NCBI GenBank assembly: GCA_938017505.1
Contig: CALIKV010000005.1
Location: 1 to 64,000, forward strand
From: an uncultured Sulfolobales archaeon
GTDB taxonomy: Archaea > Thermoproteota > Thermoprotei_A > Sulfolobales > NBVN01
Direction of reading: 5' to 3'
Length of the DNA stretch: 64,000 nucleotides
Positions 1 to 64,000 of this stretch are shown in pieces. The number at the start of each line of letters is the position of its first letter. Within the stretch, counting starts at the first letter, position 1. The notes beneath the pieces were generated by a model. The model saw nothing but the letters and a program-made list of their open reading frames with translations, did not search any database and was not told the DNA's origin. A program made the translations under genes and the position numbers.

Positions 1-301
1 CGTCCAGGTGTGTGAGTATCCAAAGCCTGGGGGCTTCAGGGTCCGTGCCGTGGTAGTACGCGATCACGTTCGGCCTAACCCCTCCCTCAGCCCTCGGGTC
101 CGGCGCGTCATACCTCTCAACTCTGTCGAACGGCCATCCCCTGATCAGCTCCAGAAGCCCTAGAGCCTTCGAGTACTCGCCAAAGCCACCGTTGTCTGGT
201 CCAACTGCAGGAACTTCGATTAAACTCATCAAAGTCTCAACTATCTCGTCCTCACTAGCTTCTAGTCTTGCGGAAACCTTAGTAACGACTTCGCGTACCA
301 T
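1..301 (-). CDS. M20-family metallopeptidase/deacylase, N-terminal part (runs off the left edge)
   Basis: This ORF is absent from the supplied track because it has no stop in the window. Reading the minus strand from an ATG at 301 gives about 100 residues starting MVREVVTKVSARL and reaching WILTHLD at the edge. 'Tx-H-x-D' after a hydrophobic strand is the first metal-ligand motif of M20 zinc peptidases (ArgE/DapE/CPG2-like amidohydrolases), and the preceding SLIEVPAVGPDNGG fits the family's conserved N-terminal 'iPs' region. It is therefore probably a cytoplasmic di-zinc peptidase or N-acyl amino acid deacylase. The catalytic Glu pair and the dimerisation domain lie outside the window, so substrate cannot be judged. 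It faces away from the ABC transporter that follows. Confidence 0.7.
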   Translation of the reverse strand, partial: MVREVVTKVSARLEASEDEIVETLMSLIEVPAVGPDNGGFGEYSKALGLLELIRGWPFDRVERYDAPDPRAEGGVRPNVIAYYHGTDPEAPRLWILTHLD

Positions 302-578
302 TACTGAACCCAGTGAATATCCAAGCGATTAAATAAATTAAACTCAAGGGTGGAGTTGAAGGACTTTATTCTAAGTAATCGAGAACAACGCTTGTTGACG
401 AGGGTAAAGATTCAATTCTTATGATGGTTTGTCGCTTTACTTCGTCTCACCTACATTCTCACTCAGGATCTCATAATGCCTAAGAAGTTTTCAGGAGTCT
501 ACATAATCGCGATAACAGAGGAACTAGGAATGATATTATATCTTTGTACACCTAAATTAAACAAACTCAATGCTCATC
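302..578. other. Divergent intergenic region, no gene seen
   Basis: AT-rich spacer between the divergently transcribed peptidase and ABC-transporter genes. I see no ORF with a usable start, no RNA gene and no convincing inverted repeat. It should hold the promoters of both flanking transcription units. Confidence 0.5.
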
Positions 579-586
579 TTTATTAA
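579..586 (+). promoter_or_regulatory. TATA box for the ABC-importer operon
   Basis: TTTATTAA centred about 26 bases before the GTG at 609. With the usual archaeal TATA-to-start spacing the transcript would begin at or within a few bases of that GTG, so the message is probably leaderless. This supports 609 as the true start. Confidence 0.45.
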
Positions 587-608
587 CTCTCGTTATTAAA
601 TACTTATT

Positions 609-2411
609 GTGATACCAGTGTATGGTCGATTTAGACTCGGTCTTAGTAAGCTTTACATAGCAGTCATATTGGTTGTGGTGGTTGTTGCCATCATAGCTGC
701 GGTCACGTACATCACCACTCCTACTGTGCCTACTACAACCCCTACTACGCCAACCACTCCCGTAACTACCCCTACAACTCCTACAACCCCAACAACCCCA
801 ACAACCCCCACAACTCCTGTAACCACTCCTACAACCCCAACAACACCACCTGTAGAGAGACTCTTAAGGTTCTCGAACGCTAATGTTCCGAATCTAGATC
901 CCGCTGTTGGAAGCGATGAAGCTAGCGCTATCTATTTCATAAACGTCTACGACACATTGCTGTATCCGCTCCCTAACGGCACACTGATCCCCCACGTTGC
1001 CGAGAGGTGGTCTGTTTCTGAGGACGGTCTTGTGTGGACCTTTTACATAAGGAGAGGGATTAAATTCCACTACACCGGCAGAGAGTTAACGGCACGTGAC
1101 GTTGAATTCTCGCTGAGAAGGCTTTTCACAATAGGTCGTGGGTTCGCGTACTTATTCACACCGACCGTAGATATAAACAAGACTAAGGTGTTGGATGACT
1201 ACACCATACAAATAGTTTTGAAGAAGCCCTTCGGTCCATTCCCGTATATACTGCTGAGGTTATACATACTGGATAGCGAGCTCGTGATACGGAACATAAA
1301 GACTCCAGGACCTTATGGAGAGCTCGGCGATTACGGCACGGAATGGCTTGCGGGAGGTCTCGCTGACGCCGGTTCCGGACCCTACACCCTTGCTGAGTAT
1401 AGAAGAGGGGAGTCAGTTGTCCTACGTAAGTACGCAGGCTGGTGGGGCAAGTACGCTCCTAACGCCCCCGACAGAGTGATAATGCTAGGCACTACTGAAC
1501 CTACAACTATACTAACACTCATGACTAGGAGGGAACTCGAGATCACTGATACATGGCAGTCCATAGAGAACTACGAAGCCATGAGCAGGATTAATGGGAT
1601 CCGGTTAACCACACTCCCGACGTTGCGGGGATTCTACTTCATGATGAACACGCAGAAACCACCGCTGGACGACGTTCACGTGAGGAAGGCAATATCCCTT
1701 GCGTTTGATTACGAAGCTGCTATAGAGGGTATTAACCCCTATCAGAAGAGGGGTTGGGGACCTGTTCCAAGCACTTTAGTGGGGTTCTGTCAGCCTCCAG
1801 TGGTCCTCGAGAGGAACGTCACCGCAGCCGTGGAGGAGTTGAAGAAATCAAAGTACTGGGGTAGCTTAAGCGAGTATCCCATAGTCATCTGGTGGGTTGC
1901 TGAGGTTCCGTGGGAGGAGAGAGCTGCACTATTGTTTAAGGCGAACCTGGAGGAGATAGGCCTTAGGGTAGATGTCGTTAAGCAGCCTTGGCTCTCAGTA
2001 GTCCAGGGCTTGAGCACTCTGGAGACATCACCTCACGTGGTTACGGTGATTAACACTGCGGACTACATGGAAGCAGGTGCAATGCTCATGAAGAGATATC
2101 ACAGCTCGGCTTACGGGAAATTCTACCAGAACGAGTGGCTCTACCTACCTGAACTCGATAGGATGATTGAAGACGCCATAGCAACAGTAGACCTGAACAG
2201 TAGACTGGAGAAGTACTGTGAGATACAACACTACGTATTCAACCTTTACCCAACGCTCTACGTGTATGACTACGTTGACCTCAGGGCTTACCAGGCGTAC
2301 TACGTCGACTTCCCGGCTGCTAGAGGAGAAGCCGCGCCCCTCTTGGGGTACCACCTGGAGTGTAGGTGGATACAGGTATACCCTGAGAAGAGGGCTGAGT
2401 TGTTGAAGTAA
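609..2411 (+). CDS. ABC transporter substrate-binding protein, family 5 (peptide/nickel type)
   Basis: Extracytoplasmic receptor of a peptide/nickel/oligosaccharide importer (SBP family 5). Residues about 12-37 form one hydrophobic N-terminal segment (membrane anchor or signal), followed by a roughly 40-residue Thr/Pro repeat linker (TPTTPTTP), the usual crenarchaeal way of tethering a binding protein above the membrane and a likely O-glycosylated spacer. The family-5 signature follows: the fold starts at LRFSNANVPNLDPAVG, then VAERWSVSEDGLVWTF and IRRGIKFHYTGRELTARDVEFS. About 600 residues is normal for the family. No lipobox Cys is visible. It is first in an operon with two permeases and two ATPases. 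Ligand is unknown; archaeal members may bind sugars as well as peptides. Confidence 0.9.
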   Translation: MIPVYGRFRLGLSKLYIAVILVVVVVAIIAAVTYITTPTVPTTTPTTPTTPVTTPTTPTTPTTPTTPTTPVTTPTTPTTPPVERLLRFSNANVPNLDPAVGSDEASAIYFINVYDTLLYPLPNGTLIPHVAERWSVSEDGLVWTFYIRRGIKFHYTGRELTARDVEFSLRRLFTIGRGFAYLFTPTVDINKTKVLDDYTIQIVLKKPFGPFPYILLRLYILDSELVIRNIKTPGPYGELGDYGTEWLAGGLADAGSGPYTLAEYRRGESVVLRKYAGWWGKYAPNAPDRVIMLGTTEPTTILTLMTRRELEITDTWQSIENYEAMSRINGIRLTTLPTLRGFYFMMNTQKPPLDDVHVRKAISLAFDYEAAIEGINPYQKRGWGPVPSTLVGFCQPPVVLERNVTAAVEELKKSKYWGSLSEYPIVIWWVAEVPWEERAALLFKANLEEIGLRVDVVKQPWLSVVQGLSTLETSPHVVTVINTADYMEAGAMLMKRYHSSAYGKFYQNEWLYLPELDRMIEDAIATVDLNSRLEKYCEIQHYVFNLYPTLYVYDYVDLRAYQAYYVDFPAARGEAAPLLGYHLECRWIQVYPEKRAELLK

Positions 2412-2420
2412 TACGCTTCG

Positions 2421-3497
2421 GTGAAGGCACAGGTGCGTAGGATGGGTAAAACAAAGGCATTTTTTAAGTCGATATACAAGAACGTCTTCGTTAGGAGAGC
2501 TCTGCGGTCTCTCCTCTCCCTGTTGGGGCTCTCTCTGTTAATATTCATCTTAGCTAGGGTTCTGCCTGGAGACCCGATTAAGACCGCTCTCGGGCCTGAC
2601 ATACCTGAGGAGGTCGTTGAGAGATATAGGGAGATGCTTAACTTGAATAAACCGCTTTACCTTCAGTACTTCTACTGGCTCATGGACGTCTTCCAGCTTA
2701 AGCTGGGTAGGTCCTTGGTAACTATTAGGGATGTAAGTGCGGACATTACGGATTTCTTCCCCGCAACCCTAGAATTGCTGCTTGCTTCAGCAGTGTTCCG
2801 CATAATCGTCGCGTTTCCGTTAGGTGTGTTAAGTGGGAGGAAGCCTGGAGCCACCATGGATAACGCTATAAGGGTTCTAGCGTATGTCGGGATATGCATA
2901 CCTACCTTCGGGTGGGCTATCATACTCCAACTTGTCTTCGCGTACTGGCTTAACTGGCTCCCAGCCATTGGTAGAATTTCCGAGGAATTCATGGGCATTC
3001 CTAAAGTAACAGGGCTCATGACTATTGACTCGTTAATAAGCGGAAATGTCCCTGCTTTCATAGACGTCTTGAAGCATTTGTTGATACCCACCGTAGCTCT
3101 ATCTATAGGTGGGGCTGTTCAGGAGGCCAGGATCCTGAGGGCAGGCATGATTGAGAACATCAGCAGGGATTACGTGCTTAACATGAAGTCGCACGGCATT
3201 CCTGAGAGGATAATATACTTTAAGTATGTCCTTAAGCCTTCTATCATAGCCGTAGTCCCAACTATGGGTTTAGATGTAGCGTCCACGGTCGGCAACGCCT
3301 TCTTAGTTGAGTCAATATGTAACTGGCCAGGGATGTCCAGGTACGGGATGATGGCTATGTTGAGGAAGGATCTAAACGCGATAGTAGGGGTGGTGCTCGT
3401 CATAGGCATTGTCTATATAGTCATAAACACTATAACGGATATAATACTTTACGCGATTGACCCGCGGATCAGACTCAAGGAGCGTGGGGAGTCTTGA
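2421..3497 (+). CDS. dppB: ABC transporter permease, DppB/OppB type
   Basis: Integral membrane subunit of the importer. The N-terminal helix near residues 29-46 (LLSLLGLSLLIFILARVLPG) leads into the DppB signature ARVLPGDPIKTALGP. The cytoplasmic EAA loop that docks on the ATPases is seen around EARILRAGMIENISRDYVLNMKSHG, and the C-terminal part has the family's NAFLVESICNWPGMSRYGMMA. About six membrane segments and 358 residues fit. The start is GTG nine bases after the receptor gene; an internal ATG seven codons on is an alternative. It overlaps dppC by one base (TGATG), so translational coupling is likely. Confidence 0.9.
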   Translation: MKAQVRRMGKTKAFFKSIYKNVFVRRALRSLLSLLGLSLLIFILARVLPGDPIKTALGPDIPEEVVERYREMLNLNKPLYLQYFYWLMDVFQLKLGRSLVTIRDVSADITDFFPATLELLLASAVFRIIVAFPLGVLSGRKPGATMDNAIRVLAYVGICIPTFGWAIILQLVFAYWLNWLPAIGRISEEFMGIPKVTGLMTIDSLISGNVPAFIDVLKHLLIPTVALSIGGAVQEARILRAGMIENISRDYVLNMKSHGIPERIIYFKYVLKPSIIAVVPTMGLDVASTVGNAFLVESICNWPGMSRYGMMAMLRKDLNAIVGVVLVIGIVYIVINTITDIILYAIDPRIRLKERGES

Positions 3498-4387
3498 TGA
3501 GCAGCGATTACAGTGCTGTAGCCCGTAAAGAGAGGGAGGTGAGGTTGGAGAACCTGAAGAGGGCGTGGTTTAGGTTCTCCAGAAATAAGCTGGCTGTAGC
3601 AGGTCTAGTCATATTCGTAACCATAGTGACAATGGCCTCGTTAGCTGAATACATAACACCGTACCCAAGCCACGCAGGTCTCTACATAAACTTTAAGGAA
3701 AAGTACCAACCTCCTAACCCAAACCACATACTCGGGACTGACATGTACGGTAGGGACGTGTTCACAAGGGTTGTTTTCGGGTTTAGGTACGCCCTCATGA
3801 TGGTTGGGGTGGTGCTCGGGATAGTGGTCCCTGTGGGAACAGTCCTAGGATTGCTCGCAGGTTACTATAAGGGCACTTTAATTGATCACGTGATTAACGG
3901 GGCGTCGGAGGTATTCGTGGCAGTTCCACCGTTAGTCCTAGCGCTCGCCATATGCTCGGTGCTGGAGCCTAACGTGCTTAACGCGTTACTAGCGATAACG
4001 CTCATGTGGTGGCCCTGGTACACGAGAATGATATACTCGGTGACTTCCTCGCTGCGTAATGAGCCCTACGTCTGGGCAGCTAAAGCCCTCGGCATGAGAA
4101 CCACGACTATACTCTTCAAGGAGCTCCTGCCCAACATGTTGGGACCCATACTGACTAAAGCAACGCTCGATGCCAGCTGGGTCATAATAATAGGCGCCTC
4201 CATAAGCTTCGTAGGTCTCGGTGCGCAACCCCCGACACCGGACCTGGGAACGATGCTCTCGGAATACTGCCGCTACCTACCGGCTTATTGGTGGATGACT
4301 TTAGGACCTTTACTTGGCATCGTAGCGCTTGTGCTCTCTTTCAACCTGATGGGCGATGGCTTTAGAGACGTCTTCGCCGGTGAGTAA
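3497..4387 (+). CDS. dppC: ABC transporter permease, DppC/OppC type
   Basis: Second permease of the peptide-type importer. It has the OppC N-terminal region (RFSRNKLAVAGLVIFV), the extracytoplasmic HILGTDMYGRDVFTRVVFG block typical of DppC, and the EAA loop (YVWAAKALGMRTTTILFKELLPN). The C-terminus ends in the family motif SFNLMGDGFRDVF. The track starts at a TTG (3494), but the next codon is an ATG at 3497 overlapping the dppB stop (TGATG), which I prefer. The length, 296 residues, is normal. Confidence 0.9.
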   Translation: MSSDYSAVARKEREVRLENLKRAWFRFSRNKLAVAGLVIFVTIVTMASLAEYITPYPSHAGLYINFKEKYQPPNPNHILGTDMYGRDVFTRVVFGFRYALMMVGVVLGIVVPVGTVLGLLAGYYKGTLIDHVINGASEVFVAVPPLVLALAICSVLEPNVLNALLAITLMWWPWYTRMIYSVTSSLRNEPYVWAAKALGMRTTTILFKELLPNMLGPILTKATLDASWVIIIGASISFVGLGAQPPTPDLGTMLSEYCRYLPAYWWMTLGPLLGIVALVLSFNLMGDGFRDVFAGE

Positions 4388-4389
4388 GC

Positions 4390-5367
4390 ATGAACTTGCT
4401 TGAAGTGAGGAACCTACGCGTGAACTACAGGAGCTACTGGTACACCTATCACGTTTTGAACGATGTATCGCTTCAAGTGAGCCAGGGAGATAAAGTAGGC
4501 TTGATAGGCGAGTCAGGTAGCGGAAAGACGACGCTCCTGAAATCAATACTTCAGATACTACCACCTCAAGGCAGGATAGTGAGTGGAGAGGTGTTGTGGA
4601 AAGGAACAGACCTCCTTAAGGTCAGTAAGGACTACGTAACGAACGTTAGAAGGAAGGAAGTAGGGATGATCTTTCAGGACCCTCTAGGCGCTCTCAACCC
4701 CGTCTTCAAGGTGAAGGAACAGTTTCTTGACATACTTAGGCACTCACATAGCGATCACGATAAGTCAGATCACTTGAGCTTAGCTGAGGAGCTCCTACGT
4801 AGTGTCATGCTCCCTGACACGGCAAGGGTTCTAGAGTCCTACCCGTTCCAGTTAAGCGGTGGGATGAGACAGAGGGTAATCATCGCGATGGCACTTGCCT
4901 CCGCTAGAGATCTTCTGCTAGCTGATGAACCGACTACCAACCTAGACGTAACCATACAGGATCAGATACTTCGACTCATAGGCGAACTAGTGGTGAAGAG
5001 AGGTTTAAGCATGATACTTGTCTCCCATGCGTTAGGTATGGTAGCTAAGATGACGCATAGGGTGTACGTAATGTACGCGGGTAGCATAGTTGAGGAGGCA
5101 CCAACGCTGAAGTTGTTCAGCGAACCCCTACATCCCTACACCAGCATGCTCATTGAGAGCGCGCCAAGACTCGCCAGCACACGTCTCGGTGAGGGGATAA
5201 AGGGCAATCCCCCTGACTACAGGTACCCGCCCTCAGGATGTAGGTTTCATCCTAGATGCCCTTACGCCACCGGTATATGTAAGGAGGTGAGACCTCCTAA
5301 CGTTGAGGTCTCTAAACACAGGTATGTGGCGTGCCACATGTACAGTGAAGGGGCTGGAGGAGGATAG
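4390..5367 (+). CDS. dppD: ABC transporter ATP-binding protein, DppD/OppD type
   Basis: ATPase subunit energising the importer. Walker A is GESGSGKTT, the Q-loop is FQDPLGALNP, the signature is LSGGMRQR and Walker B is LLLADEPTTNLD. The C-terminal oligopeptide-transporter extension carries four cysteines (GCRFHPRCPYATGIC and VACHM); homologous DppD proteins bind a [4Fe-4S] cluster there, so a cluster is plausible here but inferred. Starts with ATG two bases after the dppC stop. Confidence 0.92.
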   Translation: MNLLEVRNLRVNYRSYWYTYHVLNDVSLQVSQGDKVGLIGESGSGKTTLLKSILQILPPQGRIVSGEVLWKGTDLLKVSKDYVTNVRRKEVGMIFQDPLGALNPVFKVKEQFLDILRHSHSDHDKSDHLSLAEELLRSVMLPDTARVLESYPFQLSGGMRQRVIIAMALASARDLLLADEPTTNLDVTIQDQILRLIGELVVKRGLSMILVSHALGMVAKMTHRVYVMYAGSIVEEAPTLKLFSEPLHPYTSMLIESAPRLASTRLGEGIKGNPPDYRYPPSGCRFHPRCPYATGICKEVRPPNVEVSKHRYVACHMYSEGAGGG

Positions 5368-5370
5368 GTG

Positions 5371-6378
5371 ATGGTAATGCAAGATGACGACGATTCAAGC
5401 AGGGGTTCAGAAGCTCTCCTCACGGTGAGGAACCTTAAGAAATACTTCAGGACTTCAAAGGGTCTAGTTAGGGCAGTGGATGGCGTAACTTTCTCTATGA
5501 GCACCGGGGAGACTCTCGCGTTGGTCGGTGAGTCGGGATCAGGTAAAACAACCACCGCCCACGTCATCATGGGTTTCTACACGCCCACAGAGGGCTTGGT
5601 GATGTATAAGGGTATCAACATAGGGATCCCTATCGAGAAAAGACCTCTCTCATTGAAGAGGGAGATACAGATAGTGTTCCAAGACCCTGCAACATCGCTT
5701 AATCCGAAGAAAACCGTTAAAGACATTCTTGAGACTGCAGTGAAAGTGTACGGAGAGGGTGTGAAGCTTGAGAGGTTTAAGACGATTCTCGAGTTGATGA
5801 GTTATGTTGGGCTTTCTGAGGAGCATCTCTTCAAACGTCCAACAGAGATAGGTGGTGGTGAAAAACAACTAGTGGCTTTGGCGAGGGCCTTAGCCGTTAA
5901 CCCGGCCTTCATAATACTTGACGAGCCCACTTCAGCGCTGGACGTCTCAGCCCAGTCAAAGGTGTTGAGAACTCTCTTGAAAATTCAGAGGGATCGAGGA
6001 GTTTCCTACTTGCTGATAACCCACGATCTAGGCGTCGTTAGAAATATAGCGAGTAGGGTAATAATAATGTATCTTGGCAAGATATGTGAGGAGGCCAGTA
6101 CTGACGAGTTCTTCGGCAGACCGACACATCCCTACACTCAGATGCTCCTCTCCTCCATACCAGCCATGACTGAAGAAGATGAGAGGATCCTACCTACGAG
6201 GATTGAATCACGAGGCGAAATACCTAGCGCGATTAACCCGCCTTCAGGATGTAGGTTCCATACTAGATGTCCTTACGCGATGGAGGTCTGCAGGAAGGAG
6301 GAACCACCTGCGTTCAACGTAGGCGGCTCATCACATATAGTGAATTGCTGGCTTCACTCATCCAATACACGTGTCTAA
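5371..6378 (+). CDS. dppF: ABC transporter ATP-binding protein, DppF/OppF type
   Basis: Partner ATPase of DppD. Walker A GESGSGKTT, Q-loop FQDPATSLNP and Walker B FIILDEPTSALD are intact. The ABC signature is unusual, GGGEKQ instead of the common SGGQ/SGGM, as often seen in one half of asymmetric ABC pairs. The C-terminal extension again has the Cys cluster (GCRFHTRCPYAMEVC plus NCW). The track's GTG at 5368 is followed by ATG at 5371; a GGAGG lies 7-8 bases before the ATG, so I take 5371. Last gene of the operon. Confidence 0.9.
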   Translation: MVMQDDDDSSRGSEALLTVRNLKKYFRTSKGLVRAVDGVTFSMSTGETLALVGESGSGKTTTAHVIMGFYTPTEGLVMYKGINIGIPIEKRPLSLKREIQIVFQDPATSLNPKKTVKDILETAVKVYGEGVKLERFKTILELMSYVGLSEEHLFKRPTEIGGGEKQLVALARALAVNPAFIILDEPTSALDVSAQSKVLRTLLKIQRDRGVSYLLITHDLGVVRNIASRVIIMYLGKICEEASTDEFFGRPTHPYTQMLLSSIPAMTEEDERILPTRIESRGEIPSAINPPSGCRFHTRCPYAMEVCRKEEPPAFNVGGSSHIVNCWLHSSNTRV

Positions 6379-6450
6379 CTTTGTTTCAACAGCGAGCGTT
6401 CTTATGAACCTCAGTAACACGTAGGGAATGGAAGTTGGTACTACCTAGCA

Positions 6451-7086
6451 TTAAGCTCTATGAAGCTCCTGCCCGCGCTTGAAGATCACAACTTCGTCAA
6501 TGCCCCTCCTCTTCCTTAACCTAGGTTCTTCTGAGGGGTATCCGAACGCCATTACGGCTTGAAGCTCGCAATCTTGTGGTGGATTAAGTGTTTTGTCGAA
6601 CTCCTCTTTAAGTAGGAGGGGCACTCCAAGCCATACACTACCTACCCCCAAGAACCACGCTGATATGATCATGTTCTGGAGCGCTGCCGAAAGAGACTGT
6701 ATCGCAAGCACTCTCTCATACTGGAAGTATTCGTCCTTATGCATTCTCTTCCTCAGATCTAGGTAGGCAGCTATATAGAGCGGCGCGTAATACATCCCCT
6801 CATCTATTCTCTTCATCCACTTAACTACGGAGTCTTCCGGGTAGGGTTCTAAGAGGGTCTCCCTAGCGTAGATTTCATGAGCTCTCCTCAACAGTTTATG
6901 TATAGATCTCCTAAGCTCTTCATCAACTATTACCATGAAGAACCACTGCTCACCACCGCCGGCCGTAGGGGCTCTAGTGCCTGCCTCCAGGATCCTCATC
7001 ACGACTTCATCCGGTATGGGGGTGGGTTTAAACCTCCTGATACTAGTTCTCGTGAGCATCGTGTTGAGGCACTGAGCGTTAAGCAC
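6451..7086 (-). CDS. Nitroreductase-family flavoprotein
   Basis: FMN-dependent NAD(P)H oxidoreductase of the nitroreductase fold. The N-terminal FMN-binding pattern RTSIRRFKPTPIPDEVVMRILEAGTRAPTAGG is diagnostic, followed by the QWFFMVIVD strand. The mid region IQSLSAALQNMIISAWFLGVGSVWLG and the C-terminal CELQAVMAFGYPSEEPRLRKR are the other family blocks. At 211 residues it is a stand-alone, normally dimeric, cytoplasmic enzyme. Physiological substrate unknown. Starts at GTG 7086; the gene is convergent with the ABC operon. Confidence 0.88.
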   Translation of the reverse strand: MLNAQCLNTMLTRTSIRRFKPTPIPDEVVMRILEAGTRAPTAGGGEQWFFMVIVDEELRRSIHKLLRRAHEIYARETLLEPYPEDSVVKWMKRIDEGMYYAPLYIAAYLDLRKRMHKDEYFQYERVLAIQSLSAALQNMIISAWFLGVGSVWLGVPLLLKEEFDKTLNPPQDCELQAVMAFGYPSEEPRLRKRRGIDEVVIFKRGQELHRA

Positions 7087-7212
7087 TCACGTATCACCAT
7101 ATCATATAGAATTAGAATTTTAAAATTACTAGAGATGTTAATTAGTAGGAGTGGATGGAAAAGAAAACAACCCTCGCCTCAAAATCACTTAAGGATCCAA
7201 GATCTTAACGGA

Positions 7213-9111
7213 TTAGGCTATTTGACGCGGCCCACGTTTCAGAAAGAGCTCCTTGACTAGTAGAAGTATAAAGATCAGCAGGCCGGCGAGGTTAAGTATC
7301 GTGTTCGGTATTAGCACGAGTATCGATATGCTCAAGAACACTGCTCTCTCTACTAGGCTCAACCTACGTCGTATATAACCAGCTATCCCAATGCTTATAG
7401 CTATAAGTCCTACTAGGGCTTGAGCTACGTGCATTAACCCGAAAATACTGCCAGGATGTAATATGTCGCTGTATACCAGGAAGTACCAGGGAATTACGTA
7501 TAAGGGTGCTGAAGCTTTAAGAGCTTCCAGACTCACTGCCCCTATTGAGGCTTTAGAGAGTGATGCGCCAGCGTAAGACGACACCGCCACCGGAGGTGTG
7601 ATAGCTGATAAACAGGCATAGAAGAATATGAACAGATGCGTCGCCATGCGGTCAAACCCGGCAAATATGAATATCGGTGCTGCTATAGAGGACGTGAGCA
7701 CGTAAGCAGCCGTCGTTGGCATGCCCATCCCTAACAATAAACAGACTAACATAGTGAGAGCTGTTGCCAGCCAGAGGAACCCCATCGACAAGCCCGATAT
7801 CAACACGACTAACTTGCTTCCTAACCCTGTTATCGACAATATACCGACGACTACACCTACACCGGCTAGAACATTAGCTACAGTAATCGCTTCCTTAGGA
7901 GCTTCAGCTAACCCGTTGAGGATCTTTATTAAATCCTTTGGCTTCCTATCTACGAGAGCGATCTTAATGGTCGCTATTATGAAGCACGTTATTATAGAGT
8001 CAAATACAGCGCTTATCACCGAGAGCGTTGTCGCTAACCTGTAAACCAAAACCGCGAGAGGCACTAGCAGGTAGGTATCCTTGATCGTCTCCTTCCAAGT
8101 CAATCTCTGGATAACGCCCACAAGTCCTTCCTTCCTAGCAACTAAATCTATGTATATGTAGATGGCTATGAAGTACAGCAACGCCGGAATTACAGCGGCC
8201 ACACACACGTCCCAGTAGCTAATGCCCAAGGCCTGAGCGATTAAGAATGCCGCTGTGCCCATTATAGGAGGCATTATTTGTGCTCCAGTTCCTGCGAGAG
8301 CTGTTATACCTCCAGCAAAGCTCGCTCTATATCCTAGTTGAGTCATAAGCGGGATTGTGAAGACCCCGGTAGCTAGGACTGCCGTAACTGAAGCGCCTGT
8401 TATAGTCCCGAAAAGGGCGTTAGCAACTACCGTTGCTTTAGCTCCACCCCCTTTCGCTCTCCCTACACCTACCAGGGCTAACTTCATGTAGAAATCACCG
8501 ATCCCTGTCCTGCTGAAGAGTGATGAAAACACTACCAGCAAGAAGACGTACGTCGCTGAGATGAAAAGTAGTGTACCATAGATTCCTGCAGTCCCGATAG
8601 CTATCTGCTCAAAAACGAGTTGAGGACTTACTCTATGCCCTACCTCCGGTATGTATCTTCCTAAGAAGCCGTACGCAGCAATGACTGATATGAATATGGT
8701 TAACGGTAACCCAGCCACTCTCCTAACACCCTCGATAACCAACAATATTAACAAAGTTCCAAACACCACATCCTCGTTAGTCAGTGGTGTGATGTAGGGG
8801 ATCCTAGTATTTATCAAATCGGCTGTTTGAAAGAAATAAACACCAGTAGCGATTACGAGAGCTATTAACACTGCATCTACTAACCTACCCATAGGGGTTT
8901 TTAAGTGTTTGTGAATAAATGTATAGATCAACGCGAACGTTATATGGATTATCATAAGTCTCGTGAGCTCAAAACCGATGTATATGGCATATAACTGAAA
9001 CAAAGTCCACATTAATCCCGTAACATATAATGAAGCTCGCCTTAGGTCAAATCCCCTAACCAGTAATACCTGTTTTAAGTTAGGTATCCTACCAGGCGTG
9101 TAACCGTGCAT
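7213..9111 (-). CDS. TRAP transporter fused permease (DctQ-DctM type, TAXI partner)
   Basis: Large polytopic membrane protein of the fused TRAP permease family (4TM/12TM, COG4666). It contains the DctM hallmarks GAKATVVANALFGTITGASVTAVLATGVFTIPLM and the repeated LLGMGMPTTAAYVLTSSIAAP, plus the family block AITPPVAVSSYAGASL. About 632 residues is full length. It lies 36 bases downstream of a TAXI-type binding protein gene on the same strand, which is the standard pairing for secondary, ion-driven uptake of dicarboxylates, glutamate-like compounds or other organic acids. The start is ATG with GAGG upstream. A broken copy of a related permease lies at 33.5-34.5 kb. Confidence 0.9.
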   Translation of the reverse strand: MHGYTPGRIPNLKQVLLVRGFDLRRASLYVTGLMWTLFQLYAIYIGFELTRLMIIHITFALIYTFIHKHLKTPMGRLVDAVLIALVIATGVYFFQTADLINTRIPYITPLTNEDVVFGTLLILLVIEGVRRVAGLPLTIFISVIAAYGFLGRYIPEVGHRVSPQLVFEQIAIGTAGIYGTLLFISATYVFLLVVFSSLFSRTGIGDFYMKLALVGVGRAKGGGAKATVVANALFGTITGASVTAVLATGVFTIPLMTQLGYRASFAGGITALAGTGAQIMPPIMGTAAFLIAQALGISYWDVCVAAVIPALLYFIAIYIYIDLVARKEGLVGVIQRLTWKETIKDTYLLVPLAVLVYRLATTLSVISAVFDSIITCFIIATIKIALVDRKPKDLIKILNGLAEAPKEAITVANVLAGVGVVVGILSITGLGSKLVVLISGLSMGFLWLATALTMLVCLLLGMGMPTTAAYVLTSSIAAPIFIFAGFDRMATHLFIFFYACLSAITPPVAVSSYAGASLSKASIGAVSLEALKASAPLYVIPWYFLVYSDILHPGSIFGLMHVAQALVGLIAISIGIAGYIRRRLSLVERAVFLSISILVLIPNTILNLAGLLIFILLLVKELFLKRGPRQIA

Positions 9112-9147
9112 CTCGAAAACCTCTTTAGGTAAAAACTAGTATTGATC

Positions 9148-10326
9148 TTACTTCAAGAAACCAGCAGATCTGAAGTAGAGTTCTGCTCCCTCGTGAAGGG
9201 GTACTGGCGAGTCATATGCATGCTCTACATCAAAGCGACTGAAACCTGCGAATAACGCAGTGAGCTTTTCTTTGTTTTCAACCAACGCCTTAGTTACGTA
9301 ATAGATGACCTCCTTAGGCACTCTCGTATTGGCTATTAAGCAAGCCCAGAGACCAACGGTCTTTGTATCTGCATCCACGCCCCTATAAATCCCTTTCTCA
9401 ACTATGTAGGGTGTTAGACCGTAGTTTTTAAATCCCTCCCTCACAGCTTCGTTCAACGGCAGGACTATTATATCTGTCCCGACAGTTAGTGACTCCCATG
9501 TGGGGTGATTATACGTACACACGTCACTGAATACTTGAGCCAGACCCTGTCGGAAGACCTCAACTCTGTAGTCCTCCGTCGCGCCGAAGATTATGTCGCC
9601 ACCAGCTCTCTTAACGTCATCATAAGTTAGTCCGTACAGCCGTAGCATGATCCTTGTAGCGTACTCGTCTAAACCGCCCACCGAGCTAGTCACTATGACG
9701 ACTTTCTTGCCGTCCTTAATCATTTGAGCAACGTCGTCGAAGGTTTTCACGTTGTTCGCCGAAGCCCAATCCCTAGGCACAGCCACCAACAGGAAGTAAG
9801 GACTTAACTTATTCACAACCATAGCTATGTCTGTAATAGGAGTCTCATACGGCGGTGACCCCTCTCTCGCGAAGAACACGTAGCTATCCATGGTTATAGC
9901 CAGCTCAGCATCCCCTCTCGAGACAAGCGGTATGTTCCCGATAGTGCCAGGACCTGTCATAACGTCGACGACAGAACCTGAAGGTAGGTAGTCCTTAATC
10001 ACTGCCGCGAACGCTGATCCCATCATATACCATGAGGAGCCCATAGTATGTGTAGCAATTCTTAGCGTTACCGGTCCTGAAAGTATAGGAGGCGTGAATG
10101 TTGGCGATGTTGTCGTAGGCGTCGTTGCAGGGGTTGTCAGGCCTGTAATAGTGACAGTGTGGGTCTGTGTTATAACGCTCGTTACTACGCGAGTCTCCGG
10201 TTTCGTTACAGTTAACGTGATTGCTGGAACGACTGAAGATCCAGCCAGATACCCTACAACACCTGCAACGACTACTAGAATTACTAACAACCCAGTTGCG
10301 TACTTGCTTAAGGGGCTAGTGCTCAA
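9148..10326 (-). CDS. TAXI-family TRAP transporter substrate-binding protein
   Basis: Extracytoplasmic receptor delivering substrate to the fused TRAP permease downstream. It has an N-terminal membrane anchor (about residues 8-30), a Thr/Pro-rich tether (TTPATTPTTTSP), then the TAXI fold: LRIATHTMGSSWYMMGSAFA, VDVMTGPGTIGNIPLVSRGDAELAI and the C-terminal KEVIYYVTKALVENKE. Family members bind carboxylates such as glutamate or C4 acids; specificity here is unknown. The start is TTG at 10326 with GGGGGTG upstream. A TATA box inside the tail of the preceding CoA-transferase gene suggests its own promoter. Confidence 0.88.
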   Translation of the reverse strand: MSTSPLSKYATGLLVILVVVAGVVGYLAGSSVVPAITLTVTKPETRVVTSVITQTHTVTITGLTTPATTPTTTSPTFTPPILSGPVTLRIATHTMGSSWYMMGSAFAAVIKDYLPSGSVVDVMTGPGTIGNIPLVSRGDAELAITMDSYVFFAREGSPPYETPITDIAMVVNKLSPYFLLVAVPRDWASANNVKTFDDVAQMIKDGKKVVIVTSSVGGLDEYATRIMLRLYGLTYDDVKRAGGDIIFGATEDYRVEVFRQGLAQVFSDVCTYNHPTWESLTVGTDIIVLPLNEAVREGFKNYGLTPYIVEKGIYRGVDADTKTVGLWACLIANTRVPKEVIYYVTKALVENKEKLTALFAGFSRFDVEHAYDSPVPLHEGAELYFRSAGFLK

Positions 10327-10362
10327 ATGAATACACCCCCTCTTGATTTATTAGTTAGAACG

Positions 10363-10373
10363 TTTATATATTT
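10363..10373 (-). promoter_or_regulatory. TATA box for the TAXI-TRAP operon
   Basis: AATATATAAACG-type element on the minus strand, 40-45 bases before the TTG of the TAXI gene, next to the CoA-transferase stop codon. It predicts a short leader containing the GGGGGTG ribosome-binding site. Confidence 0.45.
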
Positions 10374-11573
10374 TTAGTAACAATATATAATCTCCTCCTC
10401 TTCAAGCTCATTTATATCATCCTCAGTAAGGTTTAAGAGCGTCATGAGCACTTCTTTGGTATGTTGCCCTAATAGTGGGGCTGGGCCCCCGACCTCTGGG
10501 GTTAGGCTCTTCATTTTGAAAGGAGTCCCGACAACCGGCATTTCGCCTATTCCTGGCTGATTTATCTTAGCCAGCATCCTCCTATGCGTGACTATATGCT
10601 CGTCCCTCCACACGTCTTTCATAGTATATACTGGTGTGACCGGTATCTCGTACCTCTCAAGGGTTTCGGCGATCTCTCTCGTAGTTAGTTTCGACGTCCA
10701 CTCCTCCACTATCTCCTTCACTTTCATGTGATTCTTAACCCTATTCATGTTCGTGTTGAAGTCCTCGTGGTTTATTAGGTCATCCCTGCCTATGGCTTTG
10801 CAGAACCTGCTCCACATCTCGTTATTCCCAACCCCCACAGCAACCCAACCATCCTTCGCTTTGAAGGTATCATATGGGTAAATGAACTCATATCTGTTAC
10901 CTATTCTGGTAGGTACCCTGCCCTCAACCAACCACATCATGTTGTAGGCTTCACACGCCTGGATAACGCAGTCAACCATTGCTATATCTATCCTTTCTCC
11001 AACCCCTGTTACGTCTCTAGCTTTTAAGGCGGCCAGGATAGCTACGGTAGCGTATAGGGCGCCTAGAATATCTCCTATGGCTGTACCTACCCTGGTCGGC
11101 GGTGATTCAGGCCATCCAGTGATGCTCATTATACCTCCCATAGCCTGTGCTATCAAGTCATAAGCCGTCTTGTTTCTATACGGGCCTTCCTGACCGAACC
11201 CTGATATGGACGCGTATATTATTCTCGGGTTAACCTTGCTGATCACATTGTAATCTAACCCTAGCTTCTCCATGGTTCCGGGAGCGAAGTTCTCTATAAG
11301 CACGTCGGCCTTCTCCACTAGTCTTAAGAATATCTCCTTTCCTTTCGGCTTCTTAAGGTCTATCACGACGCTTTTCTTGCCTCTATTTATGTTGATGAAA
11401 TAAGCACTTTGATCATCTATGAATGGTGTGAAGTGCCTTGAGTCATCCCCGGTCCCTGGCCTCTCAACTTTAATTACCTCAGCGCCTAAATCAGCTAAGA
11501 TCATAGTGCAGTAAGGCCCTGCTAGGACTCTTGTTAAGTCAATGACCCTAATGCCCTCTAAAGGCTTCTTCAG
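10374..11573 (-). CDS. Class III CoA-transferase (CaiB/BaiF family), start codon anomalous
   Basis: Family III CoA-transferases move CoA between carboxylic acids through an aspartyl-CoA thioester. Seen here are ADLGAEVIKVERPGTGD, KPKGKEIFLRLVEKADVLIENFAPGTMEKLGLDY and the catalytic-Asp region ERIDIAMVDCV. The track begins at an internal ATG (11504), but the conserved N-terminus EGIRVIDLTRVLAGPYCTM is encoded in frame upstream, back to the TGA that ends the DUF35 gene. No ATG, GTG or TTG exists in that stretch. A CTG at 11573 would give M-KKPLEGIRV, the expected family N-terminus; I use it provisionally. A one-base indel, with true GTG at the GTGAGG overlap, is the alternative. It is last in the HMG-CoA operon; substrate unknown. 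Confidence 0.8.
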   Translation of the reverse strand: MKKPLEGIRVIDLTRVLAGPYCTMILADLGAEVIKVERPGTGDDSRHFTPFIDDQSAYFININRGKKSVVIDLKKPKGKEIFLRLVEKADVLIENFAPGTMEKLGLDYNVISKVNPRIIYASISGFGQEGPYRNKTAYDLIAQAMGGIMSITGWPESPPTRVGTAIGDILGALYATVAILAALKARDVTGVGERIDIAMVDCVIQACEAYNMMWLVEGRVPTRIGNRYEFIYPYDTFKAKDGWVAVGVGNNEMWSRFCKAIGRDDLINHEDFNTNMNRVKNHMKVKEIVEEWTSKLTTREIAETLERYEIPVTPVYTMKDVWRDEHIVTHRRMLAKINQPGIGEMPVVGTPFKMKSLTPEVGGPAPLLGQHTKEVLMTLLNLTEDDINELEEEEIIYCY

Positions 11574-11579
11574 AACGCC

Positions 11580-11999
11580 TCACACCCCCTTCGCTACGGG
11601 CCTAAACTTACAGGCATAGTATATTACACCTGACTTGCTTTCCTCGCCGATCTTCCTGAAAGTCGCTTCAACCTCGGTACCTATGTCGATCTCCTCCGGC
11701 GAGCAATCGACGATCTCTGTGGTTAATTTACAACCGTCATCAAGCTCTACTATAGCCATTATGTAAGGGCCGTACTTCTCCCTTTCCATCGGTGAGGCTC
11801 TGATGACTGTGTAGGAGTATATCTTGCCTTTCCTGCTCAGCTCAACGTCCTCGAGCTCTCTACTCCCACATTGAGGACAGACCTTCCTTGATCCTACGAA
11901 GACCCTCCCGCATTTTAAGCACTTACTCCCTATTAATCTGTACCTCCTTTCAGCTAGTTGCCATATCCTTGGCGTCTTTGGTACGGACATGTCACTCAC
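11580..11999 (-). CDS. DUF35 Zn-ribbon/OB-fold protein (thiolase-HMG-CoA synthase scaffold)
   Basis: Small acyl-CoA-binding adaptor. It has a rubredoxin-like zinc ribbon (CLKCGRVFVGSRKVCPQCG) followed by an OB fold (GKIYSYTVIRASP through the C-terminus). In archaea this protein bridges acetoacetyl-CoA thiolase and HMG-CoA synthase into one channelling complex, and the gene order here (synthase, thiolase, DUF35) is the classic one. The track starts at GTG 12008, which lies inside the GGAGGTG ribosome-binding site; the GTG at 11999, seven bases after that site, is the better start (an ATG at 11990 is also possible). The stop TGA is directly in frame with the next gene. Confidence 0.85.
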   Translation of the reverse strand: MSDMSVPKTPRIWQLAERRYRLIGSKCLKCGRVFVGSRKVCPQCGSRELEDVELSRKGKIYSYTVIRASPMEREKYGPYIMAIVELDDGCKLTTEIVDCSPEEIDIGTEVEATFRKIGEESKSGVIYYACKFRPVAKGV

Positions 12000-12004
12000 G
12001 TGTC

Positions 12005-13180
12005 TCACCTCCTACCTCTCCCTAAAATATGAACTATGCATGAGGCCCCTGAACCACCGATGTTATGCGTTAAGCCTATCTCGGCGTTCGACACCTGCCT
12101 CTTGCCAGCCTCATTACGGAGCTGTAACGTCACTTCCACTACTTGAGCAACCCCCGTCGCGCCGACCGGATGGCCCTTAGCCTTTAAGCCGCCACTTGGG
12201 TTCACAGGTATCTTACCCCCTAACTCAGTCACTCCTTCGTCGATTAACTTACCGCCCTCACCCTTCCTGGCAAAACCCAGGTCCTCGTAGGCCAGGATCT
12301 CCGCTATAGTGAAGCAGTCATGCACCTCAGCAAGGTTCACGTCCTCAGGCTCCACCTTGGCCATGTTGTAGGCCTCCTTAGCTGCCAGAACAACAGATCT
12401 CAAGGTCGTTATGTCGTCCCTGTCATGTAGGGCTATTGCGTCAGTTGCAGCGCCGCTGCCCAGCACGTAGACCGGCGTGTCCGTGAATCTCCTTGCTATG
12501 TCGGATCTCGCTATAATGACGGCCGCCGCACCGTCGCTGATCGGTGAACTGTCGAGCAGCCTTAACGGGTCCGCCACTAGAGGCGAGTTGAGAACGTCTT
12601 CTATCGATATCGCTCTTTGATACTGCGCTTTAGGGTTATAGGAGCCGTGCTTGTGGTTCTTGACAGCCACCTTAGCCAGTTGCTCCCTAGTAGTCCCGTA
12701 CTGTTTCATGTGTCTCCTGGCTATCAACGCGAAGAGGCCTGGGAACGTCATCCCGTAGAACGCCTCCCACTCCCTATCAGCCGCCGTCGCTAGGTGATGT
12801 GTAGACTCACTAGTCGTCACATCACTCATCTTCTCAACACCGCCCACAAGGACTACATCGTGAAGACCTGCTGTAACGGACATGAGCCCCAACCTAAACG
12901 CCATCCCCGAAGACGCGCACGCAGACTCAACCTTTAAAGACGGTACTCCAGAGATCCCTAGATAGTCAGCTAGCAACGAGCCCAAGTGCTCCTGCTCAAC
13001 CCACATGCCTGAGCCCATATTACCGACGAACATCGCTTTAACGTCTTTAAGACTCACGCGCGCGTCATCAAGAGCCTCTAAAGCCGCCTCAACGAAGAGA
13101 TCCCTCAACTGCTTGTTCCAGTGCTCATCAAACTTAGTCATGCCTACTCCTATTACAGCCACGTCCCCTCTCATGATCAC
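12005..13180 (-). CDS. Acetyl-CoA C-acetyltransferase (archaeal thiolase)
   Basis: Condenses two acetyl-CoA to acetoacetyl-CoA, the first mevalonate-pathway step, in complex with HMG-CoA synthase and DUF35. The nucleophilic Cys is in [12 protein letters not shown], the catalytic His in [14 protein letters not shown], and the C-terminal NIGGSGASC holds the second catalytic Cys. The track starts at GTG 13180, overlapping the synthase stop by four bases (GTGA); an ATG two codons in is an alternative. At 391 residues it is normal length. The archaeal SCP-x-like thiolase subfamily often lacks a linked hydratase, consistent with this context. Confidence 0.92.
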
Positions 13181-14244
13181 ACCCCATATATCTTATCCCA
13201 GAACTTTAGATACGTTGAATAATCAACGTACTTCTTCCTACTGATGTAGTCATCAACTGTGGGTGCCAGCCCCTTCTTCCCTTCTATAGCTTCCTGCGTT
13301 ACTAGGCTGAAAGCGTCAGCACCGGCCCCGGACCCGAACGAAACCAACAGTATCCTCTGACCTGGCTTAGCCTTATCCAGCACCCTTGATAGTCCTGTTA
13401 ATGAAGACCCGGAGTAGAAGTTTCCGACCCACGGCGATATGAGCCCCGGCTTAACTTGCTCTGGCTTAAAGCCCAGCCTAAGAGCAACTCTAACAGGGAA
13501 CGTTCCGTTCGGTTGATGCGGCACAAAATAATCGAAGTCACTTGGTTTAAGACCTTCCCTGCTCATCAATTCGTTAGCTGCTAACATGATGTGTTTGAAG
13601 TACGCTGGCTCTCCTGTAAACCTACCCATGTGCCTGGGGTACTTAACTTCATCCCTCCTCCAGAAGTCAGGGGTGTCTGTTGCGACGGAGTACTGACTCT
13701 CGAAGTAAGCAACGCTGGTGCTGGATTTAGACCCGATTATATATGCTGATCCGCCCGCACCCGCTGTGTACTCTAACACGTCACCAGGCCATGACTGAGA
13801 AGTGTCAGCGCCTATAGCTAGGCCATACCTGATCATCCCGCTCACCACCTGAGCCATAACGGATATGAGGGCCTCCGTCCCGGCCTTACAAGCGAACTCG
13901 TAATCAGCAGCTCTGATGGTTACCGGCGCACCTACGGCAGCGGCAACTATGGTCGCCGTCGGCTTCACAGCGTAGGGCTTAGACTCGGAGCCAACATACA
14001 CAGCACCTATGTCCTTAGGACTGACCTCAGGAGCCCTCTTTAAAGCGGTCCAGGCAGCGTTCACCGCGATGACTACTTGATCCTCATCACGACCCTTCAC
14101 CGATATTTCCTCGACCTGCAACCCGCTCTTGACCCTGGCAGGCTCCTCACCCCATACCCTAGCTATCTCGTCAAGTTTAATCCTGTAGACAGGAATGTAT
14201 GAACCCCAACCATATATGGCTGGAATGTCCCCCTTAAAGTTCAT
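13177..14244 (-). CDS. Hydroxymethylglutaryl-CoA synthase (archaeal type)
   Basis: Adds acetyl-CoA to acetoacetyl-CoA to form HMG-CoA for isoprenoid lipid synthesis. The acyl-accepting Cys is in [12 protein letters not shown], the catalytic His in [12 protein letters not shown], and GSYIPVYRI starts the thiolase-like fold. The length, about 355 residues, is typical of archaeal enzymes, shorter than the eukaryotic ones. The track's GTG (14253) is part of a GAGGTG ribosome-binding site, so the ATG at 14244 is preferred. First gene of the operon; a TTTTTAAA about 35 bases upstream is a candidate TATA box. Confidence 0.93.
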
Positions 14245-14337
14245 TAAGAGCACCTCAGAAACTATATAACAGAGTTTAAAAAGATTATGTTAAGAATTTC
14301 ATAAACAATAGTCGAAGTAACTAATAAGTCGGTATCT

Positions 14338-14832
14338 TTATTTTTCATGGAAGTGCCTTACAGATTCCTTAAAGCCTATCCCGTGTTCTTGATCATAGAG
14401 GAAGACTCTCACGAAGCCGATGAGACCGAGCGCGTCTAGTTTGTCAGCGTCGCTAAACACCTTGGCCTCCTCGCTCGTGGGCTGGATGCCGTGGGTCGAG
14501 GCATAGCTGTAGCTGTGGTACAGTATTGCGTTCTCCACAATCCCTATCACTCGTTCACTTATTCCAAGACTCCTTAAAAGGCCGCTAGCCACAACTGCCG
14601 AGAAGTACGCGTGAGGCTCTCCTAAGACCCTCTTCACGTCATGCAGAAGAGCAACGCACTCCAGAACGTTTAAATCAACCCCCAAATTCATGCGGACAGC
14701 TATCTCGAGTGAGAGCCTGAGAACCCTCTGGACATGCGGGTACCCATGGGTCCAATCATCACCAAGAACCCCTCTAACGAACTCCTTGACCAAGGGATGA
14801 AGACAGTGTATTACTTCATCGCCTTGAAGCAA
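14338..14832 (-). CDS. HD-domain phosphohydrolase-like protein
   Basis: Small HD-superfamily metal hydrolase. The metal-binding pattern is visible: H in GYPHVQRVLRLS, HD in LLHDVKR, and the distal Asp in SDADKLDALG. This YedJ-like arrangement is common for uncharacterised archaeal HD proteins acting on nucleotides or phosphate esters. At 164 residues it is a stand-alone domain. The only start at the right place is TTG (14832). Neighbours give no clear function, and the substrate is unknown. Confidence 0.75.
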   Translation of the reverse strand: MLQGDEVIHCLHPLVKEFVRGVLGDDWTHGYPHVQRVLRLSLEIAVRMNLGVDLNVLECVALLHDVKRVLGEPHAYFSAVVASGLLRSLGISERVIGIVENAILYHSYSYASTHGIQPTSEEAKVFSDADKLDALGLIGFVRVFLYDQEHGIGFKESVRHFHEK

Positions 14833-14961
14833 GTCAACACCCTACATCAGTAGTAGTGCTTAGGGTTTAATTATCGTGTTACCTACTCGACACTGTTGTG
14901 AAGATATTTTTGAGTGGGTGTTGAAGTAGTTACGGTAGGGTGTTGGTTAGGTGAGGGTGAT

Positions 14962-16332
14962 TTGAGTCCCTTAACGCTCTTGCTGATCCTTTGCTCGGTG
15001 TTCGTTTTCTTGTTCACGCACTCCTCCCAGAGACTCAGGACCGTGTCCCTCCCTATCCTGACCACCTACCTGGTTATCTGTACGTCGTTCCTGATCCACG
15101 CACCCTTCACGGACGTGCCTCTAGGGTTAATGGGTCTCAAGTACAGTGACGTAGTTCACGGCGTGTTCTCCGTTAGGTTCTCCTCCGAGCTCGTCGGGGA
15201 TTTGAGGAGGCTTAGTGAACTCTGGTTTGATGTAGGGGTCTTTGACAGCTTGGTTAAGAAGAGTTACCTCTGCCCCGCCCCCTACGTGGATTACGTGTTT
15301 GAATATCCGCCTGTGGTTGGTCTCTTATGGTTTCTCACTACATGTGCTTCCTTCACCATGTCGAGCAAACTCACGCTGACGGTCAGCGAGTTCTTCAACA
15401 CAGCGTCAAGCATCAACTACACGTTACAGTCACTGGTACTGGCTTGCTTCACAGCACTTACGTTCTACCTTCTAAGGAGGGTCGCCCTAACTAGCGGCAG
15501 GCCCTTGCAGAGATCACTGCTCTTCATCGCACTGCCCTCCACAGTCCTCTACATGACCTATAATTGGGACGTGATAGCGTCGGGCCTTGCCTTGGCTTCC
15601 CTCTACGCCTTCTTGAGGAGGAGGCACTCCGTGTCAGGCACGTTGCTTGGACTCTCAGTAGCCAGTAAGATACTCACCGGGGGCCTTCTGATACCCCTCA
15701 CGTTCCACTTAATTAGAGGCGTTAGGAGCGGTGGTAATCAAGTACGTGACTTGATCGCGTTCTCAAGCGGTTTCCTGATCACTAGTTTAGGTCCTTTCGC
15801 AATTCTCTACGTGTCATCGCCAAAGGGCTTCACAGCCTTCATAACTCACCATACGGGTTGGTACTGCGAGAACTGTATCTATGCTTTAATGATCCCAGAC
15901 ATATTTAGTCCGCTCCACAAGTACCTGTACATGTTACTAGGCTCGGCATTATTTGTAGTTATTGCGATACTCTCTTACAGGGGGGCTCTTGAGGTCATCG
16001 CCCTATCCTACGCGTCTGTGGGGGGAGCAGTGGCGTTGAACTACGTCTTCACACCACAGATGATCCTGATGATAACCCCATTCGCGCTCCTGACGCTGAA
16101 CCGCCTGCTCCTCTACGCATACGTTGTAGCCGACGTAGCTAACTCCCTCCTGATAATAGCGTTCTTCGAGGACGCGTCACTTAGAACGCTCTTGTCAAGG
16201 CTGATACCAATCAACACAGGCTTTAACCCATGGACTATAGATTCACCCACGCAGTGGCTAGCAACCATCAGAAACGCAGCGATACTGATAACGATCATAT
16301 ACACGTTAATAGCGGATCGAAGGGAACGTTAA
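14962..16332 (+). CDS. Polytopic membrane protein, GT-C/GT87 (DUF2029)-like glycosyltransferase candidate
   Basis: About ten membrane segments. The first external loop has YSDVVHGVF with an acidic residue after the first helix, and the second has FEYPPVVGLLWFL; a D-containing first loop plus a 'YPP' block and YNWDVIASGLALASLYAF-like helices are typical of GT-C transferases using polyprenol-phosphate sugars on the outer face. SKILTGGLLIPLTFH also fits that group. This is a fold-level guess; donor and acceptor are unknown. The track's GTG (14914) would add a non-hydrophobic leader; a TTG at 14962 follows GGTGAGG by about five bases and starts directly at the first helix, so I prefer it. Confidence 0.6.
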   Translation: MSPLTLLLILCSVFVFLFTHSSQRLRTVSLPILTTYLVICTSFLIHAPFTDVPLGLMGLKYSDVVHGVFSVRFSSELVGDLRRLSELWFDVGVFDSLVKKSYLCPAPYVDYVFEYPPVVGLLWFLTTCASFTMSSKLTLTVSEFFNTASSINYTLQSLVLACFTALTFYLLRRVALTSGRPLQRSLLFIALPSTVLYMTYNWDVIASGLALASLYAFLRRRHSVSGTLLGLSVASKILTGGLLIPLTFHLIRGVRSGGNQVRDLIAFSSGFLITSLGPFAILYVSSPKGFTAFITHHTGWYCENCIYALMIPDIFSPLHKYLYMLLGSALFVVIAILSYRGALEVIALSYASVGGAVALNYVFTPQMILMITPFALLTLNRLLLYAYVVADVANSLLIIAFFEDASLRTLLSRLIPINTGFNPWTIDSPTQWLATIRNAAILITIIYTLIADRRER

Positions 16333-16336
16333 ACAC

Positions 16337-16471
16337 GTGGTTTCAGAGACATATAGACTACTGTGGGGAGGGTTGAGGGAAGCCGTGATAAATCCTATGC
16401 GGAGATCTAAAGAAGCCGTGGCGAGTTCATGGGCATCAGCTACAAAAAGACTCGCTATACTTGTTGTCTAA
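16337..16471 (+). other. Possible 44-codon small ORF or gene remnant
   Basis: GTG at 16337 opens a 44-codon frame ending TAA at 16471, too short for the supplied track. It reads like a real amphipathic peptide (RLLWGGLREAVINPMRRSKE and further basic residues). It has no recognisable domain and no strong ribosome-binding site. It could be a small gene following the membrane protein, a remnant, or chance. Otherwise the 16333-16512 gap holds only the Elf1 promoter. Confidence 0.2.
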
Positions 16472-16473
16472 GT

Positions 16474-16482
16474 AACTTATAA
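16474..16482 (+). promoter_or_regulatory. TATA box for Elf1-GGGPS
   Basis: ACTTATAAG element about 35 bases before the Elf1 ATG; predicts a leader of roughly ten bases. Confidence 0.45.
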
Positions 16483-16512
16483 GATTCGTGTGTTTAGTGT
16501 ATTGGTGATTGT

Positions 16513-16821
16513 ATGGGGAGGAGGAGCAGGAAGCGATATAAGGTGTTTAGGCCTCCGCAGAGGACCCTGCCTAGGGTGTTTCAATGTCCTGCATGCGGGT
16601 CTATGACCATCATCGTGTACATGGAGCCCTACATTAACGACGCTGGTGAGGAAAAGAAAAGAGCGCTAGTTAAGTGTATGAACCCCAAGTGTGGTTTGAG
16701 AGCTGGGTTGGAGGAGCTGCCCTCGATCTTCGAGGCCGTTGACGCGTACTCTAAGTTCCTGGATCTCTACGGTAGTGAGAAAATCAAGGTGTGGTTTGAG
16801 AAGGGGGAGTCTTTTGAGTGA
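16513..16821 (+). CDS. Elf1-like transcription elongation factor
   Basis: Archaeal homologue of the eukaryotic elongation factor Elf1, which binds RNA polymerase near the DNA entry channel. It has a basic N-terminus (MGRRSRKRYKVFRPPQRTLP) and a four-Cys zinc ribbon: CPAC at about residues 28-31 and CMNPKCG at 56-62. The C-terminal helical tail ends at SFE. A length of 102 residues fits. The reading frame overlaps the start of the GGGP synthase gene by eight bases, so the two are a coupled pair. This transcription-factor/lipid-enzyme pairing is probably positional, not functional. Confidence 0.85.
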   Translation: MGRRSRKRYKVFRPPQRTLPRVFQCPACGSMTIIVYMEPYINDAGEEKKRALVKCMNPKCGLRAGLEELPSIFEAVDAYSKFLDLYGSEKIKVWFEKGESFE

Positions 16822-17566
16822 ACGTAAGCCTTGGGTCGATAACTACCTGAGAAGCAAGGTGCGTTCTGGGGAGAAACTGCACTTGACACTACTGGACCCA
16901 GATAAGGTCAATGACCTAGGTCTCGTTGACAAGACTGTGGAGGTTATGGTGTCTGAGGGGACTGACGCGTTCCTCGTAGGGGGCTCTATAGGGGTTTCAG
17001 AGACGGACATCGACGCATTGACAACCACGCTTAAGAAGTGGGGACTGCCTGTGATACTCTTTCCAGGCAACGTGTCAGGTATCTCCAGACATGCTGACGC
17101 CATACTCTTCATGTCTCTCATGAACTCCGACGACCCCTACTTCATCGTGGGCGCTCAAGTACTGGGAGCCCCCTTAGTCGCCAAGTACGGGATTGAAGCA
17201 CTTCCGACGGGCTACGTGATCGTTGGCTACGGCGGCGCAGCTGGATACGTAGGAAGGGCGAGGCCAATACCGTACGACAGACCCGAGCTTGGAGCCGCTT
17301 ACGTTCTGGCCAGTAAATTCCTTGGTAAGAGGTACGTCTACCTTGAGGCCGGCTCAGGCGCTCCCGAACCAATACCGCCTAAGTTCATTAAGGCTGCTTC
17401 AAGGGTTAAGGGCGACTTAATACTCATAGTCGGTGGCGGGATAAGGAGTTATGAGCAAGCTAGGGAGGTAGTGAGCTCAGGCGCTGACGTTATCGTGACG
17501 GGAACCGTGGTTGAGGAAAGCCCTGAGAGGGCTAGGGAGGTAGTGAGGGCTGTTAAGAAGGGTTAA
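16814..17566 (+). CDS. Geranylgeranylglyceryl phosphate synthase
   Basis: Makes the first ether bond of archaeal membrane lipids by joining sn-glycerol-1-phosphate and GGPP; a TIM-barrel prenyltransferase. Diagnostic pieces are LHLTLLDPDK near the N-terminus, DAFLVGGSIGV, YLEAGSGAPEP and the phosphate-binding LIVGGGIRSYEQA. The track start (16739) lies deep inside Elf1 and adds a non-homologous leader; the TTG at 16814, five bases after GGGGGAG, gives MSERKPWVDNYL and about 250 residues, the family length. It is linked in role to the HMG-CoA operon upstream. Confidence 0.92.
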   Translation: MSERKPWVDNYLRSKVRSGEKLHLTLLDPDKVNDLGLVDKTVEVMVSEGTDAFLVGGSIGVSETDIDALTTTLKKWGLPVILFPGNVSGISRHADAILFMSLMNSDDPYFIVGAQVLGAPLVAKYGIEALPTGYVIVGYGGAAGYVGRARPIPYDRPELGAAYVLASKFLGKRYVYLEAGSGAPEPIPPKFIKAASRVKGDLILIVGGGIRSYEQAREVVSSGADVIVTGTVVEESPERAREVVRAVKKG

Positions 17567-17587
17567 CCCCGTCGCTGTTGCCATGCG

Positions 17588-19129
17588 TTAGACCAGCTTG
17601 AGAGACACTACTACCCCGTACTTCCTCTCCACGCTCGCTAGTCTTCGTTTAAGCTTACGTGCTGATCTAGCCTCCTCTCTAGGAACCGTTACAGTGACCA
17701 CACTGCCGTCAAACGTTACCTCGGCTGAGGGCAGGAGTGCTAGGATGGCTCTCCTAACCCTGCCCTCGAGGTCGTTACCTGTAACCTGTCTTACAGGCAC
17801 GACGACCGTCTGCTCCCCGAAGGTGTACATCTCGTATTCCAGCTGCCCGTTGACGAAGTCCCTCACCTCGATGACGGGCCTGGCTAAGTCAGCCTCCCTT
17901 AAGCCTGTTGGGAGCTTGACGCTCATGCTTACGTCATAGACCTTACGCACCTCACCGTCCTCCAGGAAGAGGATCGTGTCTATCACGGACGGTATCATTC
18001 CTAGGTCTATCCTGCCAACGAATCTCTGGAGGGCGTCTATGGGTGATGTAGCGTGAACGACACCCACCATCCCAATGCCGGCCAGCCTCAAGTCAACGTA
18101 CAGTTTGAAGTCGTTATCTGTGCGTAACTCGTCGAAGACCGTGTAGTCCGGTCTCGAGAGTAGCAGTATGTCGTGAAGCTCCTCAGGTGTGGCGTATGTT
18201 TTAGAGTATTGGGTAACCTCTGGGGGTAGGTGCATGTCCCTGGGCGACTCTATAGTCTTGATTACTTTATTTCCTCTCCTGTAGTAATCAGCCAGTGCTT
18301 GTGCGAAAGTGGTCTTGCCCATGCCTGGAGCGCCCGCTATCAAGATGCCTTCAGCCCTCTCCTCAAGTCTCCTCATGAGCTTCTCAGGGAGGGTGTAGTC
18401 CTCCAGCTTCGGTCTGGCAAGCGGCTTCACAGCCGTTATCTCCCAGCCCTCACTCATCGGTGGCCTGGCTATTATTATCCTGTACATGTTCATCTGTATT
18501 ATGATAGAGTTAGGCCTCTCGATCTCTATGACTGCATCGGGCTCCGTGCGGGCGACCTCAAGTATCTCGTCGGCGATGGCCTCCACCTCCTCTCTAGTCA
18601 GTTGGGTCTCTGAGAGTTTTACCAGCTTCCACTTACCAGGTCTGCCCTGCTTGGCATAGGGAGCCGCCCCCTCCTTCAGATGCACGGACATGGTCTCCTC
18701 GTTGAAGAACCTCTCAATGGCGGTCATACGGCTCCTAGGCGGCGCTACGTAAAGTACTTCAATGCCTAGGGCTTCACTAGCTAGCTGCTGCGTCTTAGAA
18801 GAAGTTATTAAGGTAACCCCAGTGTCGAGTGAGTACCACCTTATCAAGGCGTCTATGTCGTCAACCCTCCTGCCACTGCTAACCACCTCGAGAGGTATCC
18901 CCTTAGACACGCACGCAGCCCTGATGAACCTCATCTCCTCAAGACCTAGAATGCCCAGGGACTTGCCGTTCTTAGCCAGTAACTCGAAGTAGTCGACGAG
19001 CTCCTTCAGTATGATTAACTTGCCCTGGATCCTCCCATCCCTGACTAACATCTTAAGAACCCCGTTAGTTACCACGCTCACATCCGGCACGTACAGCTCC
19101 ATCCCGGCTTCCTTCACGTCACGCACCAA
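17588..19129 (-). CDS. PINA-like protein: PIN domain, RecA-type ATPase, KH domain
   Basis: Three-part archaeal protein. Residues about 10-150 form a PIN domain (MELYVPDVSVVTNGVLKMLV with acidic positions, VDDIDALIRW). Around 265 is a PilT/VirB11-like ATPase core (Walker A GAPGMGKTTFAQ, DYTVFDELRTDNDF, GMVGVVHATSPIDALQR). The C-terminal 70 residues resemble KH domains (LLPSAEVTFDGSVVTVTVP). Homologous Sulfolobus PINA was reported as a hexameric Holliday-junction branch-migration motor working with Hjm/Hjc, so a recombination or replication-restart role is likely by homology. It is not a secretion ATPase despite the core similarity. The track's TTG at 19129 may be leaderless; ATG 19102 gives the natural MELYVPDVSVV. 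Confidence 0.85.
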   Translation of the reverse strand: MVRDVKEAGMELYVPDVSVVTNGVLKMLVRDGRIQGKLIILKELVDYFELLAKNGKSLGILGLEEMRFIRAACVSKGIPLEVVSSGRRVDDIDALIRWYSLDTGVTLITSSKTQQLASEALGIEVLYVAPPRSRMTAIERFFNEETMSVHLKEGAAPYAKQGRPGKWKLVKLSETQLTREEVEAIADEILEVARTEPDAVIEIERPNSIIIQMNMYRIIIARPPMSEGWEITAVKPLARPKLEDYTLPEKLMRRLEERAEGILIAGAPGMGKTTFAQALADYYRRGNKVIKTIESPRDMHLPPEVTQYSKTYATPEELHDILLLSRPDYTVFDELRTDNDFKLYVDLRLAGIGMVGVVHATSPIDALQRFVGRIDLGMIPSVIDTILFLEDGEVRKVYDVSMSVKLPTGLREADLARPVIEVRDFVNGQLEYEMYTFGEQTVVVPVRQVTGNDLEGRVRRAILALLPSAEVTFDGSVVTVTVPREEARSARKLKRRLASVERKYGVVVSLKLV

Positions 19130-19170
19130 CTATATTGCGCTACACAACTTATAATACCGACCATTTGATA

Positions 19171-19181
19171 CCTCTTATTTA
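19171..19181 (+). promoter_or_regulatory. TATA box of the A-type ATPase cluster
   Basis: TCTTATTTAAG centred about 39 bases before the ATG at 19216 and only about 15 before the track's GTG at 19192. The predicted transcript start (about 19203) lies after that GTG, so the ATG is favoured. Confidence 0.4.
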
Positions 19182-19215
19182 AGGGTTAGTTGTGGAAGTT
19201 TCTAAGGGTGTTGAG

Positions 19216-19515
19216 ATGACGATAAGCGAGATTGAAGAGGAGGCTAGGAGGGTGGTTGAGGATGGGAGGAGGAAGGCTGAGGAGATATTGAGTAAGGCTA
19301 GGAAGGAGGCTGAGGAGCTGAAGTCGAAACCTCTCGTCAATCTCGTTACGCCGGATGAGAGGAGGAGGCTTGAGGAAGAGTGTGAGGCGAGGTTGAGGGA
19401 TCTGGAGCGCTCGATGGAGAAGCGTAAGAGCAGGATCTTGAGGGCCTTCGCCGAGAAGAAAGAGGGACTTGTCAAGGAGCTCGTGGAGATCGTGACAGGG
19501 TTAAGGGAGATATAG
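19216..19515 (+). CDS. atpH: A-type ATP synthase subunit H (peripheral stalk coiled coil)
   Basis: Short, strongly charged, almost fully helical protein (IEEEARRVVEDGRRKAEEIL repeats of A-x-x-I/L heptads) of the AhaH/V-G family that pairs with subunit E to form the peripheral stalks. It contains the helix break around KPLVNLVTPDE. It opens the cluster just before subunit I, as in methanogen ahaH-I-K-E-C-F-A-B-D. The track starts at GTG 19192; ATG 19216, preceded by AAGGGTG and compatible with the TATA position, gives 99 residues. Confidence 0.8.
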   Translation: MTISEIEEEARRVVEDGRRKAEEILSKARKEAEELKSKPLVNLVTPDERRRLEEECEARLRDLERSMEKRKSRILRAFAEKKEGLVKELVEIVTGLREI

Positions 19516-19516
19516 G

Positions 19517-21544
19517 ATGTTGCTGCTCTCAACGCCTGAGAGGCTCCGCTACGTCAGGTTGTTAGTGCCTAAGGACGTGAGTGACAAGACGTTAAAGCTC
19601 CTGCAGGGACTAGGCGTCATGCACGTCGAGATCCTGGGAGAGTTAAGCGATGAGGATCGGAGAAGCCTCTCCAAACGCGTTGAGGATGTCCGGGCCTTCT
19701 CAAACCTGATAACCGCGCTCGAGAGCTACTATAACGTCAGGGTAGTGAGTATTGAGAGAGAGGTGAGCGTTGAGAATCTTGAGGAGCTTCTGAGCGACGC
19801 GTTCAACAAGTTGAGTGCCGTGCATCGGAACGTCGAGAACCTAGTCAGTAATAAGAGACGCATCGCAGACGAGATCAACGATTGCCTTAAGCGATTAAGG
19901 GTGTTGGAGGTCCTTAAGGATAAAGTCGGGGGAGGGGTTAAGGTTTCTGAGCTCTCCTTCAGGGGTGAGATGCTCTTCTCCCTCGTCGCGGTTGGTAAGG
20001 CAGGGGATCTAGAGACATTTGCATCGACCTTGCCTAAGGACTTGGTTATGACGTGGGGTCTAGCTGGCGATGAGTTCGTTGTTTTGGTGATGGGGCCTAC
20101 GGGGGCTTTAAGCATGGTTCAAGAGGCGATCAGCAGGGTTAAGGCCGAGGTCGTGGAGTTCCCTCCGTTGGATATCTCACTGCTCGAGTACTTAAGCGGA
20201 TTACAGAGGCGGGTCGATGAATTGAAGTTATTGCTGAGTAAGACGGAGAGGGAGTTAAGCGATCTTCTGAGCAGTAACGCAGAACTCCTGGCTCTGGCTA
20301 AGGTCCTTAACGAGATCGTTGAGTCAAGGCTAAACGCCTTACTAAACGCGGCCAGCGGCGAGTATCTCATGGCCATGGAGGGCTGGGTTCCTGAGGACTC
20401 GCTGGGTCTTCTGAAGGGTAGGTTAAGCTCTGAGATCGGGACGTACTTAGTGGTGCCTGTTCCAACTGATAAGAAGCCTCCCTCGAAACTAAGGAATCTT
20501 AAGTTCTTCAGGCCTTTCGAGCTCGTGACAAGGTTTTACGGTGTGCCATCACCCGGTGAATGGGACCCTACACCGATCCTGACCTACTCCTTCCTGGTTT
20601 TCTTCGGTTTGATGATGGCTGATGTGGTCTACGGCTTATTACTCCTACTCATCATTAAGTACGTCCTGGATAGGAGCGGCTTCATAGATAACCCCTATTC
20701 CCCCGGTTATGTTTCCCTTAAGAGGATGTTAGCGGTCCTGGCGACGTCTGCGACGATCTTCGGCGTGCTCTCAAACACCTTCGCCGGATACTCAATAGCT
20801 TTTAGGGACGGCGTCATTCACCTGGTAGTGGCTAGCGATGTTAAGTCAAGTTCGTTGATAGTGCCTTCCTTAATTAACCTGACCGACCCCATGCTGTTCC
20901 TCACCCTTGCCTTGATCATAGGGTTAGTGCATATAAACATAGGCCACGCCCTCTCCCTCGCGGTAGGTGTTAAGGCGAGGGATTCGGGGAGGGTTCTGAG
21001 CGAGGCTGGGCTGTTGATCGCGGAGGCCTTCAGCATTCCTTACATACTTCATGAATTCCTGCACTATGACTTAATACCGTTGAGCATCGAGTGGTACGGC
21101 TACATGCTTTACACGTCGCTCGCGGGGGTCTTGGTGATGGTTATAGGGACTGTGAAGCTCATGGGGGCTGTGGGGCTCTTCATGTGGATATTCAACATAA
21201 CGGGCATCCTCGGTGATGTCTTGTCGTACTCGAGGATAGCCGGGTTAGGGATTGCGACGTACGTTATGGCGGCCAACTTCAATAAACTGTCTTTAGGGAT
21301 CTTCGAGTACTTCTCCGGCCTCACACCGCTCGTCGGCCCTCTCATAGGGCTCTTGCTCATGTTTGTGGTGGCGGCATTCATGAACGCCTTTAACCTAATC
21401 TTCGGGTCGATAGGCGGCTTCGTCCACTCTATGAGGCTTTGTTTCGTTGAGTTCCTGCTTAAGTGGTATGAGGGTAATGGATCGGAGTTCATGCCCTTAA
21501 CGCTGAAGATAGAGAGGCATGTGCCCATAGGCAGGGTTAAATAG
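19517..21544 (+). CDS. atpI: A-type ATP synthase subunit I (a)
   Basis: Stator membrane subunit forming the ion half-channels against the K ring. The N-terminal cytoplasmic half (about 1-345) is coiled-coil with two globular lobes (LVPKDVSDKTLKLLQGLGVMHVEI at its start). The C-terminal half has about seven or eight helices including SFLVFFGLMMADVVYGLLLLL, LIIGLVHINIGHALSL and the conserved LSYSRIAGLGIATYVMAANFN, which carries the essential Arg facing the rotor. 675 residues is normal. It starts one base after the subunit H stop. Confidence 0.92.
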   Translation: MLLLSTPERLRYVRLLVPKDVSDKTLKLLQGLGVMHVEILGELSDEDRRSLSKRVEDVRAFSNLITALESYYNVRVVSIEREVSVENLEELLSDAFNKLSAVHRNVENLVSNKRRIADEINDCLKRLRVLEVLKDKVGGGVKVSELSFRGEMLFSLVAVGKAGDLETFASTLPKDLVMTWGLAGDEFVVLVMGPTGALSMVQEAISRVKAEVVEFPPLDISLLEYLSGLQRRVDELKLLLSKTERELSDLLSSNAELLALAKVLNEIVESRLNALLNAASGEYLMAMEGWVPEDSLGLLKGRLSSEIGTYLVVPVPTDKKPPSKLRNLKFFRPFELVTRFYGVPSPGEWDPTPILTYSFLVFFGLMMADVVYGLLLLLIIKYVLDRSGFIDNPYSPGYVSLKRMLAVLATSATIFGVLSNTFAGYSIAFRDGVIHLVVASDVKSSSLIVPSLINLTDPMLFLTLALIIGLVHINIGHALSLAVGVKARDSGRVLSEAGLLIAEAFSIPYILHEFLHYDLIPLSIEWYGYMLYTSLAGVLVMVIGTVKLMGAVGLFMWIFNITGILGDVLSYSRIAGLGIATYVMAANFNKLSLGIFEYFSGLTPLVGPLIGLLLMFVVAAFMNAFNLIFGSIGGFVHSMRLCFVEFLLKWYEGNGSEFMPLTLKIERHVPIGRVK

Positions 21545-21603
21545 GACTCGCTAAGGGTTCTGGGCTACGTAGTTTTCCTATAAGATTCATGGTCTTCTCC
21601 CCG

Positions 21604-21735
21604 TCAGGTTAAACCCTTCCACCTCTTCACAAGCTCACTGAAGAGCTTCATGGGCAGGGAAAGATCCTCCATCTGAAGGCTTATGGAGCGCTCCTTTTGA
21701 GGAATTAACCATCTCACGTCCGGAGCATCAAGTCT
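21604..21735 (-). pseudogene. Possible remnant or tiny gene inside the ATPase cluster
   Basis: The 299-base gap between atpI and atpK, the only real gap in the cluster, holds a 43-codon minus-strand open frame closed by stops on both sides (TAA at 21736-21738, TGA at 21604-21606). Its composition is protein-like (VRWLIPQKERSISLQMEDLS, then PMKLFSELVKRWKGLT). A GTG would give 37 residues, but no ribosome-binding site or TATA box is obvious. I do not recognise it; a C-terminal fragment of a lost gene is my best guess. The rest of the gap shows nothing but an AT-rich stretch (about 21811-21835) ahead of atpK. Confidence 0.25.
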
Positions 21736-21855
21736 TTACACTTTGAAACTGCTGACAACGGCGGATCCAGAGGGGGATTGAGTTAGAGATCCTCGACAAC
21801 GTTAACACTTTAAAATCCTTTCATAAAGTATTATTGAGGCGAGGTGTTTAGGACT

Positions 21856-22353
21856 ATGTCAGCTGACATTACATCGCTCTTCAACCCGTCAGTCATTGCA
21901 TCGCTCGGGGCTGCACTAGGGGTTGCTGGCGGGGTAGCTGGCTCATCAATAGGGATAGGTAGGGCTGCCTCAGCAGGCCTTTCAGTAGTGTCTGAAGACC
22001 CAGGGACATTCAAGCAAGTGCTTATCCTGTCCTCCCTTCCCATGACCCAGACCTTCTACGGCCTTATCTTCGCCTTACTTAACTTTACGTCCGTCCTGCC
22101 TAGCATAACTGAGATGACCTGGGCTAAGGCCGGTGCCTTTCTAGGGGTTGGTTTGTTCGTGATGTTCGCCGAGCTCTTCTCGGCGTGGTATCAGGGAGTT
22201 ATCTGTATGTCAGGCATAGTTGAGTTGCCAAGAGCTGGGGGGAGGATGCTTGTACCTTCGATGATTCTCGCGGCTTACGTGGAGATGCTCGGCATCCTCG
22301 GAATGGTCTTAGGCTACTTACTAGTCTTAATAGTTTCGGGCTTGCCTGTCTAG
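21856..22353 (+). CDS. atpK: A-type ATP synthase subunit K (rotor proteolipid, double hairpin)
   Basis: Rotor-ring proteolipid with four helices in two fused hairpins (GVAGGVAGSSIGIGRAASAG opens the first). In the track's numbering the single carboxylate is Glu147 in helix 4 (LAAYVEMLGILG). Helix 2 carries LPMTQTFYGL (Thr68, Gln69, Tyr72) and helix 3 ends SAWYQG (Gln117). These match, in identity and near-identical spacing, the Na+ ligands of Enterococcus NtpK (Thr64, Gln65, Tyr68, Gln110, Glu139). One site per four helices is the V-type low-gear layout. Sodium coupling is inferred. The start is ATG 21856 after GAGGTG; the track's GTG (21844) is less likely. Confidence 0.92.
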   Translation: MSADITSLFNPSVIASLGAALGVAGGVAGSSIGIGRAASAGLSVVSEDPGTFKQVLILSSLPMTQTFYGLIFALLNFTSVLPSITEMTWAKAGAFLGVGLFVMFAELFSAWYQGVICMSGIVELPRAGGRMLVPSMILAAYVEMLGILGMVLGYLLVLIVSGLPV

Positions 22354-22376
22354 TTAGATTTGTTGAGGAAGAAGTC

Positions 22377-22973
22377 ATGGGTCTGGAGTCGCTTAGGGAG
22401 GAAGTCTTAAGGAAGGCGAGAGCTAAGGCGGAGGCCTTGATTAAGGAGGCTGAGGAGGAGGCCAGGAGAATCCTCGGTGAGGCCAGGAGAGAGTACTCAA
22501 GAAGATATGAGCTAGTTAAAGAGTCTGAGTTGAGGGAGCTACGTGATGAGCTGTCCAAGAGAACTGCCGAAAGGTCCATGGAGCTCAACATGGAACTGCT
22601 TAAACTGAAGAACGAGTTGGCTAGGGATCTGATGGAGAGCGCTTTGAAGACCCTTTACGAAGTCCCTGAGGATCTGAGGAGGGAGTCGTTGAAGAGACTG
22701 ATCAAGGAGTGTGTTGAGGGGGGCTTGTCCGAGCAGGGGATGAGGCTGAGGGTTGTTGAGAGGGATTCATCCCTGGTTAAGGATGTGGTGAGGGAGTTAA
22801 GGCTTGAGGACAGGGTTACAGGGGTTGAGTTGCTTCCTCCTAAATACGTGGGGGGCGTGTTCGTGGAGTTCGGGAACGGATCCTTGGGAATAGATAACAC
22901 TTACTTAACCAGGCTTGAGAGAGCTGCTTCACACCTCTATAGGAGACTTAGGGAGGAAGTCTTCGGGGATTGA
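22377..22973 (+). CDS. atpE: A-type ATP synthase subunit E
   Basis: Peripheral-stalk subunit, partner of H. The N-terminal half is a long charged coiled coil (RKARAKAEALIKEAEEEARR), and the C-terminal half is the globular V-E domain binding subunit B (LLPPKYVGGVFVEFGNGSLGIDNTY, then LERAASHLYRRLREEVFG). Starts at ATG 22377; stop is adjacent to the atpC GTG. Confidence 0.9.
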   Translation: MGLESLREEVLRKARAKAEALIKEAEEEARRILGEARREYSRRYELVKESELRELRDELSKRTAERSMELNMELLKLKNELARDLMESALKTLYEVPEDLRRESLKRLIKECVEGGLSEQGMRLRVVERDSSLVKDVVRELRLEDRVTGVELLPPKYVGGVFVEFGNGSLGIDNTYLTRLERAASHLYRRLREEVFGD

Positions 22974-23951
22974 GTGGTGCTCCAGACAAACAATGACGAG
23001 GTTTTCTTCAACCGCGTGAGGCTACACCTGCATAAAACCCTGACCCCAAGCAGGGTAATGGTTCTTCGCGAGGTAGCTACCTACACGTTCACAGACCTCC
23101 TGACAACGCTGCAGAACTTTGAGGCGAGTTCATGCGTGGCTAGGGAGCTTAGCGCTGAAACCCCCTTATCACGCAGGGGGATTTACAGCAGGTTGCTTAA
23201 GTGCTGGGAGAGGGTCTTGAGGGATGAGATTCGTTTAATTAAGCCCTCGGACTGCATGAAGGACGTGTTCGACCTGTATGTCAGCAGGTACGTCCTAAAC
23301 GATCTCACGGGCATCCTGAGTGCTGGGGTTGAGGAGACCACTTACTTAAGCGCACAGGCCGCGGAGGCGTTAAGAGAGGCCGCAGAGGTCGATGGATTGC
23401 TCTCTACACTGGCTGGAAGCGGGCTTAATGCGGGTTTCATAGTCGACGTGCTCGAGAAATATAGGGGTTTCAGAGTAAGTGAGTTAGACGTCCGTAAGTT
23501 GGTTGAGGAGCTGAACTCCTCCTTCTTCAGGAGGCTTAAGGGGGTTCTCTCGGCTTCAGGCGCTTCTAGCCGCGGGCTTGGATGTGTCGACTCTCTGGAG
23601 GGTTTCGAGGGCGTTAAGTACGCGGTGAGGCGCTCGATAGGGGAGGGAGGCGACTTCAGGGGGGCTTTGACCCGGTTAACGCCTAGTCAGAGGGAAGCCC
23701 TCATCAAACACTCATCAGACCCCCACACGCTTGAGTTCCTGCTCGTAACCTTACCTGTTAACTCATGCCACAGCGTCCTGAGGTCAATGCCTCCCTCAAC
23801 AGACACTTTTCTCCATTACCTCACGGTTAAGGAGTGGGAGTTTCAGGCTCTCTCGTACGTATTTTACCTAATGTACATCGGATACCCAACCGATATGATC
23901 AGGGATGAGGTGGGGAGGTGGTTAAGGCTCTATGAGTCGCTTCCCAAGTAG
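22974..23951 (+). CDS. atpC: A-type ATP synthase subunit C (d)
   Basis: Central-stalk cap that couples the D-F shaft to the K ring; all-helical V-d/AhaC fold with three similar domains. The sequence is poorly conserved, but length (325), position between E and F, and the RGIYSRLLKCWERVLRDEIR and C-terminal YVFYLMYIGYPTDMIRDEVGRW patterns fit. It starts at a GTG-GTG pair directly after the atpE stop. It overlaps atpF by 20 bases, so coupling is likely. Confidence 0.82.
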   Translation: MVLQTNNDEVFFNRVRLHLHKTLTPSRVMVLREVATYTFTDLLTTLQNFEASSCVARELSAETPLSRRGIYSRLLKCWERVLRDEIRLIKPSDCMKDVFDLYVSRYVLNDLTGILSAGVEETTYLSAQAAEALREAAEVDGLLSTLAGSGLNAGFIVDVLEKYRGFRVSELDVRKLVEELNSSFFRRLKGVLSASGASSRGLGCVDSLEGFEGVKYAVRRSIGEGGDFRGALTRLTPSQREALIKHSSDPHTLEFLLVTLPVNSCHSVLRSMPPSTDTFLHYLTVKEWEFQALSYVFYLMYIGYPTDMIRDEVGRWLRLYESLPK

Positions 23952-24285
23952 GAAGGATGTAGTGGTGATTGGTGAGTTGGGTTTTATAGAGGGTTTCAAG
24001 CTAGCCGGTGTTAAGAGGTTGGTGGAGGTCTCCGACGTCAAGGATTCTGGCGAGGTTAAGCGGAGGCTTGGCGACGCGTTAATGAGGCTTTACGAAGATC
24101 CTTCCGTTGGCGTGATAATAATACAGCAGAAGTTCAGAGACCTAATCATTGATAAGGTGGAGAAGGCCGGTAGGGAGCCGCTGGTCGTCTTCATACCTAG
24201 TCTCAAGGAGGTGCCTCAAGTGAATGTAAGGGATTATTACTCACGTGCAATTAAATCCTACGTAGGTATTAGTATTGAGGTGTGA
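23932..24285 (+). CDS. atpF: A-type ATP synthase subunit F
   Basis: Small central-stalk regulator with a CheY-like Rossmann half (DVVVIGELGFIEGFKLAGVK, VGVIIIQQKFRDLI) and a C-terminal helix that contacts the A3B3 head. At 117 residues it is typical. The ATG lies within the atpC coding end. Confidence 0.88.
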   Translation: MSRFPSRKDVVVIGELGFIEGFKLAGVKRLVEVSDVKDSGEVKRRLGDALMRLYEDPSVGVIIIQQKFRDLIIDKVEKAGREPLVVFIPSLKEVPQVNVRDYYSRAIKSYVGISIEV

Positions 24286-24288
24286 TGA

Positions 24289-27200
24289 GTGGTTAAAGGT
24301 AAGTTAATGAGGGTCTCAGGACCTCTAGTGATTGCCGAGGGTATGGAGGGCTCGATGGTTTACGAGGTTGTTCTAGTTGGCGAGGAGAGGCTTATAGGTG
24401 AGGTAATAGGCCTCCAGGGTGGCAGGGCGTTCATTCAGGTCTATGAGGATACTTCAGGGCTTCGGGTGGGGGAGCCTGTTGAAGGCACGGGAAGCCTCCT
24501 CTCAGCCGAGCTAGGTCCAGGGATCGTTGGCAAGGTTTACGACGGGCTTCAGAGGCCTCTCTCAATGATCGGCGAGGTCTCAGGAGCGTTCATAGGGAGG
24601 GGCGTCAAGCTCCCGGCACTGCCCAGGGATGCCAAGTGGTTCTTCAGGAGATCAGAGCGCAGGGTTGGCGATAAAGTCCAGGAGGGCGACATCCTCGGGT
24701 ACGTTCAGGAAACACCCATCCTACAGCATAAGATCATGGTTCCTCCCGGGTTCTCGGGAACCCTTAAGGAGCTTGCTCAGGACGGGGACTACACAGTAAG
24801 TGACGTCATCGCCCTGCTGGATACTGGGGGTGGGGAGTTGATGGAAGTGAAGCTGATGAGTAAGTGGCCGATACGTAAGCCCAGGCCGTACAGACACCGC
24901 TTAGAGCCAGTGGAGCCCCTCATAACAGGGACCAGGGTCTTGGATATGATGTTTCCTGTGGCTAAGGGCGGTAAGGCAGCAGTGCCTGGCGGCTTCGGTA
25001 GTGGGAAGTGCGTTTTGCCGGGAACGCCGGTACTCTTAGCCGACTGGAGCGTGAGACCCATTGACGAGCTATACAGGGAGGCTGGAGGCAGGAGGCTAAG
25101 GCTTAGTGAGTATGAGGAGGTAATCGAACTTGATAAACCCCTATACGTAGTGGGATTCGACGGAGTGGGGCTGAAGACTGTTAGAGCGACACACATGTAC
25201 AGGGGCTTCACGGACTCGATAGTTGAGTTGAGAACCGCCTCAGGCAGGGTGCTGAGGGTTACCCCGGAACATAGGTTGCCTGTGTTCGACTCCCGCAGTG
25301 CTGTTAAGTACGTGAGGGCGAGGGACGTAAGCCTGGGCACGTTCTTAATAGTGCCCAGGCAAATACCCTCAGCTAATGGACGCAGAGAAATACCTGTAGA
25401 GAAGCTAGCGCAGCACCCTGGGATATTCAGTCGGGATCGCGAGTACAATGATAAGGTCAGGGAGTTCTTGAAGGGATTGAGTAGGGAGGAATTGGAGAGG
25501 TTGAGTCGGGAGTCAGGTGTGTCGATGAATACGTTGAGGGACCTAGTTAAAGGGCGTGGGAAGAGCGTGCCGTTAACTCTTGCGAGCTCTCTTAGGAAGG
25601 GAGTCACTGATTTAAGGCTGCCTAAGGTCCTGGGCGTGCGGGGAAGTAGAGTGGCCGTGAGGGTTCCTGAGGGTATTGATGAAGAACTCGCCGAACTCCT
25701 CGGACTTATGATATCTAGCGGCTTGATTATAGGCGATAAGGTTGTGTTCGTTAACGACTCCAGGGAGTTAAGAACCAGGTTCAACGAATTGCTCTACAGG
25801 GTGTTCGGCGTTAAAGGTCGGGAAAAACCGTTCAGCACCGCCCACGGCGTCGAGGTCCGCTCTTCACTGCTTGTCAAGTTATTCGAGGTTCTCGGCGTTC
25901 ATGAACACCGTGAGTCGAGGGAGGCGTCAGTGCCTGAGGTGATAATGAAGGCTGACAAGGACGTTGCAGCGGCATTTATTAGAGGGCTCTACTTAGGTTG
26001 TGGACGCCTCAGCCGGGACGTCTTAGAGTTCTCCTCAACATCGCCTAAGCTGGTGCACGGTCTTGCTTATCTCATGACGAAGTTGGGGGTGGGGTATTCG
26101 GTAGGCGTTGATGATGAAGGCAGGTATTGTAAATTGAGTGTGGCGGGGTTGAGCGAGCTGAGAAAGCTCTTCAACGTCGTGTTGTCAGGTGTGAGCGATG
26201 ATCTACGTAGTCCCGGAGACGTTAAGAGCTTACTTACGTACGTGGGGTCTAAGGATGGGGGAAGCGCTTCCGGAGAGACGATATACATGGCTCCAGAGTC
26301 CTTGGAGTTCATGTACGAGGCGTTGTCTGAGGGAGGGTTTAAGGCTGGAGACGTGCGAGCGGGGAACCAGGTATGTGAGGTATGGAGGGCTGGCTACGGT
26401 CAGGTGTTAGGGCACGCAGACGTCGCGGCTGGGGGGCTAGGGGATGGTAGGGCATTGGCTCCGCTCGACATGTTGAAGGGGGCAACGAGCGTGTTTGAGC
26501 ATGTGGCGTTGGATGAGGTCGAGGACGTTAAGGCAGTTAAATATGAAGGCGAAGTCTACGACCTCGTTGTTGAGGACGTGCATAACTTCGTTGGCGGCTA
26601 CGTGCCTGTAATATACCACAACACAGTCTTACTCCACACGTTGACTAAGTGGAGCAGAACACAGGTTAACATATTCGTGGGGTGTGGTGAGAGGGGTAAT
26701 GAGATGGCGGACGCTCTCTATAGCTTCAGAAGGCTGACAGACCCCGCCTCTGGTAGACCGCTGTCCGAGAAGGCGGTCTTCATAGCTAACACCTCCAACA
26801 TGCCTGTGGCCGCTAGGGAAACAAGCGTCTTCCTAGGCGTTACTATGGGTGAGTATTTCAGGGACATGGGTTATGACGTGCTCATGGTTGCTGACTCGAC
26901 TTCACGTTGGGCTGAAGCCATGAGGGAGATAAGCGCTAGGCTTGAGGAGATGCCGGGTGACGAGGGTTTTCCAGCGTACTTGGGGTCTCGGTTAGCTGAG
27001 TTCTACGAGAGGGCTGGGAGGGTTGTGACGCTGGGCAGTCCCGAGAGGACGGGGTCTCTAACGCTGCTAGGGGCTGTTTCACCGCCCGGCGCTGACTTCA
27101 GCGAACCAGTCACCACGAACACGCTTAGGTACATAGGTGCTCTCCTAGCACTGGACGTCTCACTGGCTAACAGGAGGCACTTCCCAGCGATCAGCTGGTT

Positions 27201-27666
27201 GCTGAGCTACTCTCAGTATGTTGAGACCGTGGCTACGTGGTGGAGGCGTGACTTCAGTGAGTGGCTTAAGCTACGTAACGAGGCTTTGAGGATCCTTCAG
27301 AGGGAGTCGGAGTTGATGGAGTTAGTGAGGCTGGTCGGGCCTGAGGCCCTACCAGACCCGGACAAGCTGCTCCTGGACGTGGCCAAGATGATCAGGGAGG
27401 ATTTCCTGCAGCAGAGCGCCTACCATTCCGTAGATGCTTACAGCTCGCCTGAGAAGACCGTTCTCATGCTTGACGTGATAATTAAGTTCTACGAGGAAGC
27501 GGCTAGAGCCCTGAGCGAGGGTGTCCCCCTAAGCAAGGTCAGGGAGGCTCCAGTGATCACGCGTATTGCTAGGATGAAAGAGGTCCGTAACGAGGAGTTC
27601 AGAGGAGCCTACGAGGGGCTAGTTAAGGAGGTCGAGAGTTATTTCGAACGCGTGAGGGGTGGTTAA
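24289..27666 (+). CDS. atpA: A-type ATP synthase catalytic subunit A with intein in the P-loop
   Basis: Catalytic ATP-hydrolysing/synthesising subunit, interrupted by a 538-residue intein (residues 241-778 of the precursor). N-extein 1-240 has the beta-barrel and the 'non-homologous region' of A subunits ([20 protein letters not shown]) and ends GGFGSGK; C-extein begins [10 protein letters not shown], so splicing rebuilds the Walker A GGFGSGKT. The extein then has [34 protein letters not shown] and [19 protein letters not shown]. The spliced protein would be about 587 residues, normal for the family. Without splicing the enzyme cannot bind ATP. Starts at GTG 24289 (GTGGTTAAAGG). It overlaps atpB by eight bases. 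Confidence 0.95.
25009..26622 (+). mobile_element. Intein at the VMA-b (P-loop) site of atpA, homing-endonuclease core degenerate
   Basis: In-frame insertion between the P-loop Lys and Thr codons. Splicing elements look complete: Cys1 ([15 protein letters not shown]), block B TPEH (intein residues 85-88), block [20 protein letters not shown], and terminal His-Asn followed by extein Thr+1. The central part is a LAGLIDADG-type domain: motif one is [12 protein letters not shown] (about 227-238) and motif two [10 protein letters not shown] (323-332). The acidic residue expected near the end of each motif (as in LxGDG and FxADG) is replaced (ISSG, LGCG), so cleavage activity is probably lost while the frame is kept. 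A helical region ([19 protein letters not shown]) may be a DNA-recognition HTH. Size, 538 residues, is large for an intein. Confidence 0.93.
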
Positions 27667-29122
27667 GACGGTTCTAAGACTAGGTGTGAAGGAGGTTAGG
27701 AGGGCGCTGAGTGCTAGGGGATCGCTACTCCTCATCAAATCTGTGGAGGGGATTAAGTTCGGGGAGGTTGTCGAGGTACTCCTCCCAAGCGGGGAGTACA
27801 GAGTAGGCCAGGTGATTGATGTGGGTAAGGACGTATGTGTTCTTCAAGTCTTCGGGGGCGTCAGCGAGGTGAACGTTGACTCGATCAAGGTTAGGTTCAA
27901 GGGGGAGACGCTTAAGATGCCTGTCTCCATAGACATGTTCGGGAGGGTTTTCGACGGCCTGGGAAACCCGCTCGACGGCGGTCCCAGAATAATACCTGAG
28001 GAGTGGATGGACGTGAACGGCGCCCCCCTGAATCCCGCTATGAGGGAGCCGCCGTCGGAATTCATAGAGACCGGCATCTCGGCAATTGACGCGCTTTTCT
28101 CCATCGTGAGGGGTCAGAAGCTACCTATATTCAGCGGGGCTGGATTGCCTCATAACAGGATAGCTGCTCAAATAGTCAGACAGGCCGCGGTCAGGGGTAG
28201 GGAGGAGAGGTTCGCAGTGGTCTTCGCAGCCATAGGGGTTACTCATGAGGAGGCTTACTTCTTCATAGAGTCGCTGAAGAGAGCTAAGAGCGTGGAGAAC
28301 GTGATTTCATTCATTAACACGGCTTCCTCCCCCGTGATCGAGAGGATCGCAGTCCCTCGCGTGGCTCTAACAACTGCTGAGTTCCTCGCCTGGAAGCACG
28401 ACATGCACGTGTTAACGATAATGAGCGATATGACGAATTATGCGGAGGCCCTGCGCGAGCTTTCAGCGGCTAGGGAGGAAGTGCCTGGGAGGAGGGGGTA
28501 CCCAGGTTACATGTACACCGACCTCGCCACCATATACGAGAGGGCCGGCAGGGTGTCTGGCAGGAAAGGCTCAATGACTCAGATGCCTATACTAACCATG
28601 CCTGACGATGACATAACACATCCAATACCGGACTTAACAGGCTACATAACTGAGGGTCAGATAGTCCTCTCAAGGGATATGTTCAGGAAGGGGGTCTACC
28701 CACCGATCGACGTTCTGCTCTCTCTGTCAAGGCTGATGAAGGACGGCATAGGGCCCGGGAAGACTAGGGAGGATCACTACCAGGTCTTCATGCAGTTGAT
28801 CGCATCATATACTGAGGGCCAGTACTTGAGGGAGCTCTCTGCCATAGTCGGCGCTGAGTCCCTCAGCGAGAGAGATAGGAAGTACTTGGGCTTCGCAGAC
28901 CTGTTCGAGAGGAGGTTCATTAACCAAGGGGAGTTCGAGAGGAGGGATATAGACACCACACTTAACCTTGCTTGGGACGTCCTCTCAATACTTCATGAGG
29001 AGGAGCTGAAGCTGATAAGCTTGGAGAACATCAAGAAGTACCACCCTAAGTACAGGGTAAGTAGTGCGCCGGTGGTGGAAAGCTGTGTCACAACAAATAC
29101 TCAGGTTAGCCAGACCGACTAA
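27659..29122 (+). CDS. atpB: A-type ATP synthase subunit B (regulatory, non-catalytic)
   Basis: Non-catalytic partner of subunit A in the A3B3 head. It lacks a true Walker A (the equivalent is [10 protein letters not shown]), as expected for B, and has the family stretches [20 protein letters not shown] and [37 protein letters not shown]. At 487 residues it is a little longer than most because of a C-terminal Ser/Thr-rich tail. Starts at GTG 27659 within the end of atpA and overlaps atpD by 38 bases. Confidence 0.94.
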
Positions 29123-29726
29123 GATAGAGTTCATACGGCTTAGGCGTAGGTTAGCCACGGCAAGACGTCTGCATAAAGTACTCAGGGATAGACTTCTCAT
29201 CCTCACCCAGGAGCTGATCTCCCTATATAGGGAAGCTATAGAGCGGAGGTCAAGAATACATGAAGAGGTTATGAGATGCGAGACGGAACTTATGAGGACC
29301 TCATCCTACACCCCTCCTTGGGTGATCGAGGAATTCTCCAACGTGAGGATCTCCACGTCAAGCGTTGTCGTGGGCTCGAGGGTTGTTGCCGGCGTGAGAC
29401 TGCCCCTATTGGAGTATGAGGCTAAGACTGGGGAGTACGAGCACGGCACTTACCCGCTCACGCTAGAGGAAGTGGGCAAGTGCTATGAAGAGGTGTTGAG
29501 GGAGGTCCTCAGGCTTGCAGAGGTAGAGGCCTCGATATTTGAGGTCGGCAGGGAGGTTCAAAGGGTGAGAAGGAAGGTGAATGCCCTGGAGAACATAATA
29601 ATACCTAGGCTGAGGTCAACCATAAAGTACCTGAGAATGAAGTTCGAAGAGAGGGAGAGAGAGGATAAAATCAGGAGGAAACGCATAAAGCAGATATTGG
29701 CACGTAAGGGAGTTATGTTGCGGTAA
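29085..29726 (+). CDS. atpD: A-type ATP synthase subunit D (central shaft)
   Basis: Rotary shaft: long antiparallel coiled coil. The N-terminal [22 protein letters not shown] and the C-terminal [40 protein letters not shown] are family hallmarks. The track start (29064) gives an unrelated leader; GTG at 29085 gives [16 protein letters not shown], with a purine-rich GGTGGTGGAAAG before it. About 213 residues. It is the last gene of the ATPase cluster. Confidence 0.92.
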
Positions 29727-29733
29727 ATCCCAC

Positions 29734-29874
29734 ATGCCTCGTATCTGTCGCAAGTCCTGCATCGAGTTCACACAGGTTTTTAAGCTCTCTAGGGCATTCT
29801 TCACAGACGTCTCCACAGATACGGAATCGAACCACCGAGAGCATATTGAACACGTCATTCAGGGGGCCAGGTAG
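29734..29874 (+). CDS. Possible small protein of 46 residues upstream of UPF0216
   Basis: ATG at 29734 opens a frame that runs to a TAG ending exactly one base before the GTG of the next gene, in the same frame. The product (MPRICRKSCIEFTQVFKL, then an acidic/His-rich tail) has two Cys near the N-terminus but no known domain. No good ribosome-binding site is seen. The tight abutment to the downstream start is its main support; it may be a leader-like ORF, a remnant or chance. It was too short for the supplied track. Confidence 0.25.
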   Translation: MPRICRKSCIEFTQVFKLSRAFFTDVSTDTESNHREHIEHVIQGAR

Positions 29875-30306
29875 GTGAGCGAGGACAGGATATACGAGTC
29901 CTTACTGAGGAACGAGCTAAGGGTTGTTAATAGTTACATTGCCAGTAAGAGGAAGTCCCTCCCCGACCTGCTTAAGGAGGAATACCCACACGTCCTCACG
30001 CTTGATGGAGGCGTTCACATGTTCCGCAGGTCCGAGCTCCTCCTAGCTATGGAAGAGCTGGGGGAGGAATCGAGTAGGTTAATGCTCCCTATATACGTCG
30101 AGCTAATCCCAACGCAGACAATCACGACGGCTGTGGTCAGGGATGAGGTAGCTGTCAAGCTAATATCCAGAATACTTGGGGTGGAGAGCGTAAGCCCCCT
30201 CTACGTATATCCAATCCAATTGATGGAGCTAAGGAGGAGGATTGGAACGCTGATTCAATATGTCATTAGCCCTGAGACTATTAACGTGCCACAGGAAAGT
30301 GATTAA
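29875..30306 (+). CDS. UPF0216 (DUF61) family protein
   Basis: Conserved archaeal protein of unknown function. The family pattern is visible: LRVVNSYIASKRKSLPDLLKEEYPHVLTLDGGVHMFRRSEL followed by a beta-rich half with LMLPIYVELIPTQT. At 143 residues it matches the family. The start is GTG, four bases after an AGG. It follows the ATPase cluster on the same strand but is separated by about 150 bases. Confidence 0.8.
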   Translation: MSEDRIYESLLRNELRVVNSYIASKRKSLPDLLKEEYPHVLTLDGGVHMFRRSELLLAMEELGEESSRLMLPIYVELIPTQTITTAVVRDEVAVKLISRILGVESVSPLYVYPIQLMELRRRIGTLIQYVISPETINVPQESD

Positions 30307-30447
30307 TGGACCACAGTCCTCAGCCCTGAAGACTTAAGGCCTTCAGCTTGCATTCTAACACTTTCGGGAAGTTGTCTAGAAACCCTATAACACGGAACAG
30401 AAGGCCTCTTAAGGCTCGGATTTTTCATAGAGCTACAGGAGCGAGAG

Positions 30448-30540
30448 TCACCTCGCATGCTTCTCCTCGTACTCCTTGAGTTTAGCCGCTTCATATATGC
30501 GTAATGCATAGTTTTGGCGTAAGGTAGGTACGACCTTGAA
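30448..30540 (-). pseudogene. Possible C-terminal remnant of a lost gene
   Basis: In the 272-base gap 30307-30578 the minus strand holds a 30-codon frame with no start codon, bounded by TAG and TGA. It reads as a typical charged protein tail (YALRIYEAAKLKEYEEKHAR then stop). It lies just downstream of the fumarase operon on the same strand. The family is not recognisable. The remainder of the gap shows no gene I would defend, though the track has a 68-codon minus ORF there without family features. Confidence 0.2.
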
Positions 30541-30578
30541 CTAAAGAGCGTTCAAAGTAATGTTGGAGAAGGAGGATT

Positions 30579-31199
30579 TTAGGGGAACGTGGACTGAGTA
30601 AACTTGGTTGGCATCTTCGATTTTACGGCCTTGGCTCTCTCGACTACCTCCTCTATGTAGTTCCTGCCTGTACCATCTATAGTCACTATTAACGGGCCGA
30701 AGTTCTCGGTCTCAAACACCCATAGAGCCTCAGGTATGCCTAGGTCAAGCCACTCAACCCCTATGACCTTCCTTATCGCGTTAGCTGCCAATACACCTGC
30801 ACCCCCGGTGAAAGTCACGTAGGCGGCTCCGTACTTGCTACACGCTTCAGCGGTCTTAGGGCCCATACCGCCCTTTCCAACTACGATCCGCACGCCGACT
30901 TCCTCAATCACTGTAGGTTCATAGAGCTCTAGCCGCGCGCTTGTGGTAGGGCCTGCGGAGATGACCTCCCATCCACCACCCTTCTTACTGACCACGGGGC
31001 CGCAGTGATATATCACGCCATCCTTTAAGTCCACTGGCAGGGTCTTTCCTTCCTTAACGTAGTCGATCATCCTCCTATGGGCTGCGTCCCGAGCTGTCAC
31101 CACGACGCCACTAACGTATATTATATCGCCTACCCTGAGCCTCCTAACTTCCTCCTCCCTCACCGGGGTCTTTAAGTAGTAGATCGTCACATCAACCAC
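30579..31199 (-). CDS. Fumarate hydratase class I, beta subunit (C-terminal domain)
   Basis: Small subunit of a two-subunit iron-sulfur fumarase (or L-tartrate dehydratase; the folds are alike). It interconverts fumarate and malate with its partner. Typical blocks are LRVGDIIYVSGVVVTARDAAHRRM, HCGPVVSKK, ISAGPTTSARLELYEP and VVGKGGMGPKTAEACSKYGAAY. 206 residues is normal. It lies four bases after the alpha subunit gene. Malic enzyme upstream argues for fumarase. Confidence 0.92.
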   Translation of the reverse strand: MVDVTIYYLKTPVREEEVRRLRVGDIIYVSGVVVTARDAAHRRMIDYVKEGKTLPVDLKDGVIYHCGPVVSKKGGGWEVISAGPTTSARLELYEPTVIEEVGVRIVVGKGGMGPKTAEACSKYGAAYVTFTGGAGVLAANAIRKVIGVEWLDLGIPEALWVFETENFGPLIVTIDGTGRNYIEEVVERAKAVKSKMPTKFTQSTFP

Positions 31200-31203
31200 C
31201 TTC

Positions 31204-32082
31204 TTATTGAGTTATCGTATAGCTCGCGTCGGGTTTCACAGTCGCCGTAGCTCGTCTCGTAGCCCAGCATTGAAACACCACCGCGACCGGGTAGTTAGCA
31301 GGATGTCTGTGTGCATACTCTACGTGTACCGCGAGAGCGGTGGTTCTACCGCCCATACCCATGACGCCTATGCCTAAATAATTGACGAGCTTATGAAGCT
31401 CCTCCTCAAGCCTCGCTAGGACGGGGTCTTCATTTCTAGTGCCCACCTTCCTCAAGGAGGCCGCTTTCTTGGCGAGCACCATAGCTATATCGGCACCTCC
31501 GCCCACCCCAACACCAACTATCGTAGGCGGGCAGGGCATGGCTCCTGCCTGAAGCACTGCATCCAACACCACCTCCTTAATGGCATCAACGCCTTTCCCA
31601 GGCGGTACCATCTTCAGTACTGCGGGATATTCAGAGCCCCCGCCCTTGGGCACTACCGTAAACTCAAGCTCCTCACCCGCAATCACCTCCCAATGTATAA
31701 ACGGTATGTATCTGCCGGTATTGTCTCCAGTGTTTGCAGAAGTGAAGGGGTTGACGCTGTTTGGTCTTAGCGGTACGTCTTGGGTAGCTCTCCTCACAGC
31801 TTTAATTAACGCCTCCTCTGTGACGTGAATGGCTGGGAAGCTATGTCCAACCCTAACGTAGAAGATTATGGTCCCGGTGTCCTGGCACATGGGTCTCTGA
31901 AGCTTCTCAGCCAACTCTATGTTATCGAGTATGGCCTTGAGCTGTGCTTTAGCTACCTCACCATCCTCCTCTAGGTAGGCCTTCCTTATGGCCTCCTTAA
32001 TGTCGGGAGGTATTGATATGACTGCTCTCCTTATAGTCTCCACAGCAGCTTCTCCGATTGCGTTGGAGAGTTTAAGACTCAT
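31204..32082 (-). CDS. Fumarate hydratase class I, alpha subunit ([4Fe-4S])
   Basis: Catalytic iron-sulfur subunit. Three cluster cysteines are visible in RPMCQDTGT, GAMPCPPTIVGVGVGG and VFQCWATRRA. Other family features are VRVGHSFPAIHVTEEAL, VNPFTSANTGDNTGRYIPFIHWE and the GIGVMGMGGRTTALAVH block. 292 residues is typical of the split archaeal/anaerobic form. It sits nine bases after malic enzyme, so malic enzyme-fumA-fumB form one unit linking pyruvate, malate and fumarate. Confidence 0.94.
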   Translation of the reverse strand: MSLKLSNAIGEAAVETIRRAVISIPPDIKEAIRKAYLEEDGEVAKAQLKAILDNIELAEKLQRPMCQDTGTIIFYVRVGHSFPAIHVTEEALIKAVRRATQDVPLRPNSVNPFTSANTGDNTGRYIPFIHWEVIAGEELEFTVVPKGGGSEYPAVLKMVPPGKGVDAIKEVVLDAVLQAGAMPCPPTIVGVGVGGGADIAMVLAKKAASLRKVGTRNEDPVLARLEEELHKLVNYLGIGVMGMGGRTTALAVHVEYAHRHPANYPVAVVFQCWATRRATATVKPDASYTITQ

Positions 32083-32091
32083 GCTTTTTGA

Positions 32092-33448
32092 TCACCAGCT
32101 TCCGTACGGGGAGTGCACCTTGATGTAGTTGTTGTCCAGGGCTAGTTTGACGAATTTCTTGGGACGCTCTATGAGTTCCCGTATCTCGTCCTCAAGCTCC
32201 GATGTGCTCATCGTCCTCCTAGCAAGCCCTAGCTCCATCGCCTTCTGGGCTACAGCCATGGCCTCCCTCACGTAAGCTTCATCCTCATCCATCCTAGGCA
32301 TTATGTACTCCTCGTGAATGCCCCTCTCCTCAGCGTATCTCGCCAGCGCGTACGCCGCGGCAATGAACATTTCGTCAACCATCTTCCTGGCCCTGACTGT
32401 CAGAACTCCTCTAAACACTGCTGGGAAGCCAAGACTGTTGTTTATCTGATTGGGGAAGTCGGATCTGCCTGTAGCGACTATCCTAGCACCCCCCTCCTTA
32501 GCTTCCCAAGGCCATATCTCCGGAACCGGGTTCGCCTCAGCAAAGACTATCGCGTCTTTGTTCATCTCAGCCACCCACTCCTTCTTAATCACGCCCGGAC
32601 CTGACTTAGCCGCCGCTATGACCACGTCAGCGCCCTTCATGGCCTCCTTAATGCCGCCCGTAACTCCCTCGCCGTTACTCTCAACAGCTATTGCGTACTT
32701 CCATGGATTCTCCTCCTTCATAGCCTCCACGTCGGGCCTGTCTCTATGGAGAACGCCCTTACTGTCGACAGCCACGATATTCTTAGGGTCGGCGCCGGCG
32801 ACCTTAAGGTACTTGTAGAGGGCTATGTTGGCAGCGCCCGCACCGACCAGAGCTATCTTAACCTCGCCTAACTTCTTGCTAACTATCTTAAGCGCGTTGA
32901 CTAGGCCGGCCACATTGACTAGGGCAGTACCTTGCTGGTCGTCGTGCCAGACAGGTATCTCAGCGATCTCCTGTAACCTCTCGAGTATGTAGAAGCACTT
33001 AGGGGACTCAATGTCCTCCAGGTTGATTGCGCCGAAGCTCGGCTCCAGAGCCTTGACTACGTAGACGAACTTATCAGCGTCGCGTTCGTTGATAACGAGG
33101 GGAACCGCGTCCACGCCGCCGAGGTATTTGAAGAGGAGTGACTTACCCTCCATAACCGGTAACCCGGCTGCAGGCCCTATGTTGCCGAGGCCTAACACCC
33201 TAGTGCAGTTACTGATGACCGCCGCGTAATTCCACCTCAGGGTGTAGTCGAAGGAGGCGTCCTCACCGTGCTCGTAGATCTTCCTGCAAGGACCTGCAAC
33301 CCCAGGCGTGTACCACACGGAAAGGTCGTCCAACCTGGTCACGGGAACCTTGGGAACGACCTCGATCTTACCTCCATACTTACGGTGCAGTTCATTTGAG
33401 ACTGAATACCAATCAACCCTCCTCTCCAGACTCGTAGCGTAGCACCAT
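32092..33448 (-). CDS. Malic enzyme (NAD(P)-dependent, decarboxylating), N-terminus out of frame with its likely ATG
   Basis: Oxidative decarboxylation of malate to pyruvate. Motifs are SVWYTPGVAGPC (catalytic Tyr), INLEDIESPKCF and PVWHDDQQGTA (metal ligands), and VGAGAANIALYKYL (nucleotide fold). The track start (GTG 33342) cuts off a conserved stretch; the same frame continues upstream as DWYSVSNELHRKYGGKIEVV, but has no ATG, GTG or TTG before a TAA. A CTG at 33429 could start it. Better supported by the promoter is ATG 33448, which lies at the start site predicted by a TATA box at 33467-33476; that frame joins the enzyme frame only if one base is removed (for example in GAGGAGGG). So either a one-base frameshift/assembly error or a non-canonical start. 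Confidence 0.85.
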
Positions 33449-33466
33449 AAACTGCGTGCACTCCAG

Positions 33467-33476
33467 ACTTATAAGT
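33467..33476 (-). promoter_or_regulatory. TATA box of the malic enzyme-fumarase operon
   Basis: ACTTATAAGT on the minus strand; its centre is about 25 bases before the ATG at 33448, implying a leaderless message starting at that ATG. Confidence 0.5.
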
Positions 33477-33547
33477 CTTGAGAGTGCTCACGAACCTCCT
33501 AGGAACTCTGTTAGATTAAAAGAGACTGTCCCCTTCACATGCCTAGC

Positions 33548-34450
33548 CTACACATTACGAGGCGCTGCTTTAACGCGATGGTAGATTATCAACAGAAGGA
33601 TTATAGCCGCTAAAGCCGCATCAACTATAGTTGAGCCCGAGTAGAGCAGTATGAATCCGCCCACCATGAAAACCGCTCGTTGGATTGTAGGTATGTGGTC
33701 CTTCATGTATCCCGCTATACCTATGGATATTGAGGAAGCCGCTATTATCGCGATTAGTATAAGCCACGCAAGACTCATTACCGGGGCTTCCTTCACCACT
33801 AGAAGGAGCTCCGGCTTGAAAACGAAGACGAAGGGGATGATGAAGGTGATTATCCCTAGCTTCACGGCCTCAAGCCCTACCCTCATGGGCGATGTTTTAG
33901 CTATATTGGCCGCTGCATACGCTGCCAACGCTACAGGAGGGGTTAAGGAAGACCTGGTTGCGAAGTGAAATATGAACATGTGAGCGACCAAGCCTTTAAT
34001 GTTTAGCAAACTTAACGCAGGTATCGCCACGGCACTAGCCATTATGTAAGCTGCAGTGGTTGGCAGACCGAAGCCCAGTAGGATTGTCAGTAACGCCGTG
34101 TAAAGCAATGCAAGCTCCTGTATTCCGAAGGATGCACTCATGAGTAGGTAGCCGAACTTCAGAGTGATCCCGGTGTAGGTGAGTATGCCAACAATTATTC
34201 CGGCGGCACACGCGGCAATTATAATCGATGTTATTTCCTTACCGCCCTCCACAAGTCCGTTGGGAACTGATAATGGGTTCCTACGCACGTCCCTCCTTAG
34301 TAGGCTCAATGCCAGCGAGGTGTAGAAGGACGCTAGAGCCGACGTTATCGGACTCCACTTCACTATGATCAGGAAGTATACGAGAACCATGATGGGTATT
34401 AGGCAATGACCTTGACGTCTCATAACCTCGCCAAGGCTTGGAAGTCTCTT
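33548..34450 (-). pseudogene. Truncated TRAP fused permease (C-terminal half only)
   Basis: The track's 291-residue ORF is the second half of a DctM-type TRAP permease: LLGFGLPTTAAYIMASAVAIP and SLTPPVALAAYAAANIA match the C-terminal half of the intact copy at 7.2-9.1 kb. Homology can be followed about nine codons upstream of the track's ATG (RLPSLGEVMRR) and then stops. The DctQ part and first DctM half, over 300 residues, are missing and no TAXI gene is adjacent. The remaining frame is undamaged, so the loss looks recent or the piece may still be translated. Confidence 0.75.
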
Positions 34451-34486
34451 CCCTCGGCAACCTCTTAAGCCTTGTTTTTGAGTGAG

Positions 34487-34791
34487 TTATAGTGTATTTG
34501 GACGTAAAGAGACGTGTGGTAGATCGTCACGTCCGTTATTGCCATCTACAACGCTCGTGGCCCCGAAATCACGCACTATCTGCGGTCTAGCCTTCGGGTC
34601 TATGAGACCTCTTAGGATCCTCTCAACGTAGCTGTGGAGCCTCACCACACCACGTGAATCTACACCACGCAGATTAGCCATGACTAGAGCGTCGGCGACG
34701 ACTTCAATGTCGCTCTTGCTTACCCCAACACGCATCAACACGTTCTTGCAGAATTCAAAAGTTTTTCACGACTCACTAGAACTTGATCCAT
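34487..34791 (-). pseudogene. Broken malate/L-lactate dehydrogenase (LDH2/MDH2 family), N-terminal fragment with frameshift
   Basis: The track's 84-residue ORF is the N-terminus of an NAD(P)-dependent LDH2/YlbC-type dehydrogenase: ADALVMANLRGVDSRGVVRL, a tail RGLIDPKARPQIV and VVDGNNG. An ATG at 34791 starts MDQVLVSREKLL in another frame; adding one base after CTTTTG would join it to EFCKNVLMRVGVSKSD, so a one-base deletion is likely. After VDGNNG the family sequence stops abruptly and about 250 residues are missing; the following codons lead straight into the TRAP fragment across a shared TAA. Confidence 0.8.
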
Positions 34792-34942
34792 ATGTGCCCA
34801 CCTGCATTAAACCCCGAAAAACGCTTTTAAAATCGTATCATTAACAGCCACCTTAAACCCTTACTGCACTCATTTAGCCTGAACTTGCGAGCATTGACGT
34901 TACTAATCGGATGATAACCTGGTGAACAAATTAAATGAGGGA

Positions 34943-35020
34943 TGGGGCTCCGGCCGGGATTTGAACCCGGGACCTCGGGGTCCACAGCCCCGCGCTCTCC
35001 CGAACTGAGCTACCGGAGCC
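34943..35020 (-). tRNA. tRNA-His (anticodon GTG)
   Basis: Complete cloverleaf on the minus strand: acceptor GCTCCGG/CCGGAGC, D stem GCTC/GAGC, anticodon stem CGGGG/CCCCG with loop CTGTGGA (anticodon GTG), T arm CCGGG-TTCAAAT-CCCGG. The His identity marks are encoded: an extra G at -1 and discriminator C73, followed by an encoded CCA. No intron. It lies between the dehydrogenase pseudogene and a PCNA gene, the sort of site where integrations and deletions often occur, but no integrase or duplicated 3' end is seen. Confidence 0.95.
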
Positions 35021-35173
35021 ACCAATAATAAGACCCTCGTTACGATTTTTAAGTGCTTTCTCAGGCGCGGGGTCAGGCCTCACACGGTTCTTCATTCCTC
35101 AGCTCCAGTGTTCCTCATCACCCACTCTTCTATTTATTATTGAGTTCCGAGGTTATATATCTGGGAAGTCTTG

Positions 35174-35923
35174 ATGGGTGGGGAGGAGTTCCGAGTTGTC
35201 ATTGAATACCCCAGTGGGAGGGTCTTCGGCAGTATTCTAGAGGCCCTCTCCAACATAGTTGACGAGGCTGTGTTTAGCTTTAGCGAGGAAGGCCTCCGTG
35301 TTAAGGCGCTTGACCCCGCTCAAGTGGCTCTAGTGACCGTGTACATACCGCCTTCCAGCTTCCTCACCTACGACTTAAGGGAGGAGACCTCGGTAGGCGT
35401 TAACTTAAGTAATTTAATGAGGACATTACCTAAACCTAGGAAGTCGGATAGAGTTGTGCTTAGGGCTGGCGAGGATTTCTACGAGTTCGTCATTGAGGCA
35501 TTAGGCGTTAAGAGGTACAGGTATAGGTCTATAGAGGTGCCGGTGACTGAGGTGCCGGAGCTTCAGCTGGATTTCAAGGTCAGGGGTTCCGTCTACACTG
35601 CCGCGTTTAAGAAGGCCTTAAATGACTTGAGAGGCAGCGGGGTCATAGTCTTCGAGGCCAAGGATAATAAAACCTTAAGGCTCGAGGCACCGGAGGTAGG
35701 GGGCGAGATTAAGTTCTCCCTAACCGGGGGTTCCTTAATAGAGCTGGAGGTGGAGGAGGGCTCTAGAACCCCTTATGATGAGAGCTACGTGACTAAGGTC
35801 AGCCCTCTCTGCGACATAGCAGATGCTGTGAAAATAGAGTTCAGTAACGATCAACCACTACACTTGGCTTTCAACCCCCCTGGAGGGGAGTTAGTAGAAT
35901 ATTTAAGCGCGCCTAAAGCATGA
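35174..35923 (+). CDS. pcn: Sliding clamp PCNA paralogue (first copy)
   Basis: DNA polymerase processivity clamp. Two-domain PCNA fold: FGSILEALSNIVDEAVFSFSEEGLRVKALDPAQVALVTVYIP is the N-terminal signature and ends with the C-terminal LCDIADAVKIEFSNDQPLHLAF. The usual D-x-S-H in that first motif is replaced by DPAQVALV, as in divergent crenarchaeal subunits. 249 residues. The track's TTG is followed by ATG 35174, which I take. A second, clearly different PCNA is at 46.5 kb, so a heterotrimeric clamp is likely, with a third subunit elsewhere. Confidence 0.92.
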   Translation: MGGEEFRVVIEYPSGRVFGSILEALSNIVDEAVFSFSEEGLRVKALDPAQVALVTVYIPPSSFLTYDLREETSVGVNLSNLMRTLPKPRKSDRVVLRAGEDFYEFVIEALGVKRYRYRSIEVPVTEVPELQLDFKVRGSVYTAAFKKALNDLRGSGVIVFEAKDNKTLRLEAPEVGGEIKFSLTGGSLIELEVEEGSRTPYDESYVTKVSPLCDIADAVKIEFSNDQPLHLAFNPPGGELVEYLSAPKA

Positions 35924-35926
35924 GAA

Positions 35927-35936
35927 AATTTTTATA
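35927..35936 (+). promoter_or_regulatory. TATA box of the Lrp-family gene
   Basis: ATTTTTATAC immediately after the PCNA stop and about 35 bases before the GTG at 35967; predicts a leader under ten bases. Confidence 0.5.
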
Positions 35937-35966
35937 CCCCTAATATAATCTCTTTGGTGTGACGCC

Positions 35967-36422
35967 GTGAATCAGGAGCTGGACGAGTTAGACAAGAAAA
36001 TACTGAACGTGCTTCAAGAGAACGCGGACCTGACGTACGCCGAGCTGGGCAGGATGCTGGGCGTAAGCCCCTCCACCGTGTACATGCGCTTGAGGAAGCT
36101 GAAGGAGAAGGGATTCATAAAGAGGATAGTGGCAGAGGTCGCCCCAGAGCCCGTAGGGCTGAATCTCAGGGCCCTTATCTTCCTGGCCATAGACGTCAGG
36201 AAATACAACGACGTAGTCGGTAAGTTGTCTAACATAACCAACGTCAAGGCAGTCTACGACGTGACTGGCGAGTGGACCTTGGTCTCTGAGGTCTACGTTA
36301 AGGATCACAAGGAGCTCTCGGAGATACTTGACGTGATCGGGGCTCTGGAGGGTGTCCAAAGCACGTCAACAGCCATCGTCCTCAGGGTTATTAAGGAAGA
36401 TAGGAAGGTATTGATAACGTGA
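35967..36422 (+). CDS. Lrp/AsnC-family transcriptional regulator
   Basis: N-terminal helix-turn-helix (LDKKILNVLQENADLTYAELGRMLGVSPSTVYMRLRKLKEKGFI) and a C-terminal RAM/ligand-binding domain (residues about 65-145, with VTGEWTLVSEVYVKDHKELSEIL). 151 residues is standard. Members bind amino acids and act as dimers/octamers at promoters. Start GTG. It overlaps the next gene by four bases (GTGA), so the two are co-translated and may act together. Confidence 0.9.
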   Translation: MNQELDELDKKILNVLQENADLTYAELGRMLGVSPSTVYMRLRKLKEKGFIKRIVAEVAPEPVGLNLRALIFLAIDVRKYNDVVGKLSNITNVKAVYDVTGEWTLVSEVYVKDHKELSEILDVIGALEGVQSTSTAIVLRVIKEDRKVLIT

Positions 36423-36928
36423 GACCAATATACGCGTACGGACGCTTCGTCGTCTCAGAGAACGGTGATTTTTTCCAGATGATCATTTACGAGTACCTGG
36501 ATACGGCTGAGGAGCTCGCCTCAATTGTTGGTAGCAGGCTTCAAGAGGAGCTGGAGTCCATGAAGGAGAACATGCAATCCTTCCTGGATAAGGAAGTCGT
36601 TAAGGTTAATGACGTGGTTGTTAGACCTAGTGTTCAGCTGGTTGACGTTGGGTTCAGGGGGTCTCTCAAGAGGCCTTTCGTGGAGTTCCTCGTTCACTTT
36701 AAAGGCGGCTTGAGGGAGGGAGTTAACACGTACGAGAACATCTACGAACCTGAGGTCACTACCTACGATTACAGCGTGTCGTGGGTCCTCCCACAGGGGT
36801 TTGAGGTTGTTGAGGCTATTCTAGGGGTTGATCACACAGTCGGGCCGTCCAACGTCCTGAGGTTTAAAGTCGTGAAGGGCTTCAGAACCCCTGGTTACGA
36901 GCGGATTCGCTTCCGCCGGTTGGTTTAG
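36419..36928 (+). CDS. Conserved-looking hypothetical protein coupled to the Lrp regulator
   Basis: 169-residue soluble alpha/beta protein (MRPIYAYGRFVVSENGDFF, long helix TAEELASIVGSRLQEELESM, then beta-rich RPFVEFLVHFKGG). No membrane segment, metal motif or nucleotide motif is visible. Its GTG start overlaps the regulator stop, and its 3' end overlaps the convergent primase gene by 47 bases. I do not recognise the family. The overlap with the Lrp gene suggests shared regulation. Confidence 0.75.
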   Translation: MRPIYAYGRFVVSENGDFFQMIIYEYLDTAEELASIVGSRLQEELESMKENMQSFLDKEVVKVNDVVVRPSVQLVDVGFRGSLKRPFVEFLVHFKGGLREGVNTYENIYEPEVTTYDYSVSWVLPQGFEVVEAILGVDHTVGPSNVLRFKVVKGFRTPGYERIRFRRLV

Positions 36929-37997
36929 CACGCTTGACGTGCTTCAAGTAGTACTGAATAGGGGTTCTGACGCGGCATTCAGCCACGCACATGCCTAGAT
37001 CCCTCATGTGGGTACAGCTATACATCCTGTACTTCTTACCCCCACCCCTCATACCAGCCAGATGCTCTATCTGATACCTCGCCATCCTCTCGTTGAAGTC
37101 CGGCGCGTTCCTCATTAAATCGAGCACGTATTCGGCCGAGGCCCCTACGTTCAGGAGGAAGGTCGCCAGCGCGAATCTTTGGCTATGTGTTAGGTGCTCG
37201 CTCGCCTTTAAGGAGTTAATCAGCTCCTTAATACACGGGGGGAAGAACTCCTCCCTCACTTCTCCCAAGGTACTATACCCTTCTGGCGATTCCTCATCGC
37301 TTGTGTAGCCACGCTCCTTGCGAACAAGGTTCCTTATCTCCTCCCTTAAATCAGCTATCGAGTCCAAGTCCATGACCTTCAGGCTCAGGGCCTCGAAAAC
37401 CTTCATGAGATAGTTCTTAAGAGGCCCCTCGATCAAGCGCACGTACTTGCTCTTAGGCATGTACACGTGGCCTCTCTCCACGTATGTGCTGGCAAGTGAC
37501 CAGCTGACCTCACCTAATAGCTCTTCAGCGTACACCAGGTATTTAGGAATTGATACCTTGAACTGAAAGCACGAGATCTCGGGCCTCGGCTTAGTTCCTA
37601 GGATGACCTTATGGCCGCACTCATCCTCCCTAGCCAGTAACTCGCTTACTAACCCCAGCCTGCGGGACACGTCCCACACGAACTTGCTGCTCTCACCCTC
37701 CAGGAGAGACACGAACTTCTTGACCTCGCTGTCCACGTACTTCCTTAACGCCCATCTATCAGCCAGTCCTGCGAGCAAGAGCCCCATGTAGAACGAGATG
37801 TACTCGTCCTCACTTCCCTGCGGTCTTGCCACTCGCTCCCGCCCCCCACCTAAGACGGCTTCCTTAACCCTCTCCAGCGCCTTACTTCGTAGGACTCCCA
37901 TGCTGAAAAGCCTCTCCAGATTCACGTCACTGCCGTACCTCTCCCTGAAGTATTCCTCAAGCCCCTTCAGGAAGGGGTATAAGTAATAATTGCTCAC
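36882..37997 (-). CDS. priL: DNA primase large subunit PriL
   Basis: Regulatory iron-sulfur subunit of the archaeal/eukaryotic-type primase that starts Okazaki fragments with PriS. N-terminal helical part begins YYLYPFLKGLEEYFRERYG. The C-terminal [4Fe-4S] domain has four cysteines in the right order: FPPCIKELI, YSCTHMRDLG, GMC and AECRVRTPIQYY. The stretch HLTHSQRFALATFLLNVG is the conserved helix between them. 371 residues is typical. Start GTG 37997. The small subunit is not in this window. Confidence 0.92.
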   Translation of the reverse strand: MSNYYLYPFLKGLEEYFRERYGSDVNLERLFSMGVLRSKALERVKEAVLGGGRERVARPQGSEDEYISFYMGLLLAGLADRWALRKYVDSEVKKFVSLLEGESSKFVWDVSRRLGLVSELLAREDECGHKVILGTKPRPEISCFQFKVSIPKYLVYAEELLGEVSWSLASTYVERGHVYMPKSKYVRLIEGPLKNYLMKVFEALSLKVMDLDSIADLREEIRNLVRKERGYTSDEESPEGYSTLGEVREEFFPPCIKELINSLKASEHLTHSQRFALATFLLNVGASAEYVLDLMRNAPDFNERMARYQIEHLAGMRGGGKKYRMYSCTHMRDLGMCVAECRVRTPIQYYLKHVKRAKPTGGSESARNQGF

Positions 37998-38086
37998 TTA
38001 GAGACCCCACCACCTCAACTCTCCGTTGCGGAGGTAATATTTCCCGCGATCGATTAAAATTTAACGCGGTCTCGACATATATACTC

Positions 38087-39838
38087 GTGAGGTGGGTGGT
38101 GATAGGTAGGTGGGTGGTTACTTCAGCCTGGCCTTACATAAACTCAGTGCCTCACCTAGGTAATATGATAGGCAGCGTTCTCTCCGCCGACGTTTACGCG
38201 AGGTTCTTGAGGATGCTTGGTGAGGACGTCGTCTTCGTGAGCGGTAGTGACGAACACGGAACTGTGATCGAGGTTGAAGCGCGTAGGAGGGGCGTGACAC
38301 CTAAGGAGTTAACCGACATCTCGCACGAGTACATACTCAAGCTTTGGAGGGTTTGGAATATATCGTTCGATAACTACACGAGGACTGAGAACGAGGTTCA
38401 CAAGAAGTTCGTTCAGGAGTTCCTGATGAAGATCTACGAGAACGGTCTTATGGAGGAGAGGGAGCAGACAGTGCCTTACTGCCCTAGAGACAATGTATAC
38501 CTGCCTGACAGATTCATTGAAGGGACATGTCCTTACTGCGGCTTCGAGGGAGCAAGGGGAGATCAGTGCGATAACTGCGGGGGGCTTCTCGAACCAAATC
38601 AGTTGATTAACCCTAGATGCGTCTTATGCGGGTCCGCGCCCGTCTTCAAGGACAGGAGACACTGGTTCTTCAGGCTTGATAGGCTGGAGGGCGATATCCT
38701 CCTATGGGTGAGTAGGCATGGGATGCTTGAGGAGAACGTGAAGAACTTCACGGTATCGTGGATAAAGACGACAGGCCTCACCCCCAGGTCGCTTACACGT
38801 GACAATAAGTGGGGTATCCAGGCACCGTTCCCGGACTCCAGTGATAAGAGCATCTACGTGTGGTTCGACGCCCTGCTAGGGTACGTGTCAGCCACTAAGG
38901 AGTACTTCACTAAGCTAGGCAGGGAGTCTGAGTGGGTTAGGTATTGGTTTGAGGAGGGCTCGCGAACAGCCTACTTCATAGGGAAGGACAACATACCGTT
39001 CCATGCCGTCATACTTCCGGCGTTACTCATGGCGACTAAGGAGCCGTACGTCCTGCCAACAATCATATCGGCCACCGAGTACTTGATGTATGAGGGCAGG
39101 AAGTTCAGCAAGAGCCGGAGGATAGGTGTTTGGATCGACGAAGCTCTGAAGATAGTTGATAATACGGATTACTGGAGATACTCCCTAATCAGGATGAGGC
39201 CCGAGGACAAGGACACCAACTTTAAGTGGTCCGAGTTCGTGAGGTTCGTTAACAACGAGCTAAACGACCACATAGGCAACTTCATACACAGGGTATTAAC
39301 GCTTATCCAAAGGTTCTCCGACGGGGTTGTTCAGGAGGCAAGCCTAACCAGCGACGTTGACAAGGATTTCAGCTCATTCATTAAGGAGTCCTGGAACTCC
39401 TACGTCTCGTTGATGAGGAGGGCTAGGTTGAGGGACGCGAGTGAGTTGATAGTGAGGCTCGGCGAGAGAGGCAACCAGTACGTGAACGCTAAAGCCCCGT
39501 GGGCTAAGGTTAAGGAGGACGTTGAAGACGTTAAAACCACGCTTAACTTAGGCTTCACAGCAACCTTAACCCTAGCCGTGATGCTATACCCAATAACGCC
39601 TAGTTCGGCTGGGAGGATGCTCAGCTCCTTGAACGTAAGAGTTGAGGGACTCGTTGTTAAGGATAACCCGCTGGAGTTAGTTAGACTGCCTCACAAGATA
39701 AACAGGGTTGAGCAGGTCTTCACTAAACTCCCTCAAACGCTGGTTAAGACGTTGTTGAGTGATGGGGAGAGGGAGCACTTCCTTGAGAGGGTGCGTAGCG
39801 AGTTAAATAATGAAAGACCAGAAGTGCTTAGATTCTAG
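38087..39838 (+). CDS. metG: Methionyl-tRNA synthetase
   Basis: Charges tRNA-Met. Class I signature HLGN in TSAWPYINSVPHLGNMIGS, zinc knuckles CPYCGFEG...CDNCGG and CVLCG, and the KMSKS equivalent KFSKSR. The anticodon-binding helical domain follows (KDTNFKWSEFVRFVNNELNDHIGNFIHR). 583 residues without the C-terminal EMAP-like tRNA-binding domain, as in many archaea where that domain is separate. Several GTGs near the start (38087, 38096, 38099) are possible; 38087 is the track's. Confidence 0.95.
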   Translation: MRWVVIGRWVVTSAWPYINSVPHLGNMIGSVLSADVYARFLRMLGEDVVFVSGSDEHGTVIEVEARRRGVTPKELTDISHEYILKLWRVWNISFDNYTRTENEVHKKFVQEFLMKIYENGLMEEREQTVPYCPRDNVYLPDRFIEGTCPYCGFEGARGDQCDNCGGLLEPNQLINPRCVLCGSAPVFKDRRHWFFRLDRLEGDILLWVSRHGMLEENVKNFTVSWIKTTGLTPRSLTRDNKWGIQAPFPDSSDKSIYVWFDALLGYVSATKEYFTKLGRESEWVRYWFEEGSRTAYFIGKDNIPFHAVILPALLMATKEPYVLPTIISATEYLMYEGRKFSKSRRIGVWIDEALKIVDNTDYWRYSLIRMRPEDKDTNFKWSEFVRFVNNELNDHIGNFIHRVLTLIQRFSDGVVQEASLTSDVDKDFSSFIKESWNSYVSLMRRARLRDASELIVRLGERGNQYVNAKAPWAKVKEDVEDVKTTLNLGFTATLTLAVMLYPITPSSAGRMLSSLNVRVEGLVVKDNPLELVRLPHKINRVEQVFTKLPQTLVKTLLSDGEREHFLERVRSELNNERPEVLRF

Positions 39839-40291
39839 CTTAGAACTTAAATCGATTACATTCCCCCCGAATATGTTGGTACCATGTAAGCCCTCCGATA
39901 TCCTAGTTAGTGCTCTGTAGCTCTTCTCGTCGACCAGGAGGTCGCCCTCCACAGCTATTACGTGAAGTCCCTCGAACGGGTTTAGCGGGGGGTCTGGGAG
40001 GCTTGGATCCGGCTTCTCCTTACCTATGTAGATCCACCTGATCTTTGAGCCACGCTTACGTGGACTGAAAAGCCTATGCACTCTATACCAGTACCTCCCG
40101 AAGTAAACATACCTAGGGTTTGTACGTTCATTCGGCAGCTTAATGTACACGAAGTGAATAGGCTTTAGGTAGTACCCACTGTCTCTGATCGCTAGGTTGT
40201 ATTCGTTTATCCTGCGTTTATAGGGCTCGTAGAGGTTCATCAGCAACGGGTACCCGCCCATTATAGCTATCCTAGCTCTCATCACTACCAC
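39803..40291 (-). CDS. Hypothetical protein, convergent with MetRS
   Basis: 162-residue protein with a basic, aromatic-rich middle (FVYIKLPNERTNPRYVYFGR, WYRVHRLFSPRKRGSKIRW). No known domain is recognised; the basic patches would suit nucleic-acid binding, which is only a guess. Its 3' end overlaps metG by 36 bases. Starts at GTG 40291, with ATG three codons on; a TATTTAAC about 27 bases upstream (minus strand) supports transcription. Confidence 0.6.
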   Translation of the reverse strand: MVVMRARIAIMGGYPLLMNLYEPYKRRINEYNLAIRDSGYYLKPIHFVYIKLPNERTNPRYVYFGRYWYRVHRLFSPRKRGSKIRWIYIGKEKPDPSLPDPPLNPFEGLHVIAVEGDLLVDEKSYRALTRISEGLHGTNIFGGNVIDLSSKLESKHFWSFII

Positions 40292-40380
40292 TAAACAGAA
40301 ATTCTATTGTAGAGAGTTAAATACTCATCCACGCGAACTCAATGCACCACATCCTGGATTGAGGAACGCTTGGATAGGCT

Positions 40381-40388
40381 TTTATAAT
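40381..40388 (+). promoter_or_regulatory. TATA box of serS
   Basis: TTTATAAT. Because the transcript would start near 40411, the track's start at 40359 cannot be right and one of the later in-frame starts must be used. Confidence 0.5.
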
Positions 40389-40430
40389 TACGACTCTATT
40401 TATTCTGGAGTACTAGTGAGGGTGTTTGGT

Positions 40431-41801
40431 TTGGTCTGGTCTACCCTGAAGGTGTTGAGGGAGAGTCCTGACGTGTTGAGGGAGGTCTTGAGGAAGAGGT
40501 TCATGGACGTCTCCCTAGTTGATAAGTTCCTAGAGCTTGATAAGGAGTGGAGGAGGGTTCAGACAGAGCTTAATAAGCTCAGGCACCAGCACAACGTGCT
40601 CAGTTCTAGGGTGGCCGGTCTCCCTCCTGAGGAGAGGGAGAAGGTCGTGACTGAGGCTAAGGAGCTGCTTGGCAGGATATCTGAGATGGAGAAGCGGCTT
40701 GAGGAGGTTGAGAGGGATAGGAAAGCCCTCCTGGATAGGATGCCGTCACTCCTCCACGAATCAGTCCCCGTGGGGCCGGACGAGAGCTTTAACGTCGTTG
40801 TGAGCGTATGGGGTAGGGCTAGGGTTCAGCAGGCGCATTTAAGCGACTTCCTTGCCGAGACTGAAGGCAAGGGTGTTAAGATGGATTATGAGGTGGTTGA
40901 GAAGGACCTTACCGGGCATGCCGACATACTTGAGTACGTGCTGAGGCTGGGGGACACCGTTAAGGCTGGCGAAGTCGCCGCGTCTAGGTTCTACTACCTC
41001 TTCGACGATCTCGTGTGGCTTGACCTGGCTTTGCTCTCTTACGCGATGGACTATCTCACCAGCAGGGGGTTCAGGCTGGTTCTCCCTCCCTACATGCTGA
41101 GGGGTAAGTACATGGGTGCTGTGGAGGAGTTCACAGCCTTTAAGGACGCCCTCTACAAGATCGACGGTGAGGACTTATACCTGATAGCCACTGCCGAGCA
41201 TCCGCTAGCGGCTCTACACGCCGGTGACACCATCCCTGAGGAAGAACTGCCTAAGCTCTACGTAGGGGTGAGTCCCTGTTTCAGGAAGGAGGCTGGCGCG
41301 GCGAGCAGGGATATAAAGGGTATCTTCAGGGTTCACCAGTTCCACAAAGTCGAGCAGTTCGCCTACACGATGCCTGAGCAGTCCTGGGAGGTTTTCCACC
41401 TCTTAATACGGAACGCTGAAGAACTCTACAAGGGTCTAGAGATCCCGTACAGGGTCGTCAACATCGCCTCCGGCGAGCTTAACCTGAGGGCCTCCATGAA
41501 GTACGACCTGGAGGCGTGGTACCCTGCTCAGGGGAAGTTTAGAGAGCTGGTGAGTTGCAGCAACGTGCTTGACTGGCAGGCGTACAGGCTGAACGTTAGG
41601 TACCTGAGGAGGAAGGGGATGGTTAAGGACTATCTACACATGCTCAACTCCACCGCGATAGCGAGCACGAGAACCATAACAGCCATCCTTGAGAATCACC
41701 AGAACGATGACGGCACGGTGACAGTCCCTAACGTCCTGAGGAAGTACCTAGAGGCCTTCAGCAGGGCGCCTAAGGACTACATACATCCCGTTAGGAAGTG
41801 A
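40431..41801 (+). CDS. serS: Seryl-tRNA synthetase
   Basis: Class II synthetase. N-terminal tRNA-binding coiled-coil arm spans about residues 25-100 (DKFLELDKEWRRVQTELNKLR). Motif 2 is seen in SPCFRKEAGAASRDIKGIFRVHQFHKVE and motif 3 near the C-terminus in TAIASTRTITAILENHQN. This is the common (not methanogen-type) SerRS. The track start adds 24 extra codons upstream of the TATA box; TTG 40431, six bases after GAGGGTG, gives MVWSTLKVLRESPDVLREVL, the expected N-terminus. GTG 40416 is an alternative. Confidence 0.93.
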   Translation: MVWSTLKVLRESPDVLREVLRKRFMDVSLVDKFLELDKEWRRVQTELNKLRHQHNVLSSRVAGLPPEEREKVVTEAKELLGRISEMEKRLEEVERDRKALLDRMPSLLHESVPVGPDESFNVVVSVWGRARVQQAHLSDFLAETEGKGVKMDYEVVEKDLTGHADILEYVLRLGDTVKAGEVAASRFYYLFDDLVWLDLALLSYAMDYLTSRGFRLVLPPYMLRGKYMGAVEEFTAFKDALYKIDGEDLYLIATAEHPLAALHAGDTIPEEELPKLYVGVSPCFRKEAGAASRDIKGIFRVHQFHKVEQFAYTMPEQSWEVFHLLIRNAEELYKGLEIPYRVVNIASGELNLRASMKYDLEAWYPAQGKFRELVSCSNVLDWQAYRLNVRYLRRKGMVKDYLHMLNSTAIASTRTITAILENHQNDDGTVTVPNVLRKYLEAFSRAPKDYIHPVRK

Positions 41802-41808
41802 TCCACAG

Positions 41809-42105
41809 CTAGCCCTCCCCGCCGCTGCTTAGCGACATCCTCCTGTACATGTTGAGTGCCGCCTTGTCCTTATCCTCCTTCCTTATCCGCGTCGCTCTAT
41901 CGTATAGCTCCCTCAACTCATCGTCTGTGGCATGGTCTAGCGGCGTCTTGTCATACCCTGCATTGCCCCACCTCACGTAAAGGATATCAAGCAACTCCTG
42001 AACCCTCTCGTCTGAGTAGAAAGCCACCTTCACCCACACGTCATCGCTCTCATCCACCATCCCGGTTAGCTCCTTAATAATCCTCTCGCGCTTCAGTATC
42101 AGCAA
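41809..42105 (-). CDS. Small hypothetical charged protein
   Basis: 98 residues, strongly charged and helical (DERVQELLDILYVRWGNAGY, LRELYDRATRIRKEDKDKAAL). No known domain. Only TTG (42105) or an ATG further in (GMVDESD) can start it. It shares a divergent promoter region with the winged-helix gene. It may be real, given codon-like composition, but the evidence is modest. Confidence 0.5.
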   Translation of the reverse strand: MLILKRERIIKELTGMVDESDDVWVKVAFYSDERVQELLDILYVRWGNAGYDKTPLDHATDDELRELYDRATRIRKEDKDKAALNMYRRMSLSSGGEG

Positions 42106-42108
42106 CCC

Positions 42109-42118
42109 AGTTTATATT
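42109..42118 (+). promoter_or_regulatory. TATA box for the winged-helix gene, possibly bidirectional
   Basis: AGTTTATATT lies about 27 bases before the GTG/ATG pair at 42138/42141, so that message would be leaderless. The same AT element read on the other strand (CAATATAAACT) could serve the small minus-strand gene. Confidence 0.4.
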
Positions 42119-42140
42119 GTTTGAGAGCTAATTAAACGTG

Positions 42141-42869
42141 ATGAGCGAGAGCATCTATAAGAGGATATTAGAGCACCTTAAATCAAACCCCGGGGCTACT
42201 CCAAGAGAGATAGCTGACATTCTAGGCGTCTCGATAGGGATGGTGAGGGTTGCTCTCCTCAGGTTGAGGGAGTCCGGGTATGTGGTGAAGTCCGTTAAGG
42301 GCGGTTACTTCGTCAAGTCCGGCGTCAGGGACTTGAGTGAGGCCGGCGGTCCTGGGATGGGCGCAGGTTTTCAGGAACCTGGTGGTAGGGATGCAGGCTT
42401 ACGACCCCCCAGCACTAGAGGCGGGGTTGATTCAAGCACTATACGGGACTTGCTAGAGTCAGAGCTCAGCTCGCTGAGGAGTGAGTTAACCGGGTTGAGG
42501 GAGGCGGTTAACGCGTTGAGCGAGAGAGTCACCAAGCTCGAGGAGGAGTATAACCTCCTCATGAAGTCCCTTAAGTCTGAGAGGAAGGTTAGGGAGTCCG
42601 AACCCAGACTTAGCAAGGGAGTGTTTATGAGGCTTGATGAAGCTAGAGCACGTGAGGTGCCTGTAGATTCGCTGGTACGTTCAGGTAACTGCTTGATCAT
42701 CGGTAACTACCTGGTTGCTCAGGAATTCCTGGAGGAGTTCAGGAGGAGGTTCCCCATCAATCTGAGGGATGTGAGGAGCCTAACACGTGAGGAGAGGGAG
42801 CTACTTGACGCTATGGTTGGTGAGGGACTGGCTTATCTACACGCAGGTAGGGAGTACAGACTCACGTGA
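42141..42869 (+). CDS. Winged-helix protein with coiled coil, function unknown
   Basis: Residues 5-62 are a MarR/Rio-like winged helix (ILEHLKSNPGATPREIADIL, GMVRVALLRLRESGYVVKS). A flexible Gly/Pro linker follows, then a coiled coil at about 100-150 (LSSLRSELTGLREAVNALSERVTKLEEEYNLLMKSL) and a distinct 90-residue C-terminal domain. This build suggests a DNA-binding dimer. Target genes and ligand are unknown. It is convergent with the Lhr helicase gene. ATG 42141 is preferred over the GTG one codon earlier. Confidence 0.7.
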   Translation: MSESIYKRILEHLKSNPGATPREIADILGVSIGMVRVALLRLRESGYVVKSVKGGYFVKSGVRDLSEAGGPGMGAGFQEPGGRDAGLRPPSTRGGVDSSTIRDLLESELSSLRSELTGLREAVNALSERVTKLEEEYNLLMKSLKSERKVRESEPRLSKGVFMRLDEARAREVPVDSLVRSGNCLIIGNYLVAQEFLEEFRRRFPINLRDVRSLTREERELLDAMVGEGLAYLHAGREYRLT

Positions 42870-42942
42870 GACGAGAACGATTTAATCCGTTGACGCTCAC
42901 GCCATTCGTAACTCGCGAATAACCCTCAGGGTTAGGGGGTCT

Positions 42943-45765
42943 TCAGTCCCAATACTTCCTAGTTCTTACGTAGTTCCTCTCCAACTCGTATAGGGCGGTG
43001 TAGAAGCCCTGTTCCTCACTCGCGCTTAAGGCCTTCACCGCGTTGTGAGGACCCACACCCCTAACTGCCAGGGCTATGACAGCCCTCCTGCCAAACTCTA
43101 GGATTAGTCTCGCCGACGCTGCTAAGTCGTTGAACTTCCTTTTCTCGTCCTCGCTCAACACGTACTCGTACCTAGACCCGTGCTTCACGGCATTCTTGAC
43201 GACCTGGCTTAGATCCTCGCTGCCGAAGTAGGCCCCGATAATCGAGTAACCACACCTACTGCACGTGATCTTCTCAGGCAGTTCCCCGACAATTGACTCC
43301 CAAGAGTTCCCGCAGTGTAGGCAGTAAAGCTTGACTCTCTTCCCAAGCAGCCTCCTCTTAATGAGATCGACGACAACGTTCCTGGGTAACCTCTCCACCT
43401 CCACCCTCCCGTACCCTCCCGCACTCCTCAACCCCTCCAGCGCTATCGGGGATGGCTCACGCCCCACAGCAAAGCCCTTCGTGATGGTGCCTGACTTAAG
43501 TCCTGTGAGGAATTCCCTGATGACGTCAAGGTCGACGTAGCGGGTCAGGATCTCGTTCATGACCTCACTCCTAACGACCTCATTGCCTATGTATCTGCTG
43601 ACCAGAGTCCTCACCACTTGAGTTGGTGCGTCCTCAGGAATGACTCCCAACCTGACTAGGACCTTCCTAGCCACGTACTTGGCCAGCGTTGATTTAAGCA
43701 GTGAATCGCTTAGGTGTTCAAGGAGTTCCTCACTACTCAGAGCGCTCTCCACCAGGGCAGCTACGGTAGGCTCTCTCACCTCCCTAGGTAGAGCCACGTA
43801 GACCCTGTAGGGGTCGGACTTCACAACCGGTTCCACGCCGAGCATCCTACTTAAGTAGTAGGAGACCAAGTGAGCCAGACCTAAGTTACCCCTACTACCT
43901 AAGCAAGCGTGAATGACGGCCAGCACGTTGCCGCTCCTGCAGACTTCAACAAGCACATCCCTGTCCGTCGGCAGGGGGTATCCTTCGCTGACGTGCTTAC
44001 TCAAGACGTCCATGACGTATTCAAGGACGTCGGGCCCCTCAACGAAGCTTATGTAGTCCTCCAGCCTCCTGCCTGAGGTTATCAAGCGCCTTAAGGCGCA
44101 GACCTCCCTAGCCACCTTGTAATCCACTGGTATGTTCTCGCCTGACCAGCTAGGTATCAACGCCTCCTCGTCACCGCCCAGCTCGACAAACACCTTCTTA
44201 GACTCATCATCCACGCTAAGCACTCTCCAAACCTTCCCCGAGAGGACTATGCTTGAGCCCTCGCTGGCTGAGAGGGCTATGAACTCCTCGTCCAGGCTTC
44301 CAACGTGCCCGCCAGTCACAACATCCACCACATCATACTGCGAGGACTCCACGATCATGGTTGTCCTAAGGTAGTAGATCCTCCCCCTGCTTGTTGCGAC
44401 GTACCTCCCGTCAGGTCCTCTCTTAAGGTACTTCAGCTCCTGAAGCAGGTTGAGAACCCCCTGTAGCTCGGAGTCCTGCACCCCCTCGTATGGGTTGGTT
44501 CTCCTCACCAGGTCGTAAGCTTCCTCGGCTGTGAAGCTGCCCTCTAGGCCCAGTCCGACAAGCAGGTGTGCCAGCACGTCGAGGGAGTTCCTGAAGACCC
44601 TCGGGACCTCTAGATCGTAGTTGAGAGCCCTCCTGACGAGAACCACGGACTCGGCGATGTCGTCAACGTTCCGGTTAGTGACGACGTACCCCACTGCTTT
44701 CGACCACACCCTGTGTGAGGACCTCCCAACCCTCTGAAGGAGCTTCACCGACTGCCTGGGCGACGAGACCTGGACGACGGCGTCAACGTATCCGATGTCG
44801 ATGCCTAGCTCTAGACTTGAGGTCGACACCACAACACGGAGAAGACCCTCCTTAAGTCTCCTCTCAACCTCTTCTCTAACGCTCTTCGATAGGGAGCCGT
44901 GATGTACTTCAACAGCCACGCCCGACCTCCCCAACTTAGCGCCAAGCCACTCAGCCTCATCTCTGGTGTTAGTGAAGACTATGACGCTCCTGAAGCCCTC
45001 GAGAAGTCTCAGGATGACGTCAACGATCCCCTGACGCTCAGGGCTCCCTTGAAACCCGACCCCTCTTGCGTAGGGGAGCGTCACTACTTTCACCTCAGAC
45101 TCTCTGGACGTAGGTATCGCCGCCTCAGCAGCAAGCCTGCCCGGAGCTAGCATCTCTCTGACCTCCTTCAAGTTACCTATGCTGGCTGAGAGAGCGATGC
45201 GTTGGTACCTGCCTGCAAGCCTGGCAAGCCTCTCGAGATCGACGAGCAGATGGGTTCCTCTCTTACTGTTAATGAGCTCGTGGAATTCGTCTATGACAAC
45301 CCACTTGACGTTGCTCAAGTACTTCCTTAACGCCTCGTTCACCAGCAGGTAGGCCAGGGTCTCCGGCGTCGTGATCAGTATGTGCGGGGGTGATTCGCTC
45401 ATAAGTCTCCTAGCACTGCTGGGCGTGTCGCCGTGTCTGACCGCGGTTTTGAAGCCCAACCTACCGCTTAAGTCACTGAGCCTACGCAACATGTCTCTGT
45501 TAAGGGCTCTGAGTGGGGTCACGTACACTACGGTAATGGGTTTGATAGCGTGTCTGCTTTCAACCATCCTCGAGAGAACTGGGAGGATCGCTGCCTCAGT
45601 CTTGCCGCTGCCGGTGGGGGCCACTATCAGGGTGTGACGGCCTGAAAGCACTACCGGGATGGAGATCTCCTGAATACTCGTCAACGTAGTCAGGCCTAGA
45701 TCCCTCAGCACGCCAGCAAGCTCTCTGTCTAGTAGTTCTGCAGCACCACCCAGCATCCTACCCAC
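42943..45765 (-). CDS. Lhr-family DEAD/DEAH helicase
   Basis: Large superfamily 2 helicase (Lhr-core). Walker A is APTGSGKTEA, motif II VIDEFHEL, motif III SASIGN, and motif VI QRVGRSSHR. After the two RecA-like domains come the winged-helix and Lhr-specific beta-barrel parts; the C-terminus has a zinc ribbon, CLHCGNSWES...CSRCGY. 940 residues fits. Lhr proteins unwind branched DNA and RNA:DNA hybrids and are linked to repair and recombination. Start GTG 45765 with ATG three codons on. Near the primase, PCNA and regulator genes. Confidence 0.9.
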   Translation of the reverse strand: MGRMLGGAAELLDRELAGVLRDLGLTTLTSIQEISIPVVLSGRHTLIVAPTGSGKTEAAILPVLSRMVESRHAIKPITVVYVTPLRALNRDMLRRLSDLSGRLGFKTAVRHGDTPSSARRLMSESPPHILITTPETLAYLLVNEALRKYLSNVKWVVIDEFHELINSKRGTHLLVDLERLARLAGRYQRIALSASIGNLKEVREMLAPGRLAAEAAIPTSRESEVKVVTLPYARGVGFQGSPERQGIVDVILRLLEGFRSVIVFTNTRDEAEWLGAKLGRSGVAVEVHHGSLSKSVREEVERRLKEGLLRVVVSTSSLELGIDIGYVDAVVQVSSPRQSVKLLQRVGRSSHRVWSKAVGYVVTNRNVDDIAESVVLVRRALNYDLEVPRVFRNSLDVLAHLLVGLGLEGSFTAEEAYDLVRRTNPYEGVQDSELQGVLNLLQELKYLKRGPDGRYVATSRGRIYYLRTTMIVESSQYDVVDVVTGGHVGSLDEEFIALSASEGSSIVLSGKVWRVLSVDDESKKVFVELGGDEEALIPSWSGENIPVDYKVAREVCALRRLITSGRRLEDYISFVEGPDVLEYVMDVLSKHVSEGYPLPTDRDVLVEVCRSGNVLAVIHACLGSRGNLGLAHLVSYYLSRMLGVEPVVKSDPYRVYVALPREVREPTVAALVESALSSEELLEHLSDSLLKSTLAKYVARKVLVRLGVIPEDAPTQVVRTLVSRYIGNEVVRSEVMNEILTRYVDLDVIREFLTGLKSGTITKGFAVGREPSPIALEGLRSAGGYGRVEVERLPRNVVVDLIKRRLLGKRVKLYCLHCGNSWESIVGELPEKITCSRCGYSIIGAYFGSEDLSQVVKNAVKHGSRYEYVLSEDEKRKFNDLAASARLILEFGRRAVIALAVRGVGPHNAVKALSASEEQGFYTALYELERNYVRTRKYWD

Positions 45766-45868
45766 AGGGACATAGCCCTAGGTCTTTATTAACCTGCTTT
45801 AAATTATTTCGTGATAAAAGCTGAAATCAACCTTATAAATATTTAAAAGAAGTGTATGAGGTGTTAGA

Positions 45869-46258
45869 ATGCCTGAGAAGAGGCCTGAGGAGCAGGAGGA
45901 AGAGACTGAGGAGGAGAGCTTCGAGAGAATGATAAACCTGGACGAGACCGGGGCTGAAGTGTCTGGGGAGGAGTTTGAGGAGGTCTCAGTACCGAGGTTT
46001 TCCTTCAACCTGAACGCGTTAGAAGCGATGCTCGACATAGGCGAGTTACTCCTTAAAGCCGCCAGCGAGCCTGAGTACGTGAGCAACGCAACCACTAAGA
46101 TCAGGGAGTTGAGGGAGAGATTAACCCGTGTTAAGGAGAGCAGGAGGATCGTTAAGAAAACCGAGAAAAAGAATAGGGAAGGGAAAGCAGTCAAGAAAGC
46201 CAAGAAACCTAAGGACGTGAGGAAGACGCGATCAGGACCTACTCAAACACTTAAATAG
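45869..46258 (+). CDS. Hypothetical bipolar acidic/basic protein
   Basis: 129 residues. The first 55 are strongly acidic (PEEQEEETEEESFERMINLD), the centre is a helix (LNALEAMLDIGELLLKAASE), and the last 45 are Lys/Arg-rich (RIVKKTEKKNREGKAVKKAK). ATG with GAGGTG upstream and a good TATA box (CTTATAAAT, 45832-45840) support expression. No family recognised; charge segregation suggests binding to nucleic acid or a basic partner. It lies between Lhr and the second PCNA. No PIP-box for clamp binding is seen. Confidence 0.6.
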   Translation: MPEKRPEEQEEETEEESFERMINLDETGAEVSGEEFEEVSVPRFSFNLNALEAMLDIGELLLKAASEPEYVSNATTKIRELRERLTRVKESRRIVKKTEKKNREGKAVKKAKKPKDVRKTRSGPTQTLK

Positions 46259-46275
46259 CCTCTGTAACCGTTTTC

Positions 46276-46316
46276 GAGTGGTTGACTTTCTAACCACTCA
46301 TTCCCCTCGCGAGGGG
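46276..46316. repeat. Two adjacent hairpins downstream of the bipolar-protein gene
   Basis: GAGTGGTT-8 nt-AACCACTC (46276-46299) is followed three bases later by the perfect palindrome CCCCTCGCGAGGGG (46303-46316). They begin 18 bases after the stop codon. No T-run follows, so they are not a standard archaeal terminator; a transcript-end or protein-binding site is possible. Confidence 0.5.
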
Positions 46317-46432
46317 TTTCGAGGATGCGGTGAAGAACGGCGCGTCAGGGTTTTAAGGAGTGCTCATCAGGCTTCCCTGGTACACCGCGTATCGAACACG
46401 CTCCAGGTAGCAAGCGTTTTTAAGTTTAAGCA

Positions 46433-46444
46433 CGTATTTATAAT
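46433..46444 (+). promoter_or_regulatory. TATA box of the second PCNA gene
   Basis: GTATTTATAATA about 40 bases before the preferred GTG at 46479; the leader would contain the GGTGGGG ribosome-binding site. Confidence 0.4.
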
Positions 46445-46478
46445 ATGGGTTTCGTAAATCTCCTGTTAGGTGGGGTCA

Positions 46479-47228
46479 GTGTTCAGTATTAAGTACTTGG
46501 ACGGGGTTTCGTTCAGGAAGTATGTGGCGAGCGCTATAAAGCCCTTGAGCGACGTCCCTCTCAGAGTCTCTGAGGACGGCCTCCTGATCAGGGGCTTAAG
46601 CCCTGATAAGAGCGTGTTGACGGAGGTCTTCATACCTCATCACGCCTTCGAGGAGTACAGAGTCAGTGGGGTGAGCGACCTCACGGTGGATAGGGATGAG
46701 TTTAGTAAGGTGCTGAAGAGACTGGGCGCTGGGGACACGATAACGCTAACTTATGAGGAGGGGGGTGGTAGGGTAGACACTAAGTTAATAAACACTAGGT
46801 CCGGTGTCGAGCGTAGTTACGAGGTCAGGGTATTGAGTCTAGAGGGTCCTGTGGACCCGATACAGTTAGATCTACCAGTCTCCATTAAAGTGGAGACAGT
46901 CATCCTCCAGAGGTTGATAAGGGACGTAAGTCTCGTCGGGGATGAGTTAAGCGTAAGATACTTAGGGGATGTGGTTAGGTTCAGCTCCTCCAGCGAGGGC
47001 AAGGAATACCTGATGACTCTAGAGAGGGGTAAACACCTGTTTGAGCTGTCCTCAAGAACGTCGGAGAGCGTGGACAGCATGTACGACGTGGACCTAGTTA
47101 GATCTGTTGTACCGGCGCTCTCCGCCTTCGACGTGGCCGCTGTGGAGTTCGGTCCCTCCCTGCCCCTCAGGATAGTTCTCTCGGGGGAGGAGGGAGTTAA
47201 TATATCGTTCTGGATCGCCCCTAGGTAA
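46479..47228 (+). CDS. pcn: Sliding clamp PCNA paralogue (second copy)
   Basis: Second DNA clamp subunit, clearly diverged from the copy at 35 kb. Typical parts: SIKYLDGVSFRKYVASAIKPLSDVPLRVSEDGLLIRGLSPDKSVLTEVFIP, the interdomain loop GPVDPIQLDLP, and C-terminal SAFDVAAVEFGPSLPLRIVL. 249 residues from GTG 46479 (GGTGGGG five bases before); the track uses GTG 46470. Two unlike PCNAs in one window strengthen the case for a crenarchaeal heterotrimer. Confidence 0.9.
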   Translation: MFSIKYLDGVSFRKYVASAIKPLSDVPLRVSEDGLLIRGLSPDKSVLTEVFIPHHAFEEYRVSGVSDLTVDRDEFSKVLKRLGAGDTITLTYEEGGGRVDTKLINTRSGVERSYEVRVLSLEGPVDPIQLDLPVSIKVETVILQRLIRDVSLVGDELSVRYLGDVVRFSSSSEGKEYLMTLERGKHLFELSSRTSESVDSMYDVDLVRSVVPALSAFDVAAVEFGPSLPLRIVLSGEEGVNISFWIAPR

Positions 47229-47274
47229 TTATACGCACTGACTCTCATCACGATTGAGGTTAAGGCCTTCGAGT

Positions 47275-47466
47275 TCACGACTTAGCTGGGATCAACCCCA
47301 GCTTCAAAGCTAGCTCAGCCGCCTTCCTAACGGCCTCCTCCGAGTTACTTGCTGATACGTTGAACGTGATGTTCGTGTTAAGCAGTCTTATCCGGTATCT
47401 CTTACCCCCCTCGACCTCGATCTCCTCAACGACCTCCAGGGCTGGCTTCACATCCATCAAGGACAC
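47275..47466 (-). CDS. Small hypothetical protein (63 residues)
   Basis: Compact alpha/beta protein (GGKRYRIRLLNTNITFNVSA, then EEAVRKAAELALKLGLI). Strand-strand-helix with amphipathic pattern looks genuinely coding. No family named. Starts at GTG 47466 or ATG 47457. Convergent with the PCNA gene. Confidence 0.55.
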   Translation of the reverse strand: MSLMDVKPALEVVEEIEVEGGKRYRIRLLNTNITFNVSASNSEEAVRKAAELALKLGLIPAKS

Positions 47467-47745
47467 CGTTCGCGGCCTTCGCTAGCCTCACTACAGGCGG
47501 TCCGGCTCAGCGTCGCGTCCAGTGCTGAGGCGCCCCCCATACCTCCAGTGAGGCGGGATTCAAGAGAGTGAATCCAACCAACCTCGATTAAACTAGGATC
47601 TAAACCTCATCACCAACAATCAAGGCTTCAGGGGGCTTATAAGCACTGCAACAAAGTGCTCGCGCTGTAGGGTCGATTCCGTGACCGTTAAAACGCATTT
47701 GAGCTTTAACTGAAAGATTTTTATATTTTAGTAACTACCTTATAC
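47467..47745. other. Intergenic region with aminotransferase promoter
   Basis: About 280 bases. The right end has a strong TATA box, TTTTTATATTTTA (about 47715-47727), about 25 bases before the TTG/GTG start, predicting a leaderless message. The rest shows no supported gene; a GTGATGA C-box-like string on the minus strand lacks a matching D box. Confidence 0.4.
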
Positions 47746-47748
47746 TTG

Positions 47749-49137
47749 GTGGGTAATCTGTTCTACTACTACGATAGATACAACCCTGGTGAACTGCCTA
47801 GGGTAGTGGTGGAGCCCCCTGGCCCTAAGTCTAGAGAGGTCCTTAATAAGGATCACGAGCTATTAATGCAGTCCTTCGTCAGGTGGTACCCTCTAGTCGT
47901 CAAGAGCGCTTATGGCGTGGTCCTCGAGGACTTCGACGGCAACTCCTTCATAGACCTTAACTCAGGCATAGCTGTCATGAACGTCGGCCACAGTCACCCG
48001 AGGGTGGTTAAGGCGGTTGAGGAGCAGGTGAGGAAGCTTATTCACTACTCGCTCACGGACTTCTACTATGAGGAGGTCGTCGAGTACTCAAGCGAGTTAT
48101 CCGAGGTGCTGCCGATACGCGGTAGGAAGAAGTTCTTCTTCGGGAACAGCGGTGCTGAGGCTGTTGAGGCCGCTATGAAGATCTGTAAGGGATCCGCTGA
48201 GGGCAGGAGGCCCTACATAATAGCGTTCATAGGGGCCTTCCACGGGAGGACTCACGGCGCGATGTCGCTGACCGCCAGCAAGCCCGCTCAGAGGAGGGGC
48301 TTCCAGCCTTTGTTGCCGGGGATTATACACGTCCCCTACCCTTACCCGTACAGGTGTCCGTTTCACGTGGATGCTGAGGAGTGCGGTGAGGCTGTAATAG
48401 GGTTCATGGAGGAGTGGATCTTCAGGAGGATGGTCGACCCTGCCGAGGTTGCCGCAGTTTTCATAGAGCCGATACAGGGTGAGGGGGGCTACGTAACGCC
48501 TCCCGACGACTTCCTCCTGAGACTGAGGAAGCTGACGAGTGAGAACGGGATCAAGCTCGTTGCAGATGAGGTTCAGAGCGGATTCGGGAGGTCTGGCAAG
48601 TGGTTCGCGGTAGAGCATTGGGGTGTTGAGCCTGACTTAGTGACCATGGCTAAGGCCGTTGCTTCAGGAATACCTCTGGGAGTCGTTGGCGGGAGGGAAG
48701 ATATAATGAGGTTGCCTCCAGGCTCTCACGCGAGCACGTTCGGAGGTAATCCAGTGGCTCTAAAGGCGGGCACAGAGGTCATAAGGATTATCAGGGAGGA
48801 GAAGTTGCTGAGCAACGTTGAGAAGGTTGGCAGGTACGTGATGGAGAGGGCCAGGGAGTGGATGGATCGCTACGAGATGGTTGGTGATGTGAGGGGTAAG
48901 GGGCTGATGATTGGGATAGAGCTTGTTAGAGACAGAAGGACTAAAGAGTACGCTAGGAGAGAGCTAGAGGCTTTCCTAACCAAGTGCTTCAAGAGAGGCA
49001 TCGCGGTGATAGGTGCTGGGTTCTCGGCGATCAGGATATCACCACCCCTCGTGATATCGCAGGAGTTAATGGAGAGATCCATGGACGTGATGGAAGAGGT
49101 TCTGAAGGAAGTGGTAAGGGAGCACAGCAGTGCTTGA
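47749..49137 (+). CDS. Class III PLP-dependent aminotransferase
   Basis: Fold-type I enzyme of the ornithine/4-aminobutyrate aminotransferase group. SGIAVMNVGHSHPRVVKAVEEQ, FFGNSGAEAVEAAMK, FIGAFHGRTHGAMS, KLVADEVQSGFGRSGKW (PLP Asp) and the Schiff-base Lys in VTMAKAVASGIPLG are all present. 463 residues is on the long side, matching archaeal members that act on omega-amino acids or as broad amino acid racemases. Exact substrate cannot be read. The track starts at TTG 47746; GTG is the next codon. Confidence 0.92.
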   Translation: MGNLFYYYDRYNPGELPRVVVEPPGPKSREVLNKDHELLMQSFVRWYPLVVKSAYGVVLEDFDGNSFIDLNSGIAVMNVGHSHPRVVKAVEEQVRKLIHYSLTDFYYEEVVEYSSELSEVLPIRGRKKFFFGNSGAEAVEAAMKICKGSAEGRRPYIIAFIGAFHGRTHGAMSLTASKPAQRRGFQPLLPGIIHVPYPYPYRCPFHVDAEECGEAVIGFMEEWIFRRMVDPAEVAAVFIEPIQGEGGYVTPPDDFLLRLRKLTSENGIKLVADEVQSGFGRSGKWFAVEHWGVEPDLVTMAKAVASGIPLGVVGGREDIMRLPPGSHASTFGGNPVALKAGTEVIRIIREEKLLSNVEKVGRYVMERAREWMDRYEMVGDVRGKGLMIGIELVRDRRTKEYARRELEAFLTKCFKRGIAVIGAGFSAIRISPPLVISQELMERSMDVMEEVLKEVVREHSSA

Positions 49138-49336
49138 GAGTCAAGTCATCGAGGCGCTGAAGACTCTTAAGACCGCCACTTACGAGGAACTACGTAAGCA
49201 CCTCATCCAGGAGGAGGTTGAATTCAGGGATATCGAGTTGAGGGAGGTTGTAGCGAGGCTGGTGAGGGAGGGGAGGGTGACGAGGATACCTAGCCCTGAG
49301 AGAGCTAAATTCCTTTTAAAACTCTCCGACGCGTAA
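49130..49336 (+). CDS. Small winged-helix-like protein coupled to the aminotransferase
   Basis: 68 residues with helix-turn-helix character (VIEALKTLKTATYEELRKHL, then LREVVARLVREGRVTRIPS). The GTG start overlaps the aminotransferase stop by eight bases, so it is co-translated. It could be a local regulator; no family was recognised. The following 100 bases (49337-49439) hold nothing I can support. Confidence 0.6.
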   Translation: MLESQVIEALKTLKTATYEELRKHLIQEEVEFRDIELREVVARLVREGRVTRIPSPERAKFLLKLSDA

Positions 49337-49439
49337 GAGCAAACCCCGTTCAGTAGACCCCCTTGCCAAGGGACCGATAACGCTGTTCGTATTGCCCTAG
49401 TTTAAGGTAGGGTCTCTTTGATTTCGAGGGTGGATGAGG

Positions 49440-49545
49440 TGGTGGGGCCGCTGGGATTTGAACCCAGGACCACCAGCGTTCCGGGACTCTCCCGGCGGGG
49501 AAATCCCCCCAGGCTGGCATCCTATCCAAGCTAGACGACGGCCCC
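49440..49545 (-). tRNA. tRNA-Pro (anticodon GGG) with 28-base intron
   Basis: Minus strand: acceptor GGGGCCG/CGGCCCC, D stem GTCT/GGAT, anticodon stem CCAGC/GCTGG, anticodon GGG after CT, T arm CTGGG-TTCAAAT-CCCAG, discriminator A, encoded CCA. The intron (49479-49506) sits at the canonical place after position 37 and can fold as a hairpin (CCGGGA...TCCCGG), consistent with a bulge-helix-bulge substrate of the archaeal splicing endonuclease. Confidence 0.92.
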
Positions 49546-49615
49546 GCACACCATGTTTCTTAACAGGTTTCTCTTTTAAATGTTTAAGCACGTTTCTACT
49601 TGGTTGGTTAGCTTG

Positions 49616-50182
49616 ATGAGGTTGTTCGTAGCTGTTGAGATAGAGGACGAGAACGTCTTGAAGGGGGTAGTGGGGTTTAGGGATGCTGTGGTCGCGTGTT
49701 CTAGGCAGAGAGGCATTAAGGGGGTTGAAGCCGAGAACATACACCTCACGCTGAGGTTCATAGGCGAGGTCCCGGAGTCCTACCTACCCCAGATAAGCGA
49801 GTGTGTTAAGCGGGCTGGTGAATACGTTAAATTCCAGGTAAGGATTGAAGGGGTTGGCGCGTTCCCCTCCGTCTCCAGACCCAGGGTGTTGTGGGTAGGG
49901 ATTACTGAGGGTTTCGATAAGTTAAGGGTCATGAGGGATGGGCTGGAGCAATGTCTAAGGAGCTATGCCCAGCCTGACAGAGAGGAGTTCGTCCCACATA
50001 TAACTGTAGGCAGGGTTAAGGGCTCGTTCGATGTGTCTTGTCTCAGGAACGTCCTCGCGTCCTACGAGAACTTAACGTTCGGCTCTTCACAAGTGACTCA
50101 GGTCAAGCTGAAGAGAAGCGTCTTAAGGCCTGAGGGACCTGTCTACACGGATGTAGTCGTAGTGAGGCTGAAGGATGGTTGA
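49616..50182 (+). CDS. thpR: RNA 2',3'-cyclic phosphodiesterase (ThpR / 2'-5' RNA ligase family)
   Basis: 2H phosphoesterase hydrolysing 2',3'-cyclic phosphates at RNA ends. The two catalytic motifs are HLTLRF and HITVGR. About 188 residues from ATG 49616 (MRLFVAVEIEDE), the normal N-terminus; the track's ATG at 49580 adds twelve unlikely residues. It overlaps the CCA enzyme gene by eight bases, a common archaeal RNA-processing pair, and lies beside the intron-containing tRNA gene. Confidence 0.92.
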   Translation: MRLFVAVEIEDENVLKGVVGFRDAVVACSRQRGIKGVEAENIHLTLRFIGEVPESYLPQISECVKRAGEYVKFQVRIEGVGAFPSVSRPRVLWVGITEGFDKLRVMRDGLEQCLRSYAQPDREEFVPHITVGRVKGSFDVSCLRNVLASYENLTFGSSQVTQVKLKRSVLRPEGPVYTDVVVVRLKDG

Positions 50183-51605
50183 GTTGAGCGAGGGCCTGTC
50201 TGAGTTAATCGAGGGTTTAAAGGAGGAGCTGAGGCCAACTCACGAGGAGCTCCGTAAGGGGCTTGAGTTGTTCGAGGAGGTAAGGAGGGTAATAGAGTCA
50301 TTACCGCACATAGACTGCGACTTCAAGGTCTCGCTGGAGGGCTCGTTCGCTAAGGGGACCTCGTTGAGAGGTGATATAGACCTTGACGTCTTCATATTGC
50401 TGAGGAAGGAGGACTTAAGTGATGAGTGGATTAAGAGGAACATAGTCGAACAGATATTGAATAGCAACTTAAGGAAATATCAGATCCGGATGAAGTACGC
50501 GTCACACCCCTACGTGACCCTACGGACTCAGGGCTTCGAAGTAGATGTAGTGCCTGCGTACTGGGCCAGGGACGTCAGGGAGATAATAACCCCCGTTGAC
50601 AGGACGCCGTTCCACACGAGATACGTCAACTCTAAGCTCGACGATAGGTTGAGGGATGAGGTGAGGGTGTTAAAGAAATTCATGAAGAGCATGAATATTT
50701 ACGGGGCTGAAGTGAGGTTTGAAGGTTTCTCAGGCTACCTCACGGAGCTCCTGATAATAAGGTACAGGTCATTCGTAGGAGTTCTCGAGGCTTTGAGTAA
50801 GTGGCGTGAGGGCGAGGTGGTTGTGGTGGACGTGGACGTCCTACGCGATTACTTGACGCTGGACAACGTCAAGAGGGCGTTCAGAGGCAATGCTTTAATA
50901 GTGCCGGACCCTGTGGATCCTAGGAGGAACGCCGCCTCCGCAGTGTCTGGGAGAACCCTTAAGATAGCTGTCGTAAGTGCGCGTTCATTCCTACGGAAAC
51001 CCTCTAAGAGCTTCTTCTACCGTGAGCTCAAGCCCGCCAAGCCGGCTGAGCTGGCTAGGTTCGTCGAGGAGACTGGGAGGAGGGTGATGCTACTCAGGTA
51101 CGCGATACCCCATGAAATACCCCCTGACGTCTTATGGGGCGAGCTCAAGAGATTAAGTAAGAGGGTCGTTAATCTGCTGAGGACTTATAAACTCGAGGTT
51201 ATGGATTTCGACTGCTGGAGCGATGAGTCGACGCAGGCCCTCATAGCTCTAGACTTAGAGCGTGGCGGTGAGCTACCGGCCTATGAGGTCAGGCTAGGAC
51301 CTCCAGGGATCGGTGACGAGCTGCATTCCTTCGTGGAGAAGCACAGAACCTCAGGCAGAGCTACAGCTGTCTGGATAGCCGGGGATGGAGTGCCTAAAGC
51401 CATGGTCAGAAGGAAGTACAGGCGTCCTGAGGAGCTCCTGCAGGCGACGGAGGCCAAGCAGCTCTCGTCCAAAGACCTAACTCTCGCTGACGTGATTAAG
51501 AACTGTGTTGACATCCCAGACGACTTAAAAGCAAACGCGGAATTCATGCGGTGGTTAACGGCGTTCACGTTTAAAACCCAGCCTTACGCCACGGACGAGG
51601 AGTGA
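50175..51605 (+). CDS. cca: CCA-adding tRNA nucleotidyltransferase (archaeal class I)
   Basis: Builds or repairs the tRNA 3' CCA. Class I nucleotidyltransferase motif GSFAKGTSLRGDIDLDVF with the two metal Asp, then VDVVPAYWA with the third. Neck/body parts (RVLKKFMKSMNIYGAEVRFEGFSGYLTELL) are typical. 476 residues. ATG start inside the end of thpR. The neighbouring tRNA genes encode CCA, so here it probably acts mainly in repair and on genes lacking CCA. Confidence 0.95.
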   Translation: MVELSEGLSELIEGLKEELRPTHEELRKGLELFEEVRRVIESLPHIDCDFKVSLEGSFAKGTSLRGDIDLDVFILLRKEDLSDEWIKRNIVEQILNSNLRKYQIRMKYASHPYVTLRTQGFEVDVVPAYWARDVREIITPVDRTPFHTRYVNSKLDDRLRDEVRVLKKFMKSMNIYGAEVRFEGFSGYLTELLIIRYRSFVGVLEALSKWREGEVVVVDVDVLRDYLTLDNVKRAFRGNALIVPDPVDPRRNAASAVSGRTLKIAVVSARSFLRKPSKSFFYRELKPAKPAELARFVEETGRRVMLLRYAIPHEIPPDVLWGELKRLSKRVVNLLRTYKLEVMDFDCWSDESTQALIALDLERGGELPAYEVRLGPPGIGDELHSFVEKHRTSGRATAVWIAGDGVPKAMVRRKYRRPEELLQATEAKQLSSKDLTLADVIKNCVDIPDDLKANAEFMRWLTAFTFKTQPYATDEE

Positions 51606-51672
51606 GGTGTGAAGCTCTAAAGGAGCTTCAACCACCCTTGTTTTGTCAGGGCGGGGGTCACCGTACTACGTA

Positions 51673-51680
51673 CTTATAAG
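51673..51680 (+). promoter_or_regulatory. TATA box for the tandem Sm/Hfq-like gene
   Basis: CTTATAAG about 35 bases before ATG 51711; the leader would include GGAGGG eight bases before the ATG. Confidence 0.5.
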
Positions 51681-51710
51681 GCCTTCATAAGAATAGAATG
51701 GAGGGTTTAA

Positions 51711-52127
51711 ATGCCGTTAAGGGAGAACATAATCGATGCAAGGTTTAACGGTAGGGAGGTCGAGTTCAGGGTTCTAGGGATGCCTGAGCCCATTAGGGGT
51801 GTGGTGGACGAGGTTTCAAGATATGAGATAGGGGTGTTATCAGGCGATGAGGCCTTCGTCTTATTCAGACATGCGATCCTGACCGTGGCCGTGGAGTCTT
51901 CAGACCTCCACGGCTTTAGCGCGGAGCCGCTGGACGATACGGTGCTTGACGCTGACTTAATTGGGACGGAGCTGGAGCTCCACCTGATAGACGGGTCTGC
52001 TGTGACTGGGGTTCTGGCGAAGATATCTAAGTATGAACTGGGCATTAAAAGCGGGGATAAGGGCTTTATAATACCTAAGTCATCGATAACCTACGCTGTA
52101 GTTAAAGGGAGGAAGTTCACCGAGTGA
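51711..52127 (+). CDS. Protein of two tandem Hfq/Sm-like repeats
   Basis: 138 residues made of an internal duplication: residues 5-62 and 76-133 align end to end. RYEIGVLSGD (38-47) pairs with KYELGIKSGD (108-117), and ENIIDARFNG with DTVLDADLIG, giving helix plus five short strands per repeat. Repeat one ends LFRHAILTVAV, strikingly like the Hfq Sm2 motif (Y-K-H-A-I-S-T). So each repeat probably has an Sm/Hfq fold, and three such chains could form a six-unit ring. RNA binding is inferred. A strong ribosome-binding site and TATA box support expression. It follows the RNA-processing genes thpR and cca. Confidence 0.7.
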   Translation: MPLRENIIDARFNGREVEFRVLGMPEPIRGVVDEVSRYEIGVLSGDEAFVLFRHAILTVAVESSDLHGFSAEPLDDTVLDADLIGTELELHLIDGSAVTGVLAKISKYELGIKSGDKGFIIPKSSITYAVVKGRKFTE

Positions 52128-52224
52128 GGTCACTGGTCATCTTCTCCCCGTCCTGAAGGAGTTTAGAAGCGTTGCCCTGACTAACACGATCCTCAGACTC
52201 ACGCGATGACGGTGACCGAGTTGG

Positions 52225-52548
52225 TCAGTCCTCCATGTCTAGGAGCTTGAATCTAATTAGCTTGATTTCAGTGCCCTCCGTCACTCTCTTCCCGTAGATC
52301 TTCTTAAGTCCGTTGATCATTTCTTCCCTGTCCTTGAAGCCGTCGTTCATCGCGTCTGTGTCGGTAAGGTCCCTGACCTTCTTAGTAGTCACGTTCTCGA
52401 TGAGCGCTTTGCCAACGTGGATGTTCCCGACCTTGACGTTAACTATATCGCCCTTCTTCAAGTTGGTGTGGAGTCTGGCTGTGGTCGTCTTCCTCCCAAG
52501 CATTATGTCCCTTCCGTACTCCTTCCTGAAGGAGAGCTTCTTACCCAT
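52225..52548 (-). CDS. ASCH-domain protein
   Basis: 107-residue stand-alone ASCH (PUA-like) beta-barrel, expected to bind RNA. LSFRKEYGRDIMLGRKTTTARLHTNLKKGDIVNV carries the family's I-x-x-G-x-K-T-x-T-x-R pocket. Archaeal ASCH proteins are small and often near translation genes; some relatives cleave or bind nucleosides, so the activity is not settled. It lies 30 bases after the DUF460 gene on the same strand. Confidence 0.8.
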   Translation of the reverse strand: MGKKLSFRKEYGRDIMLGRKTTTARLHTNLKKGDIVNVKVGNIHVGKALIENVTTKKVRDLTDTDAMNDGFKDREEMINGLKKIYGKRVTEGTEIKLIRFKLLDMED

Positions 52549-52578
52549 GCTTACCTCCCGGAGTCTCCGGGATGGGCT

Positions 52579-54579
52579 CTAGTCAACGGGACTTAAGTCC
52601 CTACCCCTCCTGTACTCCTCAAGTAAGTGAGCGAGGTCCTCGTAATTCAGCCCCGACACCTTCTTCCTCCTCTCCTCGGCTAATTGAGGGGCCAGCGCGA
52701 TAGCCCTGTTCACGGAGTTCCTGTCGACGGCCACGAGGCATTGATTCACCTCAATAACTTCTTCTGAGGCCACCGCAGGTATTAGGCTCCCCTCAATAAG
52801 TCTCCTGCTTAGGTCTAGGGCTGTGGGAGGGAGCACGAGCGCTACGTTACCTCCCTCAACCATCCTCTGCATCTCTTTAAGGGTCTCGGTGACGTCGTAT
52901 GTGAAGATGACTAACGTCTTAACCCCTTCGGCCCTTGATAGCTTAGAGCATTTCTGACTATGGATGGGGATCAACGTGTGCGTGCCTGTGTAGAGCTTCG
53001 TAACCGCGTTCTCGTAATTGACTAACCTAGACCTGATGAGGGAGTTCTCACTCTCTAAAGCCCTCATGCGGGCCTCCAGTCTTTTAACCCGCTGGGCGAG
53101 CTCGCTGACCTTCCTGTCCCTAAGGATCTTCTCACTAAGCTCTGTGGAGACCGTTTCAAGACGTGACGTCAACTCACGTACAAGGTCCTCCAGCTCTAAG
53201 ACCCTCCGCCTGTAGAGTTCCTTCTCCCTCTCCAAACCACTCAGCTTCTCTCTAAGGATCTCCTCAGCCTTACTGGCTTGGTGAGGTGACTCCTGCCTCA
53301 CGACCGGCACGTCGTCTCTCCCGCCCACACCCCCGACGTACTCGTTGATTATCTCCTCAACTATCGTGGATATGGTCTCGTTCATCAACACCTTGACCCT
53401 GTACTTCTGCATGTCTACATCGTGAAGCCCTATCTCCCTCAACCTCCGGGACAACCTCTCCATTTTCTCCTGAAATTCGCTGTAGGCCTTGATGGCAGCT
53501 GCTAGAGCGTCTCTCTCGTGAGTGTTCTTGACGGGGGTTGAGGGGTGTAGATCCGTGAATTCAGCCACCATGAGCTCCTTCTCAGCAGTGCTCAGGGATC
53601 TTTGAGGGACGTAGAGCAGGGCGCCTAAGGAAGCCGCCAGCTTCCTACACATCTCAGGCGGCGGGTTCTTATCAGTGGCAATCACCGCGGGGTGACCGAG
53701 CTTAATAAGGATGCTTGACGCCTCACCCCTGTCCAGCTCCCGTCCCGACGTGATGTATACGGGATTCATGTCCAGGTCTATGATGGCGAGACCGGCGTTC
53801 ATGCCTGGATCGTAACCGGCGATCAAGTAGCGCTTCCCCTCATCACTGACGTCCTTGAGCAAATCGCTCAGGAACTTCTTACTCAACACGGGCTTAATCC
53901 TAACCACCACGTCCCTGCCCCTGACCGGCTTAACAACCCCTTGTAGATTCTCCCGGGTTGTGTATGCTATGAAGACTGCTCTCGCAATACCACCGCTACT
54001 CCTCCTCACTAAGAGGTCGTAATCTATGCCTGACTTATTCAGGGCTTCCTTAATCTTCTTCACGTGCCTCGAGACCACTCCGTGGAGATTCCTAAGGAAC
54101 TTCTCAGTCCTGGAACCCCCGGCAACCCCTGAACGTCCTGGGTAGACGTATATCTTGACCTTATTCTCGAAGATATTCACCTTCTGACCGTAGCCCTCCC
54201 TGGCGAGATAAGCGACGACCAACGCGGTCTTGAAGGGGTCGAGCTTGCCCCTACCGCTAGTAAGCCCGACCTCCTCAGCCAGGGCGTGGAGGTCAAGAGA
54301 CCTGCCGGCCTCAACGTTAACCAGAACCACGTTAATGTCTGGAGGGAGTAACTTAAGTACTCTCATCAAGTTCTTCTTACTGCCTCCTAGCTCAAGGATG
54401 TTATCGGTCGCGAGTACCGTGGGTCTTAAGTCCCAGAGCTCCCTTATCAAACCGCCGAAACTAACCTCCTTAACCGCCCTGAGGGAGCCGTCCTCAATGG
54501 TTACTAGAGCGTAGGCGAACTGAGACAGATCCCCGCCAGTCCTTACTATATCAACACCAACTATCCTGTCAGGACTCAT
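52579..54579 (-). CDS. DUF460 protein (predicted RNase H-fold nuclease, COG2433)
   Basis: 666-residue archaeal protein. N-terminal RNase H-like domain (MSPDRIVGVDIV, then VLATDNILELGG), a second RNase H/RuvC-like region (YLIAGYDPGMNAGLAIIDLD, KNTHERDALAAAIKAY) with possible catalytic Asp residues, a long coiled coil (about 465-545: REKELYRRRVLELEDLVREL) and a C-terminal domain. Family is conserved across archaea; a nuclease role is predicted from fold, not shown. ATG start. The gene is well separated from MAT upstream. Confidence 0.85.
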   Translation of the reverse strand: MSPDRIVGVDIVRTGGDLSQFAYALVTIEDGSLRAVKEVSFGGLIRELWDLRPTVLATDNILELGGSKKNLMRVLKLLPPDINVVLVNVEAGRSLDLHALAEEVGLTSGRGKLDPFKTALVVAYLAREGYGQKVNIFENKVKIYVYPGRSGVAGGSRTEKFLRNLHGVVSRHVKKIKEALNKSGIDYDLLVRRSSGGIARAVFIAYTTRENLQGVVKPVRGRDVVVRIKPVLSKKFLSDLLKDVSDEGKRYLIAGYDPGMNAGLAIIDLDMNPVYITSGRELDRGEASSILIKLGHPAVIATDKNPPPEMCRKLAASLGALLYVPQRSLSTAEKELMVAEFTDLHPSTPVKNTHERDALAAAIKAYSEFQEKMERLSRRLREIGLHDVDMQKYRVKVLMNETISTIVEEIINEYVGGVGGRDDVPVVRQESPHQASKAEEILREKLSGLEREKELYRRRVLELEDLVRELTSRLETVSTELSEKILRDRKVSELAQRVKRLEARMRALESENSLIRSRLVNYENAVTKLYTGTHTLIPIHSQKCSKLSRAEGVKTLVIFTYDVTETLKEMQRMVEGGNVALVLPPTALDLSRRLIEGSLIPAVASEEVIEVNQCLVAVDRNSVNRAIALAPQLAEERRKKVSGLNYEDLAHLLEEYRRGRDLSPVD

Positions 54580-54782
54580 TTCTTAAACCCTTCACCGCTC
54601 AAGACGCTTACGTCCTCCAGACCATAAATCCTTTCGAGGGATTTAACCGTAACTTCACGGGGGCCACGCCTAGGCTTAACGTTGAGGCCGGTATCAGCTA
54701 CGAACGCTACATCACTGCTCAGGCCCGGGTTCACTCATCACGCTACCAGCCTCAACGCATCGCTCACGCAGCTTTGAGGACC

Positions 54783-56045
54783 CTAGAAGAGCATTACCCT
54801 ACCGCTTATTACCTCGTTAGCCACGCCTACTATCCTGTCTAGTTCTTCGTTGATTATTCCAAGCACGTCCGACTTTACAGCGTTGAAGGCGTCACGCTCC
54901 GTCGGCATCAACCTCACTAGAACCATCTGCGGTTCGTCTATTGGATGTCCTATCTTCGAGAGGAGCTCCACGTAAACCTCCTTAACCTTAGGAACCTCGC
55001 TCACTATCCTCGACGCCATCTTACTGGCCAGCACGTTGTATATCTTCCCGACGTGAGTCACGGCATTCTTGCCGGCAGTGGCCTCAAGGCTCATCGGCCT
55101 CATCGGAGTTATCAATCCGTTCACCCTGTTCCCGCGTCCGGTCATCCCGTCATCGCCGTGCTCAGCTGAAGTCCCTGTGACAGTTAGGTATACGTTACTT
55201 CTCTCCTCGTCTCCGGCGATCACGTCCGCGCTGTTAACAGTTATTTCTACGTTGTACTTAAGGAGTCTCTCATCCCTCGACAGCTCGTTAGCGGCGAAGT
55301 CCTCGACAGCGTTCCTCAACTCCTCCTTAACCGATATGTAGTGGTTTAGATCTGGTATGAGGTGTGATATCATGGCGGCGGCTATCGTTAGCTTGATCTC
55401 ACCCCCTACCCTGAGTCCCATGACCTTTATGTCCTCACCGACCTCGGGCAGTCTCTCCTTAAACTCGCGCGAGTTTAAATACCTCTCGACGCCGAGGACA
55501 AGTCTCTCGAGGGCTGTGAGCGGCGCGTAGCCGACGCCCACGCTCGTGTCATTGGCTAGTGGACTTCGTCCCCCCTTCAACCCGGACTCGAACGTCCGAA
55601 CTAGGTCAGCGCTGCCTGGCCTAATCATGTAGTCCACTACGACGTGTCTCTCAGGGTCTAGAAACCTGAAGTTCTGGGATATCCACTTCTTAACGGCCTC
55701 AACGACTAAAGTACCCACAGGTACTCTGTCTGAGCGGTCATTGCCTAACCTCACGAACTCAGTGGCTCTGCCCGCCACTATTATGTATATCGGGTGGAGG
55801 ACCTCGCCACCCCTGAAACGAGGTTTCGACTGACCGCCTACTACGAGGGCCTTATCCACGTTGTGGTGGAGTATCATGTCGTAGTTCTCCAGGTAGTACT
55901 TGGAGAGCGAGACGCTGGAGACCTCTGAGGCTGCGTCAGCTATGTAGTCGGGGTGGCCTAACCCCTTCCTCTCAACTAACTCAACCTTCCATCCCCCAGC
56001 AGGGGTCGAATCAACCAACTCAATCTCTATATTCCTCGTCATCAT
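54783..56045 (-). CDS. mat: S-adenosylmethionine synthetase, archaeal type
   Basis: Archaea-specific MAT (COG1812), making SAM from methionine and ATP. MSVERKGxGHPD-like box is [21 protein letters not shown], followed by [23 protein letters not shown] and [31 protein letters not shown]. About 420 residues is usual. Starts at an ATG-ATG pair. Provides methyl donor for many methyltransferases; beside one-carbon genes (gcv, glyA) the grouping makes sense. Confidence 0.95.
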
Positions 56046-56117
56046 ACGTTACCTAAAGGAGATTAACGCCGAAGAAATTTTAAATGTTAGCGTGGGGTGA
56101 AGCCCGTCTGAGCTGGG

Positions 56118-57293
56118 TTAGCCGGGGCTTGAGAGGTGGGGGGAGCTCTTAACGCCCAAGTACTTGTCCAGGCAACATGCAGGCAGCACTAGCTTGACGG
56201 TCTCCTCACCGTAGCCAGTTATCACCCTCCAGTAACCGCTTAACGCGGTCTCGAGGTCTGGATCCCCTGCGTCTATGAGCAGGTATTTAATCTCGGACAG
56301 CTTCGCGGCAGTGGAGAGTACGTATATGTTCTGCCTCCCAACCCTACGTAATACATCCGCGCTAAACTGCTGGTTACCTCTGCCGAAGACGTACCCCTGC
56401 CTCCCGATCACCGAAACAACTATCGCGGCCCTCTCGTACCTCTTTATGAGGTTGAGCACTTCTGACTCGCTTAAATCAAGCCCGGCCAGGGTCTTGCCGT
56501 AGATCGCGTCGACGCCGAGCAGGGTCTTCCTCACCCCCAGTAGATCCGCTATGGCTTTAGTGGTGGTCCCCGGCCCCAGGAGGTAGAGCGTGTCGTCACG
56601 CATGAATTCCTCGACGAAATACTTGGCAATCCCCCACTTATCCTCCTCTGAACCGCTTGCGAACTCCTTAGACGGAACGATGTAGCCCTCCGCGACGGGG
56701 GTTGCCGCGTACCCGTAGACGCGCACGCTGAGCACGTCGTCCTTGAGAACGGACTCGTCAACGTCGGCCACCTCAACGTACTCCAGACCTGCCTCACCTC
56801 CTGCAAACCTCATCACCACTTCAGCCGCGATTTCGGGCGAGGCCGCGAACACCCCGGAATACATCTTCACCCCGGAAGGCACTCCGAGGACTGGAGCTCT
56901 TAACCCGCTGCCCTCGAGGACGTCTCTCGCCGTGCCATCACCGCCTACGAAGACTATCAAATCAACGCCTAGCTTAACGAGCTCCGAGACCGCTAACAAA
57001 GTATCGTCACGCGACGTCTCCGTCTTGCCAGGGGCAGGTATACTTAAGCACTCGTAGCGAAGCTCGCCGCTGAAGCTGGTCAAGTACTCACAACCCATGG
57101 AGGAGTTAGCAGCCACGACAACTCCTTGAAAGCCCTTCTCAACTAGACTGCGTAGGAACCTCTCGACCCTCACAGGAGCTACGGGCCTGGCACCCTTCCT
57201 CAACGCCTCGTAAAGCAACTCACCGTCAGTGCCCTTAAGACCTACGGAACCCCCCATACCCGCCACTGGATTCACAACTAAGCCTAATCTCAT
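56118..57293 (-). CDS. ATP-NAD kinase-like protein (COG3199)
   Basis: NAD/diacylglycerol-kinase superfamily member. Starts RLGLVVNPVAGMGGSVGLKG and has the GGDGT box (IVFVGGDGTARDVL). C-terminal SDRQGYVFGRGNQQFSADVLRRVG-like stretch (IGRQGYVFGRGNQQFS) is the COG3199 signature. Archaeal members are longer (391 residues) than plain NAD kinases and their substrate has not been settled. ATG start; probably cytoplasmic. Confidence 0.82.
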   Translation of the reverse strand: MRLGLVVNPVAGMGGSVGLKGTDGELLYEALRKGARPVAPVRVERFLRSLVEKGFQGVVVAANSSMGCEYLTSFSGELRYECLSIPAPGKTETSRDDTLLAVSELVKLGVDLIVFVGGDGTARDVLEGSGLRAPVLGVPSGVKMYSGVFAASPEIAAEVVMRFAGGEAGLEYVEVADVDESVLKDDVLSVRVYGYAATPVAEGYIVPSKEFASGSEEDKWGIAKYFVEEFMRDDTLYLLGPGTTTKAIADLLGVRKTLLGVDAIYGKTLAGLDLSESEVLNLIKRYERAAIVVSVIGRQGYVFGRGNQQFSADVLRRVGRQNIYVLSTAAKLSEIKYLLIDAGDPDLETALSGYWRVITGYGEETVKLVLPACCLDKYLGVKSSPHLSSPG

Positions 57294-57359
57294 CTAAGCA
57301 ACCCCGAAACACCGGCCAGCATCCCTACCGCCTCACAACCTATGAACTCTCTTTACATT

Positions 57360-58871
57360 TCACCGAGTCCTCAGTCTCTCAATGTACTTGTAGGTGGGCG
57401 TCACAGTCTTGGGGTGATTAGCAGTCAGCATGTCAAGACGTCTCACTGAAGTGTTAACGGGCGTTGATTTAACGAGCTCCGGCCTGCTGTAGGCTAGCTC
57501 CACTATCTCCTCATAAGCCCTGGCCAGCGCGTCTATGTTCTCCTTCGTCTCGGTCTCAGTGACTTCTATCATGTGATCCTCCTTAACTATCAGAGGGAAG
57601 TATATGGTCGGTGCGTGGAAGCCTCTGTCGAGCAAGGCCTTGGCCACGTCCTCGGCGCTAACCCCTGTCTCCTTAAGCAACTTCTCGAAGCTCACTACGA
57701 ACTCGTGTTTACGCCACCTGCCCTCGCCGTAGACCAGCGAGACCCCCTTGAGCCTGGCGACCTTCTGCATGAGGTAGTTAGTGTTGAGGACGCTCACTTC
57801 AGCGACTTCCTTGAGAGCCGGTCCTAAGGCTGAGATGTAGATGAAGGACTTCACCACCGGCACCACGTTCCCGTAGAACCACGTGATCCTGCCTATGCTC
57901 TTGCTCAAGTCGTACTTGAACACGTATTTACGCCCGTTGAAGTCCACTATCGGGACCGGCAAGTAATCCTTGAGGCGTCCCTTAACGCAGACGGCGCCGC
58001 CGCCCGGGCCCCCTCCACCGTGCGGTGCCGAGAACGTCTTGTGGAGGTTCAGGTGGACTATGTCAAACCCCATGTCACCGGGCCTTACAATCCCTAGGAT
58101 GCCGTTCAGGTTCGCCCCGTCGTAGTACATGAGAGCGTCCCTCCCGTGGAGGAGATCGGATATCTCGACGATCTTAGACTCGAATATCCCGAGCGTGTTG
58201 GGATTAGTCAGCATTAGACCTGCCGTGTTATCGCTCAGCACGGACTTCAACGCCTCCACGTCAGTCTCCCCGTCCGGGGCTGTCGGGATCTTGATGACCT
58301 TGAAGCCCGCCATAGCAGAGCTCGCGGGGTTTGACCCGTGAGCGGCTTCAGGAACCAGCATCTCATCCTTAGAGGTATTGCCTTTATCAACGTGGTACTT
58401 CTTTATTATTAGGGCGCCCACGAACTCGCCAGACGCCCCGGCCGGCGGCTGGAGGGAGCACTCGTCCATCCCCGTGATGTCTGAGAGCCACCTCTGCATT
58501 AGATACATCATCTCGAGTATTCCTTGAACACTGTCTAAGTCCTGGTAGGGGTGTAGGTCAACCACTCTAGGGTCTGAGGCGAGCTCCTCCGAGATCTTGG
58601 GGCTGTACTTCATGGTGCAGGAGCCCAGAGGCACGGGACCTAAGTCGACGCCGTAGGCCATCTGAGAGAGCTTAGTGTAGTGCCTGACCACCTCCACCTC
58701 GCTTAAGTTCGGTATCTCAGGCTCCGTGCTCCTGAGCAGGTGTTCAGGTATTTTAGCTAGCGCCTCCCTAGCTTGCTCCCTGAACTCGCTGTCCACCATG
58801 AACGGTTGCTTGTCGGACTTGCTCAACTCGAATATCATCGGTTCACTCCACTTCGCCTGTCTGAAGGCCAT
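57360..58871 (-). CDS. gcvPB: Glycine dehydrogenase (decarboxylating) subunit 2
   Basis: PLP-binding half of the split P-protein that decarboxylates glycine and passes aminomethyl to GcvH. PLP Lys is in HLNLHKTFSAPHGGGGPG; SCTMKYSPKISEE and QPPAGASGEFVGALIIKKYH are typical. 503 residues. The ATG overlaps the gcvPA stop (TGATG), so subunits are made in equal amounts. Confidence 0.96.
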   Translation of the reverse strand: MAFRQAKWSEPMIFELSKSDKQPFMVDSEFREQAREALAKIPEHLLRSTEPEIPNLSEVEVVRHYTKLSQMAYGVDLGPVPLGSCTMKYSPKISEELASDPRVVDLHPYQDLDSVQGILEMMYLMQRWLSDITGMDECSLQPPAGASGEFVGALIIKKYHVDKGNTSKDEMLVPEAAHGSNPASSAMAGFKVIKIPTAPDGETDVEALKSVLSDNTAGLMLTNPNTLGIFESKIVEISDLLHGRDALMYYDGANLNGILGIVRPGDMGFDIVHLNLHKTFSAPHGGGGPGGGAVCVKGRLKDYLPVPIVDFNGRKYVFKYDLSKSIGRITWFYGNVVPVVKSFIYISALGPALKEVAEVSVLNTNYLMQKVARLKGVSLVYGEGRWRKHEFVVSFEKLLKETGVSAEDVAKALLDRGFHAPTIYFPLIVKEDHMIEVTETETKENIDALARAYEEIVELAYSRPELVKSTPVNTSVRRLDMLTANHPKTVTPTYKYIERLRTR

Positions 58872-60259
58872 CAGGCACCACCCCCTAAGACGTTCCTCAA
58901 CGAGTTAATCAACAACTCTATATCGTCCTTAGTGTGGAGTTCGGTGACACACATCAAGCTGCAGTCGCTTAGCTCCCTGTAGAACTTGCCTAAGGGCGGG
59001 CCTATCCAGAGTCCTTTACCGGCAAGTGAATTGACGACGCTCTCGACGTCGGCTGATCGGAACCTCACACCTACCTCGCGGAAGTGAAGCCCTCCGGGGA
59101 ACAGCAGGTCAAGTGAGTCGACCTCCTTTAACCGCTTTAAGAGGTAATTCGTCCTCCCAAGGATCGCCTCGCCGAGCTCCCTGAGGCCCTGAGCACCCAG
59201 GAGCGACACGTACACGGCTGCGGCGAGGGCCTCTAGAGCCGCGTTGGTAGTTATGTTGGACGTGGCTTTCTCCCTCTTTATGTGTTGCTCCCTCGTCTGC
59301 AGGATCATCGCGAAGCCTAGGTCCTTGCCGTCAGGAGTCCGCGTCGCTCCTATCAACCTCCCCGGGAACTGGCGGAGCAGCTCCTTATCGTCGTTGATGC
59401 CGAGAACCCCTGCCGAGGGTCCTCCGAAGTTAAGCCCTACGCCGAGGCCCTGAACGTCGCCGACGACCACGTCAGCCCCTAGGTTGCCTGGCGCCTCAAG
59501 AAGGCCGAGGGCGAGAGGGTGGGAGTAGACTATGCTCAATGCGTTGACTCTATGGGCCTCGTCAATCACCTCCCTTACCCCTGACTCAATGACTCCGAAG
59601 AAGTTGGGCGTCTGGATGAACACAGCGGCTACCTCTTCAGACAGCTTACTCCTGAGGTCGCTGAGGTCCGTCTGGCCTGACTCCCAGTCCAACCCAACCC
59701 TAACTAACTCCAAGCCAGCGCCGAACCCCCACGTCCTGATCACGTCCACTATCTCCGGGTGGACCGACCCGCTGACCAGGATTTTCCTCCTCCTCTTGAC
59801 CCGGACGGCCATCAGGGCCGCCTCCGCTGAGGCGGTGCTCCCGTTGTACATGGAGGCGTTAACTATCTTCACCCCGTAAAGGTTGGCCATGAGGCTCTGG
59901 TACTCGAAGAAAGCCTGCAGGAGTCCCTGAGCTATCTCGGCCTGGTAAGGCGTGTAGGAGGTGTAGAACTCAGATCGAGAGACGATGGCCTTGACCGCTG
60001 CGGGCACGTAGTGCTGGCAGACCCCGCCCCCTATGAACGACGGCACGTCCCCCAAGCGGTTCTTGGAGATCAACGACGTGAAGAGCCTGCGTACTTCATA
60101 CTCGCTGAGGACCCTCCCGAAGCCGACGTTCAAGTCCCTACTCAGGAGGAGTTGTGGGGGGACATCGTTGAACAGCTCTGAGACCTCCTTAATCCCGAGC
60201 TCCCTTAACAACTCATCCCTGACCTTAGGGGATGAGTTAGGGATCCAACTGTGTACCAT
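58871..60259 (-). CDS. gcvPA: Glycine dehydrogenase (decarboxylating) subunit 1
   Basis: Partner half of the split P-protein; same fold, no PLP Lys. MVHSWIPNSSPKVRDELLRELG, FIGGGVCQHYVPAAVKAI, FYTSYTPYQAEIAQGLLQAFFEYQ and NASMYNGSTASAEA match the family. 462 residues. It is transcribed divergently from gcvT, sharing a 60-base control region. Confidence 0.95.
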   Translation of the reverse strand: MVHSWIPNSSPKVRDELLRELGIKEVSELFNDVPPQLLLSRDLNVGFGRVLSEYEVRRLFTSLISKNRLGDVPSFIGGGVCQHYVPAAVKAIVSRSEFYTSYTPYQAEIAQGLLQAFFEYQSLMANLYGVKIVNASMYNGSTASAEAALMAVRVKRRRKILVSGSVHPEIVDVIRTWGFGAGLELVRVGLDWESGQTDLSDLRSKLSEEVAAVFIQTPNFFGVIESGVREVIDEAHRVNALSIVYSHPLALGLLEAPGNLGADVVVGDVQGLGVGLNFGGPSAGVLGINDDKELLRQFPGRLIGATRTPDGKDLGFAMILQTREQHIKREKATSNITTNAALEALAAAVYVSLLGAQGLRELGEAILGRTNYLLKRLKEVDSLDLLFPGGLHFREVGVRFRSADVESVVNSLAGKGLWIGPPLGKFYRELSDCSLMCVTELHTKDDIELLINSLRNVLGGGA

Positions 60260-60297
60260 AGTAATCTCCTGGAAATAATAGGTTTGGGTTTAAATAA

Positions 60298-60305
60298 CTC
60301 TTTTT
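60298..60305 (+). promoter_or_regulatory. TATA box of gcvT-gcvH (divergent gcv control region)
   Basis: CTTTTTAA about 20 bases before the GTG at 60321. The 61-base gap to gcvPA must serve both directions; a T-rich run on either strand is compatible. Confidence 0.35.
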
Positions 60306-60320
60306 AACGAGTAATAAAGG

Positions 60321-61433
60321 GTGTTCAACATAGCTAGGGAAGTACCCCTGCTCAACGTTCAGAGGGAGTTAGGCGGCAGTATAGGCGAGTTCGCCGGCTG
60401 GCTGACCGCGATGGACTACGGCAACCCTGTTGAGGAACACCTCGCCACGAGGACGTCTGTCTCCGTGTTCGACGTGTCGCATATGGGGAGGTACGTCATC
60501 AGAGGAGGGTCCACGTTCAAGTTCCTTCAGAGGCTAGTCTCGAAAGACTTAAGCGGGGTTGAGAGAGGCTCGATGAGCGGTCCCGTGCTCCTCATGAACG
60601 AGGAGGCCCGCATTAAGGATGACATAATGCTGTATAAGGTCGATGAAGACCTATGGCTGGCCGTGGTGAACGCGCCTAACGTCGTGAAGGATAGGGAGTG
60701 GATGCTTGCGTGGAGGGACAGGTGGGGGTACACGGACGTTGAGGTGGAGGACGTCACGCTTAAGTCGACACTGGTATCTATTCAGGGGCCTAAGGCGGCT
60801 GAGGTGATGGAGGGTCTGGGCTTCAGCAACGCTAAAGATCTGAAGATACTCGAGTTCATCTACAAGGCAGAGGTCTTAGGTAAGGAGACGCTTCTCGTCA
60901 GCCATTCAGGGTGGACTGGTGAGGAGGTCAGGTCCTACGGCTTCGAGGTATGGACTGACGTGAATCACGGCGGGGAGATACTGAGGAAGTCCGTGGCTCT
61001 AGGGGCTAGGCCGGCTGGCTTGATAGCGAGGGACTCCCTAAGGCTTGAGATGGGTTACACGTTAATAGGGGAGGACACGGGTGAGGACGTCAACCCTATT
61101 GAGGCCAGGTACTGGCTCCCTCTGACGCTTGAGAAGGAGGAGTGTGTCGGATGCCCTAAGTTGAGGGAGATATATGAGGAGGGGGTCTCCAGGATCAGGG
61201 TCGGCCTTAAGCTTAGGAAGGGGGTGAGGAGCATACCGAGACACGGTTCAGGCATATACGCTGGAGGGAGGCTCGTGGGGAGGGTGACCAGCGGGGTTTT
61301 CTCACCCTGCCTGAACTCAGGGATAGGGATGGGTTACGTCGACGTCAACCACGCGTACATAGGGTCTAGGCTGGACTTAGAGATCAGGGGCGCCAGGCAA
61401 AAAGCTAAAATAGTAGACTTCCCCTTCATATAG
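60321..61433 (+). CDS. gcvT: Aminomethyltransferase (glycine cleavage T-protein)
   Basis: Releases ammonia and passes the methylene to tetrahydrofolate/tetrahydromethanopterin. Family blocks: AGWLTAMDYGNPVEEHLATRTSVSVFDVSHMGR, RDSLRLEMGYTLIGEDTGEDVNPIEA, and the C-terminal GRVTSGVFSPCLNSGIGMGYV. 370 residues is normal. The GTG start is probably leaderless. Followed by gcvH after 12 bases. Confidence 0.95.
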   Translation: MFNIAREVPLLNVQRELGGSIGEFAGWLTAMDYGNPVEEHLATRTSVSVFDVSHMGRYVIRGGSTFKFLQRLVSKDLSGVERGSMSGPVLLMNEEARIKDDIMLYKVDEDLWLAVVNAPNVVKDREWMLAWRDRWGYTDVEVEDVTLKSTLVSIQGPKAAEVMEGLGFSNAKDLKILEFIYKAEVLGKETLLVSHSGWTGEEVRSYGFEVWTDVNHGGEILRKSVALGARPAGLIARDSLRLEMGYTLIGEDTGEDVNPIEARYWLPLTLEKEECVGCPKLREIYEEGVSRIRVGLKLRKGVRSIPRHGSGIYAGGRLVGRVTSGVFSPCLNSGIGMGYVDVNHAYIGSRLDLEIRGARQKAKIVDFPFI

Positions 61434-61445
61434 TGGTGATGACTT

Positions 61446-61880
61446 GTGGGAGAGCCCTCGGAGCTCGTGGTCAGGACGAAGCTAGGCGAGTACATCGTTC
61501 GTAAAGATCTTCTCTATACGGAGAAGGACGAGTGGCTTAGAGTTGAGGGTGATGTGGCTGTGGTTGGGGTCACCGACTACGCGCAGAAGAAGCTCAAGTA
61601 CGTGGTGAGCGTTGAGTTACCTGAGGTGGGTAGGAAAGTCGCGGTGGGGGACGCCGTCGTCTCACTTGAGTCTGTTAAGGCCGTCGCGGAGATCTACACC
61701 CCCGTCTCGGGGGAGGTAATCGAGGTTAACGAGGAGCTGATCGACAAGCCCGACCTACTAAACACGGATCCCTACGGGCTTGGGTGGGCGGTTAAGATAA
61801 GGACTTCCCACGTGGACAGGAGTAAGTTACTGAGTCCTGAGGAGTATGCGAGCAAGATACTGAGGGAGGAGACTGCCTAG
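61446..61880 (+). CDS. gcvH: Glycine cleavage H-protein (lipoyl carrier)
   Basis: Lipoylated shuttle between P, T and L proteins. The lipoyl Lys is in VSLESVKAVAEIYTPVSGEV; EWLRVEGDVAVVGVTDYAQKKL and NEELIDKPDLLNTDPYGLGWAVKI are family hallmarks. 144 residues. Starts at GTG 61446. No lipoate ligase or L-protein gene is in the window. Confidence 0.96.
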   Translation: MGEPSELVVRTKLGEYIVRKDLLYTEKDEWLRVEGDVAVVGVTDYAQKKLKYVVSVELPEVGRKVAVGDAVVSLESVKAVAEIYTPVSGEVIEVNEELIDKPDLLNTDPYGLGWAVKIRTSHVDRSKLLSPEEYASKILREETA

Positions 61881-61936
61881 CCCCTCGCTGTTAAATCATT
61901 CAAGCGTTAAAACGTTTTTAGGCTTTGAAACAAAGT

Positions 61937-62422
61937 ATGTGTTGTGAGATCACGTACCTCAGGAAGCCCCCTAGGATAAAGGTTCTTGAGGCCGCGGGAG
62001 CTGTGGCTGACGGGAGAGTCAGTAGGGTTAGCGAGAAGTTCTTCAAGGTCCTCTCGTCAGAGGGCGATCGAGAGTATAGGGTCTACGTTGATTTAGAGAG
62101 GGGGGAGGCGTGCAGCACTGACAACGGCACAACCTACAGGAACTACGTGGGCTACCCCATAATCTCCGCGCTGCTCATCAGCGGATCACTCCCCTACAAC
62201 CCAGATGTAGGCAAGTCGTTGTCAGGCATAAACTGGAGGCGCCTTAACGAGGCCTTCAAGAACTACGCGTTAGTCGAGGAGGAGGTGAAGAAGATAGCTC
62301 GAGAGAGGGGAGTGCGACCAGAGGACGTGGATGACTACGTTAGTGAAGTCTACGAACGCCTAGGCATGTTAAGACTGGTTAAAGTTGAGAACTGCCTCAA
62401 AACTCAAAGCGATAAGACCTAG
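61937..62422 (+). CDS. Conserved hypothetical protein after gcvH
   Basis: About 161 residues from ATG 61937 (MCCEITYLRKPPRIKVLEAAG); the track's TTG 61925 is less likely. It is alpha/beta with two N-terminal Cys, YRVYVDLERGEACSTDNGTTYRNYVGYPIISALL in the middle, and a helical C-terminus. A CGTTTTTAGG element about 25 bases upstream suggests its own leaderless promoter. No family recognised and no clear tie to glycine cleavage. Confidence 0.65.
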   Translation: MCCEITYLRKPPRIKVLEAAGAVADGRVSRVSEKFFKVLSSEGDREYRVYVDLERGEACSTDNGTTYRNYVGYPIISALLISGSLPYNPDVGKSLSGINWRRLNEAFKNYALVEEEVKKIARERGVRPEDVDDYVSEVYERLGMLRLVKVENCLKTQSDKT

Positions 62423-62856
62423 TCACAATGGTTCTCAGGCCGAACTCAGACGGACTCAAGTGAAAACAGTTATCGCTTGTCTCAGTTCTTAATGAGATAC
62501 AGGATTGTCAATTACCTGTCGGATGAAAACAATGGATCGAACAAGACAGTAACATCGGATGGGGAGGGCACATACCCGCGACTTAACTTTACCTTAATAC
62601 ACTAATCTAAAACAGGTTGAGGAGAACCCTCGCTTAAGTCGTGAACGTGGAGCAATCAACGACTATTAACGCGTAAAGCCGGGGCAATGGTTTGGGGGAT
62701 CCGAGGTCGGGGGTTAAATCATACCACATAGTGGATCTAGGCAGGTCAACACACTGGGGGCATTCGTGCAGGGCGAGCTAGAGGGAGCTTGAGAACCCTG
62801 AACATTGGGTTTCAGCAGGAAAAGCCCTTACGGTTTAACTATGGTGTTCTTCGCCT
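62423..62856. other. Long intergenic region without a gene
   Basis: 434 bases between convergent genes, the longest gap in the window. I see no supported ORF. One stretch (about 62678-62730) has GCCGGGG and later GAGGTCGGGGGTTAAATC, which recalls an archaeal tRNA acceptor and T arm, but no D or anticodon arm or matching 3' acceptor can be built, so at best it is a tRNA relic. Confidence 0.4.
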
Positions 62857-64000
62857 TCAGAGGAGCATGGGTATCTTTACCAGGCTCTCTTCAAGCTCTT
62901 TAGGCACGCTGAACCCGTACTTGACCTCTATGAAGTCCTTCCTAAGCTCTACCACCTTCCGCCTGACGTCCTCAGGAGGTCTCCCGTCTATGAGCACTTC
63001 ACGCATGAGTCTGGCCACCTCTCTGAAGTCGTCCTCCTTCATCCCGAACCTAGTCATTTCGGGGGTCCCAAGCCTTATCCCTGACGGGTCTTTAACGGCT
63101 TCAGGCGGGTCCCAAGGAAGGAGGTTCTTGTTGACTATTATGTTGGCCTGTTCGAGAAGGGTCGCTGCCTTGGCTCCGCCTCCTAAATCCCTCACGTCTA
63201 TTACGAACATGTGTGATTTAGTGAATCCGAGGTGCTCTGTAGGGACTTTGAAGCCCTCGCTCGCACAAGCCTCGGCGAACGCCACCGCGTTCCTCGCGAC
63301 CTGCCTCGCGTACTCCTCCCCATACACCATTAACTCGACAGTCGTCACAGCGGTTGCCGGGAGTCTGTGGAGGTGGTGGTTGCTGAGGAACCACGGGAAG
63401 ATCACTCTCGAAACCTCCTTGTACAACTCCTCGTCGTCGGTCATTATAACCCCTCCCTGAGGTCCGGGGAATGTCTTGTGAGTTGATGAAGTTATCACGT
63501 CAGCGCCCTCCTTTATCGGGTTCCTCCAGACGCCCCCCGCTATCAAGCCCAGGACGTGGGCTACGTCATGTATAAGCTTAACCCCGACCGCGTGGGCCGC
63601 CTCACCTATCTCCTTAGTCGGGTGGGGGAACATGTAGACGGAGCCTCCTAGAGTGACGAACGCCGGCTTAACGGACTCAATCATCTTGACGGCTTTGTCG
63701 ACGTCAACGTTCCACGTCTCTTGGTCGAAAGGCATTTCAACGTGTTCGATGCCTAGAGCCCCGAGAGTCCCGAACTTCGTGTGGGAAACGTGAGCGCCCG
63801 CCTGAACAGGGGCTATCAACGCCTTATCACCGGGCCTCCCTAGAACCCTGAACACGGCCGCGTTGGCCACTGTACCGCTTATGGGCCTCGGCTCAACGAA
63901 CTTAACTTTGAAGAGCCTGGACATGAGGTCCATTACAATCAACTCGACCTCGTCAACGTACGTCAAGCCCTGGTAGTACCTCTTCCTGGGCTTACCCTCA
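62857..64000 (-). CDS. glyA: Serine hydroxymethyltransferase (5' end beyond the window)
   Basis: Interconverts serine and glycine, moving the one-carbon unit to the pterin cofactor; with gcv it sets the glycine/C1 balance. PLP Lys is in [33 protein letters not shown] and [16 protein letters not shown] are typical. The track begins at an internal TTG (63966), but the frame stays open to the edge and encodes [18 protein letters not shown], the conserved SHMT sequence before that point, so the gene is only cut by the window. About 380 of some 430 residues are present. Confidence 0.94.

Follow-up and report, generated by a model that had tools for sequence, protein, structure and literature searches.

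The DNA analysed here (the window, 64,000 nucleotides from an uncultured hot-spring archaeon of the Sulfolobales) contains, after the genes encoding ThpR and the CCA-adding enzyme, a gene whose product is predicted to consist of two consecutive domains of the Hfq type, and which is referred to below as the tandem gene. The features of the locus are listed in Table 1.

Table 1. Genes, domains and signals at the locus, in window positions
Feature	Position	Strand	Remarks
tRNA gene	49443-49545	-	just upstream of ThpR, on the opposite strand
ThpR	49580-50182		upstream of the tandem gene
CCA-adding enzyme	50175-51605		upstream of the tandem gene
8-nt perfect inverted repeat, then T-rich stretch	51610..51630	+	after the CCA gene
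TATA-like CTTATAAGG, probable own promoter, and Shine-Dalgarno	51673..51706	+	read from sequence
Tandem Hfq-like protein gene	51711..52127	+	ATG start, TGA stop; 138 aa + stop; tandem kept in 49 genomes
Domain 1, Hfq-like (residues 5-66)	51723..51908	+	MJ1435 profile match E 2.3e-9
Linker (residues 67-72), conserved H67-G68	51909..51926	+	coil of low model confidence, about residues 66-80
Domain 2, Hfq-like (residues 73-134)	51927..52112	+	MJ1435 profile match E 8.1e-6
ASCH-domain protein	52228-52548	-
DUF460 protein	52582-54579	-	long coiled middle

The inverted repeat that follows the CCA gene possibly marks the end of the ThpR-CCA transcript. The element CTTATAAGG lies about 35 nt before the ATG and is followed by a GGAGGG Shine-Dalgarno sequence at 51701-51706, and most relatives present a similar TATA-like element together with GGTG or GGAG close to the start. 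From the repeat after the CCA gene and the TATA-like element and ribosome site before the tandem gene, it follows that the latter is probably a unit of its own, with its own promoter. It is under purifying selection, with dN/dS far below 1 (dN 0.05 and dS 1.15 between the copies of loci L039 and L040; dN 0.13, with dS near saturation, between those of the window and L039). The tRNA gene at the upstream end of the locus probably holds an intron, as its match spans 103 nt against a model 71 long.

The initial annotation had placed the gene beside ThpR and CCA, which are indeed its upstream neighbours, and had linked it to them. The adjacency is confined to the three own-genus loci examined and is absent in Zestosphaera tikiterensis and in other genera, and a link to ThpR and CCA is therefore rejected. 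The homologue of Z. tikiterensis is 67% identical to the window protein, which identifies the source of the window as a relative of Zestosphaera. In many loci of the same taxonomic family (own family hereafter), the tandem gene is surrounded by genes for ASCH and DUF460 proteins, both of which adjoin it in the window, and for RIO2 and S-adenosylmethionine synthetase, while a KH protein lies near it in one genus. In Ignisphaera, the divergent neighbour encodes cysteinyl-tRNA synthetase, and the gene that follows often abuts or overlaps the tandem gene and gives a weak THUMP match (best 0.0011). The protein in question (about 183 aa; L063:6389-6937) is encoded directly downstream in nearly all Ignisphaera-family loci; a link to it was rejected, since the own family has the same protein at unlinked positions. 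This RNA-related context, to which the SmAP2 genes found nearby in several relatives (see below) also belong, lends mild support to a role in RNA metabolism, and the argument is weak because the neighbours differ between lineages.

Sequence affinity and predicted fold of the two halves

Searches with the window protein as a single sequence return weak matches only. The profile of the whole protein family matches MJ1435, the Hfq of Methanocaldococcus jannaschii, at E 1e-7, and the profile of each half, taken alone, has MJ1435 as its top match in the PDB (E values in Table 1), followed in the case of domain 1 by bacterial Hfq (S. aureus, 3.9e-4). The Pfam Hfq model is matched by 18 of 20 members (best 9e-9) and LSM by 3 of the 20, and the best match of a single member to the NCBIfam Hfq model reaches 7e-9. 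Sequence homology thus points to Hfq rather than LSM. The curated cut-offs lie above the scores of the window protein, both for PF17209 (15.6 against 27 bits) and for TIGR02383 (18.5 against 61.7), and no protein in 398 genomes of the phylum matches PF17209 above its cut-off. Identity with a canonical SmAP was rejected, as LSM finds three other proteins in the own genome, and not the tandem protein.

A relationship with di-Mop proteins of the ModG type, which bind molybdate or tungstate, was also considered. Di-Mop proteins carry two small beta-barrels per chain and are trimeric. The NCBIfam Mop model gives weak matches (0.0048 for the window protein, 3.5e-4 at best among members), and ModG (1h9j) aligns weakly over residues 21-125 at E 0.11. 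The family profile, by contrast, drops ModG to E 0.5 while raising MJ1435 to 1e-7, and Mop proteins are absent from the top 50 fold matches. With neither line of evidence supporting it, this identity is disfavoured and appears scarcely credible.

Structure prediction leads to the same assignment as the Hfq profiles. AlphaFold models were obtained for the window protein (26 sequences; pLDDT 90.6, pTM 0.85) and for an Ignisphaera homologue (pLDDT 88.9, pTM 0.84), which shows the same topology. The window model presents a five-stranded barrel in each half, with a short turn helix joining strands 4 and 5 (strands at residues 16-21, 28-35, 39-44, 47-52 and 56-60 in domain 1, and 87-92, 97-105, 109-114, 117-122 and 126-132 in domain 2). 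Both domains of these two independent models display the elements of the Sm fold, namely an N-terminal helix and five bent strands, the fourth and fifth of which are joined by a 3-10 turn. Foldseek matches at the domain level are nearly all to Hfq for either model, and MJ1435 superposes on the window model with a TM of about 0.8 of the target and an rmsd of 0.9-1.3 A. As far as prediction can establish, each half has the Hfq/Sm fold, so that the protein would join two fused Hfq-type Sm domains in one chromosomally encoded archaeal chain. A non-Sm barrel of the PRC or SH3-like kind, the outcome that the initial annotation had named as contrary to its proposal, did not appear in either the profiles or the predicted structures, and a Tudor, PRC or SH3 identity was rejected, given that the fold matches are chiefly to Hfq.

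Duplication and distribution of the family

The halves are repeats of each other. Aligned against one another, they reach a local score of 99, that is, 17.5 SD above the mean of 5000 shuffles (mean 22.9, SD 4.35, maximum 51), and their family profiles align over 56 columns with 99% probability. These values bear out the internal duplication over the whole length that had been claimed from the sequence of the window, along with its coordinates and its two gapless motifs, RYEIGVLSGD (residues 37-46) and KYELGIKSGD (107-116), which are offset by 70 residues; the full alignment, of about residues 2-62 with 72-132, is interrupted once, by a gap of one residue in the loop that joins beta1 to beta2. 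In the linker, H67 and G68 are invariant across the 32 own-family and 18 Ignisphaera-family rows of the alignment, and L66, at the end of domain 1 where the linker starts, is a hydrophobic position across the family as well.

By tblastn-type and profile searches, tandem copies occur in 49 of the 214 genomes of the order, together with one single-domain relative. They are found in 30 of the 31 own-family genomes (the exception is 82% complete), in 17 genomes of the Ignisphaera family and in 2 of a third family, and no tandem copy was detected outside these three families in 398 genomes across the phylum. The same scan returned three short single-domain proteins, the clearest of which has 68 aa (genome G456). 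Short Hfq-like proteins of this kind (68-77 aa) are scattered in Thermoproteota, namely L127 (G456 contig 47, 514-672), L099 (G062), L128 and L129, and are not called by the Pfam Hfq model. Weak PF17209 matches in four other genomes were rejected as Hfq, being ordinary SmAPs. A mobile or viral origin was likewise rejected, as searches of viral contigs and plasmids found no relative and phage records gave one chance match (E 7).

A domain tree was built from the archaeal family, with 45 copies of each domain, and outgroup rows. The alignment is short, and the outgroup rows sit on long branches whose placing is not trustworthy, but a branch with 100/99 support separates the first domains from the second. 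The split is clear, and the existence of separate clades for domains 1 and 2 indicates a single duplication, older than the divergence of the three families, since which the halves have stayed distinct. The tandem protein represents an addition to the canonical LSM proteins and not a replacement of them, because the latter are kept in all 60 relatives inspected (1-4 in each).

RNA-pocket residues and the proposed ring

Hfq from E. coli holds U-rich RNA ends by means of Phe42, Lys56 and His57, plus Gln8 (PMC5379935). By alignment, Tyr38 of domain 1 is the aromatic residue of this pocket, with a predicted base-stacking role, and Arg53 and His54, within the Sm2 motif F52-R53-H54, fall on the positions of Lys56 and His57; the Hfq-like RHAILTV that the initial annotation had read in repeat 1 is present there as FRHAILTV. 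Y38, R53 and H54 are invariant in the 32 own-family and 2 third-family sequences. Domain 2 keeps Tyr108 and Lys123, the latter in an altered Sm2 motif, P122-K123-S124, with Ser where the alignment would lead one to expect His. P122 and K123 are invariant in the own family (the proline in Ignisphaera too), and S124 occurs in 29 of its 32 sequences. Compared with the (Y/F)KH motif of Hfq, the own family thus has F/Y-R-H in domain 1 and P-K-S in domain 2, and nearly all Ignisphaera sequences are without it, with Arg53 and Arg123 each in 17 of 18 sequences, Tyr38 in 6 and His54 in 1. Two glutamates of the L3 region, E39 and E109, show no substitution anywhere in the protein family. The asymmetry between the two pockets is real as far as residue conservation can tell, and the loss of His and mostly of Tyr in Ignisphaera indicates that use of the RNA pocket is not a constraint on the whole family.

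The reading that we favour, with confidence slightly better than even, is that three of these two-Hfq-domain chains build a pseudo-hexamer with pockets for U-rich RNA, and that this ring binds RNA 3' ends or works as an RNA chaperone. In such an Hfq-like ring of six domains, domains 1 and 2 would alternate, so that the own-family ring would present three complete and three partial pockets. The pocket of domain 1 would bind U-rich single-stranded RNA ends, with Tyr38 stacking on the base and Arg53 and His54 acting as Lys56 and His57 do in Hfq, while that of domain 2, with Tyr108 and Lys123 and no His, would be partial. The ring may operate beside the usual SmAP rings. The Ignisphaera branch still has the scaffold, with one basic residue in each domain, but the U-pocket is largely gone, and the ligand has probably shifted. 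The two unlike RNA faces proposed from the sequence of the window hold in so far as the pocket residues differ between the halves; the term faces was loose, given that the pockets would alternate round one ring.

In a different arrangement, judged unlikely, the tandem protein would form no Sm ring. It would exist as a simple dimer or as a closed monomer, in the manner of the viral ORF137 or of paired Tudor or KOW modules, and would serve as an adaptor that binds proteins or nucleic acids. ORF137 (2x4j) is the sole PDB entry that matches the window model over nearly its full length (E 4e-5; TM 0.63 of the query and 0.77 of the target), and the loss of the U-pocket in Ignisphaera is consistent with a role other than RNA binding. 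The window and Ignisphaera models disagree, however, in the orientation of their domains relative to 2x4j, and since the Ignisphaera model does not have the arrangement of the viral protein (TM 0.37, rmsd 13 A), the near-full-length match is not to be relied on. The Ignisphaera model matches tandem Tudor chains (53BP1, FXR) over the full length, but at a TM of about 0.3 and an rmsd of about 11 A, and domain-level fold matches and sequence profiles indicate Hfq, not Tudor. Strands beta4 and beta5 are also hydrophobic in both domains, which speaks against such an arrangement, and a search for assembly information on 2x4j found none.

A further possibility is that the tandem protein co-assembles with SmAP2 or another canonical SmAP into mixed rings. 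In its favour is the proximity of the two genes in many relatives: SmAP2 lies within 7 kb of the tandem gene in 12 own-family genomes and, in Z. tikiterensis, ends 57 nt upstream of it on the same strand. The SmAP genes are, however, on other contigs in the assembly of the window and far from the tandem gene in Ignisphaera. SmAPs are known to form homo-heptamers (PMC4500138), and a two-domain chain would have to break that symmetry. Mixed rings are judged very improbable.

Comparison with known Hfq and Sm-like proteins

A survey of archaeal Lsm proteins from 2023 places Hfq in bacteria and a single archaeon, M. jannaschii (PMC10221803); neither Ignisphaera nor any tandem protein figures in it. 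No description of the archaeal tandem-Hfq family was found in the non-subscription literature searched, and the family has likely gone undescribed so far. With some 50 tandem Hfq-like members in Crenarchaeota, it would revise the picture of archaeal Hfq as restricted to M. jannaschii, and the tandem protein may form a ring for RNA handling that has been missed in archaea. Should the favoured three-chain ring form, it would be a natural Sm ring ordered by its chains, in which two domain types are forced to alternate, and a simple model for the passage from homo-oligomeric Sm rings to ordered hetero-rings; the pocket residues dropped in Ignisphaera would then test which of them the ring needs.

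With the canonical SmAP1/2/3 (LSM, PF01423), which are found in the same genomes, the tandem protein shares the Sm fold; SmAPs are encoded by separate genes and match LSM, whereas the tandem protein matches Hfq. Its single domains are near-identical in fold to MJ1435 (PDB 2qtx, 4x9c, 4x9d, 5dy9; rmsd about 1 A), and YEI.V..GD and (F)(K/R)HAI are common to both. MJ1435 has one domain per chain, in contrast to two in the tandem protein, where (K/R)H is present only in the first. ORF137 of Pyrobaculum spherical virus (Pfam DUF5607 and DUF5608) is a crenarchaeal virus protein of 136-137 aa that also has two consecutive barrels, and its C-terminal half contains a stretch of 30 residues in Sm1/Sm2 register and gives a weak match to the domain 2 profile. 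It differs in sequence (16% identity), in a first half that is not Hfq-like and in an arrangement that the Ignisphaera model does not share, as described above. The resemblance of the C-terminal half of ORF137 (L140:6420-6830) to an Hfq/Sm domain is not part of the labels of the DUF5607 and DUF5608 entries.

Three archaeal members match NF010691/PRK14091 of NCBIfam (best 2.6e-4), which we take to be a model of tandem Hfq. The tandem layout itself is already known from a few bacteria, having been reported in Zymomonas mobilis and six other species of Sphingomonadales, where a ring of three chains was raised as a question (PMC2877685). The statement of the initial annotation that Hfq and SmAPs are single-fold proteins is consequently not universal. 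As in the archaeal family, Z. mobilis ZMO0347 and its counterparts combine two Hfq domains in a single chain; they differ in being bacterial and in their 60% identity to E. coli Hfq (PMC2877685), whereas the domains described here are clades inside an archaeal family. The archaeal fusion is likely independent of the sphingomonad one. The wider picture, which we put forward as tentative and somewhat doubtful as a whole, is that of an archaeal Sm ring in which three chains of two domains each place complete pockets in alternation with incomplete ones. One branch of Crenarchaeota would have retained this ring beside its SmAP rings, with the ligand re-tuned in Ignisphaera. The ring would be the archaeal counterpart of sphingomonad tandem Hfq, probably arisen through a fusion of its own, and would mark a move away from the homo-ring in the direction of a hetero-ring of fixed order.
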